Shown here: positions 1 to 48,308 of the stretch, one piece after another
How the letters are laid out: each line of letters opens with the position of its first letter
Numbering within the stretch: position 1 is the first letter of the stretch
Assembly (NCBI GenBank): GCA_949155365.1
Contig: CASCUT010000011.1
Location: 1 to 48,308, forward strand
Source of the DNA: an uncultured Clostridia bacterium
Lineage (GTDB): Bacteria; Bacillota; Clostridia; TANB77; CAG-508
Direction: 5' to 3'
Length of the DNA stretch: 48,308 nucleotides
Program-made: the position numbers and the translations under genes
Notes under the pieces: model-generated
What the model was told of the DNA's origin: nothing
What the model saw: only the letters and a program-made list of their open reading frames with translations
The model's database searches: none

Positions 1-549
1 AAAAGGTAAAACCGACTTTGTAATAAAAGCTACAATTACCATATACCATAAGTACTTTCGATATTCCTCTTTTTTCGTAAATAACGATAAAATAGGAATT
101 GACATATAAATAGCAAAAATGTTAATGAAAAAATAGTAAATTGGTTCCATAGAATGGTTTAAAAATATAGAAATGATATTGGATAAAGATATCTCTTTTA
201 TCATATATCGATTGGTACTACATTTCCAAACTAATATTATAACACTCCATATTAAAAATGGTATCAACGTTCTCTTTATTCTCTTTTTAAAAAATGTCTT
301 TGTATCATATTTATCTCTATAATTTAGTAATGTAGCTCCCGTTATCATTAAAAACACCGGAACTGCCCAATATGCTACTACCTCTACTACTAATGCAGTC
401 GTCCAATATCTTTCATTTGCATATGTGTGCGCTGTTCCATTGCAATGTAACCATACCATACAAAAACAAGCTAATATATTTAAAATATCAATATAATTTA
501 ATCTACTTTTTAATTTCTTATTTTCTTCCATTTTATTTTCTCTTCTCAT
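1..549 (-). CDS. Acyltransferase-3 family membrane protein, N-terminal part (runs off left edge)
   Basis: The reading frame is open for 183 codons from ATG at 549 to the first base of the window, so the C-terminal part is missing. The start of the protein (RLNYIDILNILACFCMVWLH) matches the N-terminus of acyltransferase-3 proteins, with the family's catalytic-type histidine at the end of the first membrane helix. At least three more hydrophobic segments follow (around VAYWAVPVFLMITGA, LIPFLIWSVIILVW and IYYFFINIFAIYMSIPIL). Known members O-acetylate or succinylate surface glycans at the membrane, which fits the neighbouring polysaccharide genes. ATG at 531 is an alternative start with an AGAAGAG sequence ahead of it. 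The gene lies past the terminator at 606-632, so it has separate transcription. The family is sure; the substrate is unknown. Confidence -1.
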   Translation of the reverse strand, partial: MRRENKMEENKKLKSRLNYIDILNILACFCMVWLHCNGTAHTYANERYWTTALVVEVVAYWAVPVFLMITGATLLNYRDKYDTKTFFKKRIKRTLIPFLIWSVIILVWKCSTNRYMIKEISLSNIISIFLNHSMEPIYYFFINIFAIYMSIPILSLFTKKEEYRKYLWYMVIVAFITKSVLPF

Positions 550-605
550 TTTATCTTAATAATTACTTCTACTATAATTTTTATTTTCTTTTATAAGTAT
601 ATGAT

Positions 606-632
606 AAAAGAGCTTGAAAATCAAGCCCTTTT
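606..632 (-). terminator. Rho-independent terminator closing the line A / wall-hydrolase unit
   Basis: Two 12-base arms (606-617 and 621-632) pair around a 3-base loop with one A/C mismatch. On the minus strand the hairpin is followed by TTTTATCAT. It lies 11 bases after the stop codon of the CHAP-like ChW gene and separates it from the acyltransferase. Confidence -1.
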
Positions 633-643
633 ACTGTAATCTT

Positions 644-2629
644 CTATTTCCTTTTGAAACAATTTGCTGTACTTCCTGGTGCTGGACTACCTTTTTTTAC
701 TAATTTTATTTGGATTCCCTCTAGTCGATAGCTATAGCCTTGTGAACCTGCTTCTTGACCATTTTTCGCCCAGCCCATCCAGCCGAAGTTTTCACAATGT
801 ACACGATAGTAAACATCATATTCGTTTGCAATTTCGCCTGTTAATTTTATTTTAATTGCTTCTAAACGTAATGATTGATGCGATGTTCCTGCATCTTGCC
901 CATTTTGTTTCCAACCTTGCCATCCTATATTTTGTACATGGGTACTATATTCAATTCCTCCTGGATTTCCATTGTTTTGTAATTGTATTCTAATTGCTTC
1001 TAATCGTAGATGCTTATGTTCTGTTCCACTCATTGCTCCATTTGATACTGCTCCTTGCCATCCCACATTTTGTACATGAGTAGCATACGAAATAGATGGT
1101 GTATTTTTTACAAAGTGTCTCGTGGTGCTTCCTGGTGCGGAACTACCTTTTTTTACTAGTTTAATTTGGATTGCCTCTAATCGGTAACTATAACCTTGTG
1201 TTCCTGCGCTCTCTCCATTTTTTGCCCAATCTAGCCATCCAAAGTTTTCTGCATGTACTCGGTAATATACGTCATAATAGTTTGCAATATCTCCTGTTAG
1301 TATTATTTCAATTGCTTCTAATCGTAAGCTTTTATGCTCTGTTCCATTCATGACATTATTTCCAGTAAAAGGTAACCATCCATAATTTTGCACATGAGTT
1401 CTATACTCAATTCCACCTGCATAGTCACTATCCAATTTTATTTTGATTCCTTCTAGTCTTAAATGCTTATGCTCTGTTCCTGCTGTCGCTCCATTGGATA
1501 CATAGCTTTGCCATCCTACATTTTGTACATGTGTTGTATATTGTACATTTACTTTTTTAGTTGGTTCTGTTACTGTTACATTACATGTTTTGGTTTTTCC
1601 CGTACTTGTTTTAACTGTTATTGTTGCAGTTCCTACTCCATTTGCTGTTACTTTTCCAGAAGAACTTACTGTAGCAACAGAAGTATTACTACTTGACCAT
1701 GTTAATGTTTTACTATCTGTTGTATTCGTAGGATTTATGGTTGCTTTTAGAGTATACGTATTGTTTTTATACATACTTACACTTGTGGTGTTTAAGGATA
1801 CACTTGTAATTGGTTCTACACTAAATTTTGCTCCAAGACCTCCACCATCTGAGCCTAATCCATCTTTGCTAACAGTATGTACATAAGCATAATATTCTCC
1901 TTTAGGCATTGTAAATGTAGCACTTGTACTTGTCGTAGTAACTGCTTTTATTCTATTCCAATTCCCATTTTGTACATCAGTTGCATAGTAGATAACCACA
2001 TCATAATGGTCTGCATTGCTCACTCTGTCAAATGTAACTTTTACACTTGTTCCTCCTAAATTAGTTACTTTAATATTAGAAGGTGCATCTGGTTTGATTG
2101 CAGATAATGTTTTTACATTATTTCCAGAAGCATGTGCAATGTATACTAATTTACTTTGTAAATATGATTTTGTAGTTGTTTGATTCCATCTAACATGACC
2201 TGCTCCATCTCCATTTGCATCAGTAAAATATACAGTATCTCCTACTACATCTTGTACAATAATTGTATGTTCTCCATAAGGATCATTATTATATCGAACT
2301 AAATCTCCTACACATACATTGTTCATGTCATATACTCTTCCTGAACACATAGCACATTGTTCAAATAGCCAGTCAAATAAATTAATTCCATAGCCATGAC
2401 ATTGCCATCCTGCATGACCAGAACCACAATAATCAGAATACCATCCGCCATCATTCCATTTGTAGTAATCTCCTGCTCGATATCCTTCCATGTTTTTTAT
2501 TTCATTAAACTTGTTTCTTAAGTGTTCTGCTGTATAAGTTGTAGCTTCTACTTTTCCTGATAGTAGTAATAGGCTTGCTATTAATATTACAATCAATAGT
2601 AAAGTTTTAATAATTGATTTACTTTTCAC
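644..2629 (-). CDS. Secreted CHAP-like hydrolase with FN3, Big2 and six ChW repeats
   Basis: A 661-residue exported protein. Residues 1-29 form a signal peptide ending GKVEA. Residues 45-170 look like a CHAP/NlpC-type cysteine peptidase or amidase: candidate Cys77 (WQCHGYG), His121 (GEHTIIV) and Asp137 (YFTDANG). An FN3-like domain (about 179-272) and a Big2 domain (about 273-353) follow. Six clostridial hydrophobic W repeats run from about 362 to the end, each with a T/V-H-x-Q/E-N-x-GW core and an RLE(A/G)I motif. They form two sets of three, and each third repeat ends in a VKKGS linker. The start codon is GTG at 2629 (AAATTT follows GGGGGG upstream as the ribosome site), not ATG. The protein probably cleaves peptidoglycan peptide bonds while the ChW block holds it to the wall. 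The active-site call is by motif only. It is the last gene of the unit and is followed by a terminator. Confidence -1.
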   Translation of the reverse strand: MKSKSIIKTLLLIVILIASLLLLSGKVEATTYTAEHLRNKFNEIKNMEGYRAGDYYKWNDGGWYSDYCGSGHAGWQCHGYGINLFDWLFEQCAMCSGRVYDMNNVCVGDLVRYNNDPYGEHTIIVQDVVGDTVYFTDANGDGAGHVRWNQTTTKSYLQSKLVYIAHASGNNVKTLSAIKPDAPSNIKVTNLGGTSVKVTFDRVSNADHYDVVIYYATDVQNGNWNRIKAVTTTSTSATFTMPKGEYYAYVHTVSKDGLGSDGGGLGAKFSVEPITSVSLNTTSVSMYKNNTYTLKATINPTNTTDSKTLTWSSSNTSVATVSSSGKVTANGVGTATITVKTSTGKTKTCNVTVTEPTKKVNVQYTTHVQNVGWQSYVSNGATAGTEHKHLRLEGIKIKLDSDYAGGIEYRTHVQNYGWLPFTGNNVMNGTEHKSLRLEAIEIILTGDIANYYDVYYRVHAENFGWLDWAKNGESAGTQGYSYRLEAIQIKLVKKGSSAPGSTTRHFVKNTPSISYATHVQNVGWQGAVSNGAMSGTEHKHLRLEAIRIQLQNNGNPGGIEYSTHVQNIGWQGWKQNGQDAGTSHQSLRLEAIKIKLTGEIANEYDVYYRVHCENFGWMGWAKNGQEAGSQGYSYRLEGIQIKLVKKGSPAPGSTANCFKRK

Positions 2630-2696
2630 AAAAATTCCCCCCTTTATTTTATTCTTTTAAAATTTTATCACAAAGTTCTTTTTTAGTCTATAAAAA

Positions 2697-4340
2697 TTAG
2701 TATATTTTATAACAAATATCTCTATCCACACTTCCATCAATACCCGAACTTGTTCCTGTATCAGTATATTGCCACATGGTGTAGTTACCTGTATAATTTG
2801 ATGGTTTTTCTAGTGGATTTTCTTGTGTAGCACCTGTATAGTGTGCTAGCCATAAGTCGTAGCTTGATAGTTTTGCCATATCTAAATTATTCAGTGCAAA
2901 ATTCTTTCCTGTATATAGCATTGGTTTGTATCCTGCCTTTTTAATTCTTTCACAAAAGGCTTGTACTATTTTTGTTCTTTCTTCTTTGCTTAAACTATCT
3001 GCCCTACCAGTATGGTTACTATTAGCATATTCTACATCTATTGCAACTGGATAGGTAATTTTGTAGTTCTTTATACAGTTGATGGTGAATTCAGCTTCTT
3101 CGATTGCTTCTTGCTCTGTTTTCGCTTGTGAGAAGAAGTAAATACCTACTGGAATATTTTCTTTTAATGCATTGGTAATATTATATTCAAAAGAGTCATC
3201 TTTGACAATTTTTCCGTCAATTCCATCACTCGATACTCCATATCCTCTAAATCCTACTCTTATCATAGCAAAGTCAATTCCATCTTTTTTTACTGCTTGC
3301 CAATCAATGACACCTTGTTGATTTGCTACATCTATTCCATGTAAGACTTTTCCTGTTGTCTCAGTATTGTTCTTTTTTGTCAATTTTATTTCAATCGCCT
3401 CTAGTCTTAATTTTTGTCCTGTTGTTCCTGCCATTTCCCCATTTTTCTTCCAAGATTGCCATCCTATATTTTGTATGTATGCTCGATATTCTACATCATA
3501 TTCTTTTTGTAAATTTCCATTTAATTTTATTTCAATTGCCTCTAGTCTTTGCTCTTTTCCTGTTGTTCCTGCCGTTTCCCCATTTTTCTTCCAAGATTGC
3601 CATCCTATATTTTCTACATGGGTTCGATATTGAATAGAACCTCCTAAGTAATTCGATTCTAAATTAATTTGAATTGCTTCCATTCGATAACTTTTGTGCA
3701 TGGTTCCCGCAGTTTGCGCTTGTTCTCTTTTCCCTTGCCAACCAATATATTGAACATGGGCATTATATACTGCTCTTGTTGGCGCTTGTTTAAATGGTGA
3801 TTTGGTCGCCCCTGGTGCATTGGTTCCTTTTCGTACTAATTTGATTTCAATTGCCTCTAATCGATAACTATAACCTGCACTTCCTGCTTCTTCTCCATTT
3901 TTAGCCCAATCTAACCATCCAAAGTTTTGTGCATGTACTCGGTAGTATATATCATAATAATTGGCAATATTTCCTGTTAATCTAATTTTAATAGCTTCTA
4001 ATCTCAAACTTCTTCCTGTGGTTCCTGCCATCGCATCATTTTTTACAAAGTTTTGCCATCCTATATTTTGCACATGAGTTGCGTATTCAATGTCCCCTCC
4101 ATAAGGATTATTCTCTATTTTTATTTTAATTCCCTCTAGTCTTAAACTTTGATGTGTTGTTCCTGCTGTTTGTCCATCTTTTACATAGTTTTGCCATCTT
4201 ACGTTTTGTACATGGGTAGAATAAGAAACACTTGGTTCTACTCCTGCATAAGAATAAGATTCCATCACGATAAGATTGGTTAGGATACTAATTCCTATTA
4301 TGAAGAAAATTAAAATAATTCTTCTACTTTTCTCTTTCAT
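2697..4340 (-). CDS. GH25 lysozyme (muramidase) with six N-terminal ChW repeats
   Basis: A 547-residue secreted enzyme. The signal peptide covers about residues 1-32, six ChW repeats cover about 36-322, and a C-terminal GH25 domain runs from about 334 to the end. The GH25 signature is complete: Asp337 in HGIDVA, and the catalytic Asp435-x-Glu437 pair in AIDVEYA, followed by MLYTG, LWLAHY and MWQYTDTG. GH25 enzymes cut the MurNAc-GlcNAc bond of peptidoglycan. The ChW repeats are laid out in the same two-by-three pattern as in the next gene downstream, which points to a shared wall target. ATG at 4340 follows AAGGGG at good spacing. It starts only 18 bases after the flippase gene with no terminator between, so it is probably co-transcribed with polysaccharide line A. 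Confidence -1.
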   Translation of the reverse strand: MKEKSRRIILIFFIIGISILTNLIVMESYSYAGVEPSVSYSTHVQNVRWQNYVKDGQTAGTTHQSLRLEGIKIKIENNPYGGDIEYATHVQNIGWQNFVKNDAMAGTTGRSLRLEAIKIRLTGNIANYYDIYYRVHAQNFGWLDWAKNGEEAGSAGYSYRLEAIEIKLVRKGTNAPGATKSPFKQAPTRAVYNAHVQYIGWQGKREQAQTAGTMHKSYRMEAIQINLESNYLGGSIQYRTHVENIGWQSWKKNGETAGTTGKEQRLEAIEIKLNGNLQKEYDVEYRAYIQNIGWQSWKKNGEMAGTTGQKLRLEAIEIKLTKKNNTETTGKVLHGIDVANQQGVIDWQAVKKDGIDFAMIRVGFRGYGVSSDGIDGKIVKDDSFEYNITNALKENIPVGIYFFSQAKTEQEAIEEAEFTINCIKNYKITYPVAIDVEYANSNHTGRADSLSKEERTKIVQAFCERIKKAGYKPMLYTGKNFALNNLDMAKLSSYDLWLAHYTGATQENPLEKPSNYTGNYTMWQYTDTGTSSGIDGSVDRDICYKIY

Positions 4341-4358
4341 AATTTACCCCTTTCTTAT

Positions 4359-5822
4359 TTAGCATACCTTTCTAGTTTTTATTTTTTCTTTTAATTTTGT
4401 AAGGCATTCTATCATATATTTATTTTTAAGTATGATAATCAGGATTGTAATATATGTAATACCACCTAATCCCACTAATATAAATAGTTGTATCACTGGC
4501 TTTACATTTGTTAATAGTAGCTTTTGGTATAAGAAGTTAAGAATTAACATACCAATTCCTGCTAGCCAATAGTCTTTGCTCTTTTTTAGAATTTTTATAA
4601 TAGAAAACTCATTTCGTATCATATAAAATTGAACTAGTGTTACGACTGATTCCGCTAGTAATGTTGCAATCGCTGCTCCTATTGATAATAACCTAGGAAT
4701 TAACATCCCATTTAATATTAAATTGCAAAAAGCTCCTGCCACCACAGATATGGTAAATTGTTTTTGTTTTTTTGTTGGCAATAAATATTGCGTTCCTATT
4801 ACATTACTTAGCCCAATAATTAAAATAATAGGACTAATGATGCTAGTAAGGATACTTGACTTTTCAAATGCCTGTCCTAGAAATAATGGAATAAAAATAG
4901 GTGCTACTGAAATGACTCCACAGGTTAAGGGGATTGCCAAAAAGTACACAAATTCAAAGGATTGATAAATGTTTTCTTTTATTTCTTCTTTCTTTCCATT
5001 GGCAAATTTATTTGCTATTCTAGGAAGCATTACCGTCCCTAAGGATGTTACAATGGTTAATAACATTTTTACAATCTTTTGTGATTGTTCATAATAACCT
5101 ACTTCTGCTTTATCTGCTACCATATTTCCTATCATCGTTTTATCTAGTACAGTATATATCTGTGTTGCTACTTGTGGAACAAACAAAACAATGGTTGGTC
5201 TAATATGTTTTAACAATTGTAACTCTTTAAAAGGTACTTTATGAACATATTTGGGTAAGTAAAACCATAATGATATATTTCCTAAAAAAGTAGATAATGC
5301 ATAAATTAGTAAGTAAATATTGGTATCATTTTCTGTTTTAATAAATAGAAAAACCGAAATAATACTAACCATTTTCACAATTAGATTTCTTACAATAATT
5401 TTTTTAAATTCTTCCATTCCCTGAAAAAATGGACTAATATCAAAGCAATTTGCTAAAATCTCTAATAGTAAAATTCGATAATACATACTATATTCGCCAT
5501 TTCTTGCATAAGTTAAATAAAACAGTATCATAGAAAGTGAAAGAGTAATAAAACGTACCACAATGATTTCCCAAAAGATTTTACTTCTTTCTTTTACTTT
5601 GTCTTGTACATAGGCAATTTCTCTTTGTGCATACATGGAAATTCCTAAGGTTCCAAACAAAATAAAGTATGTCGTAATGGATATGGTATAACTGTAAATT
5701 CCTGTTCCTTCTGCTCCTAATACTCTTGAAATATAGGGTGTCGTAATTAATGGAAGGATTAATACTAATATTTGATAAGTTAAGTTGTAAATATAATTTT
5801 TAGCCACACTATTCTTTTTCAT
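4359..5822 (-). CDS. Wzx-type polysaccharide flippase (MOP superfamily)
   Basis: A 487-residue protein with about 12-14 hydrophobic segments. It opens SVAKNYIYNLTYQIL and has TPYISRVLGAEGTGIYSYT, the classic N-terminus of RfbX/Wzx exporters. Such proteins flip undecaprenyl-pyrophosphate-linked repeat units across the membrane. The start overlaps the end of the polymerase gene by 14 bases, which implies coupled translation. It is the last glycan-assembly gene of line A before the two ChW wall enzymes. The family assignment is secure; the repeat unit carried cannot be read from the sequence. Confidence -1.
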   Translation of the reverse strand: MKKNSVAKNYIYNLTYQILVLILPLITTPYISRVLGAEGTGIYSYTISITTYFILFGTLGISMYAQREIAYVQDKVKERSKIFWEIIVVRFITLSLSMILFYLTYARNGEYSMYYRILLLEILANCFDISPFFQGMEEFKKIIVRNLIVKMVSIISVFLFIKTENDTNIYLLIYALSTFLGNISLWFYLPKYVHKVPFKELQLLKHIRPTIVLFVPQVATQIYTVLDKTMIGNMVADKAEVGYYEQSQKIVKMLLTIVTSLGTVMLPRIANKFANGKKEEIKENIYQSFEFVYFLAIPLTCGVISVAPIFIPLFLGQAFEKSSILTSIISPIILIIGLSNVIGTQYLLPTKKQKQFTISVVAGAFCNLILNGMLIPRLLSIGAAIATLLAESVVTLVQFYMIRNEFSIIKILKKSKDYWLAGIGMLILNFLYQKLLLTNVKPVIQLFILVGLGGITYITILIIILKNKYMIECLTKLKEKIKTRKVC

Positions 5823-7251
5823 TTATTTTCTCTTTTCTCCTTTTTCTGCTATAGTCTATCGAGATTTCTTTGTTTCCTATTTGCATTTTTATTCCATTTT
5901 CTTCTTTTTTTATTGTTAATTGAAATAAAACGGTATATGCAACTAGATACATCACTAAAGTAGTAAGAAAAGCCATACGAATTGTCAATAAGTAAAAATA
6001 ACCATCAATTGGATGTAAAAATACAGGATATATCATATAGGCATATAATATGGTTAGGAAATGAATTTGTTTTCCTTGTTTACTTCGTTTCTTTATTATC
6101 TCATAAAATAGTTGGTAAAAAATTGCCATAATTGCTTGTAATATTACCATTCCTAGAATTCCAAAATCATAAATCCATCTTCGATAAGCTGTATATACAT
6201 TGCCAATCATATTACCATAACTATTTCTAAATTCTAGGTGGATTGGGTATTTTTCTTCTAGCTCTATCATGCCATAGGAATCTAGATTTTTTATCAAATA
6301 ATAAAAGCTTTCTTTTCCTACAATGTTAGACTTTTCTGGTGGGTCTTGCATAAATCGGTTTAAGCATTCAATGGAACCTCCACAGTACAAGGTAATATAG
6401 TCGATTGGTCCTCTTGAGTTAACTCTTCCAATAACAGAAGCACTAAAGTAGAATAGGATTAGTCCACAAATGGCACATATTACCATTCTTCCAATACTTC
6501 TTAACCTTACTGTTTTACTCCAATTGTTTTTTTGATTCCATAGAATGACTGCTATCGTAAAGCCACCTAATACAAGAGATAATATCGTTAATCGATTGGA
6601 AGCAGTAAATTCATAAAAGATATAGGTAAGTACTGGAATTAGATAATACCAATTTTTTATTATTTTTTGATGTATCTTTCCCTCTTCTTTTATCACATTT
6701 TTTAAAAATACATATAAGAAAATATAAGCAAATATAATGACTGGTTTTCCTAATAGATTCATATAGTGAGGTATTTCTGCATTGATTTCATAAGAAGTAT
6801 TATTTTTAAATAATGTTAATGCTTGTGTAAAATTCGAATATTCGCCAAATTGATGAGCAATGCTTAATACATTATAAATTAAAAGTCCTAATACTATCAC
6901 ATTATATAAGCAAACTAACACAACCATATATTTTTTTATGTTTGTATTGTTTTTTGCTTGCAATGTTTCTTCTTTCTTTGTAGGCTCTTCTTCTTCCTTT
7001 GCTTTCTTTTTCGTATATAGTTTATGAACTGTAAAACAAATCAATACAAATTCTAGTCCTCCTAATGCTAAAACTAGAAATGTATTAAGATGAAAAACAA
7101 TGTTCCATTTTCCAATATTCAACATAACGCAAACAATACTTAAAATATAAGCTGAGCAAAATATCACTGCTGGTTGCATGATATCTTTTCCTAATTTTAA
7201 GTAAGAAACAATTAGCATAATGATAAATAGGATAAGTAATAGATATAACAT
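5809..7251 (-). CDS. Wzy-like polysaccharide polymerase
   Basis: A 480-residue integral membrane protein with about ten to twelve hydrophobic segments and a large central extracytoplasmic stretch (about residues 285-345, including CGGSIECLNRF and the downstream YPIHLEFRNSYGNMIG). This layout and the position between glycosyltransferases and a flippase match the oligosaccharide-repeat polymerase (Wzy/O-antigen polymerase) group. It would join flipped repeat units at the outer face. A charged KKKAKEEEEPTKKEE loop lies near residue 85. ATG at 7251 is preceded by AAAGGAAAAG. Wzy sequences diverge greatly, so the call rests on topology and context more than on motifs. Confidence -1.
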   Translation of the reverse strand: MLYLLLILFIIMLIVSYLKLGKDIMQPAVIFCSAYILSIVCVMLNIGKWNIVFHLNTFLVLALGGLEFVLICFTVHKLYTKKKAKEEEEPTKKEETLQAKNNTNIKKYMVVLVCLYNVIVLGLLIYNVLSIAHQFGEYSNFTQALTLFKNNTSYEINAEIPHYMNLLGKPVIIFAYIFLYVFLKNVIKEEGKIHQKIIKNWYYLIPVLTYIFYEFTASNRLTILSLVLGGFTIAVILWNQKNNWSKTVRLRSIGRMVICAICGLILFYFSASVIGRVNSRGPIDYITLYCGGSIECLNRFMQDPPEKSNIVGKESFYYLIKNLDSYGMIELEEKYPIHLEFRNSYGNMIGNVYTAYRRWIYDFGILGMVILQAIMAIFYQLFYEIIKKRSKQGKQIHFLTILYAYMIYPVFLHPIDGYFYLLTIRMAFLTTLVMYLVAYTVLFQLTIKKEENGIKMQIGNKEISIDYSRKRRKEKINEKE

Positions 7252-7274
7252 GTTTTTTCTTTTCCTTTCTTATT

Positions 7275-8291
7275 TTACTTTATTTTTTCTTGTAATAAGA
7301 TTTCTTTTACGACTCTCTTCGTATAGAAACCATTTCTTACTTGTTCCATTAATCTTTCTACATTTTCTTTTTTGGTTGTATAGTCTTCAAAATTTAATTG
7401 ATTGATATCATAAATGCTATGAATGGTATAACCAATATTCTCTTTTTCTACGAACTCTGCCACTGCTGATTTTGCCCATACAATCACAGGTATTCCTGAT
7501 GCAATGTAGCAAGATAATTTGTGTGGGTTATTATATCTTGTATAATTTTTAAACGTCTTTTTTTCATCACTTTCATCATAGTTTCCATCCCACACTAGAC
7601 CTAAATCAGAGTCTATCTTGTTTGGCAATTCTTCTGGCTTGAAACTACCTTTATATTTCATTTTTTCATTTATGTCTTTTGTAATTCCTTTTCCATATAG
7701 TTCCAGTTCAAAATTCATATTCTTTTCGTCTAATTGATACAAAAATGGACTTTTATCAGAAACTAAATTCCCTGCATAAGCAATTGTTTTTACCACTTTC
7801 TGTTTTTCCTTACTCGTTTGCTCTTTTTTCTCTTTGCACAAATAGTCAAATAATTCTAGTACGAAGATTTTCTCTTCTTCTATTCCTTGTGTTACTAAAT
7901 ATTCTTTCATTTTTCTATTATGTGCAATAATCCACTTACAAGTCTTTAGAAATTCCATTTCCTTTTTGTTTAGTTCGTCTTCTTGCTTTCTTAATCCATC
8001 TAAATCATGAATTAGTGCTATCTTATTTTGTGCTTTTTTGGTTAGATATAATTCATTTGAAAATGGCACTTGAATCATGGTTAGTTCTTGTTTTTTTATA
8101 TTATTCATTGAAAATATTAACTTTTTGGCCTTTAATAGCATGCTTTTTAGTTTTGTTTCTTCTTGTTTTTCTGTATAAGCAAATGTTTTTATAGTAGCAT
8201 CAAATTCTTCTTTCATTATTTTTTCTACATCTACCTTTGCTTTAGGCCCTGCATTTAAAGCATTACATATATATTTTGAAATTACAATCAT
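7275..8291 (-). CDS. Gtf3-like / galactofuranosyltransferase-type glycosyltransferase
   Basis: A 338-residue soluble protein. The open frame extends further upstream, but ATG at 8291 overlaps the stop of the previous gene as ATGA and gives the natural N-terminus MIVISKYICNALNAGPKAK. It has a GT-B-like layout: HDLDGL and IIAHNRKMKEYL in the first half, then AYAGNL, and YNNPHKLSCYIASGIPVIVW in the second. That last element (P-x-K-x-x-x-Y-x-A-x-G-x-P) resembles Gtf3 and the beta-1,6-galactofuranosyltransferase group of Gram-positive capsule clusters. It probably adds one sugar to the lipid-linked repeat unit of line A on the cytoplasmic face. Donor and linkage are not readable. Confidence -1.
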   Translation of the reverse strand: MIVISKYICNALNAGPKAKVDVEKIMKEEFDATIKTFAYTEKQEETKLKSMLLKAKKLIFSMNNIKKQELTMIQVPFSNELYLTKKAQNKIALIHDLDGLRKQEDELNKKEMEFLKTCKWIIAHNRKMKEYLVTQGIEEEKIFVLELFDYLCKEKKEQTSKEKQKVVKTIAYAGNLVSDKSPFLYQLDEKNMNFELELYGKGITKDINEKMKYKGSFKPEELPNKIDSDLGLVWDGNYDESDEKKTFKNYTRYNNPHKLSCYIASGIPVIVWAKSAVAEFVEKENIGYTIHSIYDINQLNFEDYTTKKENVERLMEQVRNGFYTKRVVKEILLQEKIK

Positions 8292-9265
8292 TGTTTTCTT
8301 CCTTCTTTTTCTATTTCTATTATCGTCCAGTTTTCTTGGTAAATATCGTTCCACAAACCTTTATTTCTCCATTTACTTGGTGCAACTACTACCTTTTTGT
8401 CATTTCTAGATAAGTATTGTGCCCACCAACTAAAGGTACTATTGGAAATAATAAAATGCTTACACGAATACATCATTCTTAGCTTTTCCCATACAGGGTC
8501 ATTTCCTGTTTCAAAGATACTATCTTCTGGAAAATTCATGTTTTCTTTTACCCATGTAATATCATCTGAGAAAATAAAAAACTTTGGATGTTCTACTTTT
8601 TGTTTGATAACTTCAATTGCTTGATTAAAGTACTCTGGTGTACATACATAAAATTCTTTCTTATTTTCCTCCGTTAAATAGTCCCCTCTTCGAATGGTTA
8701 CACAAACGGATTCGCTTTTTTCTATCGCATCATATATTTCTAAATTCTTTTCTAATTTTTCTTGTTTTGGTGTAAATTCTTCTAGTAGTTCTTCTCTTAC
8801 ATTGTCAAAATATTTTGCACTTTCAAATTGTCCTACAAAAATTTTGTCTTTTGCTTTGCTACTTTTAAAATCATAATAACCTTGTCTCATAAAATAAATT
8901 CCAAATTTAGTTAATAGATTGGCCATTTTCTTTTCATAAGCATATAGTATTTTCTCTTTATCTTTTTTTCCACAAAACAGTTTTATGATTCTCTCCGAAC
9001 CTTTCATATAAGTTAGTACAACACTTTGCACAAAAGTTGGTTTCATTTTATCTACTTCTTGATATGGATTTATCTTAAATTCTGTTAAATCGTTTTTAAA
9101 CTGTTTGACATATACTCTTTTACTAAAATTTAATGAAATTGGTTCTTCACTTTTTATTTTCTTTAAAATGCCTTTCATTGCTGCATATTGAAAAAATTGA
9201 TTTCCTAATCTCCCATGCATTTCCTTTTGTGCCATTTTATTCCTTATGTTAGTTTTTTCTAACAT
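8288..9265 (-). CDS. GT11-like (alpha-1,2-fucosyltransferase family) glycosyltransferase
   Basis: The GT11 signatures are present: HGRLGNQFFQYAAMKG near the N-terminus, VTIRRGDYL in the middle, and HFIISNSTFSWWAQYLS near the end. These form the GDP-sugar site of alpha-1,2-fucosyltransferases and related enzymes. The long open frame begins further upstream. ATG at 9265 has AAGGAG only two bases ahead of it. ATG at 9235 has AAGGA at five bases and starts MAQKEMHGRLGNQ, closer to the usual family N-terminus, so either start is possible. The gene ends in an ATGA overlap with the next. No GDP-fucose synthesis gene lies in the window, so actual fucose transfer is only inferred from family. Confidence -1.
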   Translation of the reverse strand: MLEKTNIRNKMAQKEMHGRLGNQFFQYAAMKGILKKIKSEEPISLNFSKRVYVKQFKNDLTEFKINPYQEVDKMKPTFVQSVVLTYMKGSERIIKLFCGKKDKEKILYAYEKKMANLLTKFGIYFMRQGYYDFKSSKAKDKIFVGQFESAKYFDNVREELLEEFTPKQEKLEKNLEIYDAIEKSESVCVTIRRGDYLTEENKKEFYVCTPEYFNQAIEVIKQKVEHPKFFIFSDDITWVKENMNFPEDSIFETGNDPVWEKLRMMYSCKHFIISNSTFSWWAQYLSRNDKKVVVAPSKWRNKGLWNDIYQENWTIIEIEKEGRKQ

Positions 9266-9275
9266 ATCTCCTTTC

Positions 9276-10268
9276 TCATTCTTTTTCAAACATTGATTTT
9301 TCTGGTAACAATTGTTCAAACATTTGAATTAACTCTTTTTTTACCTTTTCAAAATGAATTTCTTCATTCGAGTCATTAATACATACCATTTTATATTTGT
9401 GATTTATGATATCTTTCATAAATTGTATATTTTCATTTTCTAAATTTCGGTATCCATATTGTTTCATACTAGTAGGAATAAAGTTTCCAGTAACCAAATT
9501 CCAATAACGAAATACCCAGTGACTACAGTCTTCTTTTGTTCTAAATTTATGTGTTGTTGTTTCAAATAGTGTTTTCTGTTCTAAGTCCCACAAAGTATCC
9601 ATTGTACTTTTTAAATGCGAAATCGGAATATGTGGATTTAACATTCCTGTATAATATTTCCAAGGAGTTAATAATAAATTTCTAATATTACTAGTTCCAT
9701 ATTTTAGGTGAAATAAATTCGATTTTTTTACTTCATTTTTAGGAATGTGTTTTGCAATGATTTCTAGATTGTTTAAAATAGTATGCTCTATGATATTGTT
9801 TGAGTCTTTTACTGATACAGCATTAAAAATAAGAGCATCTTTTGGTTTTCCTTTTTCAAAAAAATCCTCTTTTTCGACTGGACTTACTAAAAACATATCA
9901 TCGTTAAAGTATACAAATTTTTCTTCCAATTCTGGTATTTTATGTAGATATAGTTCGATGGCATTGGAGTTATAGGTAGGAAGCACTTCTTTTGGCATAA
10001 AATCTGTATGCTTCACAAATTTCAATTTTGGATGTTCTAAATTTAGCCATTCTGGTACATGTCCACAAGTTACAAAAAAAATCTGATTCACCCAAGGTGC
10101 ATATTGTTCTATTGCTCGAAACCAATATTTTGTAATTTCCCAGTCTCGATAGCGAATTATTGCATTTGACTCATCGTCTTTTATTTTGTTGTATTTACTT
10201 TTTTCTTGTTGCCACTCTTTATCATTCCCATCTACCCAAGTTACAACAAAATCTATTTTCTCTTCCAT
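9276..10268 (-). CDS. Stealth family phosphotransferase (line A copy)
   Basis: A 330-residue protein with the four Stealth blocks: IDFVVTWVDGND at residues 5-16, then RYRDWEITKYWFRAIEQYAPW with FFVTCGHVPEWL, then NSNAIELYLHKIPEL with FVYFNDDMFL, and finally HKFRTKEDCSHWVFRYW. Characterised Stealth proteins transfer hexose-1-phosphate to make phosphodiester links in capsules. Line A may therefore include a sugar-phosphate linkage. The start codon directly abuts the previous stop (TAAATG), and the gene overlaps the long upstream extension of the GT11 frame but not its chosen start. A second Stealth gene lies at 27162-28169. Confidence -1.
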   Translation of the reverse strand: MEEKIDFVVTWVDGNDKEWQQEKSKYNKIKDDESNAIIRYRDWEITKYWFRAIEQYAPWVNQIFFVTCGHVPEWLNLEHPKLKFVKHTDFMPKEVLPTYNSNAIELYLHKIPELEEKFVYFNDDMFLVSPVEKEDFFEKGKPKDALIFNAVSVKDSNNIIEHTILNNLEIIAKHIPKNEVKKSNLFHLKYGTSNIRNLLLTPWKYYTGMLNPHIPISHLKSTMDTLWDLEQKTLFETTTHKFRTKEDCSHWVFRYWNLVTGNFIPTSMKQYGYRNLENENIQFMKDIINHKYKMVCINDSNEEIHFEKVKKELIQMFEQLLPEKSMFEKE

Positions 10269-11264
10269 TTATTTTCTTAATTTTCCTCTCATATATTTGT
10301 ATATTGGCATTAATAAAAGATGCATCCTTATTCCAAACAATAATAGTATTTGTATTTCTATCTTCACCAATCGACTTCCATATGGATTTTTTATCCATTG
10401 CTTCAATGTTTTCTTATCCACCAACTCTGTCATATATTGTATTGCTTGCTTTTTATTTTCTTTGTTTGCTAATGTAGAAATTGAGTGAATTCCTCTTACT
10501 AGCATTTCTCCTTGAAAATATTCATATTCTGTTGAATATGCTAGTCTCATTGTTTCATACTCTTTCTCTAATGTTTTTTGTATTACTTTTTTAAATTGTA
10601 AAAACTTAGGTGATATTGTGTGCATAACCGACTTTTCTTGTTGCACATAATAATAAAAATAAGAGTCAACTACCCCTATTTTTTTACTTTCTTTCATAAC
10701 ATCTAATACAAATAAAATGTCCTCACCTACCGCTAGTTCTTCCTCTACTTTTATGTTATTTTTTAATAAGTCTGCTTTGTATATCTTGTCCCAACAAGCT
10801 CGTGAAATTTGATCTGTTAGATATAGTTTCATGATTTCTGGTTGTTTTACTATTTTATTTTTTAATTGATATTTTGATTTTACTATTTTTCCTGTTTTTT
10901 CAAATAGTTCATAGTTATTGCAATAACAAACATCCAAATCTTCTTCTTGTGCTTTTTGTAACAAAATAGAATACATTTCTTTTTCTATATAGTCATCTGC
11001 ATCAATAAAGGTAATGTATTTCCCTTTTGCTTTTTCAATTCCTAAATTTCTACAATAACTAACACCTTTATTTTCTGATAAAGAAATAATCGTAATACTA
11101 TCGTTTTCTAGTTTTTTTATCTTTGTTTCTGTATGGTCTGTAGAAGCATCATTAATTATGATAATTTCATAATCAACTCCTGTTGTCTGCAAAATACTCT
11201 TAATACAACGTTCTATGTAATTTTCACCATTATACACTGGCAGAATAATTGATAAATCTTTCAT
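10269..11264 (-). CDS. Family 2 glycosyltransferase (GT-A)
   Basis: A 331-residue protein with a textbook GT2 N-terminal half: LSIILPVYNGENYIERCIKS, IIINDASTDHT, the GVSYCRNLGIEKAKG element and the metal-binding TFIDADDYIE. The C-terminal third has a hydrophobic stretch (IEIQILLLFGIRMHLLLMPI) that may bind the membrane. It would add a sugar to the lipid-linked repeat unit of line A. GGAAAAG precedes ATG at 11264, and the stop abuts the Stealth start. The sugar is unknown. Confidence -1.
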   Translation of the reverse strand: MKDLSIILPVYNGENYIERCIKSILQTTGVDYEIIIINDASTDHTETKIKKLENDSITIISLSENKGVSYCRNLGIEKAKGKYITFIDADDYIEKEMYSILLQKAQEEDLDVCYCNNYELFEKTGKIVKSKYQLKNKIVKQPEIMKLYLTDQISRACWDKIYKADLLKNNIKVEEELAVGEDILFVLDVMKESKKIGVVDSYFYYYVQQEKSVMHTISPKFLQFKKVIQKTLEKEYETMRLAYSTEYEYFQGEMLVRGIHSISTLANKENKKQAIQYMTELVDKKTLKQWIKNPYGSRLVKIEIQILLLFGIRMHLLLMPIYKYMRGKLRK

Positions 11265-11296
11265 TTTCTTTTCCTTTATTGGTTATTGCTTTTTGT

Positions 11297-12085
11297 TTAA
11301 AAACTTTTATCATATTTTTTCTTTGTAAATTTTGCCATAATAAATGCTATTCCTTTTTTTAGCCAATTTACTTGTTGCATATCCATTACTTTTACCTCTT
11401 TATATTTAAGTTGATTTTTGTTTATCCAAACATCTAGTAAAAGTTCGGATACTCTTCCAAAAAATCTTGCATGAAAAGCATCGTATTTTGATAGATCCGT
11501 TCTTTTTTCCAGTTCAAATAGAATATCAAATAACCATTTACTATATTCCTCTAAATATTCTTTTTTCATAATAAACATATTAAACATATGGGCAGACGTT
11601 ATTTTTTTCAATTTGTTAAATTCTTCTAAATATTCTGGATATTTTTCTTCTATTATGTTTCTTGTCTCATCTAGTGGTTCTATATAAAGTGTATGTTTAT
11701 AATGCGAATATAAACTTTCAATATAATAATGTCTTTTTTTTGGTAAAATAATGTCTACTTTTTCTAATTGCTTTCTAATTTCTTCTTCTTTTAAAACTTG
11801 CTTAAATTTTTCTGTTTCTTTTTTTGATAGGTTTCTTTGATTGGTAAAATATCTTCGATAATGTACTAGCCCTATATAGTCTGCATCTAAATTTTTCCAT
11901 GCCCAATATAATCCTGTTAGTTCACAAAAATATGGATTCTTTTCTGATATATTCTCCCCTTGATTATCTCCTTGATAACCTATCGTTTCTTTTCCCTCTT
12001 TTCCTACTTGTAGTGGCAAATAGATGGTTTCTTCTGGCATTTGATATTTTTTATGGGTTGCTACTATTATTTTTATCTTTTCCAT
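11297..12085 (-). CDS. DUF4422 capsular glycosyltransferase-like protein
   Basis: A 262-residue protein starting MEKIKIIVATHKKYQMP. It carries the DUF4422 hallmarks: NPYFCELTGLYWAWKNL, DYIGLVHYRRYF, and a late HMFNMFIMKKEYLEEY. Family members sit in capsule clusters and are regarded as glycosyltransferases. ATG at 12085 begins one base after the stop of the priming transferase, with AAGGAATCT as ribosome site. It is therefore the second gene of line A and may add the second sugar. That role is inference from position. Confidence -1.
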   Translation of the reverse strand: MEKIKIIVATHKKYQMPEETIYLPLQVGKEGKETIGYQGDNQGENISEKNPYFCELTGLYWAWKNLDADYIGLVHYRRYFTNQRNLSKKETEKFKQVLKEEEIRKQLEKVDIILPKKRHYYIESLYSHYKHTLYIEPLDETRNIIEEKYPEYLEEFNKLKKITSAHMFNMFIMKKEYLEEYSKWLFDILFELEKRTDLSKYDAFHARFFGRVSELLLDVWINKNQLKYKEVKVMDMQQVNWLKKGIAFIMAKFTKKKYDKSF

Positions 12086-12086
12086 A

Positions 12087-12806
12087 TTAGATTCCTTCTT
12101 TTTTAAATATCTTAAAAACGGTTTTTAATACTATTTTAAAATCATTCCACAAACTCCTATTTTGAATGTATTCTACATCCATTTGTGTTCTTTCTTTAAA
12201 ATCAATATCATTTCTTCCGTTTACTTGCCAATACCCTGTAATTCCTGGTTTTACTGTTATAATTGTTTCATAACTTTCTTCCATGTCTTGTTGTTCTTTT
12301 GGTAAATATGGTCTAGGACCTACTAAACTCATTTCTCCTTTTAGCACATTGATAAACTGTGGAAATTCATCAATACTAAATCTTCGAATTACATTTCCTA
12401 CTTTTGTAACTCTAGGGTCTTTTCTTAGTTTTTTGTATTTTTGAAATTCTTTTTTTGCTTCTTCATTTTGTTCTAAATAGGTTTCTAATTTTTTATCTGC
12501 ATTTACTACCATGGAACGATATTTATATAAACGAAATTGTTTTCCATTTTTTCCAATGCGAAGTTGCTCATAAAAAATAGGCCCATCGTTTTCTTTGGTT
12601 ATAAATTTAGCTATCATAATGATAAGTGTAAGAGGAAATAATAAAACAATTCCTGCTATACCACCTAGAATATCCATACTTCTTTTCACAAGATGATAAC
12701 CAATATTTTTCTGTATTTTTTCTTGTTTTTTTAATTTTTTTGAAATTTTTAGTAGTTCTATATTATTTGATAAAATTACATCATTATTTACAATATTGGA
12801 ATTCAT
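12087..12806 (-). CDS. Priming undecaprenyl-phosphate sugar-1-phosphate transferase (line A)
   Basis: A 239-residue bacterial sugar transferase of the monotopic type. One re-entrant hydrophobic segment (MDILGGIAGIVLLFPLTLI) precedes the catalytic domain with FRLYKYRSM, RRFSIDEFPQFINVLKGEMS, LVGPRPYLP and KPGITGYWQVNGRN. These enzymes start glycan repeat-unit synthesis by moving a sugar phosphate onto undecaprenyl phosphate. It is the first gene after the strong promoter at 12833-12861, and GGAGGG lies six bases before the ATG. The protein is closer in length to EpsE/CpsE-type catalytic units than to the long versions with extra membrane helices. A second priming enzyme (31689-32318) serves line B. 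Confidence -1.
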   Translation of the reverse strand: MNSNIVNNDVILSNNIELLKISKKLKKQEKIQKNIGYHLVKRSMDILGGIAGIVLLFPLTLIIMIAKFITKENDGPIFYEQLRIGKNGKQFRLYKYRSMVVNADKKLETYLEQNEEAKKEFQKYKKLRKDPRVTKVGNVIRRFSIDEFPQFINVLKGEMSLVGPRPYLPKEQQDMEESYETIITVKPGITGYWQVNGRNDIDFKERTQMDVEYIQNRSLWNDFKIVLKTVFKIFKKEGI

Positions 12807-12832
12807 TTTTACCCTCCATTTTTCTAATTTTT

Positions 12833-12861
12833 ATTATATAGTTATGTTGTTTTGTTGTCAA
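12833..12861 (-). promoter_or_regulatory. Consensus sigma-A promoter of polysaccharide line A
   Basis: On the minus strand TTGACA (12856-12861) is separated by exactly 17 bases from TATAAT (12833-12838). Both boxes match the consensus perfectly. It lies just ahead of the priming transferase gene and is the only clear promoter seen for the 12 kb unit that follows. Confidence -1.
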
Positions 12862-12957
12862 TTCTTTTTGTCATATTTTAGAGAATAATGTCAATATATT
12901 TATATACCACTTTCCATAATTTTATCGTATTATTTAATTATAATTTTTACTGCAAAA

Positions 12958-13004
12958 AAAGTTTAAATTGCATTCTGTGTTGTTTCAAATACAATTTAAA
13001 CTTT
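12958..13004 (-). terminator. Terminator of LCP gene 1
   Basis: Thirteen-base arms (12958-12970 and 12992-13004) pair perfectly around a 21-base loop. On the minus strand the hairpin ends in a run of seven T. It follows the stop codon at 13013 by a few bases and isolates the LCP gene from line A. Confidence -1.
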
Positions 13005-13012
13005 CTTCATTT

Positions 13013-14089
13013 TTATTGATAACCTGTTTTTTTAATAATTTGATTACTTATTGTTTTTACCTTTTGCGTTGGTGTATAATCCTCTTCTCCAAATAATTCT
13101 TTATGCATTTTTGATACATTTTTCTCTAAGTTTACTGGTACTCCATACCATCTGTCTAACGTAATTCCTTTTACTTCATATGGCCATCCAATACTATCTG
13201 TAATTTTATAATTTAATGCATCTGGCACCATTCCAATAATACTTCCCGATGAAATATTGGTATATACTTTTGGTAAAACGGTATCTAAGAAGTTATTAAT
13301 TTCACCAATGCTCTTTGTTTTTAATTTATCTACCATTGCCATAATAACTGTTCTCATACGTTCTGTTCTTTTATAGTCTCCCCCCGCAGTATAACGGATT
13401 CTTGAATACGCTACTGCTTGTATTCCGTCTAATGTTTGTTTTCCTGCTTTTGTTACATTCTTCGAACGAATTCCCGTGCTTGCAGAAGTTGCTCCTATAT
13501 ATTCATTAATGTATTTTAATTCTTCATTTGTAACATTTATTTCGACTCCGCCTAACGCATTTACCGCCTCTGCTACTACATCAAAGTTTACTGTTACAAA
13601 TTCTTTAATGTTTAAGTCTAAGTTTGTATTTAAAGTACTAATCGCAAGTGGAGCTTCTCCATAAGAATAAGCATGTGTTATTTTATCTAGTCCGTGTCCT
13701 TCTATTTGTACATATGTATCACGATAAACAGATAATAATTTTACTTCTTTTGTTTTGTTATTAATACTTGCAATGATAATACAATCGCTTCGATTTCCTT
13801 TTCCTAAATCGTTTGCTCTACTATCTACACCAAAAATAGCAATATTGCGGTATTGTGATAAATTTTCTGCCACTTCATTATTAATATCTAATTCTTCTTC
13901 ATCAATTGTTACTTGTTGCATTTTTCCTAATTTATCTGTCATATACCAATATCCACCTGCTACTACTCCTGCTATTATCAAAATGAATACTAGCAAAATA
14001 ATTCCTACTATTTTAAGTCCTTTTCTTTTCTTTTTTCCTTGTCTCTTTTGACTTTCTATTCTTCTACCACTAGCATGTTTTCCTGCCAT
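13013..14089 (-). CDS. LytR-CpsA-Psr (LCP) family glycopolymer ligase 1
   Basis: A 358-residue protein. It has a basic N-terminus with one membrane helix (about residues 27-49), then an extracytoplasmic LCP domain. Characteristic elements are NIAIFGVDSRA, NRSDCIIIASIN, LLSVYRDTYV, DKITHAYSYG, VNFDVVAEAVNALGGVEI, and YSRIRYTAGGDYKRTERMRTV. The arginines and aspartates of these motifs bind the pyrophosphate of lipid-linked polymers. LCP enzymes move such polymers from undecaprenyl pyrophosphate onto peptidoglycan, so this gene is the likely attachment step for line A and/or line B. GGAGGAG precedes the ATG. It has its own terminator, so it is a separate unit from the paralogue upstream. Confidence -1.
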   Translation of the reverse strand: MAGKHASGRRIESQKRQGKKKRKGLKIVGIILLVFILIIAGVVAGGYWYMTDKLGKMQQVTIDEEELDINNEVAENLSQYRNIAIFGVDSRANDLGKGNRSDCIIIASINNKTKEVKLLSVYRDTYVQIEGHGLDKITHAYSYGEAPLAISTLNTNLDLNIKEFVTVNFDVVAEAVNALGGVEINVTNEELKYINEYIGATSASTGIRSKNVTKAGKQTLDGIQAVAYSRIRYTAGGDYKRTERMRTVIMAMVDKLKTKSIGEINNFLDTVLPKVYTNISSGSIIGMVPDALNYKITDSIGWPYEVKGITLDRWYGVPVNLEKNVSKMHKELFGEEDYTPTQKVKTISNQIIKKTGYQ

Positions 14090-14175
14090 TTTTCTTTCTC
14101 CTCCATCTCAAATTTATCTATTATTTTCTGTCTTTTTTCTTTTATTTCTATCCTTTTTTTGCTTTTTATAAAATA

Positions 14176-14213
14176 AAGTGTCAAAATATCTTACTTTAGA
14201 TATTTTAACACTT
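14176..14213 (-). terminator. Terminator of LCP gene 2
   Basis: Sixteen-base arms (14176-14191 and 14198-14213) pair with a single mismatch around a 6-base loop. On the minus strand it is followed by TATTTTAT. It lies 34 bases beyond the stop of the upstream LCP gene. Confidence -1.
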
Positions 14214-14246
14214 CGTTTTTTATTTGTCTATGTTATTTGATTAATT

Positions 14247-15257
14247 TTATTGATATCCTGTTTTCTTGATAATTTTATTACTAATTTCCTTTACTTTGGC
14301 AGATGGTTCATAATTTTCTTCGTCAAATAATTCTTGGTGTAGTTTGACAACATTTTCTTCTAATGTTACTGGTGCTCCATACCAAGTTGGTGTCGTGTAG
14401 GCTCTTACTTTATATGGCCATCCGATACTATTTGTAATTTTATATGTTGCTACTTTTGGTGCCAATGATAAAATTTCTGTTTTTTGGATATTAGTTCTTA
14501 TATGTGGTAATACCGTATCAATCAAATTATTTATTTGTTTGATATTTAATGTTTTTACTTTATTAAAAATAGCGGTTAATACCTCTCTCATGCGTTCGGT
14601 TCGTTTATAGTCTGTATCAATTTTTCGAATTCTAGCATAAGCTAATGCTTGATCTCCCATTAAATTGTAGGTTCCTGCTGAAGTGATATTAGGAATGCTT
14701 TTTGCCTCTGCATCGGTTACTGTCATTTGTATTCCACCAATTGCATTTACTACAGTTCGAACTGTTTCGAAATTTACTGTTACATATTCTGTGATATTTA
14801 AGTCTAAATTCGTATTTAATGTACTTAAGGTAAGTTTTGGCCCTCCATAAGCATATGCATGAGTTATTTTGTCTAAACTTCTATCGGTTAACTCTAAATA
14901 AGTATCACGATAAACCGAAAGTAAACGTACTTCATTTGTTTTTTGGTTGATGCTAACAATCATAATACAGTCGCTTCTTGTACCATCGAAAGTATCTGCT
15001 CTTGCATCTAGTCCAAGTAGTGCAATATTTCGATAAGTCTCCAGTTGTTCTTCTACTCCTGCATTTACTTCTATTTCTTCTGCTGGTAAATCATCATAAT
15101 CGATTTTAGATAATTTATTATTTACATATTGTATTCCAAGTATCCCAATTCCTGCTATTAAAACAATTAAAATTAATATAATAATTGCTATTATTTTTAA
15201 TACTTTTCCTTTTTTCTTTGTTGCTTCTTCTATTGTTTTCCTTTGTCTTCTTGCCAT
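14247..15257 (-). CDS. LytR-CpsA-Psr (LCP) family glycopolymer ligase 2
   Basis: A 336-residue paralogue of the next LCP gene, ending in the same IIKKTGYQ. One membrane helix (about residues 20-45) anchors the LCP domain outside the cell. Motifs: NIALLGLDARADTF, GTRSDCIMIVSIN, LLSVYRDTYL, DKITHAYAYGGPK, and YARIRKIDTDYKRTERMREV. It would attach undecaprenyl-linked glycopolymers to peptidoglycan. Tandem LCP copies commonly overlap in function, and here two copies could serve two polymers, which is an inference. A good GGAGGA site precedes ATG at 15257. The leader holds an extended -10 candidate with a palindrome upstream. Confidence -1.
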   Translation of the reverse strand: MARRQRKTIEEATKKKGKVLKIIAIIILILIVLIAGIGILGIQYVNNKLSKIDYDDLPAEEIEVNAGVEEQLETYRNIALLGLDARADTFDGTRSDCIMIVSINQKTNEVRLLSVYRDTYLELTDRSLDKITHAYAYGGPKLTLSTLNTNLDLNITEYVTVNFETVRTVVNAIGGIQMTVTDAEAKSIPNITSAGTYNLMGDQALAYARIRKIDTDYKRTERMREVLTAIFNKVKTLNIKQINNLIDTVLPHIRTNIQKTEILSLAPKVATYKITNSIGWPYKVRAYTTPTWYGAPVTLEENVVKLHQELFDEENYEPSAKVKEISNKIIKKTGYQ

Positions 15258-15361
15258 TTTGTTTCCTCCTTTTTCTATTGCCTATTGGTTTGTTCTATGG
15301 CAAATTTTTATTTTTATTACTACTTGTAAATGGCTTTTCCTCACTTATGAGTACTAGTAAC

Positions 15362-15380
15362 ATTCTAGCATTTAAAATGC
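15362..15380 (-). promoter_or_regulatory. Candidate extended -10 with adjoining palindrome for LCP gene 2
   Basis: On the minus strand TGCTAGAAT forms an extended -10 (box 15362-15367). The perfect 13-base palindrome GCATTTAAAATGC (15368-15380) lies directly upstream, where a repressor could sit. No good -35 box was seen, so confidence is low. Confidence -1.
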
Positions 15381-15441
15381 CCCTCGTTTGTCACAGAATA
15401 AGTTTGTTTGTCTTAATCTGTTTTTATTCTATAATAAAAAA

Positions 15442-15476
15442 GATGTCCTACATTTCATATGAAATATTTTAACACC
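15442..15476 (-). terminator. Terminator of the small membrane protein gene
   Basis: An imperfect hairpin: 6-base outer arms with G-T pairs, an internal loop, and a 14-base perfect inner palindrome. On the minus strand it is followed by six T. It lies just after the stop at 15501. Confidence -1.
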
Positions 15477-15500
15477 TTTTTTCTCTTTTGTCTATGAAAT

Positions 15501-15839
15501 TTATACTTTTTTCCAGAACCAGTCTAAACTGTTATCAATACTTTTCATTTTTCTTTCTTTTGCTTCTATGTCGTCCATCCAAAGATAGGCAATAAAGGAT
15601 AAGAATGAAAAGATAAAATCAACTGCGATGCAATTAGCAATGGTAGATGTAATGGCTCCACTTGGGTCATCTATCATAACAAATTCAATACAATGTCCTG
15701 TAATGATTGTTAAGAATGCTAGTAGCATAACGCATGTAATATTACTTCTTTTTATTTCTTTTGATAAAAATAGCACTAATACATATAACACTAACGCCAC
15801 TAAAATATTAAATGGTTGTGATAAATTGATAATTGGCAT
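15501..15839 (-). CDS. Small membrane protein of unknown function
   Basis: A 112-residue protein with three or four hydrophobic segments (about residues 8-26, 33-53, 60-78 and 80-88) and a basic, aromatic C-terminal tail (LDWFWKKV). No family is recognised. It has its own candidate promoter (15870-15897), an AGGAGG site, and a terminator, so it is monocistronic. It lies between the LCP genes and the CpsB gene, and a link to surface polysaccharide is possible only by position. Confidence -1.
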   Translation of the reverse strand: MPIINLSQPFNILVALVLYVLVLFLSKEIKRSNITCVMLLAFLTIITGHCIEFVMIDDPSGAITSTIANCIAVDFIFSFLSFIAYLWMDDIEAKERKMKSIDNSLDWFWKKV

Positions 15840-15869
15840 ATTTTTCCTCCTCTTTTGTTTTCTATTTGA

Positions 15870-15897
15870 ATTCTATCATATCTAAAAAATATTGCAA
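15870..15897 (-). promoter_or_regulatory. Candidate sigma-A promoter of the small membrane protein gene
   Basis: TTGCAA (15892-15897) and TAGAAT (15870-15875) on the minus strand with a 16-base spacer. The -35 box lies in the centre of a roughly 25-base imperfect palindrome (15881-15905) that also covers the stop codon of the CpsB gene. It could be an operator or a weak terminator. Confidence -1.
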
Positions 15898-15902
15898 TAT
15901 CT

Positions 15903-16673
15903 TTAGTGAAATATTTTAGAAAAGAATGTTGTTTTAACTGGTATTGGGTTTTCTATTTCTATTGTTTGACCTGTTATGATTTGTTCTGGGTAATTGGTAG
16001 TTAAGTCTTCTGCTTTTTGTTTTCCTACTATTTTTGTTATTTCTTGTAGTGCTTCTTGCATCCTTTTATAAATGGTATTTGGTCTATGTACATCTGAGCC
16101 TAACAAATGTACCATATTATGTTCTAACATTTTCTTAATTGTTTTTTGACTTTCTTTTCCATATTGTCCGATAATACTTCCATAGTTTGATTGGATTAAG
16201 ACTCCTTCTTCTATTAAAGGTAGTAATTGGTTTGGATCTTTTTGTACAAATGGATATCTTTCTGGATGTGCTAAAATAGGAATTCTTCCTTTTTCTAAAA
16301 TTTGATACACTACTTCTGTTAGGTTCATAGTCTCTGCATTTAATGGTAGTTCAAATAATACATATTGTTTGTTATTTAAGGTACTTGCTTTCTCTTTTTC
16401 TAGTAATTCATTTATTTGATCTGTAATATAAATTTCATTGCCTTGTAATATTTCAATAGAACAATTTACTTTTTTCAATTCTTCTTTTATTGTTCCGATT
16501 CGGTTTTCTATTTCTTTTTTGTCTTTTTCATAGTATCCTTCTATATAGTGTGGCGTTACTATTATTTTTTCAAAGCCTTCTTTTTTTGCCTCTTCTAATA
16601 TTTTTATCGATTGTTCTAAACTTTTGGCACCGTCATCGACTTCAAATATAATATGGGAATGTATATCTATCAT
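15903..16673 (-). CDS. cpsB: CpsB/YwqE-type protein-tyrosine phosphatase (PHP domain)
   Basis: A 256-residue metal-dependent phosphatase. The open frame starts further upstream, but ATG at 16673 has AAGGAAGAG at good distance and gives MIDIHSHIIFEVDDGAKS, the standard family start with the first metal-binding histidines. Later metal ligands appear in VTPHYIEGYY, QGNEIYIT, PILAHPERYPFV and LLGSDVHRP. CpsB removes phosphate from the tyrosine tail of the CpsD kinase and so tunes capsule chain length and amount. It is the last gene of the CpsC-CpsD-CpsB operon, 55 bases after the kinase gene. Confidence -1.
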   Translation of the reverse strand: MIDIHSHIIFEVDDGAKSLEQSIKILEEAKKEGFEKIIVTPHYIEGYYEKDKKEIENRIGTIKEELKKVNCSIEILQGNEIYITDQINELLEKEKASTLNNKQYVLFELPLNAETMNLTEVVYQILEKGRIPILAHPERYPFVQKDPNQLLPLIEEGVLIQSNYGSIIGQYGKESQKTIKKMLEHNMVHLLGSDVHRPNTIYKRMQEALQEITKIVGKQKAEDLTTNYPEQIITGQTIEIENPIPVKTTFFSKIFH

Positions 16674-16728
16674 GCTTTTCTCTTCCTTTTCTATTTTTCT
16701 TAGCAATGTCATCTGTTTTTTATTTTAC

Positions 16729-17628
16729 TTATTGTTTTTCCTTTTCTAAGGTATCATCATCTTCTTTTTCAAAGTCAAAAATAGTAGATGTTCTTGGTTT
16801 GTTTTCTATTTCCCTATTTTGTTTTAGAATTTCGCCAGTTTTTGCTTTTATTTCTTCTTTTTTTCGTTCTATTTTTAGTTCTTCTTCTTTGGCAATTTGG
16901 TGTCTAGTAGTAGTTCTTCTTCTGTCTTTCATCGTCATACTACCATAATAGTAAGAATCATAGTACTCTTTTTGACTAATTGGCACTTTGTTAATAACAA
17001 CACCTGCAATTTTCCCTCCTACATTTTCAATATCTTTTTTTATTTTTTCTAATGCATCCATTTTGGTCTGTTTGTAGGAAGTTACAATCATTGTAGTGTC
17101 TACATAGCGTGATATAATGATGGCATCGGTTACTAAATTACTTGGAGTTCCATCAAATATAATTAAATCAAATACCTTTTGTAAGGATATAATGGCTTCC
17201 ATCATTTGGTCAGATACTAAAAGCTCAGATGGGTTTGGTGGAATGTTTCCTGCTGGTATTAAGTAAAGATTTTTTACTTCTGTTTCTTTTACATAAGACA
17301 TAATATTAGGATCACTATCTTCTCCTTTTGAGTTAATTCCAGATAAATAGTTAGAAAGTCCTGGGGTAGGTGATACTCCGAAAATAGAAAATTGTCTTCC
17401 TTTTCTCATATCTGAATCAATTAACACTACTTTTTTTCCTGCTTGTGCAAAAGTAACTGCTAGGTTTGCTGTTACCCAACTTTTCCCTTCTGATGGTGAG
17501 GTACTAGTAACTACGATTGATTTTAGTCCTTTTTTTGTGTTCATAAATTGGATGTTTGTTCTTAATGTTCTAAATACTTCTGATACTGGAGATTTTGGCT
17601 CTTTAAAGGTAATAATTTCTTTTTTCAT
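16729..17628 (-). CDS. cpsD: CpsD-type bacterial tyrosine kinase (BY-kinase)
   Basis: A 299-residue cytoplasmic P-loop kinase. Walker A is at residues 43-51 (STSPSEGKSW), with Trp following the GKS. Walker A' is at about 67-78 (VVLIDSDMRKGR) and Walker B at about 155-162 (LIIFDGTP). A tyrosine cluster (EYYDSYYYG, about 221-229) is the expected autophosphorylation site. Unlike most family members, the tyrosines are not at the end: about 70 charged residues (rich in E and K) follow. CpsD partners with membrane protein CpsC, whose gene overlaps it by one base (TAATG), and is reversed by CpsB. Together they control polymer length and export. Confidence -1.
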   Translation of the reverse strand: MKKEIITFKEPKSPVSEVFRTLRTNIQFMNTKKGLKSIVVTSTSPSEGKSWVTANLAVTFAQAGKKVVLIDSDMRKGRQFSIFGVSPTPGLSNYLSGINSKGEDSDPNIMSYVKETEVKNLYLIPAGNIPPNPSELLVSDQMMEAIISLQKVFDLIIFDGTPSNLVTDAIIISRYVDTTMIVTSYKQTKMDALEKIKKDIENVGGKIAGVVINKVPISQKEYYDSYYYGSMTMKDRRRTTTRHQIAKEEELKIERKKEEIKAKTGEILKQNREIENKPRTSTIFDFEKEDDDTLEKEKQ

Positions 17629-18341
17629 TATCTTCTGCCTCCTTTGGTTGCTTTTAAAATATAATCAAAATCACATAATGGAATGGTGGTTAATACGGAT
17701 AATCCTAGTCGTTTTTCGATGTCTTCTTTTGATTTTACAGTTGTGTCTAGCATGTTGGCAACTAGTACATAAATACTGGATACTACTATTCCAATAAACG
17801 CAAATATGATTAGGTCTTTTCCATGGTTGATATTATATGGTGTGTTCTGTACTTCTGCTTTGTCCCATACTTGGACATTGTTAATGTGATATACACCATT
17901 TGCTACTTTGTCGATAAATACATTGGCTACTTCACTTGCTATCATTTTAGCTGTTTCTGGGTCTTTGTCTGTTACTCTAATTTGAATTAGGTCTGTGTCT
18001 TTTACTGCACTTACAGTGATGTGACTTTTTAATGAAGTTTCTGTTTTATCTAGTTGTAGATGGTTTATTACATCACTTAAAATGGTTTTACTTCTAATTA
18101 ACTCACTATAAGTTGATACTAATTTTTGGTTTAGTGTTAAGTCTGTTGTTGTAATAGTTTCTTCTTGTTTTGTTGTTGAGGATTGTGCCAAAATAATAGT
18201 AGTAATGGATTGATAATCTGGTTTTACAAATATGTAACTATAGATAATACCTATCACGATAAAAATTGCTGTAATAATCATAATATAGATTTTTCTACTC
18301 CAAAATATGTTAAATAATTCTTTTAAATCTAACTCTTCCAT
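17628..18341 (-). CDS. cpsC: CpsC-type polysaccharide co-polymerase / kinase activator (Wzz domain)
   Basis: A 237-residue protein with two membrane helices (about 17-39 and 176-196) flanking an extracytoplasmic region, the layout of Wzz/CpsC chain-length regulators. The N-terminus (MEELDLKELFNIFWSRK) is typical, and the short cytoplasmic tail after the second helix (DTTVKSKEDIEKRLGLSVL) is the part that docks and activates the BY-kinase. It is the first gene of the CpsC-CpsD-CpsB operon behind promoter 18374-18402, with GGGAGAG before the ATG. Confidence -1.
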   Translation of the reverse strand: MEELDLKELFNIFWSRKIYIMIITAIFIVIGIIYSYIFVKPDYQSITTIILAQSSTTKQEETITTTDLTLNQKLVSTYSELIRSKTILSDVINHLQLDKTETSLKSHITVSAVKDTDLIQIRVTDKDPETAKMIASEVANVFIDKVANGVYHINNVQVWDKAEVQNTPYNINHGKDLIIFAFIGIVVSSIYVLVANMLDTTVKSKEDIEKRLGLSVLTTIPLCDFDYILKATKGGRR

Positions 18342-18373
18342 GTTTCTCTCCCTTTTTATTTTATTTCTAAATT

Positions 18374-18402
18374 ATTATATCATTTTGTGTGGTTTTGTTC
18401 AA
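18374..18402 (-). promoter_or_regulatory. Sigma-A promoter of the cpsC-cpsD-cpsB operon
   Basis: On the minus strand TTGAAC (18397-18402), 17 bases, TATAAT (18374-18379), about 30 bases before the CpsC start. The -10 box is perfect; the -35 box matches at its first four bases. Confidence -1.
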
Positions 18403-18437
18403 GGAATTATTGTATTTTCTTGTTTTATTTTTGATAA

Positions 18438-18468
18438 AATAAGAGTTGCATTTATTGCAACCCCTATT
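18438..18468 (-). terminator. Terminator of the cohesin-like protein gene
   Basis: A hairpin with inner GTTGCA/TGCAAC arms (18445-18450 and 18456-18461) extends outward with mismatches. On the minus strand it is followed by TTATTTTATC. It sits just after the stop at 18473 and ahead of the CpsC promoter. Confidence -1.
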
Positions 18469-18472
18469 TCCT

Positions 18473-19207
18473 TTATTTTAAAGGAATTGAATGATATTTT
18501 TTATACCCTATTATACTACATATCACAATTGCTATTACTGTAATGATTCCTATTGGCGTTGTTCCTGTTTGTGGAATACGTGTTTGTGCTTTTGTTTTAT
18601 CTTCTGTTGTTTCTTTATTTGTTGTTTGTGTATTTGGTTGTTTTGTTCCTGTTGTAGTATCAATTTTTGGTACATCTGGTTTTTTCTCTGGTTCTGTTTT
18701 ATCATTTGTATCTGGTATTTTGTCTGGTGTTGTTTCTTCTTCGTTGTAAGGAAAATGATATGTAATTATTTTTTCTTCTGTTTTATCGTTATCTCCATCC
18801 GAAAAGGCCAAGTTTTTGATTGCAACTTCTGTTGTCTTTGCTGTTATATTACTTTTTAATTTCAACGTGATTTGTGCTATTTTAGTGCCTTTTTTGGCCG
18901 CTGTTGTAGTGGACATAAATTTGTTTGTTGTTTTATCATAATTTATAGCATCCCAGTCATTTAATGCTGTTATTGTAACTGTTTCAAATATGTTTTTATC
19001 ATATTCTAGTTTTCCCTCATAACCTAAAATGCCATCTCCTTCATAGTCTTCTAGAGTAATGTCTATTTTAACTAGTTCTTGTGTTTTTACTATTTCTTGT
19101 TTTTCTGTACTTATCGCTATTTTCCAGTTTGGAACAGTTGCATAACAATTTATTGATATTAACAATATTGCTAATAATAATATAATTCCTACTTTTACTT
19201 TTTTCAT
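18473..19207 (-). CDS. Sortase-anchored surface protein with cohesin-like domain
   Basis: A 244-residue exported protein. The long frame begins upstream, but ATG at 19207 has AAGGAG nine bases before it and opens a clean signal peptide (about residues 1-23, ending NCYA). Residues 25-155 resemble a cohesin fold: VKIDITLEDYEGDGILGYEG, LEYDKNIFETVTI, and IAQITLKLKSN followed by an AFSDGD element. A Thr/Pro/Lys-rich stalk follows. The end is a wall-sorting signal: IPQTG, a hydrophobic stretch, and the basic YKKYHSIPLK tail. Cohesins bind dockerins through calcium, and the next gene upstream encodes a dockerin. The likely role is to hold that partner on the wall. No sortase gene is in the window. 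The cohesin call is by pattern and needs a profile search. Confidence -1.
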   Translation of the reverse strand: MKKVKVGIILLLAILLISINCYATVPNWKIAISTEKQEIVKTQELVKIDITLEDYEGDGILGYEGKLEYDKNIFETVTITALNDWDAINYDKTTNKFMSTTTAAKKGTKIAQITLKLKSNITAKTTEVAIKNLAFSDGDNDKTEEKIITYHFPYNEEETTPDKIPDTNDKTEPEKKPDVPKIDTTTGTKQPNTQTTNKETTEDKTKAQTRIPQTGTTPIGIITVIAIVICSIIGYKKYHSIPLK

Positions 19208-19252
19208 TTGCTTTTTCTCCTTTTTCTTATTGTTGTTTTTACATATTAAAAT

Positions 19253-19279
19253 ATTATACATATTCGTATTTTTTGTCAA
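19253..19279 (-). promoter_or_regulatory. Promoter of the cohesin-like gene
   Basis: On the minus strand TTGACA (19274-19279), 15 bases, TATAAT (19253-19258). The spacer is two bases short of ideal; TAATAT two bases on would give 17. The inverted repeat at 19286-19299 lies exactly 6 bases upstream of the -35 box. Confidence -1.
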
Positions 19280-19285
19280 TAATTG

Positions 19286-19299
19286 TTACAAAAATGTAA
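19286..19299. promoter_or_regulatory. 14-bp inverted repeat shared with the dockerin gene promoter
   Basis: TTACAAAAATGTAA, a perfect 5-base inverted repeat around AAAA, 6 bases upstream of the -35 box. The identical 14-mer occurs at 22175-22188 at the same distance from the other gene's -35 box. It is a likely binding site for a shared regulator. Confidence -1.
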
Positions 19300-19338
19300 T
19301 GTAGAAAATATATTGTCGTAATATTCGTTTTTTATATA

Positions 19339-19373
19339 AATAAAGAATAATTAACTAGTAATTATTCTTTATT
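19339..19373 (-). terminator. Terminator of the dockerin protein gene
   Basis: Perfect 15-base arms (19339-19353 and 19359-19373) with a 5-base loop. On the minus strand the second arm runs into TTTATATAAAAAA. It follows the stop at 19410 and separates the two genes of the cohesin/dockerin pair. Confidence -1.
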
Positions 19374-19409
19374 GTTTCCTATTATTTTTTGATTTTTTCT
19401 CTTGCTGTT

Positions 19410-22082
19410 TTAAGTACTAATTGTCATTCTTATCATTAGCATAACATCTTTGATATCTATTTTTCCGTCACTATTTATATCTCCTGCCATTCTCTTTTCC
19501 TGTGTTATTTCTGTTTTTGAAATGATATGACGTTTTACTTGCATAATATCTGTTATGTTTGTTTTTCCATCTCCTGATAAATCTCCTTTTACAATTAAAG
19601 TATAGATTTGGTTGTTAATTTGTATTTTATCGCCTGTTTTTAGTATTTCATTTTCTCCTATTTCTTTATTTTCGTGATATATTTTAAGTTTCATATTTAA
19701 TGTTGCATTCTTTAAAAATTGTTGTTTTGTTGTAGTTGGTGAAATTCCTAAAATGTATTTTTCTTTTACTTTATATTGTGTTATGTTTTCTATTTTATCT
19801 GGATATTGTATTTCGAAAGAAATATTGGTTTTGTTTCCCGCTTTATCCATTGCTTCTATTTGATATTTACCTTCTTTTGTTAATTGAGTATTTATTTTAT
19901 AATCTTCCATTATTTTCCCATTGTAACGTAGTGTAACCGATTGCAAATTTTCGTCTTCTACTTTTGGAGTCACATTTTTCTCATAAATTTTGTTTTGTTC
20001 TATTCCAGTAATAGTAGGCGGTTTCTTATCTATTTTTACTTCATATTGATCTTGTATGGTATTTCCAGCACTGTCTATTGAAGTAACAATAATGTGATAA
20101 TTCCCTGTTTCTTTTAGCGTTGTTTCTTTTTCTTCAATTGCTTGTCCATTTATTTGTATTTCATTTTGTATTTTGTCTTTTGTTTCTAATTTTAATGATA
20201 TGTTTTGATTGGTTAATTCTCCATTTATATATTCTATGTTGTTTTCTGTTTTCATTTGTAGTCTTGGTCTATTTGGAATATCGATTTGTATTTTAACATT
20301 TGAAAGTTCTTCAAAATCTTGATAAAATGCTTTTATTGCTTTTTGCGTATTTATTTCATAATCCTTTACTATTATTTCCTGCGGTAATTCATATCCTGCT
20401 TGTTTTAAATTCCCTTCTTCGTTTCCAGTATAAATGGTATCATTATAAAAAATGTATATATTTTCATTTGTTTTATTACTATCCTGTATTTGTAAACCAT
20501 CAATATAAATATTGGGAATTACGGTTTCATATCCATAATTGTGTGGCTTCCCCTCTTCTTCGTATATCACTTTATGTGCAATAATCCTATTAGCTTTATT
20601 GCTATTTTGATATTGACAGTTTTCAATTTGAATATTACCATCCCAAGTACTTCCATAATCTGAACGTAATTCAACAAAAGAACTTCCACCTATTTTAGTA
20701 GTATTAAGTATTTTCAGCTTTCCAGTTCCATTAAGCGTTATTCCTTTTACCCCTATTGTGCAATCTTCTATTGTTAAATTATGAACTCCGCAATGTGCAT
20801 CTATTCTATTTAGTATACAATTTTTGTAAGTAATATCTTTTGTATAATTTGTTCCTGTAATTCCCCACCTATCTCCTTTTTCTATATTGTCACATGTTAC
20901 TTTATTTAATAGAATATTAGTGGAATGTTCTAAAATCAAATCATAATTAGATGCCTTTTCATATTTATGTGCCACTAATTTACATTCTTGCAATTCTACA
21001 TCCGACACATAGGAAATCCTTAAAAAACCCAAATAAGGTCCACCTAAATTATTTTCATTATCTAATGTATGATTAATATTTTTCAAGATGGTATTACTTC
21101 TGGTACATCTAATATTTCTATTCCAATATCCAGAAGTTTGTTCATATTGATTTTTATCTAAATTTGTTTGAAAATTTCCATTTTGTATTAATATTTGTTC
21201 TTCTGGAATTGCTACTAGCTTTATACTTGTAATCTGTTCGAAATCCCATTTTATATCATTTAATATATTTCCTTCATTGTCTATTCGAAATACATCTTCT
21301 TGCGATGCACCAACATTTTGATTCGTGCCACTTCTTATAAATTGCTTTTTGTTCTCATTATATATAATACATAAGCAATTTCCATATCCTTTTAACTGTT
21401 CTATTTTTTGGGTTTTCTTTGCTAATTTAATTTGAGATAATATAGCCTCATCTGTTATTGTAATACTACTTTGGGTGGGACTTATTTCAAATAATGCATA
21501 ATTTTTTGAATCATAATTTATAATTTCTTCATCATGTATTATAAATTTCGCTCCATTCCAATCTGTATTTGTTTTAATATAAATTGGTTTTGTACTATTT
21601 ACCCCATATATGTGGTATTCATTTAAAGTGGCTCTTACTTGATAGTTGTTTTGATTTGCTATCTCATGTGTTTCTTTTATAATAGCATAACAATCTTCTC
21701 CATTTTGTACATTACCAACATCTTCATAAGTTATATATTTCACCTTTGTTTCACTATCAATATGTGGCTTTATTTTTTTTATTTCTTCTTGTCCTATTCT
21801 TTGTATATTAGTGTTAGTTGTCTCTGCTTCAGCTGTTTCAATTGAAAATGTATCAATATTTTTATTGTTCTTCTCTTCTATATTGTTTTTGTTCCCATAT
21901 TCTTCATTTACTTCCATTATATCTAATTGATAATCATCTTCTTGCATTCTGTCACTTACTCTTTTTTCTATTGTAATTTTCTCACTTTTTAAACAATTTA
22001 ATGTCAAGCATATAATTGCTATTGTAATACATAATACAATAAAGGCTCTCGCTCGATAATTTCGTTTTACTTTTCTTTTCAT
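19410..22082 (-). CDS. Exported beta-helix protein with Ig-like domains and C-terminal type I dockerin
   Basis: An 890-residue protein. ATG at 22082, preceded by GAAAGGG, gives MKRKVKRNYR and then a membrane or signal segment (about residues 12-32). A region of about 380-540 repeats short N- and I-rich strands (LTIEDCTIGVKGITLNG, LKILNTTKIGG, IQIENCQYQN), the look of a right-handed parallel beta-helix as in polysaccharide lyases and glycan-binding proteins. Ig-like units follow; one begins KKPPTITGIEQNKIYEK, and DKAGNKT marks its end. The last 60 residues form a dockerin with two calcium loops, DLSGDGKTNITD and DINSDGKIDIKD, each with the key D/N/D residues. The partner is probably the cohesin-like protein. 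No catalytic residues could be assigned, so enzyme activity is unproven. Confidence -1.
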   Translation of the reverse strand: MKRKVKRNYRARAFIVLCITIAIICLTLNCLKSEKITIEKRVSDRMQEDDYQLDIMEVNEEYGNKNNIEEKNNKNIDTFSIETAEAETTNTNIQRIGQEEIKKIKPHIDSETKVKYITYEDVGNVQNGEDCYAIIKETHEIANQNNYQVRATLNEYHIYGVNSTKPIYIKTNTDWNGAKFIIHDEEIINYDSKNYALFEISPTQSSITITDEAILSQIKLAKKTQKIEQLKGYGNCLCIIYNENKKQFIRSGTNQNVGASQEDVFRIDNEGNILNDIKWDFEQITSIKLVAIPEEQILIQNGNFQTNLDKNQYEQTSGYWNRNIRCTRSNTILKNINHTLDNENNLGGPYLGFLRISYVSDVELQECKLVAHKYEKASNYDLILEHSTNILLNKVTCDNIEKGDRWGITGTNYTKDITYKNCILNRIDAHCGVHNLTIEDCTIGVKGITLNGTGKLKILNTTKIGGSSFVELRSDYGSTWDGNIQIENCQYQNSNKANRIIAHKVIYEEEGKPHNYGYETVIPNIYIDGLQIQDSNKTNENIYIFYNDTIYTGNEEGNLKQAGYELPQEIIVKDYEINTQKAIKAFYQDFEELSNVKIQIDIPNRPRLQMKTENNIEYINGELTNQNISLKLETKDKIQNEIQINGQAIEEKETTLKETGNYHIIVTSIDSAGNTIQDQYEVKIDKKPPTITGIEQNKIYEKNVTPKVEDENLQSVTLRYNGKIMEDYKINTQLTKEGKYQIEAMDKAGNKTNISFEIQYPDKIENITQYKVKEKYILGISPTTTKQQFLKNATLNMKLKIYHENKEIGENEILKTGDKIQINNQIYTLIVKGDLSGDGKTNITDIMQVKRHIISKTEITQEKRMAGDINSDGKIDIKDVMLMIRMTIST

Positions 22083-22141
22083 CCGTACCCTTTCTTTTTT
22101 ATGGATTGTATTCATATTTATTACTTTTATATAACTTATAT

Positions 22142-22168
22142 GTTATATAAACTTTTCTTTTTTGTCTA
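22142..22168 (-). promoter_or_regulatory. Promoter of the dockerin protein gene
   Basis: On the minus strand TAGACA (22163-22168), 15 bases, TATAAC (22142-22147). Spacing and position relative to the inverted repeat (6 bases) match the cohesin gene promoter exactly. The boxes are weaker than consensus, so an activator may be needed. Confidence -1.
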
Positions 22169-22174
22169 GTATTA

Positions 22175-22188
22175 TTACAAAAATGTAA
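22175..22188. promoter_or_regulatory. 14-bp inverted repeat (second copy)
   Basis: TTACAAAAATGTAA, identical to 19286-19299. The bases on either side differ between copies, so the match is confined to the inverted repeat and the spacing, as expected for a protein-binding site. Confidence -1.
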
Positions 22189-22223
22189 CAAATAAGTCAT
22201 ATGATTGTAAGATTTTCTGCTAT

Positions 22224-22258
22224 AAAAAAGAATAATTCTTTTTGAATTATTCTTTTTT
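22224..22258 (-). terminator. Terminator of polysaccharide line B
   Basis: Perfect 15-base arms (22224-22238 and 22244-22258) with a 5-base loop and six T at the end on the minus strand. It begins directly after the UDP-glucose dehydrogenase stop codon. Confidence -1.
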
Positions 22259-22259
22259 G

Positions 22260-23426
22260 TTAATCTCTACTATATACATCTCTTGTATACACTTTGTCTT
22301 TTACTTTTTCTAAAACATTCTCAAATCTATTTGCTAAAATAACATCACTATAATCAGAAAATTCTTTAAAATCATTGATTACTTTGCACCCATTAAATTC
22401 TTCTACTTTTAATGTTGGTTCATAAATAATAATTTTAATATCTTCTTTCTTTAATCTTTCAATAATACCTTGGATAGCACTTGCTCTAAAGTTATCCGAG
22501 TCCATCTTCATGGTTAATCTATAGATTCCAACAACCTCTGGATTTTTTTTCATAATCATTTTTGTTATATGTTTTTTTCTTGTACCATTGGATCTCACAA
22601 TTGCTCTAATTAAATTTTGTGGCACATGATCATAATTAGCTAATAATTGTTTCGTATCCTTTGGTAAACAATATCCACCATATCCAAAAGATGGATTATT
22701 GTAATGGTCCCCTATTCTTGGATCTAATCCAACGCCTTCTATAATATCTTTTGAAACTAATCCTTTTATTTCAGCATATGTATCTAGCTCGTTGAAATAA
22801 GCAACTCGTAAAGCCAAATATGTATTAGCAAATAATTTTACTGCCTCTGCTTCTGTACTGTCCATAAATTTAACAACAATATCTTTTTTGACTGCACTTT
22901 CTTTTAGTAATTCTGCAAATTTTTCTGCCCTTTTACTTTTTTCTCCTACAATAATTCTAGATGGATATAAATTGTCATATAAAGCTTTTCCTTCTCTTAG
23001 AAATTCTGGAGAAAATAGAATATTGTCAATCTGATATTTTTCTTTCATATTTTTAACAAATCCAACTGGCACAGTTGACTTTACTACCATTGTTGTGTTT
23101 ATTTGCATGTTTTTTACTTTTTGAATAATATCTTCTACGCTTGAAGTATCAAAAAAATTCTTTTCATCATCGTAATTTGTTGGTGTACTTATAATAATAT
23201 ATTCTGCACCTTCAAAGGCTTCTTTATAATCTAAAGTTGCTTTTAAATTTAAGTTTTTTTCTTTAAAAAATTCTTCTATTTTTTCATCTTTAATAGGAGA
23301 CTTTCTTTGATTAATCATATCTACTTTTTCTGGTATAACATCTAACGCTATTACCTCATTGTTTTGACTCAATAATGTAGCTAAGGATAAGCCTACATAT
23401 CCTGTTCCTGCTATTGCTATTTTCAT
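22260..23426 (-). CDS. ugd: UDP-glucose 6-dehydrogenase
   Basis: A 388-residue enzyme that oxidises UDP-glucose to UDP-glucuronate with two NAD+. The N-terminal Rossmann motif is IAGTGYVGLS (residues 4-13). STPTNYD, KSTVPVGF and SPEFLREG are present. The catalytic cysteine is Cys253 in FGYGGYCLPKDTKQL. The length matches the short Gram-positive type used in capsule synthesis. It is the last gene of line B and overlaps the flippase by 4 bases (ATGA). Its presence suggests that line B contains a uronic acid. A UDP-N-acetyl sugar dehydrogenase is a possible alternative, but the length and motifs favour UDP-glucose. Confidence -1.
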   Translation of the reverse strand: MKIAIAGTGYVGLSLATLLSQNNEVIALDVIPEKVDMINQRKSPIKDEKIEEFFKEKNLNLKATLDYKEAFEGAEYIIISTPTNYDDEKNFFDTSSVEDIIQKVKNMQINTTMVVKSTVPVGFVKNMKEKYQIDNILFSPEFLREGKALYDNLYPSRIIVGEKSKRAEKFAELLKESAVKKDIVVKFMDSTEAEAVKLFANTYLALRVAYFNELDTYAEIKGLVSKDIIEGVGLDPRIGDHYNNPSFGYGGYCLPKDTKQLLANYDHVPQNLIRAIVRSNGTRKKHITKMIMKKNPEVVGIYRLTMKMDSDNFRASAIQGIIERLKKEDIKIIIYEPTLKVEEFNGCKVINDFKEFSDYSDVILANRFENVLEKVKDKVYTRDVYSRD

Positions 23427-24964
23427 ATTTCTGCTCTCCTTTTCTTTAAAATTTGAACAATAAATTTCCTTGCTTCTTCAAATCTTTTTGTTTTAACATA
23501 AATTAATAGATAACTTATGTTGGGTACAATAAAACATATCAACATTTTTACTATTATCCCCATTATTCCATCTATTGTTATACTATTGCATATCCAACAA
23601 GTGATTGTTAGTATGCCAAATGTTACAACTGCATATAGGATATGGTTTTTAAAGTATTCCCATATTCTTTTCTTTCCAAAATAATATTTAAATAATATCT
23701 GTGAACCATATCCAAAATTAATCACTAATAATGATATCAATGTTCCTGCTATAATTCCTGCCACTCCAAATTTTTTAACCAATAACCAATTCAAAAGAAC
23801 ATTTGCAATAGATTCTATAATTGCTCGATATTTATTTTCCCACCATAGTCCTTTTGCATCAGAATAGGCAGCTCTTATATCTCCCATTTTCAATGCATAA
23901 AAATACATACATAATAATATTACTATGGTATAGGAAGTAAACATATATTGCTCTCCCATCCATATCTTCATAAATGGTTGAAACAAACATGCTAAACATA
24001 TTGTACACCAACCTGCAATCCACATATAAATAAAGTTAAATTTGTTCATATCTGCATAGTTTTTCTCTACACTTTCCATCACTATACTATTACCTATTCC
24101 TGGAACAATTGCTGTATACACAATACTTAACATTCCAATAATAGAGTTCATAATAGAATAATAGTTACTATAAATTGCCACCATATTTAAACCTAAAAAA
24201 GCTGATATAAAAATACAGTCTAAAGAGTTTCTGGTTGTTGAACATATCTTTTGTATCATCAATCCTCCTACTTGCTTTTTTATACTATTTATGGTATTTT
24301 CATCTATTTTTCCTTTTGGCAAATATTCTGGATACATTCTATTTACTCTATATGCACACCATATATTGTTTAATATGGCTGTTAATGGTATTACAATAAC
24401 ATAGGCATAGTAATTTTTGCACAAATAAATAGCAAGTATTTGAATCGTATATTGTAATATATATGTTATTGTATGAATATTACTCATTATATCGCTTCTT
24501 TGATGTGCTGTAAGTAAAGCACTTTTATAAGCAAACAAAAAATAAGTAATAGAAGTATTAAATAAATATATAAAATACAATATATATATATTAATATCAT
24601 CTGGATAGGAACCACTAATCAAATATTTCATAAATGGTGTTATCATAATTCCAATAAATAAAATAACACATCCTATCATTCGATATACTTTTCTATAAAA
24701 ATTCATTAATGCACAAATGGTAGTTGTATCTTTTTCAACAATTGGCTTGTACATACTAAATACAACTGCACTGCTAAAACCTAATTCAGTTAAGTTTAAT
24801 ACCTGTAAAATAGAAGTAAATAAACTACTTAACCCCAAATATTCTGAACCCAATTGTTTTATTAGTACTGTTCTTATTATAAAAGGCCCTAGTAGTACTA
24901 CTGCTCTATTGATAAAACCAAATATTATATTCCTTATTGCATTTTTGGTTCGTTTCATTTTCAT
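23423..24964 (-). CDS. Wzx-type polysaccharide flippase (line B)
   Basis: A 513-residue membrane protein with about 12-14 helices. It starts with a basic stretch, then FINRAVVLLGPFIIRTVLIKQLGSEYLGLSSLF, the N-terminal signature of lipid-linked repeat-unit exporters of the MOP superfamily. It overlaps both neighbours by 4 bases (ATGA at 23423-23426 and 24961-24964), showing tight translational coupling with the polymerase and ugd. It is only distantly similar to the line A flippase, so the two lines probably carry different repeat units. Confidence -1.
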   Translation of the reverse strand: MKMKRTKNAIRNIIFGFINRAVVLLGPFIIRTVLIKQLGSEYLGLSSLFTSILQVLNLTELGFSSAVVFSMYKPIVEKDTTTICALMNFYRKVYRMIGCVILFIGIMITPFMKYLISGSYPDDINIYILYFIYLFNTSITYFLFAYKSALLTAHQRSDIMSNIHTITYILQYTIQILAIYLCKNYYAYVIVIPLTAILNNIWCAYRVNRMYPEYLPKGKIDENTINSIKKQVGGLMIQKICSTTRNSLDCIFISAFLGLNMVAIYSNYYSIMNSIIGMLSIVYTAIVPGIGNSIVMESVEKNYADMNKFNFIYMWIAGWCTICLACLFQPFMKIWMGEQYMFTSYTIVILLCMYFYALKMGDIRAAYSDAKGLWWENKYRAIIESIANVLLNWLLVKKFGVAGIIAGTLISLLVINFGYGSQILFKYYFGKKRIWEYFKNHILYAVVTFGILTITCWICNSITIDGIMGIIVKMLICFIVPNISYLLIYVKTKRFEEARKFIVQILKKRRAEI

Positions 24965-26136
24965 CCTCCCAAATACTCTGATTCTCCTTCTATTTCCTCT
25001 TTCCTTTTTATACTTTCTTTATTTTCGTAAAGAATATGTGAAAAATATAATAAAAATATATTACATTGCACCTCAATACAGAATCGTTCCATTAAACCTG
25101 CTATTAAAAAAATCAGCATAATTGCTCTTAATACATCTTCTTTTTCTTTAATTGTATTTTTCATGTACTTTCTTGCTAATATGCATATACCTATAAAAGG
25201 TATTATTCCATAAGATAATACAGAATACATGTATACATTATCTAACGCAACTTGTTCTTTTCCTGTTAATTTTGCCTGTAAAGAGGTTACTAATTCTAGT
25301 TTATTTCCAAACAGATTTATATCATATTTTTCAGAAATTTCAGCCATTCTTCTTATTCTCCCAGACGCTATTTCATTTAGCACATATATTTTTTCATTTC
25401 CTTGTCTATAAGAGTATGTTAGCATTAAACTAGCTATTGCTAATATAATAAATATGTTAGCTGTGATAAAATTTACTATCTTATTATTAAATAATATCTT
25501 CTTTGTATTTTTATTAACAAATAATAGTATAGTTACAGCTACTAGGCTTAAAATTTGCGTTCTACTATCTGCATAATAGTCAATAACAAAAATTGCTCCA
25601 ATTGCAATAATAAAATCCCTAATATTTATTTTTTTATCTCGTAAATATAAATATTCTACTACAATAGCCAATATAAATGTGCTAAATACATTTGGATTAG
25701 AAAATCCCATAGAGTGTCTTACTATTCCATTTCTATAATGCAAATTAACATTTGTTAAATCAAGAAAATACAAAATACATACAATAACAAGAAATGGTAT
25801 TTTTATACACAAGTCATATTTAATGATTTTTTTAAGTTCAATGTTTCTACAACCAATAATTAACAAACACATAATTAATATTGTATTTGTTCCTGTTACT
25901 ATTTTAGTAATAGTCGCCAACAAAATGACAAGATATAAAATCAAAACTTTTTTTATATTTATTTTATTTATATTTATGACACAATTAACTAATAATAACA
26001 CCATGCTAATTTGTGTTATTTTTTCTAACAAACCACTAATTCCATATACTTGTCTAAACATTACCCCCATTAGTATTAAGGTATAACTAAAATAAAAGAT
26101 AAGAACATTTAGTTTTACATTGCCTATTTTATTCAT
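24961..26136 (-). CDS. Wzy-like polysaccharide polymerase (line B)
   Basis: A 391-residue membrane protein with about ten hydrophobic segments. A central motif, RHSMGFSNPNVFSTFILAIV, resembles the H-x-x-G-F-x-x-P-N segment seen in streptococcal and other capsule polymerases, followed by DYYADSRTQILSLV. It would polymerise flipped repeat units outside the membrane. It lies between a GT8 gene and the flippase it overlaps. As with other Wzy proteins the assignment rests on topology, short motifs and context. Confidence -1.
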   Translation of the reverse strand: MNKIGNVKLNVLIFYFSYTLILMGVMFRQVYGISGLLEKITQISMVLLLVNCVININKINIKKVLILYLVILLATITKIVTGTNTILIMCLLIIGCRNIELKKIIKYDLCIKIPFLVIVCILYFLDLTNVNLHYRNGIVRHSMGFSNPNVFSTFILAIVVEYLYLRDKKINIRDFIIAIGAIFVIDYYADSRTQILSLVAVTILLFVNKNTKKILFNNKIVNFITANIFIILAIASLMLTYSYRQGNEKIYVLNEIASGRIRRMAEISEKYDINLFGNKLELVTSLQAKLTGKEQVALDNVYMYSVLSYGIIPFIGICILARKYMKNTIKEKEDVLRAIMLIFLIAGLMERFCIEVQCNIFLLYFSHILYENKESIKRKEEIEGESEYLGG

Positions 26137-26148
26137 TTAAATTCTCCC

Positions 26149-27147
26149 TTATTGTTTTATAAAAGTAGTTAAAAATTTTTTGTATTTCTTATTCTTATTC
26201 TTGGAAAAAAATTTTTTTAAGTATTTAAATGGATAGGTTACCCTTTTCCCTATTTGATATGTAGTTGAATTTATTATTTTCGAAACATAATAACTTTGTC
26301 TATCTATATTTTCCTCACCATATGGACTATTTATATAATTTTTATACCATACATCATTTCCATATCCATCATAAAATTTCCATGGTTTAGCTGTAGTATA
26401 ATGCAAAATTGTAGCATTTTCAAATATTTGTCTAATTGTTGCTATTTCATTTGGAATATTCCAATATAATTTTAAATTTTCAATACTATAATTCCTATTT
26501 TTCTGTAATACACTAGAAAGTGTATTCATTTGTGTATTGTACTTAAAAGGCAATAAGGAAACAGAATCTTTTAATATATAGTTAAAAGTATCCTGATCCA
26601 TTAGTTTATTATATCCATTTTTTCTATATTCCAATAATTTTTGTGATAGCTTGTCTTCTCTCATTTTTTCTAAATTCATGAGCATTACACCAGAATTGAA
26701 GTATTGATAGTTTCTCTTAGTAAAAACTCTATGATCTAATCCATTTGTATCCTTTATTGCTCCTATATAATGAGTACCTATATTAGCATTATATAATTCT
26801 TCTAAATCTTTCTGTACAATAATATCTCCATCCAGATACAAAACTTTCTTCACTTCTTTTAATATATCTGGTATGAAAAATTTATATATCGATGTTGGTG
26901 TTGCAGGAATTCCTTCTATTTTATATTTAGAAAAATCTTCTATTTCTTGTACATCAATGTTTTCTATGATAAACGTATCTGTATTCAATTGATTAAATTT
27001 ATCTTTTTTATATTTACTTACGTTTTTACACAAAATATATATATGACAAATAGTACTTTCTTTTTTGCTTTTTAAAATGGAGCTAATTGTAATACATGTT
27101 GGCATTGCATAAGAGTCATCTGTTACAAAACATAAATTTATTTTCAT
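26149..27147 (-). CDS. Family 8 glycosyltransferase
   Basis: A 332-residue GT-A enzyme. The start MKINLCFVTDDSYAMPTCIT is the nucleotide-sugar site of GT8 proteins such as LgtC. VLYLDGDIIVQKDLEELY carries the metal-binding Asp106-x-Asp108. YFNSGVMLMNLEKMR and MDQDTFNYIL follow as expected, and HYTTAKPWKF near the C-terminus is the conserved family ending. Members transfer glucose or galactose with retention of configuration. It is part of line B, between the Stealth and polymerase genes. Confidence -1.
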   Translation of the reverse strand: MKINLCFVTDDSYAMPTCITISSILKSKKESTICHIYILCKNVSKYKKDKFNQLNTDTFIIENIDVQEIEDFSKYKIEGIPATPTSIYKFFIPDILKEVKKVLYLDGDIIVQKDLEELYNANIGTHYIGAIKDTNGLDHRVFTKRNYQYFNSGVMLMNLEKMREDKLSQKLLEYRKNGYNKLMDQDTFNYILKDSVSLLPFKYNTQMNTLSSVLQKNRNYSIENLKLYWNIPNEIATIRQIFENATILHYTTAKPWKFYDGYGNDVWYKNYINSPYGEENIDRQSYYVSKIINSTTYQIGKRVTYPFKYLKKFFSKNKNKKYKKFLTTFIKQ

Positions 27148-27161
27148 TTTCTTTCCCTTTC

Positions 27162-28169
27162 TTATTGTTCATAATTGCTTTTTTCAGGTAATATTTTTTC
27201 AAAATTTTCTATTATTTTTCTTTTTACTTCTTCAAAATTCTCTATTTGTTCAGAATCTCCTAGTCCAAGAACTTTATATTTCTGTCTTCTTATTAATGTT
27301 GGAACTTTTTTATCATTAATTAAAATATTAATACCAAATTTTAAACTTTTTTGATGAAAATTCCCACTTGCAAATTGCCAATAATTGAACAACCAATGAT
27401 TTACATTTTGCTCATAGTTTCTAAATCTACTATGTATTGTATCATTTAGGATACTTTCTTCTTTACTCCATACTTCCTTAAATGTTGTTTTCAAATAACT
27501 TAATGGTAAATGAAAATTTGAAAAACCTACAAATTTGTTATATATAAAAAGTGGATATGTTTTTAATATATATCTTCTTTGTTTTAACGATACATATTTC
27601 CCAAAATTACGTTTTACTGATTGTTTAAAATTAAAATTTCTATTGATTATTTCCATATTATTTGAAACCGTTTTATAATGTTTTTGATTCGCTATTGGAA
27701 TTATGGAAGTAAATGCCATTGTATTACATGGCTTTCCTTTTTTGAAGAAATCCGTTGGTTTAACTTTCTTAGTAATAAATAGATCATCATTAAATAAAAC
27801 AAATTTTTCTTCCAATCCTTCAATTTTATGAATTAATAATTCTATTGCGTTTGAGTTAAAAGTCGGTAAGCAGTCTTTTGGCATATAATCCAAATGCTTT
27901 ACAATGTGTAATTTAGGATGATTTGTATTTAGCCATTTAGGAAGATGTCCACAGGTAATAAAGTGAATTTTATTTACCCATGGAGCAAATTTTTCTATTC
28001 CTCTAAACCAATACTGTAAATTATCCCAATCCCTATATCTAATTTCTCTTTTATCTATATTTTCTTCTGATGTATTAGTATTTTGTTCATATTTTTCTTT
28101 CTCTTTTCTCCAATTTTCATCATTTCCATCTACCCATAATATAACAAAATCTATCTTTTCATTTTCCAT
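27162..28169 (-). CDS. Stealth family phosphotransferase (line B copy)
   Basis: A 335-residue protein with all Stealth blocks: IDFVILWVDGNDENW, RYRDWDNLQYWFRGIEKFAPW with HFITCGHLPKWLN, NSNAIELLIHKIEGLEEKFVLFNDDLFI, and HSRFRNYEQNVNHWLFNYW. Known relatives transfer sugar phosphates to build phosphodiester-linked capsules. It resembles the line A copy block for block, yet differs between the blocks, so it is a paralogue rather than a recent duplicate. It follows the ATP-grasp gene after an 83-base gap that holds no clear hairpin. Confidence -1.
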   Translation of the reverse strand: MENEKIDFVILWVDGNDENWRKEKEKYEQNTNTSEENIDKREIRYRDWDNLQYWFRGIEKFAPWVNKIHFITCGHLPKWLNTNHPKLHIVKHLDYMPKDCLPTFNSNAIELLIHKIEGLEEKFVLFNDDLFITKKVKPTDFFKKGKPCNTMAFTSIIPIANQKHYKTVSNNMEIINRNFNFKQSVKRNFGKYVSLKQRRYILKTYPLFIYNKFVGFSNFHLPLSYLKTTFKEVWSKEESILNDTIHSRFRNYEQNVNHWLFNYWQFASGNFHQKSLKFGINILINDKKVPTLIRRQKYKVLGLGDSEQIENFEEVKRKIIENFEKILPEKSNYEQ

Positions 28170-28252
28170 ATATTTATCTCCTATTAGTTGCTAATCGCTA
28201 TCTATTTCTTACTATATCTTAATTCAAAAACATCTTCTTTTACCAATCGTTT

Positions 28253-29245
28253 TTAACTCTCTGCTAGTTTCTGTTTCATTTCTTGTTTTTTTCCTCTTTT
28301 TTCCCTTAAATATGGTATTTGCCATATTCTATGTGAAGGCCAAGAAGCGTTTCCTTCTATTACAATCGGTCCATCCTCCGTTATGGCAATGTCCCATCCC
28401 ACATAATTAATACCAGGTACTTTATCGTATATTTTGTTTACTAATTGAACAACTTCTTCCCAATATGGTATTTGAAATCCCTTTATTTTTTCCCCACTAA
28501 TTGGATGTGTTTCATAAAAATTCCTTTTAACATCTACCGCATCTGTTTCAACAATACCAGTATGTACATTAATACATGCAGATAGGCCTCCACCTGTTAC
28601 TTCACAATTAACAATATCACCATTTATTATCATAAACACACCATGTAATATTTTACATTTTCCATTTTGATTTAGTGTGACAACTCGAATAGTTGATAAT
28701 CCTGTATCGCAAATTTTATTGATATCTTTATGTGCAACAATATGTTCTTCTACAATTCCTTTATCCAATGCCTTTATATCATTATAGAGCCTTTCTATAT
28801 CTCCATTATATGCTAATATATCTATTCTTTTTGCACCTATTCCCCTACTACCATTTACTTTTTTATAAAATAAAAATTCTTTATTTTCTATAAATTCAGC
28901 AAATTCTTCATATGAAATACTTTTATTGCTAATCCATTCTCTTCCTAAATAATCATCAAAAATAATATCAAATAATTCTTTATCATTAAAGATATATTTT
29001 TTAGACTTCTCATTACTCTTATCTATTAATTTGTTATTCATTTGATAAGTAAAAAAAGTAGCAATTTGATCTTCTTCCATGTTATAAAATTGAAAAGACA
29101 AATAATCTTCTATATTTATTTCATATTTTTTCTTATACTTTATTATTTCTTTTATTACTTGTATTTTCTTTTTCTTAGTAGTTCTAAAAATATCTTTTAA
29201 TATTCTTATATTATTTTTTAAAACTTTTATTGTTTTACTTAACAT
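28253..29245 (-). CDS. Sugar-transfer-associated ATP-grasp ligase
   Basis: A 330-residue protein that fits the ATP-grasp family found in polysaccharide clusters. The ATP-grasp core is visible: EFLFYKKVNGSRGIGAKRI, VEEHIVAHKDINKICDTGLS, STIRVVTLNQNGK, VTGGGLSACINVHTG, and the metal-binding YVGWDIAITEDGPIVIEGNA. ATP-grasp enzymes form amide bonds from a carboxylate via an acyl-phosphate. In a cluster with a UDP-glucuronate-forming enzyme, one plausible acceptor is a uronic acid carboxyl group. That substrate is inference. The start follows the upstream GT2 stop by three bases. Confidence -1.
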   Translation of the reverse strand: MLSKTIKVLKNNIRILKDIFRTTKKKKIQVIKEIIKYKKKYEINIEDYLSFQFYNMEEDQIATFFTYQMNNKLIDKSNEKSKKYIFNDKELFDIIFDDYLGREWISNKSISYEEFAEFIENKEFLFYKKVNGSRGIGAKRIDILAYNGDIERLYNDIKALDKGIVEEHIVAHKDINKICDTGLSTIRVVTLNQNGKCKILHGVFMIINGDIVNCEVTGGGLSACINVHTGIVETDAVDVKRNFYETHPISGEKIKGFQIPYWEEVVQLVNKIYDKVPGINYVGWDIAITEDGPIVIEGNASWPSHRIWQIPYLREKRGKKQEMKQKLAES

Positions 29246-29248
29246 ATG

Positions 29249-30034
29249 TTAACCTCTTTTTTCCTTTTTATATTTTTTTACCCCTTCGCACATATATCTT
29301 ATTGCATTAAGAACACTCATTTCTTTTTTATACCTTTTTCGCTTTCTAATTGCATATTGTATGATAAAGAAACAATATAATGTACTTGATATAGCATAAA
29401 AGGTAGCACCTTTAGCATTAAAATATTGTCTATCATGTCCTTTCATCCAAGTAGAATTATTATCTTGAATAGTAGCTATTTTATTAGGAATATAATATAT
29501 TTTCAGTCTATTTTTAATACAATCTGACAAAAAAATATTTTCTTCTCCTGAATATAACTCTACTCCTGCTCCAAACATCTCATTGAATTTTATACTATTA
29601 TCAATAATCGATTTTCTCTTAAATGTTGTTTGTACAGATTGAATTTTCATACTAGTAATAAAATTGATTTTTCCTTCTTTTCTTATTGCCTTTTGTAGTT
29701 TTTTATTCACATTATCAACATGAAAAGCAATAATATCTGCATCTGGATATTTTTTATACCCTTCTTCTACTATTTTTTCATAGTTATCTTCATATTTCAA
29801 GTCATCATCTGCTATTATACAAATATCTGCATCACTATGCATTATAGCTTTATTTCTACTTTTACTTAATCCTTTCTCTTGGTAAGAATAACATCTATTT
29901 TCACCAACGGTAATATCTTGTAACTTTTTTTCTTGTACTTGGTTTATTATCACCGTTTTATCAATATTCATTTCTTCCAATAAATTTTGGGGATTTTCTA
30001 AATTCATAGTAGATACTAATACTTCTATTTTCAT
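29249..30034 (-). CDS. Family 2-type glycosyltransferase
   Basis: A 261-residue protein. MKIEVLVSTMN starts it, then KGLSKSRNKAIMHSDADICIIADDDLKY, with a DDD metal site, as in GT2 enzymes of streptococcal capsule loci. MFGAGVELYSGEENIFLSDC matches the second conserved part. One hydrophobic stretch near residue 215 (FYAISSTLYCFFIIQYAI) may seat it on the membrane. It is part of line B between the two ATP-grasp genes. The sugar is unknown. Confidence -1.
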   Translation of the reverse strand: MKIEVLVSTMNLENPQNLLEEMNIDKTVIINQVQEKKLQDITVGENRCYSYQEKGLSKSRNKAIMHSDADICIIADDDLKYEDNYEKIVEEGYKKYPDADIIAFHVDNVNKKLQKAIRKEGKINFITSMKIQSVQTTFKRKSIIDNSIKFNEMFGAGVELYSGEENIFLSDCIKNRLKIYYIPNKIATIQDNNSTWMKGHDRQYFNAKGATFYAISSTLYCFFIIQYAIRKRKRYKKEMSVLNAIRYMCEGVKKYKKEKRG

Positions 30035-30054
30035 TTTTTCTCCTAAATTTTATA

Positions 30055-30915
30055 TTATATTTCCAATTTTTTCCCTAATTCACGATTTCCTATTTGATTA
30101 TAAATTTTATTGCAACAGCAAGCCGGTGTAAATGTTAATTCACCAAAAATAATTTTTCCGTTATCATTATACAAATCAACTCTAACAAACTTGAAATCTT
30201 TTGATAAGATTTCAGCATATTTAATCATTTCTTCTAAGTTCTTAGGTTTTTCTATTTTCTTTTTGTTTCTATATTTATCTTTTATATAAAGTAATTCATT
30301 CCAATTCAAATCATAAAAATTTCGTTTTAGTCCTTCTTCTCTTTCTGTACAAGTTAATATTCCTACTGCCTTCCCATTTAAACAATATATTTTATAATCT
30401 ATCGGCATTTTTCCATTTTCATCGCATAAATATTTTTCACATATAATTCTTGGTTCTATTTTTGTGTAATGAAGTTCTCCAGTAGCCCAACCATATTTTT
30501 CTTTTAACCAATTATTTAGTTTGTTTTTTGTTTTTTCTATATCTAATTCGTTTTTATTTGAACAAATACTATTATAAGCACAACCATGAGTACATTTTAA
30601 AGCAAATTTGTTTGGTAACTCCATAAAATTTATTTCATTTACTCCTTTATAAACTCCATACAATTCGTTTAATATTTCTTCACAACCTTTTTCTTTTATA
30701 TATTCTCTTACTTCATATTTATCTGTACATTTTACTACCAAATCATTATTTTTATAAGAAAATTTTAAATTCATTGTTTTATCATTAAAATTTCTTGGAT
30801 TTTTATAGTGTGGAATTTGGTGTGTTCTTACAATATATAAAATGGTACTACCTAATTTATTATTTGATATTTTATTAAAAAAACTTAACATTGATTTTAT
30901 TATTTTTTTTAACAT
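30055..30915 (-). CDS. TupA-like ATP-grasp protein
   Basis: A 286-residue protein matching the TupA-like ATP-grasp group: an HYKNPRNFNDKTMNLKFSY start region, KFALKCTHGCAYNSIC, WATGELHYTKIEPRIICEKYL, PIDYKIYCLNGKAVGILTC, FVRVDLYNDNGKIIFGELTF, and the closing FTPACCC. TupA of an alkaliphilic Bacillus is linked to teichuronopeptide, a polymer joining uronic acid with amino acids. With ugd and a second ATP-grasp in the same operon, an amino-acid-decorated uronic polymer is a reasonable guess. The start abuts the previous stop directly. Confidence -1.
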   Translation of the reverse strand: MLKKIIKSMLSFFNKISNNKLGSTILYIVRTHQIPHYKNPRNFNDKTMNLKFSYKNNDLVVKCTDKYEVREYIKEKGCEEILNELYGVYKGVNEINFMELPNKFALKCTHGCAYNSICSNKNELDIEKTKNKLNNWLKEKYGWATGELHYTKIEPRIICEKYLCDENGKMPIDYKIYCLNGKAVGILTCTEREEGLKRNFYDLNWNELLYIKDKYRNKKKIEKPKNLEEMIKYAEILSKDFKFVRVDLYNDNGKIIFGELTFTPACCCNKIYNQIGNRELGKKLEI

Positions 30916-31674
30916 TTATATTCTCCTTTTTATTGCATTTAAAACATACCAACAAAAATTATAAAAACTATAAACTATATTTAAATGTTCTACTTTTCGG
31001 TATAAACTCCATGTCCTCTTTAATGCCTTTATTTTATTAGAAGATAATGAATCATTTGTTCTTCTATAATAAGATAATACTTCATCCATTCCATAAGCAT
31101 ATGGTATCTGTTTTAAAACTTTCCACCATGTAGCTGTATCTTGTCCTCTTTTTACGTTTGGCATTTGGATTAATTCTTTTCCTAATTTTTCTACATCAAA
31201 CATAACAGTTGATGTCCAAATAGTGGTATTTTTTAATGCTTGTTTATAATTTATCTTTTCAGGAACTCTTACTATCTTTCCGTTTCCTATTCCTTTTTCA
31301 TCTGCAAATTCATAGGATGTAAAACTAAAAGCACAATCTTTATTTTTCATAAACTCAATTTGCTTTTTTAGCTTTTCTTTTTCCCATAAATCATCTGCAT
31401 CAATAAATACAAGATATTTTCCTTTTGCTTCTTGTATTCCTGTATTTCTTGCCACTGCTGCACCTGAATTTTCTTTTAACTGCAATAATTTAATTTTCTT
31501 GTTTTCTTTCATTGCCTTTTGTATTATTTCTACACTTTTGTCTGGTGAACAGTCATTTATAAAAATTAATTCCCAATTTTTATATGTTTGTTCTTTTATT
31601 GTTTTTATTGTGTCTTTTAAAAATTGTTCTGCATGATATACTGGTACTACAATACTAATTAAATCTTCTTCCAT
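30916..31674 (-). CDS. Family 2 glycosyltransferase
   Basis: A 252-residue GT2: ISIVVPVYHAEQFLKDTIKT, LIFINDCSPDKS, GAAVARNTGIQEAKGKYLVFIDADDLW, and GQDTATWWKVL in the acceptor half. It ends with a short hydrophobic stretch. It is the second gene of line B, right after the priming transferase, so it may add the second sugar of the repeat unit. Donor and acceptor cannot be told from sequence. Confidence -1.
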   Translation of the reverse strand: MEEDLISIVVPVYHAEQFLKDTIKTIKEQTYKNWELIFINDCSPDKSVEIIQKAMKENKKIKLLQLKENSGAAVARNTGIQEAKGKYLVFIDADDLWEKEKLKKQIEFMKNKDCAFSFTSYEFADEKGIGNGKIVRVPEKINYKQALKNTTIWTSTVMFDVEKLGKELIQMPNVKRGQDTATWWKVLKQIPYAYGMDEVLSYYRRTNDSLSSNKIKALKRTWSLYRKVEHLNIVYSFYNFCWYVLNAIKRRI

Positions 31675-31688
31675 TTTTTCCCCTTTTA

Positions 31689-32318
31689 TTATACTACTTT
31701 TGTATATAGTTCTTGATGTTTCAATTCTTCAATTTCTTGCTTTATTCCTTGCTCTGATATTTCAGCACTATCTTTTTTTAACACCGTTACAATGGTTAAA
31801 TAAATACACTTAATATCCATCCACAAACTCATATGTTCAACATATTCCAAGTCATACTCTATCTTCTTAAAAATATTAATTCCATTTCTTCCTTTTGCTT
31901 GTGCTAATCCTGAAATTCCTGGTAACACATCCACTCTTTTTTTCTGTTCCTCTGTAAACCACTCATAATATTCTGGAATCCATGGTCTTGGTCCAATAAA
32001 ACTCATTTCACCTTTTAATACATTAAACAACTGTGGTAACTCATCTAAACTTGTCTTTCTAATAAACCTTCCTACCTTTGTTACCATCTGTTCATGGGAT
32101 AACTTACTATGTAATTCTTCACGATTCGTTTTCATTGATCTAAATTTATAAGTATTAAACGTTTTTAACCCTTTTCCCATTCTTTTTGATTTATAAATAA
32201 CAGGGCCTCCATCTTCTAGTTTTATCGCAATTGCTACTATTAGCATTGGTATTGACGCAAAAATTAAAAGTAGCAACGCAAACATCATGTCTATTGCTCT
32301 TTTAACACATTGATACAT
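31689..32318 (-). CDS. Priming undecaprenyl-phosphate sugar-1-phosphate transferase (line B)
   Basis: A 209-residue monotopic sugar transferase. One hydrophobic hairpin (residues 10-31) is followed by VIYKSKRMGKGLKTFNTYKFRSM, the RKTSLDELPQLFNVLKGEMS block, FIGPRPWIPEYYEW, and PGISGLAQAKGRNGI. The family starts repeat-unit synthesis on undecaprenyl phosphate. The short form resembles PglC/EpsL enzymes, which often use N-acetylated or diamino sugars. It is the first gene behind promoter 32374-32403. Its divergence from the line A priming enzyme suggests a different first sugar. Confidence -1.
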   Translation of the reverse strand: MYQCVKRAIDMMFALLLLIFASIPMLIVAIAIKLEDGGPVIYKSKRMGKGLKTFNTYKFRSMKTNREELHSKLSHEQMVTKVGRFIRKTSLDELPQLFNVLKGEMSFIGPRPWIPEYYEWFTEEQKKRVDVLPGISGLAQAKGRNGINIFKKIEYDLEYVEHMSLWMDIKCIYLTIVTVLKKDSAEISEQGIKQEIEELKHQELYTKVV

Positions 32319-32373
32319 TTTAACATTCCCCCCATATATCCTATCTCATTTAATTTATTTTCCCTTATCATTT

Positions 32374-32403
32374 ATTATAGCACTGTTGGAATTTATTTGT
32401 AAA
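32374..32403 (-). promoter_or_regulatory. Sigma-A promoter of polysaccharide line B
   Basis: On the minus strand TTTACA (32398-32403), 18 bases, TATAAT (32374-32379), about 55 bases before the priming transferase. No other strong promoter is visible in the next 10 kb. A weak AT-only hairpin near 32490-32517 may end transcription from the GT2 gene upstream. Confidence -1.
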
Positions 32404-32517
32404 TATGTTTACTATAATTTTTTATTTATTTGTACATTTTTTTACATAATTTTACTTTCTTCACTTTATGTACCAAATTATTTTTCCATATAAATAATAA
32501 AAAGAGTAGTTTTATCA

Positions 32518-33510
32518 TTACTTTCTTTTTCCTATTTGCTTCAACATTTGATATCGAATCGCAAATATTGGTTTTACAATAATTGGCATATTTAATACCA
32601 TAAAATTTAACACAAATTGCCTCATCGATTCTGTTTTAAATATTTGATAAAAGATAGACCAATTTTTTCCATTAATATTCTTTTTGTTTTGCAACATTTG
32701 CAAATATGCTAATACCTCTCTATTTTGCTTCCTTAACTTTTCTGGAAAGAATTCTTCCTTTTCCACATAGGTTTCAAAAATACCTATTTTCATTTTAATC
32801 GATAAATCTCTTACTTGACTTAGTTTGCTAAGACTATGGCTTGCTTTTACAATTCCCACTTGATTATTTCCATGTTGTCGATATAAAATATAGGGTTCCT
32901 TTAAATAGCCCACTTTTCCATTTAAGCTTATAATAAGTCCAATCCAATAGTCATGTATCATATATTTTGAATTTGTTGGTAATGGTAAGATTTTATCTAA
33001 ATACTCTTTCTTAGAAAGGATGGTACATCCAGTCATACAATTATACAAATATTGCAGACGATAATCTTTGCTATATTTTTCTATTTTCCTACTTAAATGC
33101 ATATATTGATTGTAGGATTTACAGATAGTGTTTAACTTTTCATCTACTACTTCTAAATCTCCAAATACCAAGTCCAAATTTTCTTCTTGCAATTTTTTTA
33201 CTGACTTTTCTATCTTCTCTTTTTTCCATACATCATCTTGATCTGCTAGCATATACAAATCACTTTCTACCTGATGTAGAAGAAATTCAAAGTTTTTGAC
33301 ATAGCCTAAATTCTTTTCTTGATAGAATACTCTTATTTTATCATTTTTCTCATACTCTTTTAAAATTTGTCTTGTTCCATCGTTTGAGCAATCATCTGAA
33401 ATGATAATTTGTATATTTTGATAAGTTTGATTTAAAATACTTTCTATTTGCTCTTTTATATATTTTTCTCCATTATAGGTTGCAAGTAATATATCTACTT
33501 TTTCCTTCAT
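32518..33510 (-). CDS. Family 2 glycosyltransferase (rhamnosyltransferase-like)
   Basis: A 330-residue GT2 with VDILLATYNGEKYIKEQIES, IIISDDCSNDGT, the YMLADQDDVWKKEKI metal site, YNCMTGCTILSKK and a MIHDYWIGL segment. This arrangement is common among capsule and rhamnan GT2 enzymes. It is paired with the VanZ-like gene (22-base gap) and separated from line B by the line B promoter, so it may act in another glycan. The ribosome site before ATG at 33510 is weak. Confidence -1.
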   Translation of the reverse strand: MKEKVDILLATYNGEKYIKEQIESILNQTYQNIQIIISDDCSNDGTRQILKEYEKNDKIRVFYQEKNLGYVKNFEFLLHQVESDLYMLADQDDVWKKEKIEKSVKKLQEENLDLVFGDLEVVDEKLNTICKSYNQYMHLSRKIEKYSKDYRLQYLYNCMTGCTILSKKEYLDKILPLPTNSKYMIHDYWIGLIISLNGKVGYLKEPYILYRQHGNNQVGIVKASHSLSKLSQVRDLSIKMKIGIFETYVEKEEFFPEKLRKQNREVLAYLQMLQNKKNINGKNWSIFYQIFKTESMRQFVLNFMVLNMPIIVKPIFAIRYQMLKQIGKRK

Positions 33511-33532
33511 CTTTCTTTTCTTATGCTAGCTT

Positions 33533-34036
33533 TTAACTAACATGTTTCCTTTCTATATTGTTTTTAACTTTTTTTATTATTCTTATGGCTCCTATTGTAA
33601 GCAAAATTCCCATTAATGCTCCAGAAGAATCGATTAACACATCACGTATTTCTGCACTTCTTCCTGAAATAAAATATTGATGAAATTCATCTGTCATAGC
33701 ATACAAAAAGCAAAACATAAGTGCATAAATTGCTTTTTTAGATGTCTTTTTTCCTTCTATTGTATCCATATAATTCATTGTCAGTATTCCTAGCATAGCA
33801 TATATTGAAAAGTGTGCCATTTTGCGTACAATTGGTGTTAAAATTGTTTCTATTATCATCGTCCTATCTGGCTCTTGCCTATCATTGATAAAAGGGATTA
33901 ATTTTAATATAATTCCAACTACTCTACTGCTTTGTCTCCCAGAATCATCTGCTATTTGATTTGAAAAATAAAATATAGTCATACAATTCAACAAAATTAA
34001 GATTGTGAAAATAATTTTTCTCGTATGGTTTGACAT
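33533..34036 (-). CDS. VanZ-like membrane protein
   Basis: A 167-residue protein with four hydrophobic segments. It has the VanZ-family elements RKMAHFSIYAMLGILT and DEFHQYFISGRSAEIRDVLIDSSGALMG. VanZ confers low-level teicoplanin resistance in enterococci by an unknown mechanism, and many relatives sit near wall-glycan genes. There is no vanA or vanB gene set nearby, so resistance should not be assumed. AGGAG precedes ATG at 34036, with the promoter at 34068-34096. Confidence -1.
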   Translation of the reverse strand: MSNHTRKIIFTILILLNCMTIFYFSNQIADDSGRQSSRVVGIILKLIPFINDRQEPDRTMIIETILTPIVRKMAHFSIYAMLGILTMNYMDTIEGKKTSKKAIYALMFCFLYAMTDEFHQYFISGRSAEIRDVLIDSSGALMGILLTIGAIRIIKKVKNNIERKHVS

Positions 34037-34067
34037 CGTTTTTCTCCTTTGATAATTTTACTTTTTC

Positions 34068-34096
34068 ATTATACCGTACTATGTTTTTTTTTGCAA
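34068..34096 (-). promoter_or_regulatory. Promoter of the VanZ-GT2 pair
   Basis: TTGCAA (34091-34096), 17 bases, perfect TATAAT (34068-34073) on the minus strand, 32 bases from the VanZ start. Confidence -1.
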
Positions 34097-34155
34097 TCAT
34101 TATTTTTGTCACTATTTTTTGTCATTTTTTAGGAGGATTTGTCTTACGATTTTTC

Positions 34156-34184
34156 TTGTATTTCATGAAGCATTGTGTTATACT
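34156..34184 (+). promoter_or_regulatory. Plus-strand extended -10 promoter of the coiled-coil gene
   Basis: TTGTAT (34156-34161), 17 bases, TATACT (34179-34184) preceded by TGT, an extended -10. The ten bases GTGTTATACT recur in the promoter at 37229-37257. Confidence -1.
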
Positions 34185-34227
34185 TCTTTTATATTAGACA
34201 GACATTAAATTGAAAGGAGGAATGTGT

Positions 34228-34653
34228 GTGGTAGATTCTGAATTAGTTAAACTTTTATCTGATTGGAAAGAAGAATTAAAAGGTAATATGGATGCTATGC
34301 GTGATGAATTGAAAAGCGATATGAATGCTATGCATGATGAATTGAAAAGTGATATGAATTCTATCTATTCTGAATTAAAAAAAGATATTAATTCTATTAA
34401 TCAAAGACTTCAATCAGTAGAAAATATTTGTACTGTAATTCAAAAAGAACATGGTGAAAAATTAGATTTACTATTAGATTATGCTTCTGCGAATATTGAA
34501 AAGCATGAAGAATATGATAAAAAAATAGAACACTTTGAAAACAAATTCTTTGATCATGATGTAAGACTTGGTATTATTGAAGGTTCTGATTGGTATAAGA
34601 AAATGATAAAAGGCAAAGGTAATTCTAATTTAAGTAGACATGCTTTATCTTAA
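34228..34653 (+). CDS. Small coiled-coil protein of unknown function
   Basis: A 141-residue soluble, charged protein. The frame is open from TTG at 34210, but AAAGGAGG (34213-34220) is placed exactly 7 bases before GTG at 34228 and too close to ATG at 34222, so GTG is the likely start (MVDSELVKLL). Residues about 21-64 are four 11-residue units (M-x-A-M-x-D-E-L-K-S-D and variants), a hendecad pattern that favours a long coiled coil. A second helical part and a basic tail (WYKKMIKGKG) follow. No known domain is recognised. It stands alone on the plus strand with its own promoter and terminator. A DNA-tail-fibre-like or scaffold role cannot be shown. Confidence -1.
   Translation: MVDSELVKLLSDWKEELKGNMDAMRDELKSDMNAMHDELKSDMNSIYSELKKDINSINQRLQSVENICTVIQKEHGEKLDLLLDYASANIEKHEEYDKKIEHFENKFFDHDVRLGIIEGSDWYKKMIKGKGNSNLSRHALS
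34288..34419 (+). repeat. 33-bp tandem repeat inside the coiled-coil gene
   Basis: Four 33-base units start at 34288, 34321, 34354 and 34387. The first two differ at only a few bases (ATGGATGCTATGC versus ATGAATGCTATGC starts), the third is diverged, and the fourth is degenerate. The unit length is a multiple of 3 and codes for 11 residues. Confidence -1.
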
Positions 34654-34684
34654 TACTCATTTCACAAAAGAAGAATTTTAATTC

Positions 34685-34729
34685 ATAGATTTTATTCTAA
34701 TATTTCATATTTCAAAGTATAAAATCTAT
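34685..34729 (+). terminator. Terminator of the coiled-coil gene
   Basis: Perfect 11-base arms ATAGATTTTAT (34685-34695) and its complement (34719-34729) around a 23-base loop, followed by TTTTAATAAT on the plus strand. Confidence -1.
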
Positions 34730-34749
34730 TTTAATAATCAAAAAAACAA

Positions 34750-34779
34750 AAATAAGCCAATTATAAAATCAGCTTATTT
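34750..34779 (-). terminator. Terminator of argS
   Basis: Eight-base arms AAATAAGC (34750-34757) and GCTTATTT (34772-34779). On the minus strand it is followed by TTGTTTTTTTG. It follows the argS stop by about 50 bases. Confidence -1.
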
Positions 34780-34831
34780 CTTATTATTTATCTTTTATCA
34801 CTATTGTATTACATATGTCTGTCTAATATTT

Positions 34832-36535
34832 TTACATTCTATTTGGCATTTCAATTCCAAGCAAACTAGCACCCGTTTTTAATATATTCCCTACTACATA
34901 ACTTAAATATAGTCTAGCATCTTGTTTGTCTTTATCTTCCCCAATAATTTTATTTGCATTGTAAAAACTACTAAAGCTTTGGCTTAAATCTATTAAGTAT
35001 CTTGCTAAAATCGATGGTTCATTTTTATCTGCTACTTGTTTTAGTGTTTCTTCAAAATTTGAAATCGTTTTGGCAACTTCAAAAGAAGCCTTATCCGATA
35101 AAACTGAAACTTGTATTTCTTCATAGTTTGGTACATATCCTGCTTTTTCTAGTACGCTTTTGGTTCTTACATAAATGTATTGAATATAAGGACCTGTTTC
35201 TCCTTGGAAGTTTAGCATAGTATCCCAATCAAATATTTCATCTTTAATTCTACTTGCAGATAAATCATTAAAAATAACAGCTCCTAATCCTACTTTTCTT
35301 GCGACTTCTTCTTTTTCTTCTAATTCTGGATTTTTTTCTTCAATTATTTTTAACGCTCTTGTAATTGCTTCATTTAATAATTCTTCTAGTTTTACTATAT
35401 TTCCTTCTCTGGTTGACATTTTCCCTGTTTTTAGCCTCACCATTCCAAAAGGAACATGCTCTAATCCATCTGTATATTTTTCGTCCATTCCTAATAATTT
35501 TGCTACTTCAAATACTTGTTTAAAGTGTAATACTTGTTCATAAGAAGTAACATATAGAGCTTTATCAAAGTTATAATTTCTTGCACGATATAAAATTGCT
35601 GCCAAATCCCTTGTAGCATAAGTAGTAGAACCATTTGTTTTTTCAATAATACATGGTGCCATATTTTCTAATTCAATTACTCTAGCACCTTCCGATGGTA
35701 CTAACTTTCCTGTATTTTCTAAAGTCTCTACCACTTCTTGCATTTTATCAGAATAGAAAGCTTCTCCATTCCAAGAATCGAATTTGCTTCCTAGCATATC
35801 ATAAACTTTTTGGAATTCTTTTAAACTTAGTTCTCTAAATCTAGTCCATATTTCTACACAGTATGGGTCTTTGTCTTCTAATTTTTTAAAGTTATTACGG
35901 CAATTTTCTAAAACTTGTTCGTCTTCTTTGCAAAGTTCGTTAATTCTAATATATATCTTTGTTAATTCGTCAATTGGATTTGATTCTACATCATATTCTT
36001 TTCCCCATAGTTTATAACCTTCTATTAACTTTCCAAACTGTGTTCCATAATCGCCCAAATGATTGATACCAGTTACCTGATAATTTAGGAATTTATAAAT
36101 ATTATATAAAGCGCCCCCTATTACAGTAGAACGTAAATGTCCTATATGAAATGGCTTGGCAATATTAGGTGCAGAGTAGTCTATTACTACACTTTTTCCT
36201 TCTCCTATTTTAGAGTTTCCATATTGCTCTTGTTTTTCATGATATTCTTTTAAGACACTTTCTACAAGACTCGTATTATTGGCATAAAAATTGATATAAC
36301 CACCTACAATTTCAATTTTTTTGATAATAGAAGCTTCTATTTTCAATTTTTCTTTGATTTCTTCTGCAATAACAGGTGGTGCTTTTCTCAATTCTTTGGC
36401 AAGTTTAAAACAAGGAAACGCATAATCTCCCATTGTAGTGTCTTTTGGTATTTCTATATAACTCTTTAATTCTTCTTTTTCTAATCCTGTTGCCTTTTCA
36501 ATTTCTTGTGCAATGATTTCTTTAAAATCTAACAT
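34832..36535 (-). CDS. argS: Arginyl-tRNA synthetase
   Basis: A 567-residue class I synthetase that charges tRNA-Arg. The N-terminal tRNA-binding part is followed by SAPNIAKPFHIGHLRST with HIGH at residues 130-133. The KMSKS loop appears as KMSTREGN, and SAPNIAKP is the usual arginine-site block. The C-terminal anticodon-binding end is complete (NILKTGASLLGIEMPNRM). Length is normal for bacteria. AGGAG lies before ATG at 36535. It is a single-gene unit with a clear promoter and terminator, and codon use matches its AT-rich surroundings. Confidence -1.
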   Translation of the reverse strand: MLDFKEIIAQEIEKATGLEKEELKSYIEIPKDTTMGDYAFPCFKLAKELRKAPPVIAEEIKEKLKIEASIIKKIEIVGGYINFYANNTSLVESVLKEYHEKQEQYGNSKIGEGKSVVIDYSAPNIAKPFHIGHLRSTVIGGALYNIYKFLNYQVTGINHLGDYGTQFGKLIEGYKLWGKEYDVESNPIDELTKIYIRINELCKEDEQVLENCRNNFKKLEDKDPYCVEIWTRFRELSLKEFQKVYDMLGSKFDSWNGEAFYSDKMQEVVETLENTGKLVPSEGARVIELENMAPCIIEKTNGSTTYATRDLAAILYRARNYNFDKALYVTSYEQVLHFKQVFEVAKLLGMDEKYTDGLEHVPFGMVRLKTGKMSTREGNIVKLEELLNEAITRALKIIEEKNPELEEKEEVARKVGLGAVIFNDLSASRIKDEIFDWDTMLNFQGETGPYIQYIYVRTKSVLEKAGYVPNYEEIQVSVLSDKASFEVAKTISNFEETLKQVADKNEPSILARYLIDLSQSFSSFYNANKIIGEDKDKQDARLYLSYVVGNILKTGASLLGIEMPNRM

Positions 36536-36572
36536 TATTTTTCTCCTCTATTTACTAAAATTTTACTTTTTT

Positions 36573-36601
36573 ATTTTAACAAAAAAATTCACATATTTCA
36601 A
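36573..36601 (-). promoter_or_regulatory. Promoter of argS
   Basis: TTGAAA (36596-36601), 17 bases ending TGT, then TAAAAT (36573-36578) on the minus strand, giving an extended -10. No T-box leader is visible in the short region between promoter and gene. Confidence -1.
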
Positions 36602-36618
36602 TGATTTTATAAAAATAA

Positions 36619-36646
36619 TTGACTATTTTCTATTTTATGTTAATAT
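36619..36646 (+). promoter_or_regulatory. Plus-strand promoter of the small membrane protein pair
   Basis: TTGACT (36619-36624), 16 bases ending TGT, TAATAT (36641-36646): an extended -10 promoter facing away from argS. Confidence -1.
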
Positions 36647-36684
36647 GTAATTATTAATTATATTATGAAGGGAGATTTTTCATT

Positions 36685-36801
36685 ATGGCTCGGAGCATTT
36701 TAATTTTGTATGGTTCTTTCTTTTTAGCACTTATATTAACTCACCTCTGTATCCACATTTATCTTAACTGTAAATTACAAAATCTTTATACAACTAAGTA
36801 G
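36685..36801 (+). CDS. 38-residue single-span membrane peptide
   Basis: A short frame with AAGGGAGA before ATG at 36685. It reads MARSILILYGSFFLALIL and ends NLYTTK. One membrane helix covers about residues 4-27. It is followed 16 bases later by another small membrane protein with its own AAGGAAGA site, and both lie behind one promoter. No homologue is recognised. Good ribosome site, promoter and position make it likely real. Confidence -1.
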   Translation: MARSILILYGSFFLALILTHLCIHIYLNCKLQNLYTTK

Positions 36802-36817
36802 AAAGGAAGATTCCACT

Positions 36818-37108
36818 ATGACAACACTTCTCATTGTTACTCTCATCGTTCTACTCTTTATCATCGGCATCCGTATCTATGCCAATCACAGAATGGAATA
36901 TCTGTATGACAAATTAATGTCTCAGACCTTTCGTTCTGATAAGGTCGCTTATGCACGAACATTTGCTGAATTGTTAAGGTTTAGAAAACGTTTCTTTCTT
37001 TTCTTAAACTATTACACAAGAGTTGAACGCTTTAAATCATGCTATCGTAGCTTCAAAATGGAATTTCCTGAGGCTTGCGAAACCTTGGAAAATCTGTATT
37101 TAAATTAA
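36818..37108 (+). CDS. Small membrane protein of unknown function
   Basis: A 96-residue protein with one N-terminal membrane helix (residues 3-20: TLLIVTLIVLLFIIGIRI) and a basic, aromatic cytoplasmic part (RFRKRFFLFLNYYTRVERF). No family is recognised. It shares an operon with the 38-residue peptide and ends at a strong terminator. It uses more C- and G-ending codons (CTC, ATC, GTC) than the AT-rich minus-strand genes beside it. Confidence -1.
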   Translation: MTTLLIVTLIVLLFIIGIRIYANHRMEYLYDKLMSQTFRSDKVAYARTFAELLRFRKRFFLFLNYYTRVERFKSCYRSFKMEFPEACETLENLYLN

Positions 37109-37120
37109 TCTCTTCTATAG

Positions 37121-37147
37121 AAGATGCCTCTTACATGGAGGCATCTT
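37121..37147 (+). terminator. Terminator of the small membrane protein operon
   Basis: Perfect 10-base arms AAGATGCCTC (37121-37130) and GAGGCATCTT (37138-37147), a 7-base loop, then TGCTTTTTATT on the plus strand. Confidence -1.
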
Positions 37148-37228
37148 TGCTTTTTATTCCTTCTTTTCTTATTCAGTCTATTTTTCCTAAGTACAATATA
37201 AAGTTACATAATTTTTCCCAAAATTCTT

Positions 37229-37257
37229 TTGACATATTCTACATAATGTGTTATACT
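37229..37257 (+). promoter_or_regulatory. Strong plus-strand promoter of the 153-residue protein gene
   Basis: TTGACA (37229-37234), 17 bases ending TGT, TATACT (37252-37257). The -35 box is perfect and the -10 is extended. Confidence -1.
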
Positions 37258-37303
37258 AATTCAGTAACGTAAACCATAGTAAAAGAAAGGTTAGGGAAAG
37301 ACT

Positions 37304-37765
37304 ATGAGAAGAAAAGAACTTCAGGAACTGGTTAACGAACTGCAGAGCATTTCTGATGCATTATATTCTGCTACAGGCGACGAGGACTCGACTACAGATT
37401 TAATGCGTTTGTGTACTCTTATGGCACGGCTGAAGAGTTATCCTCCGTATAGTGCAATGGCCGACAATGTTCTAAATGCCATCGACACCTACACTAAGAA
37501 AAAAGACAGGCCTGCTCTGGTTGCTGTCGTTGCCGAAACAGAAGGTGTAATTAGTTTCTTCAATGAGAAGTTGGAAAACTCTGTTGCGAACATGTTGAAA
37601 AAAGGCTACGAAGAGGCAAAGGACAGGATCGATGCAGTCATTCCGGAGGAAGTAAAGGATGCTTGCGAAGAGACGGTTGCACAGGTAAAAACCGCTGGTC
37701 GAAAAGTGGAGAAAACTGCCAAATCTAGAATTCGCAGTTGGCTTCTCTCAGATGATGATGAGTAA
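37304..37765 (+). CDS. Soluble alpha-helical protein of unknown function
   Basis: A 153-residue charged, mostly helical protein with no signal or membrane segment. It starts MRRKELQELVNELQSISDAL and ends SWLLSDDDE. The centre (residues 55-95) is helix-rich, and a Lys/Glu-rich helix (KGYEEAKDRIDAVIPEEV) precedes the tail. No family is recognised. Base use stands out: GAC GAG GAC TCG-type codons, many G and C third positions, far from the AT-rich genes around it, which suggests transfer from another genome. It has its own strong promoter and a very stable terminator. The GGTTAGGGAAAG leader is the ribosome site. Confidence -1.
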   Translation: MRRKELQELVNELQSISDALYSATGDEDSTTDLMRLCTLMARLKSYPPYSAMADNVLNAIDTYTKKKDRPALVAVVAETEGVISFFNEKLENSVANMLKKGYEEAKDRIDAVIPEEVKDACEETVAQVKTAGRKVEKTAKSRIRSWLLSDDDE

Positions 37766-37786
37766 TCTTTGATCTGCATAACCTTT

Positions 37787-37818
37787 AAGAGGCGAGGAAA
37801 TCATTTTCCTTGCCTCTT
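37787..37818 (+). terminator. Terminator of the 153-residue protein gene
   Basis: Fourteen-base arms (37787-37800 and 37805-37818) with one G-T pair and a TCAT loop, followed by TCTTATTTT on the plus strand. On the minus strand the following bases are not T-rich, so it does not clearly serve the phosphofructokinase gene. Confidence -1.
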
Positions 37819-37863
37819 TCTTATTTTGAGATTTTTTGGTACGTCCCAAAAATCTTTCGAATC

Positions 37864-39003
37864 TTATTCTCCTAAATTAATGCCAATATTTCTTGCTGTT
37901 TTTACTAAATCATGATCCATTGTAACAATTCTAACATTGCTTTCTTTGGTTCCACCTTGTACTGCTCCTATTTCTTTGTTGTCTCCTACTACATCTTCTA
38001 AATCTACATAGTCTAGCTTTCCATCTTTTAATACTGTAAGAACATTAAATTTTTCTTGTAATGCAAGTTCCATTGCTTTTGCTCCATATTTAGTAGAAAG
38101 GACTCTATCAAATGCGGTTGGAGTTCCTCCTCTTTGCATATAACCAAGCACGGTACATCTTGCTGTTAATCCTGTTAATTCTTCTAATTGTTTTGCTACT
38201 TTTTCTCCTGCTCCTCCAAGTTGGATATTGATAACACCTGCTCCTCCGTCACGTTCACTTGCTACTGATACTTCTCCACCTTTTGGGAAAGCACCTTCTG
38301 AAACAACGACAATACTAAAGTTTTTACCTATAGCTTGTCTTCTTTTGATTGCTTCTGCTGCTTTGTTGATATCATATGGAATTTCTGGAATTAAAGCGAC
38401 ATCTGCTCCTCCTGCAATCGCAGATTCTAAGGCAATCCATCCTGCTTCTCTTCCCATTACTTCTAATACCATAATTCTATGGTGTGTTTCTGCTGTGGTA
38501 TGAAGTCTATCTAATGCTTCTGTTGCAACAGATACTGCTGTGTTGTATCCAAAGGTAATATCGGTACATGCGACATCATTATCGATTGTTTTTGGAACAC
38601 CAATCACATTAATTCCTCTTAAGGAAAAGTCTCTTGCTGATTTTTGAGTGCTGTCTCCTCCTAATGTAAAGATACAGTCAAATCCATCTTCTTTTACGTT
38701 TTGTACACATTTTTCTGATAAGTCTTGGTAAGTTACATTTCCGTTTTCATCAACTACTTTATAATGGAACACATTAGCATTGGTAGAAGATGAAATAATA
38801 GAACCACCTTTTTGTAAAATACCTGATGCTGTATTGCTACTGCTTAATTTGATATAATCGTTTTTTAATAAACCACGATATCCATCAATAAACCCGTAAC
38901 ATTCTACGTTATTGCTTTCTGCTGTTTTTACAATTGCACGAATAACCGCGTTAAACCCTGATACGTCTCCTCCATTTGCTAATATTGCTACTTTTTTTAC
39001 CAT
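37864..39003 (-). CDS. pfkA: 6-phosphofructokinase (PfkA family, unusual nucleotide-site residues)
   Basis: A 379-residue enzyme of glycolysis that phosphorylates fructose 6-phosphate. Motifs: ILANGGDVSGFNAVIRAI (residues 7-24), GGDST at 115-119, PKTIDND at 137-143 with catalytic Asp141, MGREAGWIAL, LIPEIPYD, and LGYMQRGGTPTAFDR. The residue after GGD is normally Gly in ATP enzymes and Asp in pyrophosphate enzymes; here it is Ser118. Lys138 in PKTIDND is the residue typical of pyrophosphate users and mixed groups. Donor (ATP or PPi) therefore cannot be fixed. An AGGAGG site precedes ATG at 39003. Confidence -1.
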   Translation of the reverse strand: MVKKVAILANGGDVSGFNAVIRAIVKTAESNNVECYGFIDGYRGLLKNDYIKLSSSNTASGILQKGGSIISSSTNANVFHYKVVDENGNVTYQDLSEKCVQNVKEDGFDCIFTLGGDSTQKSARDFSLRGINVIGVPKTIDNDVACTDITFGYNTAVSVATEALDRLHTTAETHHRIMVLEVMGREAGWIALESAIAGGADVALIPEIPYDINKAAEAIKRRQAIGKNFSIVVVSEGAFPKGGEVSVASERDGGAGVINIQLGGAGEKVAKQLEELTGLTARCTVLGYMQRGGTPTAFDRVLSTKYGAKAMELALQEKFNVLTVLKDGKLDYVDLEDVVGDNKEIGAVQGGTKESNVRIVTMDHDLVKTARNIGINLGE

Positions 39004-39045
39004 TTTAATTCCTCCTAATTTTTTCTCATTTTTTCCATGTTATTT

Positions 39046-39073
39046 ATTATATCAATTATTTCATTTTTTACAA
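39046..39073 (-). promoter_or_regulatory. Promoter of the phosphofructokinase gene
   Basis: TTGTAA (39068-39073), 16 bases, perfect TATAAT (39046-39051) on the minus strand. Confidence -1.
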
Positions 39074-39171
39074 CATCTTTTTGCATTTTTTATAAAAAAT
39101 GTTGCTTTTTCTTCTCTTTTCTAATATATTTTTTGTAAATCGTTAACTTCCTTACATTCTTTGCTATCTTT

Positions 39172-39206
39172 AAATGAGAGTGACCTAAAAATAGTCACTC
39201 TCATTT
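39172..39206. terminator. Strong hairpin at the end of the spoIIIA operon
   Basis: Perfect 13-base arms (39172-39184 and 39194-39206) with a 9-base loop. It lies 41 bases beyond the spoIIIAH stop, in the right place to end that operon. The better T-run (ATTTTTGC, then TTCTTTTT) is on the plus strand, so it may work in both directions. Confidence -1.
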
Positions 39207-39247
39207 TTGCTTCTTTTTAATATTAAGTTTAATATCTATGTTAAATT

Positions 39248-39913
39248 CTATTTATTACTAATATGTATATTAGTAATTTCTACTTGCATTTCTCTTGCAA
39301 TGATATTTTGAATTTGTGCAATTTGCTCTTGTGTTAGTTTATCTGCTTTTACCACAACACTAATACTTTTATCGTTAACAAAAATAATTACTTCTTCCAT
39401 TCCTTTTGTTTTTATTAAATTTTCACATATCATAATTTTATTTTTGATGGTATTGATATTTTGAATTTCTGTTTGTGCAATTGTTTTTTGTGCTTCTCCT
39501 ATGGATTGATTTTCTAATATTTTTTGGTAACTTTCTATCATCTGTGAATACATATTTTCTCTATTTAAACGAGAAGAAGAAAAGTATTCTTTTGTTTCTT
39601 CTTTGGCGGTTGTATTTGTTTCTGCTACAATTTCATTTTTCTCCTTTGGTATTTCATTTGTGTTTTCTATTATGGTATTACTTTCTACTACTTCTTCATT
39701 TTGTTCTACAATTCCATTACTACTCACTAATTTTGCATCTCCTATTCCCGCATATTGTGTACCATCTTCTACTCCACTTGTTGCTATGGTATTTTCCTGA
39801 TTTGCTGTATAATTTAGGTAACCTGCTGAAACCAACATTAATGCAATTACTAAAATAATAATTTGATTTCTTTTTAAGATTTTCATTTTTTCACTAATAC
39901 TAGACACCATCAT
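39248..39913 (-). CDS. spoIIIAH: Stage III sporulation protein AH
   Basis: A 221-residue protein with one N-terminal membrane helix (about residues 17-33) and an extracytoplasmic part. The C-terminal region (SRLNRENMYSQMIESYQKIL, then GMEEVIIFVNDKSISVVVKADKL and QIQNIIAREMQVEITNIHIS) is the ring-forming YscJ-like domain. In Bacillus SpoIIIAH on the mother-cell side binds SpoIIQ in the forespore to form a channel during engulfment. AGGAGG lies 9 bases before ATG at 39913. It is the last gene of the operon and is intact, while spoIIIAG just before it is not. Confidence -1.
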   Translation of the reverse strand: MMVSSISEKMKILKRNQIIILVIALMLVSAGYLNYTANQENTIATSGVEDGTQYAGIGDAKLVSSNGIVEQNEEVVESNTIIENTNEIPKEKNEIVAETNTTAKEETKEYFSSSRLNRENMYSQMIESYQKILENQSIGEAQKTIAQTEIQNINTIKNKIMICENLIKTKGMEEVIIFVNDKSISVVVKADKLTQEQIAQIQNIIAREMQVEITNIHISNK

Positions 39914-39941
39914 CTAATACTTCCTCCTTTTCTCTTTTTGA

Positions 39942-40567
39942 TTAATTTGCCATCTCAAATACTTGAATTTTATGTGTTGCAAGGCCTGTTACTGCTTCGA
40001 TTGCTTGCACAATATTGGTTTTTATTGTACTATCCTTTGCTCCTACTGCTGTTATAATTGCTCCTTCTATCTTCGGTTTTACGATACTTTGCGTAACAGG
40101 TACCTTTTCTCCCTCTATTTCTTGGTAAATGACTTCTTTTTTGCTAGAGCTTTGTGTTATCTTCCTATTTCCGTCCACCGAGATGCGGTTTCTTCCGTAT
40201 CACTTCTAGTACTATCTTCATTATACATAGCAACTGTTTGACTACTTTCAGAATACGTTAATAGCACTTTTGCTTCTCCCACGCCTTGCATTTTTTTTAA
40301 TATTTCTTCTAACTTTCGTTCTAATGTACCATCTTCGTTTTCTTTCTTTTCTTGCTTATTATCTACCTGTGCTAATACTTTTTCTGTATTACTTTGTGTG
40401 TTGCTTTTTGTTTTTTTATCTCCATTCCATATCGTATTCATTATTATAATGGTTATGATTAGAATCACAATAAAAACAGCCAAATTTTCGATTTTCCTTT
40501 TATTGTTGCCCTCTCCTTTCAAAGAAAACAATTCTTTTAATTTCTTTCGTTTTTCTTCTAACATCAT
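39942..40567 (-). pseudogene. spoIIIAG: Stage III sporulation protein AG, frameshifted
   Basis: The first frame (40157-40567, 136 codons) has the N-terminal membrane helix (FIVILIITIIIMNTIWN) and LEEILKKMQGVGEAKVLLTYSESS. It reaches SDTEETAS and then drifts to a stop. The next frame (39942-40178) continues GNRKITQSSSKKEVIYQEIEG, then the IEGAIITAVGAKDS block and the IEAVTGLATHKIQVFEM end. Family members read EET, a short GG segment, then R, exactly across this junction. The shift needs two extra bases or one lost base. Removing the bases at 40173 and 40180 restores a Ser-Gly-Gly-Gly-Asn-Arg reading. The second frame starts at a GTG with no ribosome site, so it is a fragment. This is either a true mutation or a sequence error. 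Confidence -1.
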
Positions 40568-40582
40568 TTATCCCTTCTTTCT

Positions 40583-41200
40583 TTAGTAAATAATAATATC
40601 TTTTATTTCATACACAGAAGTTAAATATTCTTTTATTTCCTTCTTTTCTCTTTCTGCCAGCTTGCTTTTCGCTTCTTGTTTTTCTTTCTCTTTACTACCT
40701 CCTATTTTAATTTCTACTTCTTCAATTTCGGCAATATTTACTTGTTCTTCTATGTTTTCTTCTTTTACTTCTGCTCCTTTTTCAATCAATAAACTTATTT
40801 GCTTAATTTGATAGCTTTCTTCTTTTTCTATTTCCATTTCTATCTGCTTTACTTCATATCCTTTTTCTTTCAACTTTGCTTTCATATCTTTTTTTAAATT
40901 CGATTGATAAATTTCTTTGATATTTTGTTCATTTGTTTCTTCTATTTTAATATCCTTTGTATTTACTTCATATGTTTCCATTTTCTTCGTATACTCTTCT
41001 ATATTTAAAATAGAAGACAATTCAAAATCAGAATGAAAAAATTGATTTATTACTGGAGTAATGATGTTAAATACAACATATACCCCCAGTACTACTTTTA
41101 TGTATTTTTTACTATTCCCACTCGGTAATATCATCTCGATAATTGTGGTAACCACTACCGCAGTAATAATTCCTTGCAACCAAGAGTTTAGAAATCCCAT
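40583..41200 (-). CDS. spoIIIAF: Stage III sporulation protein AF
   Basis: A 205-residue protein. Two membrane helices near the N-terminus (WLQGIITAVVVTTIIEMILPSG and YIKVVLGVYVVFNIITPVI) are the conserved SpoIIIAF part. A long charged, mostly extracytoplasmic helical region follows. It is part of the mother-cell membrane channel complex SpoIIIA-SpoIIQ. The start MGFLNSW follows the spoIIIAE stop by 13 bases, with an AGGAG-like site within that gap. It is intact, as are spoIIIAE upstream and spoIIIAH downstream. Confidence -1.
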   Translation of the reverse strand: MGFLNSWLQGIITAVVVTTIIEMILPSGNSKKYIKVVLGVYVVFNIITPVINQFFHSDFELSSILNIEEYTKKMETYEVNTKDIKIEETNEQNIKEIYQSNLKKDMKAKLKEKGYEVKQIEMEIEKEESYQIKQISLLIEKGAEVKEENIEEQVNIAEIEEVEIKIGGSKEKEKQEAKSKLAEREKKEIKEYLTSVYEIKDIIIY

Positions 41201-41213
41201 TTTTTCTTTTCTC

Positions 41214-42371
41214 CTATCGATACATTAATCCACTATTTGAAATTTTCATAACCAGTGTTGTTCCTATGATTAGCATCACAGATAGACTGCATAAAATAGC
41301 AAGTAGCACTTTAAAAGTATCTCCCATCTGTGTTAATAATTTTACGATCTTCTCATCTGCTATTGGTTCACAAATAGCAGAGCCAATGTAATAGGTCATC
41401 ATCAGTAATGTTAATTTAATAATTGGGGTAATACAAATACCAATAATAACAATAACTCCCACAATCCCTACTGCATTTTTCAAAATAGAAGTACATCCAA
41501 TTATCGTATCTACTGCATCGCCTAATATTTTTCCTACAACTGGTATAAAACTAGATACTGCCGCCTTTGCTGTCTTTGCTGTAATTCCATCTACACTACT
41601 ACTTAAACTTCCTTCTAAAGATACTAAACTTACGAATAATGTTAATACTACTCCTAAAATCCAGACAACACCAGATTTAAAAAATTTAGATAATTTATCT
41701 AATTGGGCATGTTGTGATATCTTCGAAACAATTCCTAAGGCAGTTGAGGCAAGTACTATCGGAATGATTACATTTAAAATCAAGTTTCCTATAAATGTAA
41801 TCATAAATAATAAAATTGGTTGTAATAAATTGGCTGATATGATATTTCCCGTCGTTAGTACCAATGTTATTAAAATTGGTACTAATGTATTAGAAAAAGA
41901 AACTAAATTAGAAACAGAATCTTTTACCATAGTAATTACCTCTGCAAAATTTCCCATAATTAAGGTCACAATCAAAATGTATTGTACATAATAACTAATT
42001 TGGGCAATTCCTTTATTCTCCAGCCCTTCACTAATACTTTTCAAGATACTATGAATAATAATTACAATCATAATACTAGCAATTGTTTTAATAGAACCAA
42101 TCGTTTCTTTTCCCAATACTTGAAGTAGACTCTTTCCTAGTGCTTTATTATCAATATCTCCCTTTATTGCTGAATTCAACAAATCATTATAATCCGTATC
42201 TTCAAATACTTCAGAAGTATATTTTTTAGCTTCTTCTATAAATTGTGAAATCGGAATTGAGTTTTTCTGTGAAGTTAAAATTTCATCTTCTGCCATATTT
42301 TCTTCTGCATATCCAAAAGAGGGGTATAAGACCAAAAGCACAAAAATAAAAATGGCAATTATCTTTTTCAT
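41214..42371 (-). CDS. spoIIIAE: Stage III sporulation protein AE
   Basis: A 385-residue polytopic membrane protein, the largest channel component. The open frame starts at 42419, but ATG at 42371 with AAGGAG nine bases before it gives a good signal sequence (MKKIIAIFIFVLLVLYPSFG). Eight or so hydrophobic segments follow, with family blocks DYNDLLNSAIKGDIDNKALG, FIPVVGKILGDAVDTIIGC and GSAICEPIADEKIVKLL. It works with the other SpoIIIA proteins in the outer forespore membrane. It looks complete. Confidence -1.
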   Translation of the reverse strand: MKKIIAIFIFVLLVLYPSFGYAEENMAEDEILTSQKNSIPISQFIEEAKKYTSEVFEDTDYNDLLNSAIKGDIDNKALGKSLLQVLGKETIGSIKTIASIMIVIIIHSILKSISEGLENKGIAQISYYVQYILIVTLIMGNFAEVITMVKDSVSNLVSFSNTLVPILITLVLTTGNIISANLLQPILLFMITFIGNLILNVIIPIVLASTALGIVSKISQHAQLDKLSKFFKSGVVWILGVVLTLFVSLVSLEGSLSSSVDGITAKTAKAAVSSFIPVVGKILGDAVDTIIGCTSILKNAVGIVGVIVIIGICITPIIKLTLLMMTYYIGSAICEPIADEKIVKLLTQMGDTFKVLLAILCSLSVMLIIGTTLVMKISNSGLMYR

Positions 42372-42418
42372 TTGTTTCTCCTTTTTGGAAATTCTAAGTT
42401 TGATACTTCTAACCTCCA

Positions 42419-42806
42419 TTATGGTAAAATTTTTAGAATTGTTTCTAGTAATCCTGCAATAATAGGAATAGACATAGAAACAATAATCACCTTTCCCCCC
42501 ATATCCACCTTGCTAGCAATTGCTGTTTCTCCACAATCTTTGCAAATACTAACTGCAAACTCTGTCAAAATAGCAATCCCCGTTATCTTAATTAATAAGC
42601 TAATAAATTCCTGATGAATGGAAATTTTCCCTGCCAAATTACTTAGTAAGTCGATAATCCCTGAAATTTTTGAAAAAATTAAGGTTAATATCAAAGCACC
42701 TGCTAGCAATGAAACATACATAACAAACTCTGGTTTATATTGTTTTAATATCACAATTAGAATAAGGGCAACTAAGCCTATTCCGTATTATTTTTACAAT
42801 TTCCAT
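42419..42806 (-). pseudogene. spoIIIAD: Stage III sporulation protein AD, frameshifted near codon 8
   Basis: ATG at 42806 has GGAGG at good distance and reads MEIVKII in the first frame, then departs from the family. The frame one base on reads GIGLVALILIVILKQYKPEF and continues to a full C-terminus (AVSICKDCGETAIASKVDMGGKV, then LLETILKILP). Dropping one base at 42785 joins the two into a normal 128-residue SpoIIIAD. Without this the long part would have to start at a GTG with no ribosome site. Protein role: a small membrane part of the SpoIIIA-SpoIIQ channel. The remaining sequence is free of stops, so the change is recent or a sequencing error. Confidence -1.
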
Positions 42807-42829
42807 ATATCCTCCATGTCCCCAATGGA

Positions 42830-43024
42830 CTATAGTCCAAATATGGTTCTTACTGTATCAAACAAGGTACTAATTTCTTTTATTACCATAGTTAATACGA
42901 TAACTAGTCCTGCTAGTGTAGTCATCATTGCTTGGTCTTCTCTTCCTGCTCGTACTAATACTTGATGTAAGACGGCTACTAATATTCCGATTGCTGCTAT
43001 TTTGAATAATAAATTGATATCCAT
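42830..43024 (-). CDS. spoIIIAC: Stage III sporulation protein AC
   Basis: A 64-residue protein with two membrane helices, MDINLLFKIAAIGILVAVLHQVL and TTLAGLVIVLTMVIKEI, linked by RAGREDQAMM. Length and pattern match SpoIIIAC exactly. An AAGGGAG site precedes the ATG, and the stop lies 23 bases before the spoIIIAD start. It is intact. Confidence -1.
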   Translation of the reverse strand: MDINLLFKIAAIGILVAVLHQVLVRAGREDQAMMTTLAGLVIVLTMVIKEISTLFDTVRTIFGL

Positions 43025-43048
43025 TGTTTTTCTCCCTTTCTTTTGTTT

Positions 43049-43558
43049 TTATATTAAGACAATAACCATTGCTAGTCCTGCAGTAATTCCTAAGGTCTTG
43101 TACATTTTTTCGCTTTTTTTGCTTTCTTCTTCTGCTTTTTCAATTTGTTGATTTAAGAAGTTGTCCACTAACTCTATTTCTCTAATTTGCCCTTCTAAGT
43201 CTACTTTTCCAAGGAGATTACTTAAGTTTTTTAGTACTCCAATATCTTCTTTTGTAAAGTTAGTGCTTTCCATTGTTAGTGCTTCTAACCATGCTTGCCC
43301 TGCTGGTAGTTCTTTCATTTTTTGGGATGCCTTTTGAAATATATTACTGATATTACTGTTTTCTCCATTTCCTAATGCTTCAAATATTTGTGGTATCGGT
43401 TCATAAGTTAATTTTATTTTTGTAGTAAAAATAGCAAGAGCAGTTTTCATTTCTTTTAATTCTCTTACTCGATTTTGATATCGTTTGGCTATCAATACTC
43501 CGATATAACTACTAGAAAATAGTAGTGTAATTAAAATTATACCTTTTATGATAATCAT
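43049..43558 (-). CDS. spoIIIAB: Stage III sporulation protein AB
   Basis: A 169-residue protein with an N-terminal and a C-terminal membrane helix around a cytoplasmic-type helical domain. It has the family blocks SSSYIGVLIAKRYQNRVREL, LTYEPIPQIFEAL and LGKVDLEGQIREIELV. Structurally it resembles GspF-type parts of secretion systems. Normally it directly follows spoIIIAA; here about 1.4 kb with three other genes lies between, so it starts its own transcription unit behind the promoter candidate at 43589-43596. Confidence -1.
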   Translation of the reverse strand: MIIIKGIILITLLFSSSYIGVLIAKRYQNRVRELKEMKTALAIFTTKIKLTYEPIPQIFEALGNGENSNISNIFQKASQKMKELPAGQAWLEALTMESTNFTKEDIGVLKNLSNLLGKVDLEGQIREIELVDNFLNQQIEKAEEESKKSEKMYKTLGITAGLAMVIVLI

Positions 43559-43588
43559 ATTTTCCTACCTTGTCCTTTTTCTCTATTA

Positions 43589-43596
43589 ATTATATG
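43589..43596 (-). promoter_or_regulatory. Candidate sigma-E -10 element for the spoIIIAB-AH unit
   Basis: On the minus strand CATATAAT, one base from the sigma-E -10 consensus CATACAAT. The region 14 or so bases upstream contains only a loose AAAATA match for the -35. As a sigma-A site, TATAAT has a poor TTCTAA -35 at 17 bases. The placement, between a terminator and spoIIIAB, supports a promoter here. Confidence -1.
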
Positions 43597-43615
43597 CAGA
43601 TGCATTCTATTTTAG

Positions 43616-43657
43616 AACGAAAAAAGATGAGAAAATTATTTCCCATCTTTTTTCGTT
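43616..43657. terminator. Long hairpin between the small membrane genes and spoIIIAB
   Basis: Fourteen-base outer arms (43616-43629 and 43644-43657), an A/C mismatch, and a 4-base inner stem. TTTTTTCG lies within the second arm on the minus strand and CGTTTTTATG follows on the plus strand. It would stop reading from the small membrane genes into spoIIIAB. Confidence -1.
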
Positions 43658-43758
43658 TTTATGAAGTTTTGTTTTATAAGCGGATGCTTTCTACCGCAAA
43701 ATATCGAACACAAAATAATGTATAATGATAAGAGCAACCAGAAAAGATTGTTACTTCG

Positions 43759-43962
43759 TTAATCTTTATATTCTTCATATTCCTTAGTTGCCCAAGCAAT
43801 ATTAATACTAATAATAATTGCACATATTGCAAACATAGCAAGACTTATATAAAAACATCCTGCAAATGTTGTTAAATAACACAGTACTAGTGCAATAGTC
43901 AGTATTACATTGATAATAATGAATCTCCTTACTTTTCTTCTTCTCTGTTTCCGGAATTCCAT
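43759..43962 (-). CDS. Small two-helix membrane protein of unknown function
   Basis: A 67-residue protein. A strongly basic N-terminus (MEFRKQRRRKVRRF) is followed by two membrane helices (IIINVILTIALVLCYLTTFA and FYISLAMFAICAIIISINIA) and an acidic tail (TKEYEEYKD). GAAAGGAGTAACT precedes the ATG. It lies 13 bases after the 42-residue gene, whose ribosome site and first codons are almost the same. No family is recognised. A role in sporulation is possible only by position. Confidence -1.
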   Translation of the reverse strand: MEFRKQRRRKVRRFIIINVILTIALVLCYLTTFAGCFYISLAMFAICAIIISINIAWATKEYEEYKD

Positions 43963-43975
43963 AGTTACTCCTTTC

Positions 43976-44104
43976 TTATTTTAAGGTCGTGTAAGTACGT
44001 CTTCTATTGGATACTACATAGTAAAGTATAAATGCCATACCCAACACTCCATTTGCAAGAATAACTGCTTTTAGAATCTTTCTTATCTGTTTCCGAATTT
44101 CCAT
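43976..44104 (-). CDS. 42-residue single-span membrane peptide
   Basis: A short frame with GAAAGGAGTAAAT before ATG at 44104. It starts MEIRKQIRKILKAVIL, has one membrane helix (about residues 13-31), and ends RRRTYTTLK. The ribosome site and first codons nearly match the next gene (MEFRKQ versus MEIRKQ). It sits behind a clear promoter, so it is likely real. It may be a diverged tandem copy of its neighbour or share only a leader. Confidence -1.
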   Translation of the reverse strand: MEIRKQIRKILKAVILANGVLGMAFILYYVVSNRRRTYTTLK

Positions 44105-44146
44105 ATTTACTCCTTTCAAACCAACTTTTTTCAGTTTACATATTTC

Positions 44147-44175
44147 ATTATACTCTATTTTTATTGTTTTTGCAA
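44147..44175 (-). promoter_or_regulatory. Promoter of the two small membrane genes
   Basis: TTGCAA (44170-44175), 17 bases, perfect TATAAT (44147-44152) on the minus strand. Confidence -1.
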
Positions 44176-44192
44176 TATTTTATGTAAAAGTA

Positions 44193-44221
44193 TATACATT
44201 TAATATAAAATGTAGTATAAT
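44193..44221 (+). promoter_or_regulatory. Plus-strand promoter of the 179-residue protein gene
   Basis: TATACA (44193-44198), 17 bases, perfect TATAAT (44216-44221). It is back to back with the minus-strand promoter. The leader holds an AGGAGG at 44258-44263 with no start codon after it, and a second AGGAGG at 44294-44299 that serves the gene. Confidence -1.
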
Positions 44222-44308
44222 ATATTATACATAGTCTTTTATAGCCTCGTTTTTTCAGGAGGAACTACTTTTCATTCTATTAAAATATTATTTAGGAGGT
44301 ATTATAAG

Positions 44309-44848
44309 ATGAAACAATTTACTGTGAATGAGTATGGAAAAGACACTTGGATGATGCAAGATTTTGGTCCTATTGTACGGTGTGGTGCTTCAAAGTCTCC
44401 CATCGATTACAGTGAGCACACCCATTACTTCCATGAACTCTTTGAAGTAATCGGAGAATTCATTGATGACATTGATTTATCTCTCAACATAACAAATAAG
44501 GCTTGTAACATGACCTTATATCTTAAGGATAACCAGATGTCGTTAGTTGAGGATATCGCTTTTGCATTAGAGGATGCTTTTCCAGACAACATCGAGTCCG
44601 TATATGTCCTTGGAAATGAATTATCTTTCGAGGATGCTTTATTTGAGTTCTATCCTTCTAACTCATTGCCTATCTCAGAGGAGATCGAAGCAGATGCCGA
44701 TTACAATAATTGGTTAACTCAATTAAGTGCTGTTCCTGCATTATTAATGGCAGTAGATGTCATGGAGGCAGCAAGAGCCGAAAAAACGAACATTATACGT
44801 TGTTTACGTGATATGAAAGAAAATATCATGAATTCATCAAGTAAGTAG
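44309..44848 (+). CDS. Soluble acidic protein of unknown function
   Basis: A 179-residue protein with no signal or membrane segment. It opens MKQFTVNEYGKDTWMMQDFG, contains an aromatic and His-rich patch (SEHTHYFHELFEVIGEFIDD), and has an acidic second half (ISEEIEADADYNNWLTQL). It ends in a helical KENIMNSSSK tail. No family is recognised. AGGAGG lies 9 bases before ATG. Its G+C is visibly higher than that of the spo genes, like other plus-strand genes in the window. It is placed inside what is usually a continuous spoIIIA operon, with its own promoter and terminator. Confidence -1.
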   Translation: MKQFTVNEYGKDTWMMQDFGPIVRCGASKSPIDYSEHTHYFHELFEVIGEFIDDIDLSLNITNKACNMTLYLKDNQMSLVEDIAFALEDAFPDNIESVYVLGNELSFEDALFEFYPSNSLPISEEIEADADYNNWLTQLSAVPALLMAVDVMEAARAEKTNIIRCLRDMKENIMNSSSK

Positions 44849-44891
44849 TTTTCATGGCAAATTAATTTTTGCAAATAATTTGTTTTATCTT

Positions 44892-44931
44892 AAGAAAGGG
44901 ATGAATGGTTTAAAACCGTTATCCCTTTCTT
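44892..44931 (+). terminator. Terminator of the 179-residue protein gene
   Basis: AAGAAAGGGAT (44892-44902) pairs with ATCCCTTTCTT (44921-44931) plus an inner GGTTT/AAACC stem. It is followed by TTCCTTTTA on the plus strand. It also lies just past the spoIIIAA stop, but the minus-strand side is less T-rich. Confidence -1.
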
Positions 44932-44937
44932 TTCCTT

Positions 44938-45888
44938 TTATGGATTAACTAAAACGTATTGTTTCTCTATTTTATTTAACATATATACTTTTTGAATTTC
45001 TCCCTTTTCTTTTTTGTCACTTAGAAAAATAATTTTCTCAAAAACACCATTTTCTGCTAATTCTCGAAGAGTTGGATTTAGCTTGATATTTTCTATTGAG
45101 GAGCCATGTGCTGTAAAAATTCCTTTAATTCCAGAACATATCGCCTGCATGATTGGCTGTATTTCTTCTTTATTTCCTATTTCATCTGCTACAATTACCT
45201 TAGGAGCCATAGAACGAATTAGCATATTTAATCCTATTGCTTTTGTTACATTATCCAAAACGTCTGTACGAATTCCTACATCATTTTGTGGAATTCCTCG
45301 ATACATAGCTGCAATTTCCCCTCTTTCATCTACTACCCCAATATTCATTCCCAAATAACCAATTTGTTCTATTCCATTGCTTAACTTTCGAATTAAATCT
45401 CTCAAAATAGTTGTTTTTCCTACTCCTGGTGGTGATACTATTAGGGTATTATAAATGGTGTTTTCTTCTTCATTTATCACATATTTTATCATTTTACTAC
45501 TTGCTCCTAACACTTGTTTTGCAATACGAAAATTCAAACTAGAAATGTAATTAATATTACTTACTTTTCCATCTTTTATTACACAATTTCCTGTTATACC
45601 CACACGATGTCCTCCTTGCATGGTAATATAGCCATTACAAATTTGGCTTTGATAACTATAAATAGAATTATCACAAATGTGTTGCAATGTTTCCAAAATT
45701 TCTTCTGCTGATATAATGTATTCAATTTTCTTTTCAGTTTGTCCTATTTTTAATAAAATCGGACGATTCGTACGGATACGAATTTCCTCTAATAAATTCA
45801 GATTTATATTTTCTGATAAAAAATAGTTTTCAATTCGTTTGGAAACTTTTATTGGAAAGCACCTCATAATACTATGAATACAAATCAT
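44938..45888 (-). CDS. spoIIIAA: Stage III sporulation protein AA (ATPase)
   Basis: A P-loop ATPase of about 316 residues, related to type II/IV secretion ATPases, that is thought to power the SpoIIIA-SpoIIQ channel. It contains GGHRVGITGNCV, Walker A SPPGVGKTT, the VVDERGEIAAMYRG block, DVGIRTDVLDNVTKA, and the Walker B-like PKVIVADEIG. The frame opens at ATG 45894, but AAAGGA is only two bases before it. ATG at 45888 has better spacing and is preferred. The gene is intact. It is cut off from spoIIIAB-AH by three unrelated genes. Confidence -1.
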   Translation of the reverse strand: MICIHSIMRCFPIKVSKRIENYFLSENINLNLLEEIRIRTNRPILLKIGQTEKKIEYIISAEEILETLQHICDNSIYSYQSQICNGYITMQGGHRVGITGNCVIKDGKVSNINYISSLNFRIAKQVLGASSKMIKYVINEEENTIYNTLIVSPPGVGKTTILRDLIRKLSNGIEQIGYLGMNIGVVDERGEIAAMYRGIPQNDVGIRTDVLDNVTKAIGLNMLIRSMAPKVIVADEIGNKEEIQPIMQAICSGIKGIFTAHGSSIENIKLNPTLRELAENGVFEKIIFLSDKKEKGEIQKVYMLNKIEKQYVLVNP

Positions 45889-45967
45889 TTTCATTTCCTT
45901 TCATTTGGGACATTTTTGGACAATTCCTAATTATTCCTTTTTGCCAATTTGGACAGTGTTTCAGTTT

Positions 45968-45975
45968 TTGGTATG
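45968..45975 (-). promoter_or_regulatory. Weak sigma-E-like element ahead of spoIIIAA
   Basis: CATACCAA on the minus strand, six of eight bases of the sigma-E -10. A TATATAT lies about 10 bases upstream, closer than usual for a -35. Low confidence. Confidence -1.
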
Positions 45976-45977
45976 CA

Positions 45978-46010
45978 AAGAAGACATATATAACATATAT
46001 ATGTCTTCTT
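45978..46010. terminator. Strong hairpin after yebC
   Basis: Perfect 14-base arms (45978-45991 and 45997-46010) with a 5-base loop, 21 bases past the yebC stop. The long T-run (TTTTTTTATTTT) is on the plus strand, where no gene precedes it. On the minus strand the hairpin is followed only by TGCATACC, although TTCTT lies in the arm. It is probably the yebC terminator. Confidence -1.
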
Positions 46011-46031
46011 TTTTTATTTTAGAACTACTTT

Positions 46032-46757
46032 TTATTCATCCCAGTTATGATATACTTCAGATACATCATCTAATTCATCTAACATATCTAGTAAACGTTC
46101 CATTCTTGCTACTCCTGCTTCATCTAGTGTTACATAAGTTGATGGAACCATTTGCAAACCTGCTTCTAAGAATTCTAGTCCTTCTTGTTCTAATTTTTCT
46201 CTTACTTCTGAGAAAGTTTCTGGCGTAGTGGTAACTTCATAAATTTCTTCTTCTGCTGAAAAATCTTCTGCCCCACTTTCAATTGCTAACATCATTAAGC
46301 TATCTTCATCTAAAGAACAATTTGCTTTATCGATTACAATAACTCCTTTTTTGGCAAACAAATAGGATACGCAACCACTTGTACCTAAGTTTCCTCCACA
46401 TTTTGAGAAGGCATGTCTTACATCTGCTGCTGTTCTATTTTTGTTGTCTGTTGCTGCCTCTACAATAACAGCAATTCCATTTGGTCCATATCCTTCATAG
46501 ATTACTTCTTCGTAATTTTCTGTATTACTTGCTCCTGCTGCTTTTTTTATCGCGTTATTAATGGTATCGTTTGGCATATTGGCTGCCTTACACTTTGCAA
46601 TAACATCTTTTAGTTTTGAATTTCCTGCTGGATCTGCTCCCCCTTGTTTCACTGCCATTAGTAATTCTCTTCCTAATTTTGTGAATACTTTTCCTCTTGC
46701 TGCATCTGCTTTTCCTTTTTTAGCTTGGATATTGTGCCATTTACTGTGTCCCGACAT
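46032..46757 (-). CDS. yebC: YebC/PmpR family protein
   Basis: A 241-residue protein. The open frame is longer, but ATG at 46757 with GGAGGAAG ahead gives the invariant family start [39 protein letters not shown]-type sequence, [39 protein letters not shown] and [10 protein letters not shown] follow. Family members are widespread. They have been described as transcription regulators and more recently linked to translation at proline stretches. The length is standard. It is a single gene. Confidence -1.
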
Positions 46758-47133
46758 TTCTTCTTCCTCCTTTTTAATTTTTCTCTCTATTTTCAAGGCT
46801 TTCGAGCCTCTAACCACTTGATTTGCTCATTTTTTTGCTTTGTTGAACTTTGTTGATTTTAGTGGGTTTTGGTAGTTCTGTGTTGAAACGATTGCACCAA
46901 AATTGCTCCAAAAAGCATTATGTCAAGTTCCTTTTTTGTTTTTGATAAACATTCGTTTCATACATTTCCATGTGCTTTTTATAATTTTCGTTTTTTATTG
47001 TATCACATTATTTTTTATTTGTGTAGTCTTTTTACAAATTAAATTTGTATTTTACTAATTCTGGTTGTATGATAGTGTCTAAATTTATATCGTTTTATGT
47101 TTACTATTCTTATTATTGTTCTTCATTGTTTTT

Positions 47134-47250
47134 TTAGTCTTTTGTAAGTTCTTCTTTAATACTTCTATTTATTTCATCTTCCATTCCTAACAATATCATT
47201 ATAATCTTGGCATACTGCTAAAGCATTATATTCCCTTTTCTTCTTCCTTG
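47134..47250 (-). pseudogene. Possible decayed gene remnant
   Basis: On the minus strand one frame reads EYNALAVCQDYNDIV and then stops, and the frame next to it reads LGMEDEINRSIKEEL to a stop at 47134. Together they look like the C-terminal end of a helical protein with a frameshift between. No ribosome site or full frame exists, and no family is recognised. It may be chance. Confidence -1.
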
Positions 47251-47291
47251 TATAAATTTAATGAAAGAAAAAAATATTAGTTCAAAATATG

Positions 47292-47332
47292 AAATTCCAA
47301 AGATTAAAATAATTTGGAATTTTTTTGTTCCT
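47292..47332 (+). terminator. Plus-strand hairpin with T-run and no gene upstream
   Basis: Perfect 10-base arms AAATTCCAAA (47292-47301) and TTTGGAATTT (47323-47332), 21-base loop, then TTTTTG. No plus-strand gene was seen before it, so it is either a remnant or the end of a small RNA. Confidence -1.
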
Positions 47333-47341
47333 AAATTAAAA

Positions 47342-47359
47342 GAGAGCAAAACTGCTCCC
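47342..47359 (-). terminator. Terminator of yccF
   Basis: GAGAGC (47342-47347) pairs with GCTCCC (47354-47359) through one G-T pair and a 6-base loop. The minus strand continues TTTTAATTT. It lies 44 bases after the yccF stop. Confidence -1.
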
Positions 47360-47402
47360 TCAAAATACACAACTTATAATCAATGTTAAATTAACCAGTT
47401 TA

Positions 47403-47768
47403 CTATACTACTCTTGCTCCAAAAGGTGCTAAAGACAATTTAGCAATTTTAAAGAATTGAAGTCCAAACGGAATACCTACTATTGTTATGCACCATATAC
47501 AGCCAAACAATAAGTTTTCAAGTGCCATTGGAATCCCAAAGAATATAATCCATATTACATTTGCAATTACTGATGGTATTCCTCCTCCATATTCGACATC
47601 TTTGCCAAATGGTGCAAATGATAAAGCTGCAAATTTAAAACATTGTTTTCCATAAGGGATTCCTATTATTGTAATACACCAAATAAGACCTGATATGCAC
47701 CAAGAAATCCCACTTAAAAAACCTCCAAAGATAAACCATAAGATATTACCTAAAATACTCATATTCAC
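47403..47768 (-). CDS. yccF: YccF domain membrane protein
   Basis: A 121-residue protein made of two similar halves. Each has hydrophobic helices, then an IGIPYGKQCFKFAALSFAPFG or VGIPFGLQFFKIAKLSLAPFG element. This doubled motif (G-I-P-x-G-x-Q-x-F-K-x-A-x-L-x-x-A-P-F-G) is the YccF family signature. Members are inner-membrane proteins of unknown function found across bacteria. GAAAGGAG precedes ATG at 47768. It is a single gene with its own terminator. Confidence -1.
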   Translation of the reverse strand: MNMSILGNILWFIFGGFLSGISWCISGLIWCITIIGIPYGKQCFKFAALSFAPFGKDVEYGGGIPSVIANVIWIIFFGIPMALENLLFGCIWCITIVGIPFGLQFFKIAKLSLAPFGARVV

Positions 47769-47889
47769 TACTCCTTTCGTTCTATTAACATTAATTATTC
47801 ATTGTGCATTTTTACCACATTGATTATTCAATCTTTGTGTTATTTAATTAGTATATTTTTTATAACTAATTACTATGTAATAATCTTGT

Positions 47890-47968
47890 GAGAACTACCT
47901 TTCATAAGTAGTTCTCCTTGAAAATAAAAGGGGATGTTTGTGCTAATTGCTTGTTCTACAATTAGCAC
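47890..47968. repeat. Two perfect hairpins between yccF and the transglycosylase gene
   Basis: Hairpin 1: GAGAACTAC (47890-47898) with GTAGTTCTC (47908-47916). Hairpin 2: GTGCTAATTG (47940-47949) with CAATTAGCAC (47959-47968). The second lies just after the transglycosylase stop and may end its transcript, but neither is followed by a minus-strand T-run. Their role is open. Confidence -1.
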
Positions 47969-47973
47969 TTCTA

Positions 47974-48308
47974 TTATTCTTTTTTTAATATTTTATCTGC
48001 TTCACTTTGTGTAAGATATTTATATTCTATCATTTTGTTTATTACTTGTTTTTGTCTTTGTTTCGCTAATTCTGGATTTTTTGTTGGAGCATATACTGAT
48101 GGTGCATTTGGTATTCCTGCAAGCATAATCGCTTCATAATCTGTCATTTTGTTTGGCTCTTTTCCAAAATACCCTAAACTTGCTTCCCTCACAGTATAAT
48201 ATCCATCTCCAAAATAACTTGTATTCAAATATAATTCTAGTATTTCATCTTTCTCACATTTATTTTCTATTTTAAATGCCATAAATACTTCTGCTATTTT
48301 TCTTTCAA
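47974..48308 (-). CDS. GT51 peptidoglycan transglycosylase, C-terminal part (runs off right edge)
   Basis: The frame is open to the window edge, so the N-terminus with the catalytic glutamate is missing. Visible: ERKIAEVFMAFKIE, KDEILELYLNTSYFGDGYYTV, ASLGYFGKEPNKMTDYEAIMLAGIPNAPSVYAP, NPELAKQRQKQVINKM. These are the conserved later blocks of GT51 enzymes, which polymerise lipid II into glycan strands. The protein stops right after this domain (ADKILKKE), with no transpeptidase part. It is therefore probably a monofunctional transglycosylase rather than a class A penicillin-binding protein. Confidence -1.
   Translation of the reverse strand, partial: ERKIAEVFMAFKIENKCEKDEILELYLNTSYFGDGYYTVREASLGYFGKEPNKMTDYEAIMLAGIPNAPSVYAPTKNPELAKQRQKQVINKMIEYKYLTQSEADKILKKE

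Follow-up and report, generated by a model that had tools for sequence, protein, structure and literature searches.

Cohesin-dockerin docking is known mainly from complexes that digest foreign glycans. What, then, would a cohesin and a dockerin be doing as neighbours inside the capsule locus of an uncultured Clostridia bacterium? The question is raised by a stretch of 48,308 nucleotides (contig CASCUT010000011.1; hereafter the window), in which docking would be tied to capsule synthesis and the putative docked part resembles the capsule cutters of phages. The two proteins and their parts are the following.

18473..19207, minus strand: cohesin wall-anchor protein of the sortase type, 244 aa
18740..19138, minus strand: cohesin domain, residues 24-156 by fold (Pfam match 18767-19087)
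18563..18577, minus strand: sorting motif IPQTG, with a membrane helix and a basic tail after it
19410..22115, minus strand: dockerin-bearing protein, 901 aa (890 aa with the ATG at 22082 as start)
20196..21827, minus strand: beta-helix head of tailspike-like type, taken as residues 97-640 (homology ~97-588)
20943..20945, minus strand: Tyr391 codon; the residue aligns with catalytic Tyr528 of K64-ORF41 (8X8M)
20793..20795, minus strand: His441 codon; the residue aligns with catalytic His574 of K64-ORF41 (8X8M)
20664..20666, minus strand: Arg484 codon; the residue aligns with catalytic Arg628 of K64-ORF41 (8X8M)
19791..20180, minus strand: Ig-like region, residues 646-775 (Big_13 and BiPBP_C, both under their Pfam cut-offs)
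19590..19778, minus strand: X-like module (our own label), residues 780-842, preceding the dockerin
19428..19589, minus strand: type I dockerin, residues 843-896, with two calcium loops (PF00404)

The first-pass annotation had proposed a wall-anchored cohesin next to a dockerin protein and had named the lack of a cohesin fold at residues 25-155 as a finding that would speak against it. Both parts of the proposal are borne out, with PF00963 matching the cohesin at 35 bits (cut-off 24.1) and PF00404 matching the dockerin at 44.9 bits (cut-off 22.9; 49.1 bits in the genome search), and the structure predicted for the cohesin domain is the nine-stranded cohesin fold. The solved cohesins closest to it by fold are those of Clostridium perfringens (2vo8, 2jh2 and 2w1n). 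The features of a sortase-anchored surface protein are all present, namely a signal peptide, the LPxTG-like motif, a membrane helix, a basic tail and a sortase in the genome, where eight sortase matches exceed the cut-off, two of them being pieces of one broken gene.

The large protein begins with a signal or membrane helix, followed by the beta-helix head, the Ig-like modules, the X-like module and the dockerin. Its two calcium loops are complete, as had been read from the sequence: the F-hand repeats each carry D1, S or N3, D5 and D12. Within the genus, the X-like module and the dockerin are the most widely shared part of the protein, and the Ig-like stretch 687-775 is common to other surface proteins; a scan of the genome contigs with the 901-aa protein found no relative.

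Sequence comparison identifies the head, over residues ~97-588, as a homologue of phage tail fibres and spikes. Residues 97-556 match phrog_23059, annotated as 'tail fiber protein' (E 1.4e-34), and tblastn aligns residues 118-588 with Bacillus phage SPO1L5 at 27.8% identity (E 7e-35). Against PDB 8x8m, the head alone gives E 7e-5 and a profile of seven bacterial relatives gives E 6e-11. Searches of viral contigs returned no relative with the head or with alignments A4 and A6, and three relatives with alignment A7. The plasmid search gave no match. Tyr528, His574 and Arg628 of the Klebsiella K64 capsule lyase are listed as confirmed catalytic residues in the available part of PMC11652154. The window head has two marks of a tailspike-type polysaccharide lyase of the K64-ORF41 kind, the homologous beta-helix and, by alignment, the Tyr/His/Arg triad.

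The pair is surrounded by capsule genes and by candidate control elements.

22260..23426, minus strand: UDP-glucose/nucleotide-sugar 6-dehydrogenase family, uronic-acid supply (PF03721/PF00984/PF03720)
17628..18341, minus strand: Wzz chain-length protein (PF02706, 69.9 bits)
16729-17628, minus strand: CpsD-like kinase
15903-16712, minus strand: CpsB phosphatase
13013-14089 and 14247-15257, minus strand: two LytR-CpsA-Psr family genes
22175..22188, plus strand: operator-like palindrome TTACAAAAATGTAA, upstream of the dockerin gene
19286..19299, plus strand: second copy of palindrome TTACAAAAATGTAA, upstream of the cohesin gene
19251..19279, minus strand: promoter-like TTGACA-N17-TAATAT of the cohesin gene (consensus scan only)
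19339..19373, no strand: perfect 15-bp inverted repeat, AT-rich and terminator-like, between the dockerin and cohesin genes
22224..22258, no strand: perfect 15-bp inverted repeat between the dehydrogenase and dockerin genes

The best NCBIfam model for the dehydrogenase is UDP-glucose 6-dehydrogenase, at 564 bits and under its cut-off of 757, and the subfamily NDP-sugDHase exceeds its own cut-off. The two genes of the pair share the operator-like motif, and the arrangement TTACATTTYTGTAA-N6--35 lies 5′ of all five dockerin genes of the genus and of the window cohesin gene. With up to two mismatches, the motif occurs three times in the window where 1.07 are expected and is hence not rare; TTACA-N4-TGTAA occurs five times in 165 kb of stretches from the same genome, only two of these being at the promoters in question, and L089 has one motif copy apart from its dockerin/cohesin pair. 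The promoter consensus scan of the region gave 44 sites for 34.7 expected. The inverted repeat at 19339..19373 is not among the terminators listed by a G+C-based scan.

A profile search over the order found the head in 8 of 287 genomes. The seven other than the window genome each also have a dockerin above the cut-off, and in six of them, spanning three families, the head and dockerin gene lies within a wzz-cpsD-cpsB capsule locus, adjoining these genes or a few genes off. The window head, like those of these six genomes, is encoded in the capsule locus, which would be the biosynthesis locus of its substrate, as for the Pantoea enzyme WceF, if the head acts on the cell's own capsule. A cohesin-type anchor gene adjoins it in four of the six, with G137 and G055 having the head and dockerin inside the capsule locus without an adjacent cohesin. 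The adjacent cohesin-type proteins align with the window type at E 1.1e-32 (hhalign); in other genera they score 18.9, 19.6 and 22.3 bits, under the Pfam cut-off, and that of L169 has no Pfam match. A UDP-sugar dehydrogenase is encoded in 6 of the 7 head-bearing capsule loci, against 2 of 12 comparison genomes that have one within ~17 kb of wzz. The genomes are not independent of one another, being related, and several contigs of the comparison set are short; counted by presence anywhere in the genome, the association is weak (6/7 vs 4/12, p 0.057). G046 has the head and lacks a PF03721 gene. Its 341-aa sugar gene was considered as a glucuronate epimerase and left uncounted, NCBIfam not settling its identity. 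Outside the order, the genes around the head are, so far as could be seen, not those of a capsule locus, which counts against a role on the cell's own capsule. Judged by eye, the head gene of L190, outside the order, lies near a sugar-transport permease.

Our preferred reading, to which we give a probability of about 0.6, is that the pair serves to trim the cell's own capsule with a lyase of the tailspike type, which is docked to the wall and can be exchanged. The small gene would encode a secreted protein presenting one cohesin, which sortase would join to the wall through IPQTG. The large gene would encode a secreted protein whose C-terminal dockerin would plug, in a calcium-dependent manner, into the wall cohesin. 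The N-terminal beta-helix would then act as a lyase on the cell's own capsule, which would contain uronic acid, and would trim or release it at the outer face of the wall, close to the Wzz protein, concerned with chain length, and the LytR-CpsA-Psr proteins, concerned with wall attachment. The first-pass annotation had suggested that the beta-helix perhaps acts on the cell's own capsule, and this is now probable because of the tail-spike homology, the conserved lyase triad, the repeated capsule-locus placement and the nearby uronic-acid genes.

The head could instead bind glycan without cutting it, as a wall-docked lectin that keeps the capsule near the wall or as an adhesin. This is rather unlikely. 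The triad is complete in all eight aligned bacterial heads, despite typical pairwise identities of 40-52%, which argues for cutting; among 18 aligned sequences, Tyr391 and Arg484 are conserved in every one and His441 in 16. The His is absent from the related phage proteins Adastra and CampHawk, therefore the fold exists without the full triad, and the triad is also conserved in phage proteins without demonstrated lyase activity, which counts against the lyase reading. It also favours a binding role that the other dockerin proteins of the genome resemble adhesins rather than enzymes (BspA LRR, SH3, NPCBM/discoidin and Big_2). At the same capsule site, four genomes of the genus carry a leucine-rich-repeat (LRR) head with a dockerin and a cohesin, and no enzyme family matched these LRR heads at E <= 1e-3.

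A second alternative, also unlikely, is that the dockerin protein has its docking site elsewhere, such as on another cohesin of the genome, the adjacent cohesin having a different partner. The genome offers such partners: the genome-wide search found seven cohesin matches and eight dockerin matches above the cut-off. Together with the dockerin/cohesin neighbours that recur through the genus, these numbers leave the earlier description of a minimal one-to-one pair, taken as special to this locus, without support. (The neighbour count dropped 30 of 107 cohesin rows, with frames over 460 aa, and took a differing frame length or strand as another frame.) The lack of an adjacent cohesin in G137 and G055 favours docking elsewhere, as does the nearest neighbour of the window dockerin over the whole domain, which is, if only narrowly, a dockerin of non-capsule type (0.50 vs 0.52). 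Against it, the capsule-locus pairs of G020, G006, G010 and G004 rank among the best matches of a C-terminal search of the genus, and cohesins and dockerins appear to be inherited as pairs. Over 29 pairs, cohesin and dockerin distances correlate with a Spearman coefficient of 0.589, a value that 4 of 2000 within-genome shuffles reach; of the 37 close pairs at the outset, 8 had been dropped (four with the dockerin on the opposite side and four with truncated dockerin matches). Removal of four more near-identical pairs left 25, with a coefficient of 0.572 reached by 53 of 3000 shuffles, eight of which were the true pairing.

It is quite improbable that the head, displayed on the wall, is a lyase acting on glycans from outside (those of the diet, of host mucus or of neighbours' capsules), for which the capsule locus would only be a convenient exchangeable site. 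Cohesin-borne wall enzymes usually target foreign glycans, as in cellulosomes, the amylosome and the mucinolysome according to published accounts, and the permease near the L190 head gene would fit this role. The wzz-cpsD-cpsB placement across three families and the uronic-acid genes within the same capsule loci argue against it.

Three further candidates were rejected: a cellulosome, since no frame of the genome carries more than one Pfam-detectable cohesin (the seven matches lie in seven different frames) and no cellulase or hemicellulase family was found at E <= 1e-3 in its six other proteins with Pfam-detected dockerins; a prophage remnant, since the head and dockerin genes sit among capsule genes, with no phage genes recognised around them by eye, and their proteins have Ig-like modules and a dockerin at the C-terminal end; and a lone oddity of one genome, because the pair and the head recur in other genomes.

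Returning to the capsule-trimming lyase, heads are exchanged at a constant site: among the 13 wzz places in the genus for which upstream sequence is available, five have a dockerin/cohesin pair directly 5′ of wzz, the head being of the LRR kind in four (G021 was left out because its contig stops just upstream). A tentative extension, which we hold less likely than the trimming itself, is that the capsule locus carries a standard socket, consisting of the wall cohesin and the X-like module/dockerin tail, with heads that vary to match the capsule type of the locus, being a lyase where the capsule contains uronic acid and an LRR binder where it is of another type. With such a tool, tailspike-derived, detachable and under calcium control, the cell might edit or hold the coat that it makes, and the tool would pass from species to species together with the capsule genes. 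If the trimming reading is true, Gram-positive bacteria gain a way of trimming or releasing their own capsule at the wall, one lyase active site is common to phage-type spikes and bacterial capsule enzymes, and nature supplies matched cohesin-dockerin pairs, as well as lyases specific to a capsule, that are directly testable.

Among known systems, the cohesin/dockerin glycosidases of C. perfringens have the closest cohesins by fold and, in the available part of PMC12997984, likewise interact in pairs without a repeat-bearing scaffold. They differ in that glycosidase and cohesin form one protein, whereas in the window the cohesin belongs to a separate wall-anchor protein and the partner that resembles an enzyme is a tailspike-type head encoded in a capsule locus. 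Anchoring scaffoldins ('nonSLH-anchoring', cSca5 of the Limousia mucinolysome) similarly combine a cohesin with an LPxTG-type wall anchor, as far as the excerpts of PMC11557425 and PMC12997984 describe them. Unlike those of cellulosomes and the mucinolysome, the seven cohesin matches of the window genome are in single-cohesin frames, the dockerin partner is encoded next door and the other dockerin proteins scanned have no cellulase family. WceF of Pantoea stewartii is a bacterial tailspike-like beta-helix enzyme from the biosynthesis operon of its polysaccharide substrate, and its loss leads to longer polysaccharide (PMC7949094, available part). It is likened to the window head by description, and differs as a Gram-negative, Tat-exported hydrolase without a dockerin. 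The Klebsiella phage K64 depolymerases (K64-ORF41/8X8M and K64-1 S2-5/BAQ02780.1) have a homologous beta-helix and the same triad; they are virion proteins, whereas the window protein is bacterial, putatively secreted, and carries Ig-like modules and a dockerin. RbmB of Vibrio cholerae is secreted by a Gram-negative bacterium and is not known to have a cohesin or dockerin. Compared by description, it is likewise a polysaccharide lyase, one whose target is the matrix polysaccharide of the very cell that makes it (PMC11637428, available part). Hence each part has a precedent, in the C. perfringens cohesins and in Pantoea WceF, and it is their combination that appears to be new.

The dockerin gene beside the capsule genes would, in the reading that we consider most likely (probability about 0.6), encode a wall-docked lyase acting on the cell's own capsule; we infer the cutting, the docking and the substrate alike. 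The pair, near wzz-cpsD-cpsB, consists of:

18473-19207, minus strand: cohesin wall-anchor gene
19410-22115, minus strand: dockerin gene, with a tailspike-like beta-helix head (residues ~97-588) and a tail made of an X-like module and a type I dockerin

Residues 97-556 match phrog_23059, 'tail fiber protein' (E 1.4e-34), and the protein matches 105 of 50,697 phage records, the best being Bacillus phage SPO1L5 (27.8% over residues 118-588). PDB 8x8m is matched by the window protein (E 7e-5) and by a profile of seven bacterial relatives (6e-11). According to PMC11652154, 8X8M is the Klebsiella K64 capsule lyase K64-ORF41, whose catalytic residues Tyr528, His574 and Arg628 are confirmed, and BAQ02780.1 is a validated K64 depolymerase. 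Through the latter (L150), used as a bridge sequence with a single constant offset, these residues correspond to Tyr391, His441 and Arg484 of the window head. Tyr and Arg are conserved in 18/18 aligned heads and His in 16/18, the two differing heads being those of Adastra and CampHawk, while the complete triad is present in all eight bacterial heads aligned. That the head binds a glycan without cutting it is a possible but doubtful reading, to be weighed against this conserved triad.

The first-pass annotation had regarded the genes as a minimal one-to-one pair. This no longer holds, as a profile search of the window's own genome (1.86 Mb, 72 contigs) returned seven cohesin matches, six of them above cut-off, and eight dockerin matches over cut-off. 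Other dockerin proteins of this genome carry transglutaminase/Ig, M26-N/GLUG, BspA LRR, Big_2, SH3 or NPCBM/discoidin domains. One stretch of this genome (L026:1542-10536) encodes a 2658-aa M26-N/GLUG protein whose dockerin is N-terminal and, next to it, a 318-aa protein that combines cohesin and dockerin; one broken and one intact sortase gene lie nearby.

Among 37 genomes (own, 23 of the same genus and 13 of the same order), cohesins were found in 26 and dockerins in 32. When neighbours were counted for cohesins in frames no longer than 460 aa (77 of 107 rows), a dockerin in a separate frame lay within 5 kb in 57, always on the same strand, against a chance expectation of ~4%; the other 20 had none within that distance. 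Of 37 close pairs, 33 have the dockerin gene upstream of the cohesin gene (spacing 12-388 nt), and 18 have a cohesin protein that ends in a sorting motif. Cohesin and dockerin distances are correlated over 29 pairs (Spearman 0.589), a value reached by 4 of 2000 within-genome shuffles and by none of 2000 free ones. Once near-identical pairs were taken out, 25 pairs remained; their correlation of 0.572 was reached by 53 of 3000 within-genome shuffles, 8 of which were the true pairing, and by 0 of 3000 free ones. This fits inheritance of cohesin and dockerin as matched units, and is no proof of binding. Docking of the window dockerin to another cohesin is unlikely when weighed with this correlation; the window dockerin's nearest neighbour by distance is, by a small margin, a non-capsule dockerin.

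Thirteen of 27 genus genomes encode the window-type Wzz, at 14 places in all. Upstream sequence was readable at 13 places; a dockerin/cohesin pair precedes wzz at five (the window and genomes G006, G020, G010 and G004) and is missing at eight. In the four relatives the head is of the leucine-rich-repeat kind, likewise with a dockerin, hence the dockerin genes of three relatives and the window pair have site, tail and anchor in common, and not the head. Two genomes have the LRR-dockerin gene broken into two open pieces in an identical way (L085:7547-9188, L086:7003-8644), which makes a sequencing error an improbable cause. G010 and G004 have one additional gene between pair and wzz, flavoredoxin-like by eye; in the window's genome, a gene of similar appearance ends next to a further copy of the operator-like motif TTACA-N4-TGTAA.

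L085:10311-10820, L086:9776-10285 and L087:7832-8455: flavoredoxin-like and similar-looking genes, by eye

All five genus dockerin genes, and also the window cohesin gene, have this palindrome upstream, with 6 nt between it and TTGACA (in one case TAGACA); the exact 14-mer has four copies in the own genome, two of them at the window pair. The four other genus cohesin genes lack it upstream; in two of the genomes they lie 12-13 nt after the dockerin gene. The palindrome is likewise missing before 4/4 dockerin genes outside the genus. Its sharing by the dockerin genes and the window cohesin gene suggests joint regulation.

A head profile search of the order found 8 of 287 genomes: the window's own, five from one other genus of the same family and one each from two other families. 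All seven others have an over-cut-off dockerin, and six of them have the head-dockerin gene within the capsule locus, either at wzz-cpsD-cpsB or separated from it by a few genes:

G137: immediately before wzz, without adjacent cohesin
G055: two genes from wzz-cpsD-cpsB, without adjacent cohesin
G237, G046: separated from wzz-cpsD-cpsB by a cohesin-type protein, a further small gene, a sortase and another gene
G270, G280: separated by a single cohesin-type gene
L166:6535-7155, L167:13188-13808: the sortase genes of G237 and G046

The sortase scores 89.1 bits in G237; in G046 it was recognised by where it lies and how its sequence begins. None of the four cohesin-type proteins reaches the Pfam cut-off, whether with a weaker match or with none at all; as a group they are clearly related to the window-type cohesin (hhalign E 1.1e-32). 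In G030 the head-dockerin gene is away from any wzz within the stretch examined, and the next gene (L170:3136-6600) combines a weak cohesin match (18.4 bits) with three S-layer homology repeats, so anchoring differs and the arrangement is kept. G237 and G046 come from different families, yet their heads share 89% identity and the two loci (L166, L167) have the same gene order, pointing to a likely transfer of the entire capsule locus. Three assemblies, as deposited, carry the head-dockerin gene in a split or stopped form (L168:8399-11007, L169:8983-11530, L170:127-3097).

PF03721 dehydrogenases supply uronic acids, and their link with the head makes sense because a beta-eliminating lyase requires a uronic acid. 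Such a gene is present in 6 of 7 capsule loci with this head (none was found for G046). Of the 12 comparison genomes, 2 have one within ~17 kb of wzz (Fisher p 0.006) and 4 have one at any position in the genome (p 0.057). The genomes are related, though, and several of the contigs used for comparison are short. Action on foreign glycans is the least probable alternative, and quite improbable given these capsule loci. Outside the order, the head family is present in 7 of 391 class genomes (L190-L196). By eye, these seven heads are not in capsule loci; one adjoins a sugar-transport permease-like gene. Other genes noted in the window are:

9276-10268 and 27162-28169: two members of the Stealth family (capsule phosphotransferase type), located in the two glycan gene lines
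644-4340, at the end of the capsule region: two surface proteins with ChW repeats, of which one has a GH25 lysozyme-type domain

Searches of the open-access literature, with subscription journals mostly outside it, turned up no paper that links cohesin-dockerin docking to a capsule locus or to a tailspike-type enzyme. The components of the proposed wall-docked lyase of the own capsule have separate precedents: single-cohesin proteins, cell-associated or LPxTG-anchored, are already known (PMC11557425, PMC12997984), WceF is a tailspike-like enzyme acting on the producer's own polysaccharide (PMC7949094) and RbmB is a lyase of the producer's own matrix (PMC11637428).
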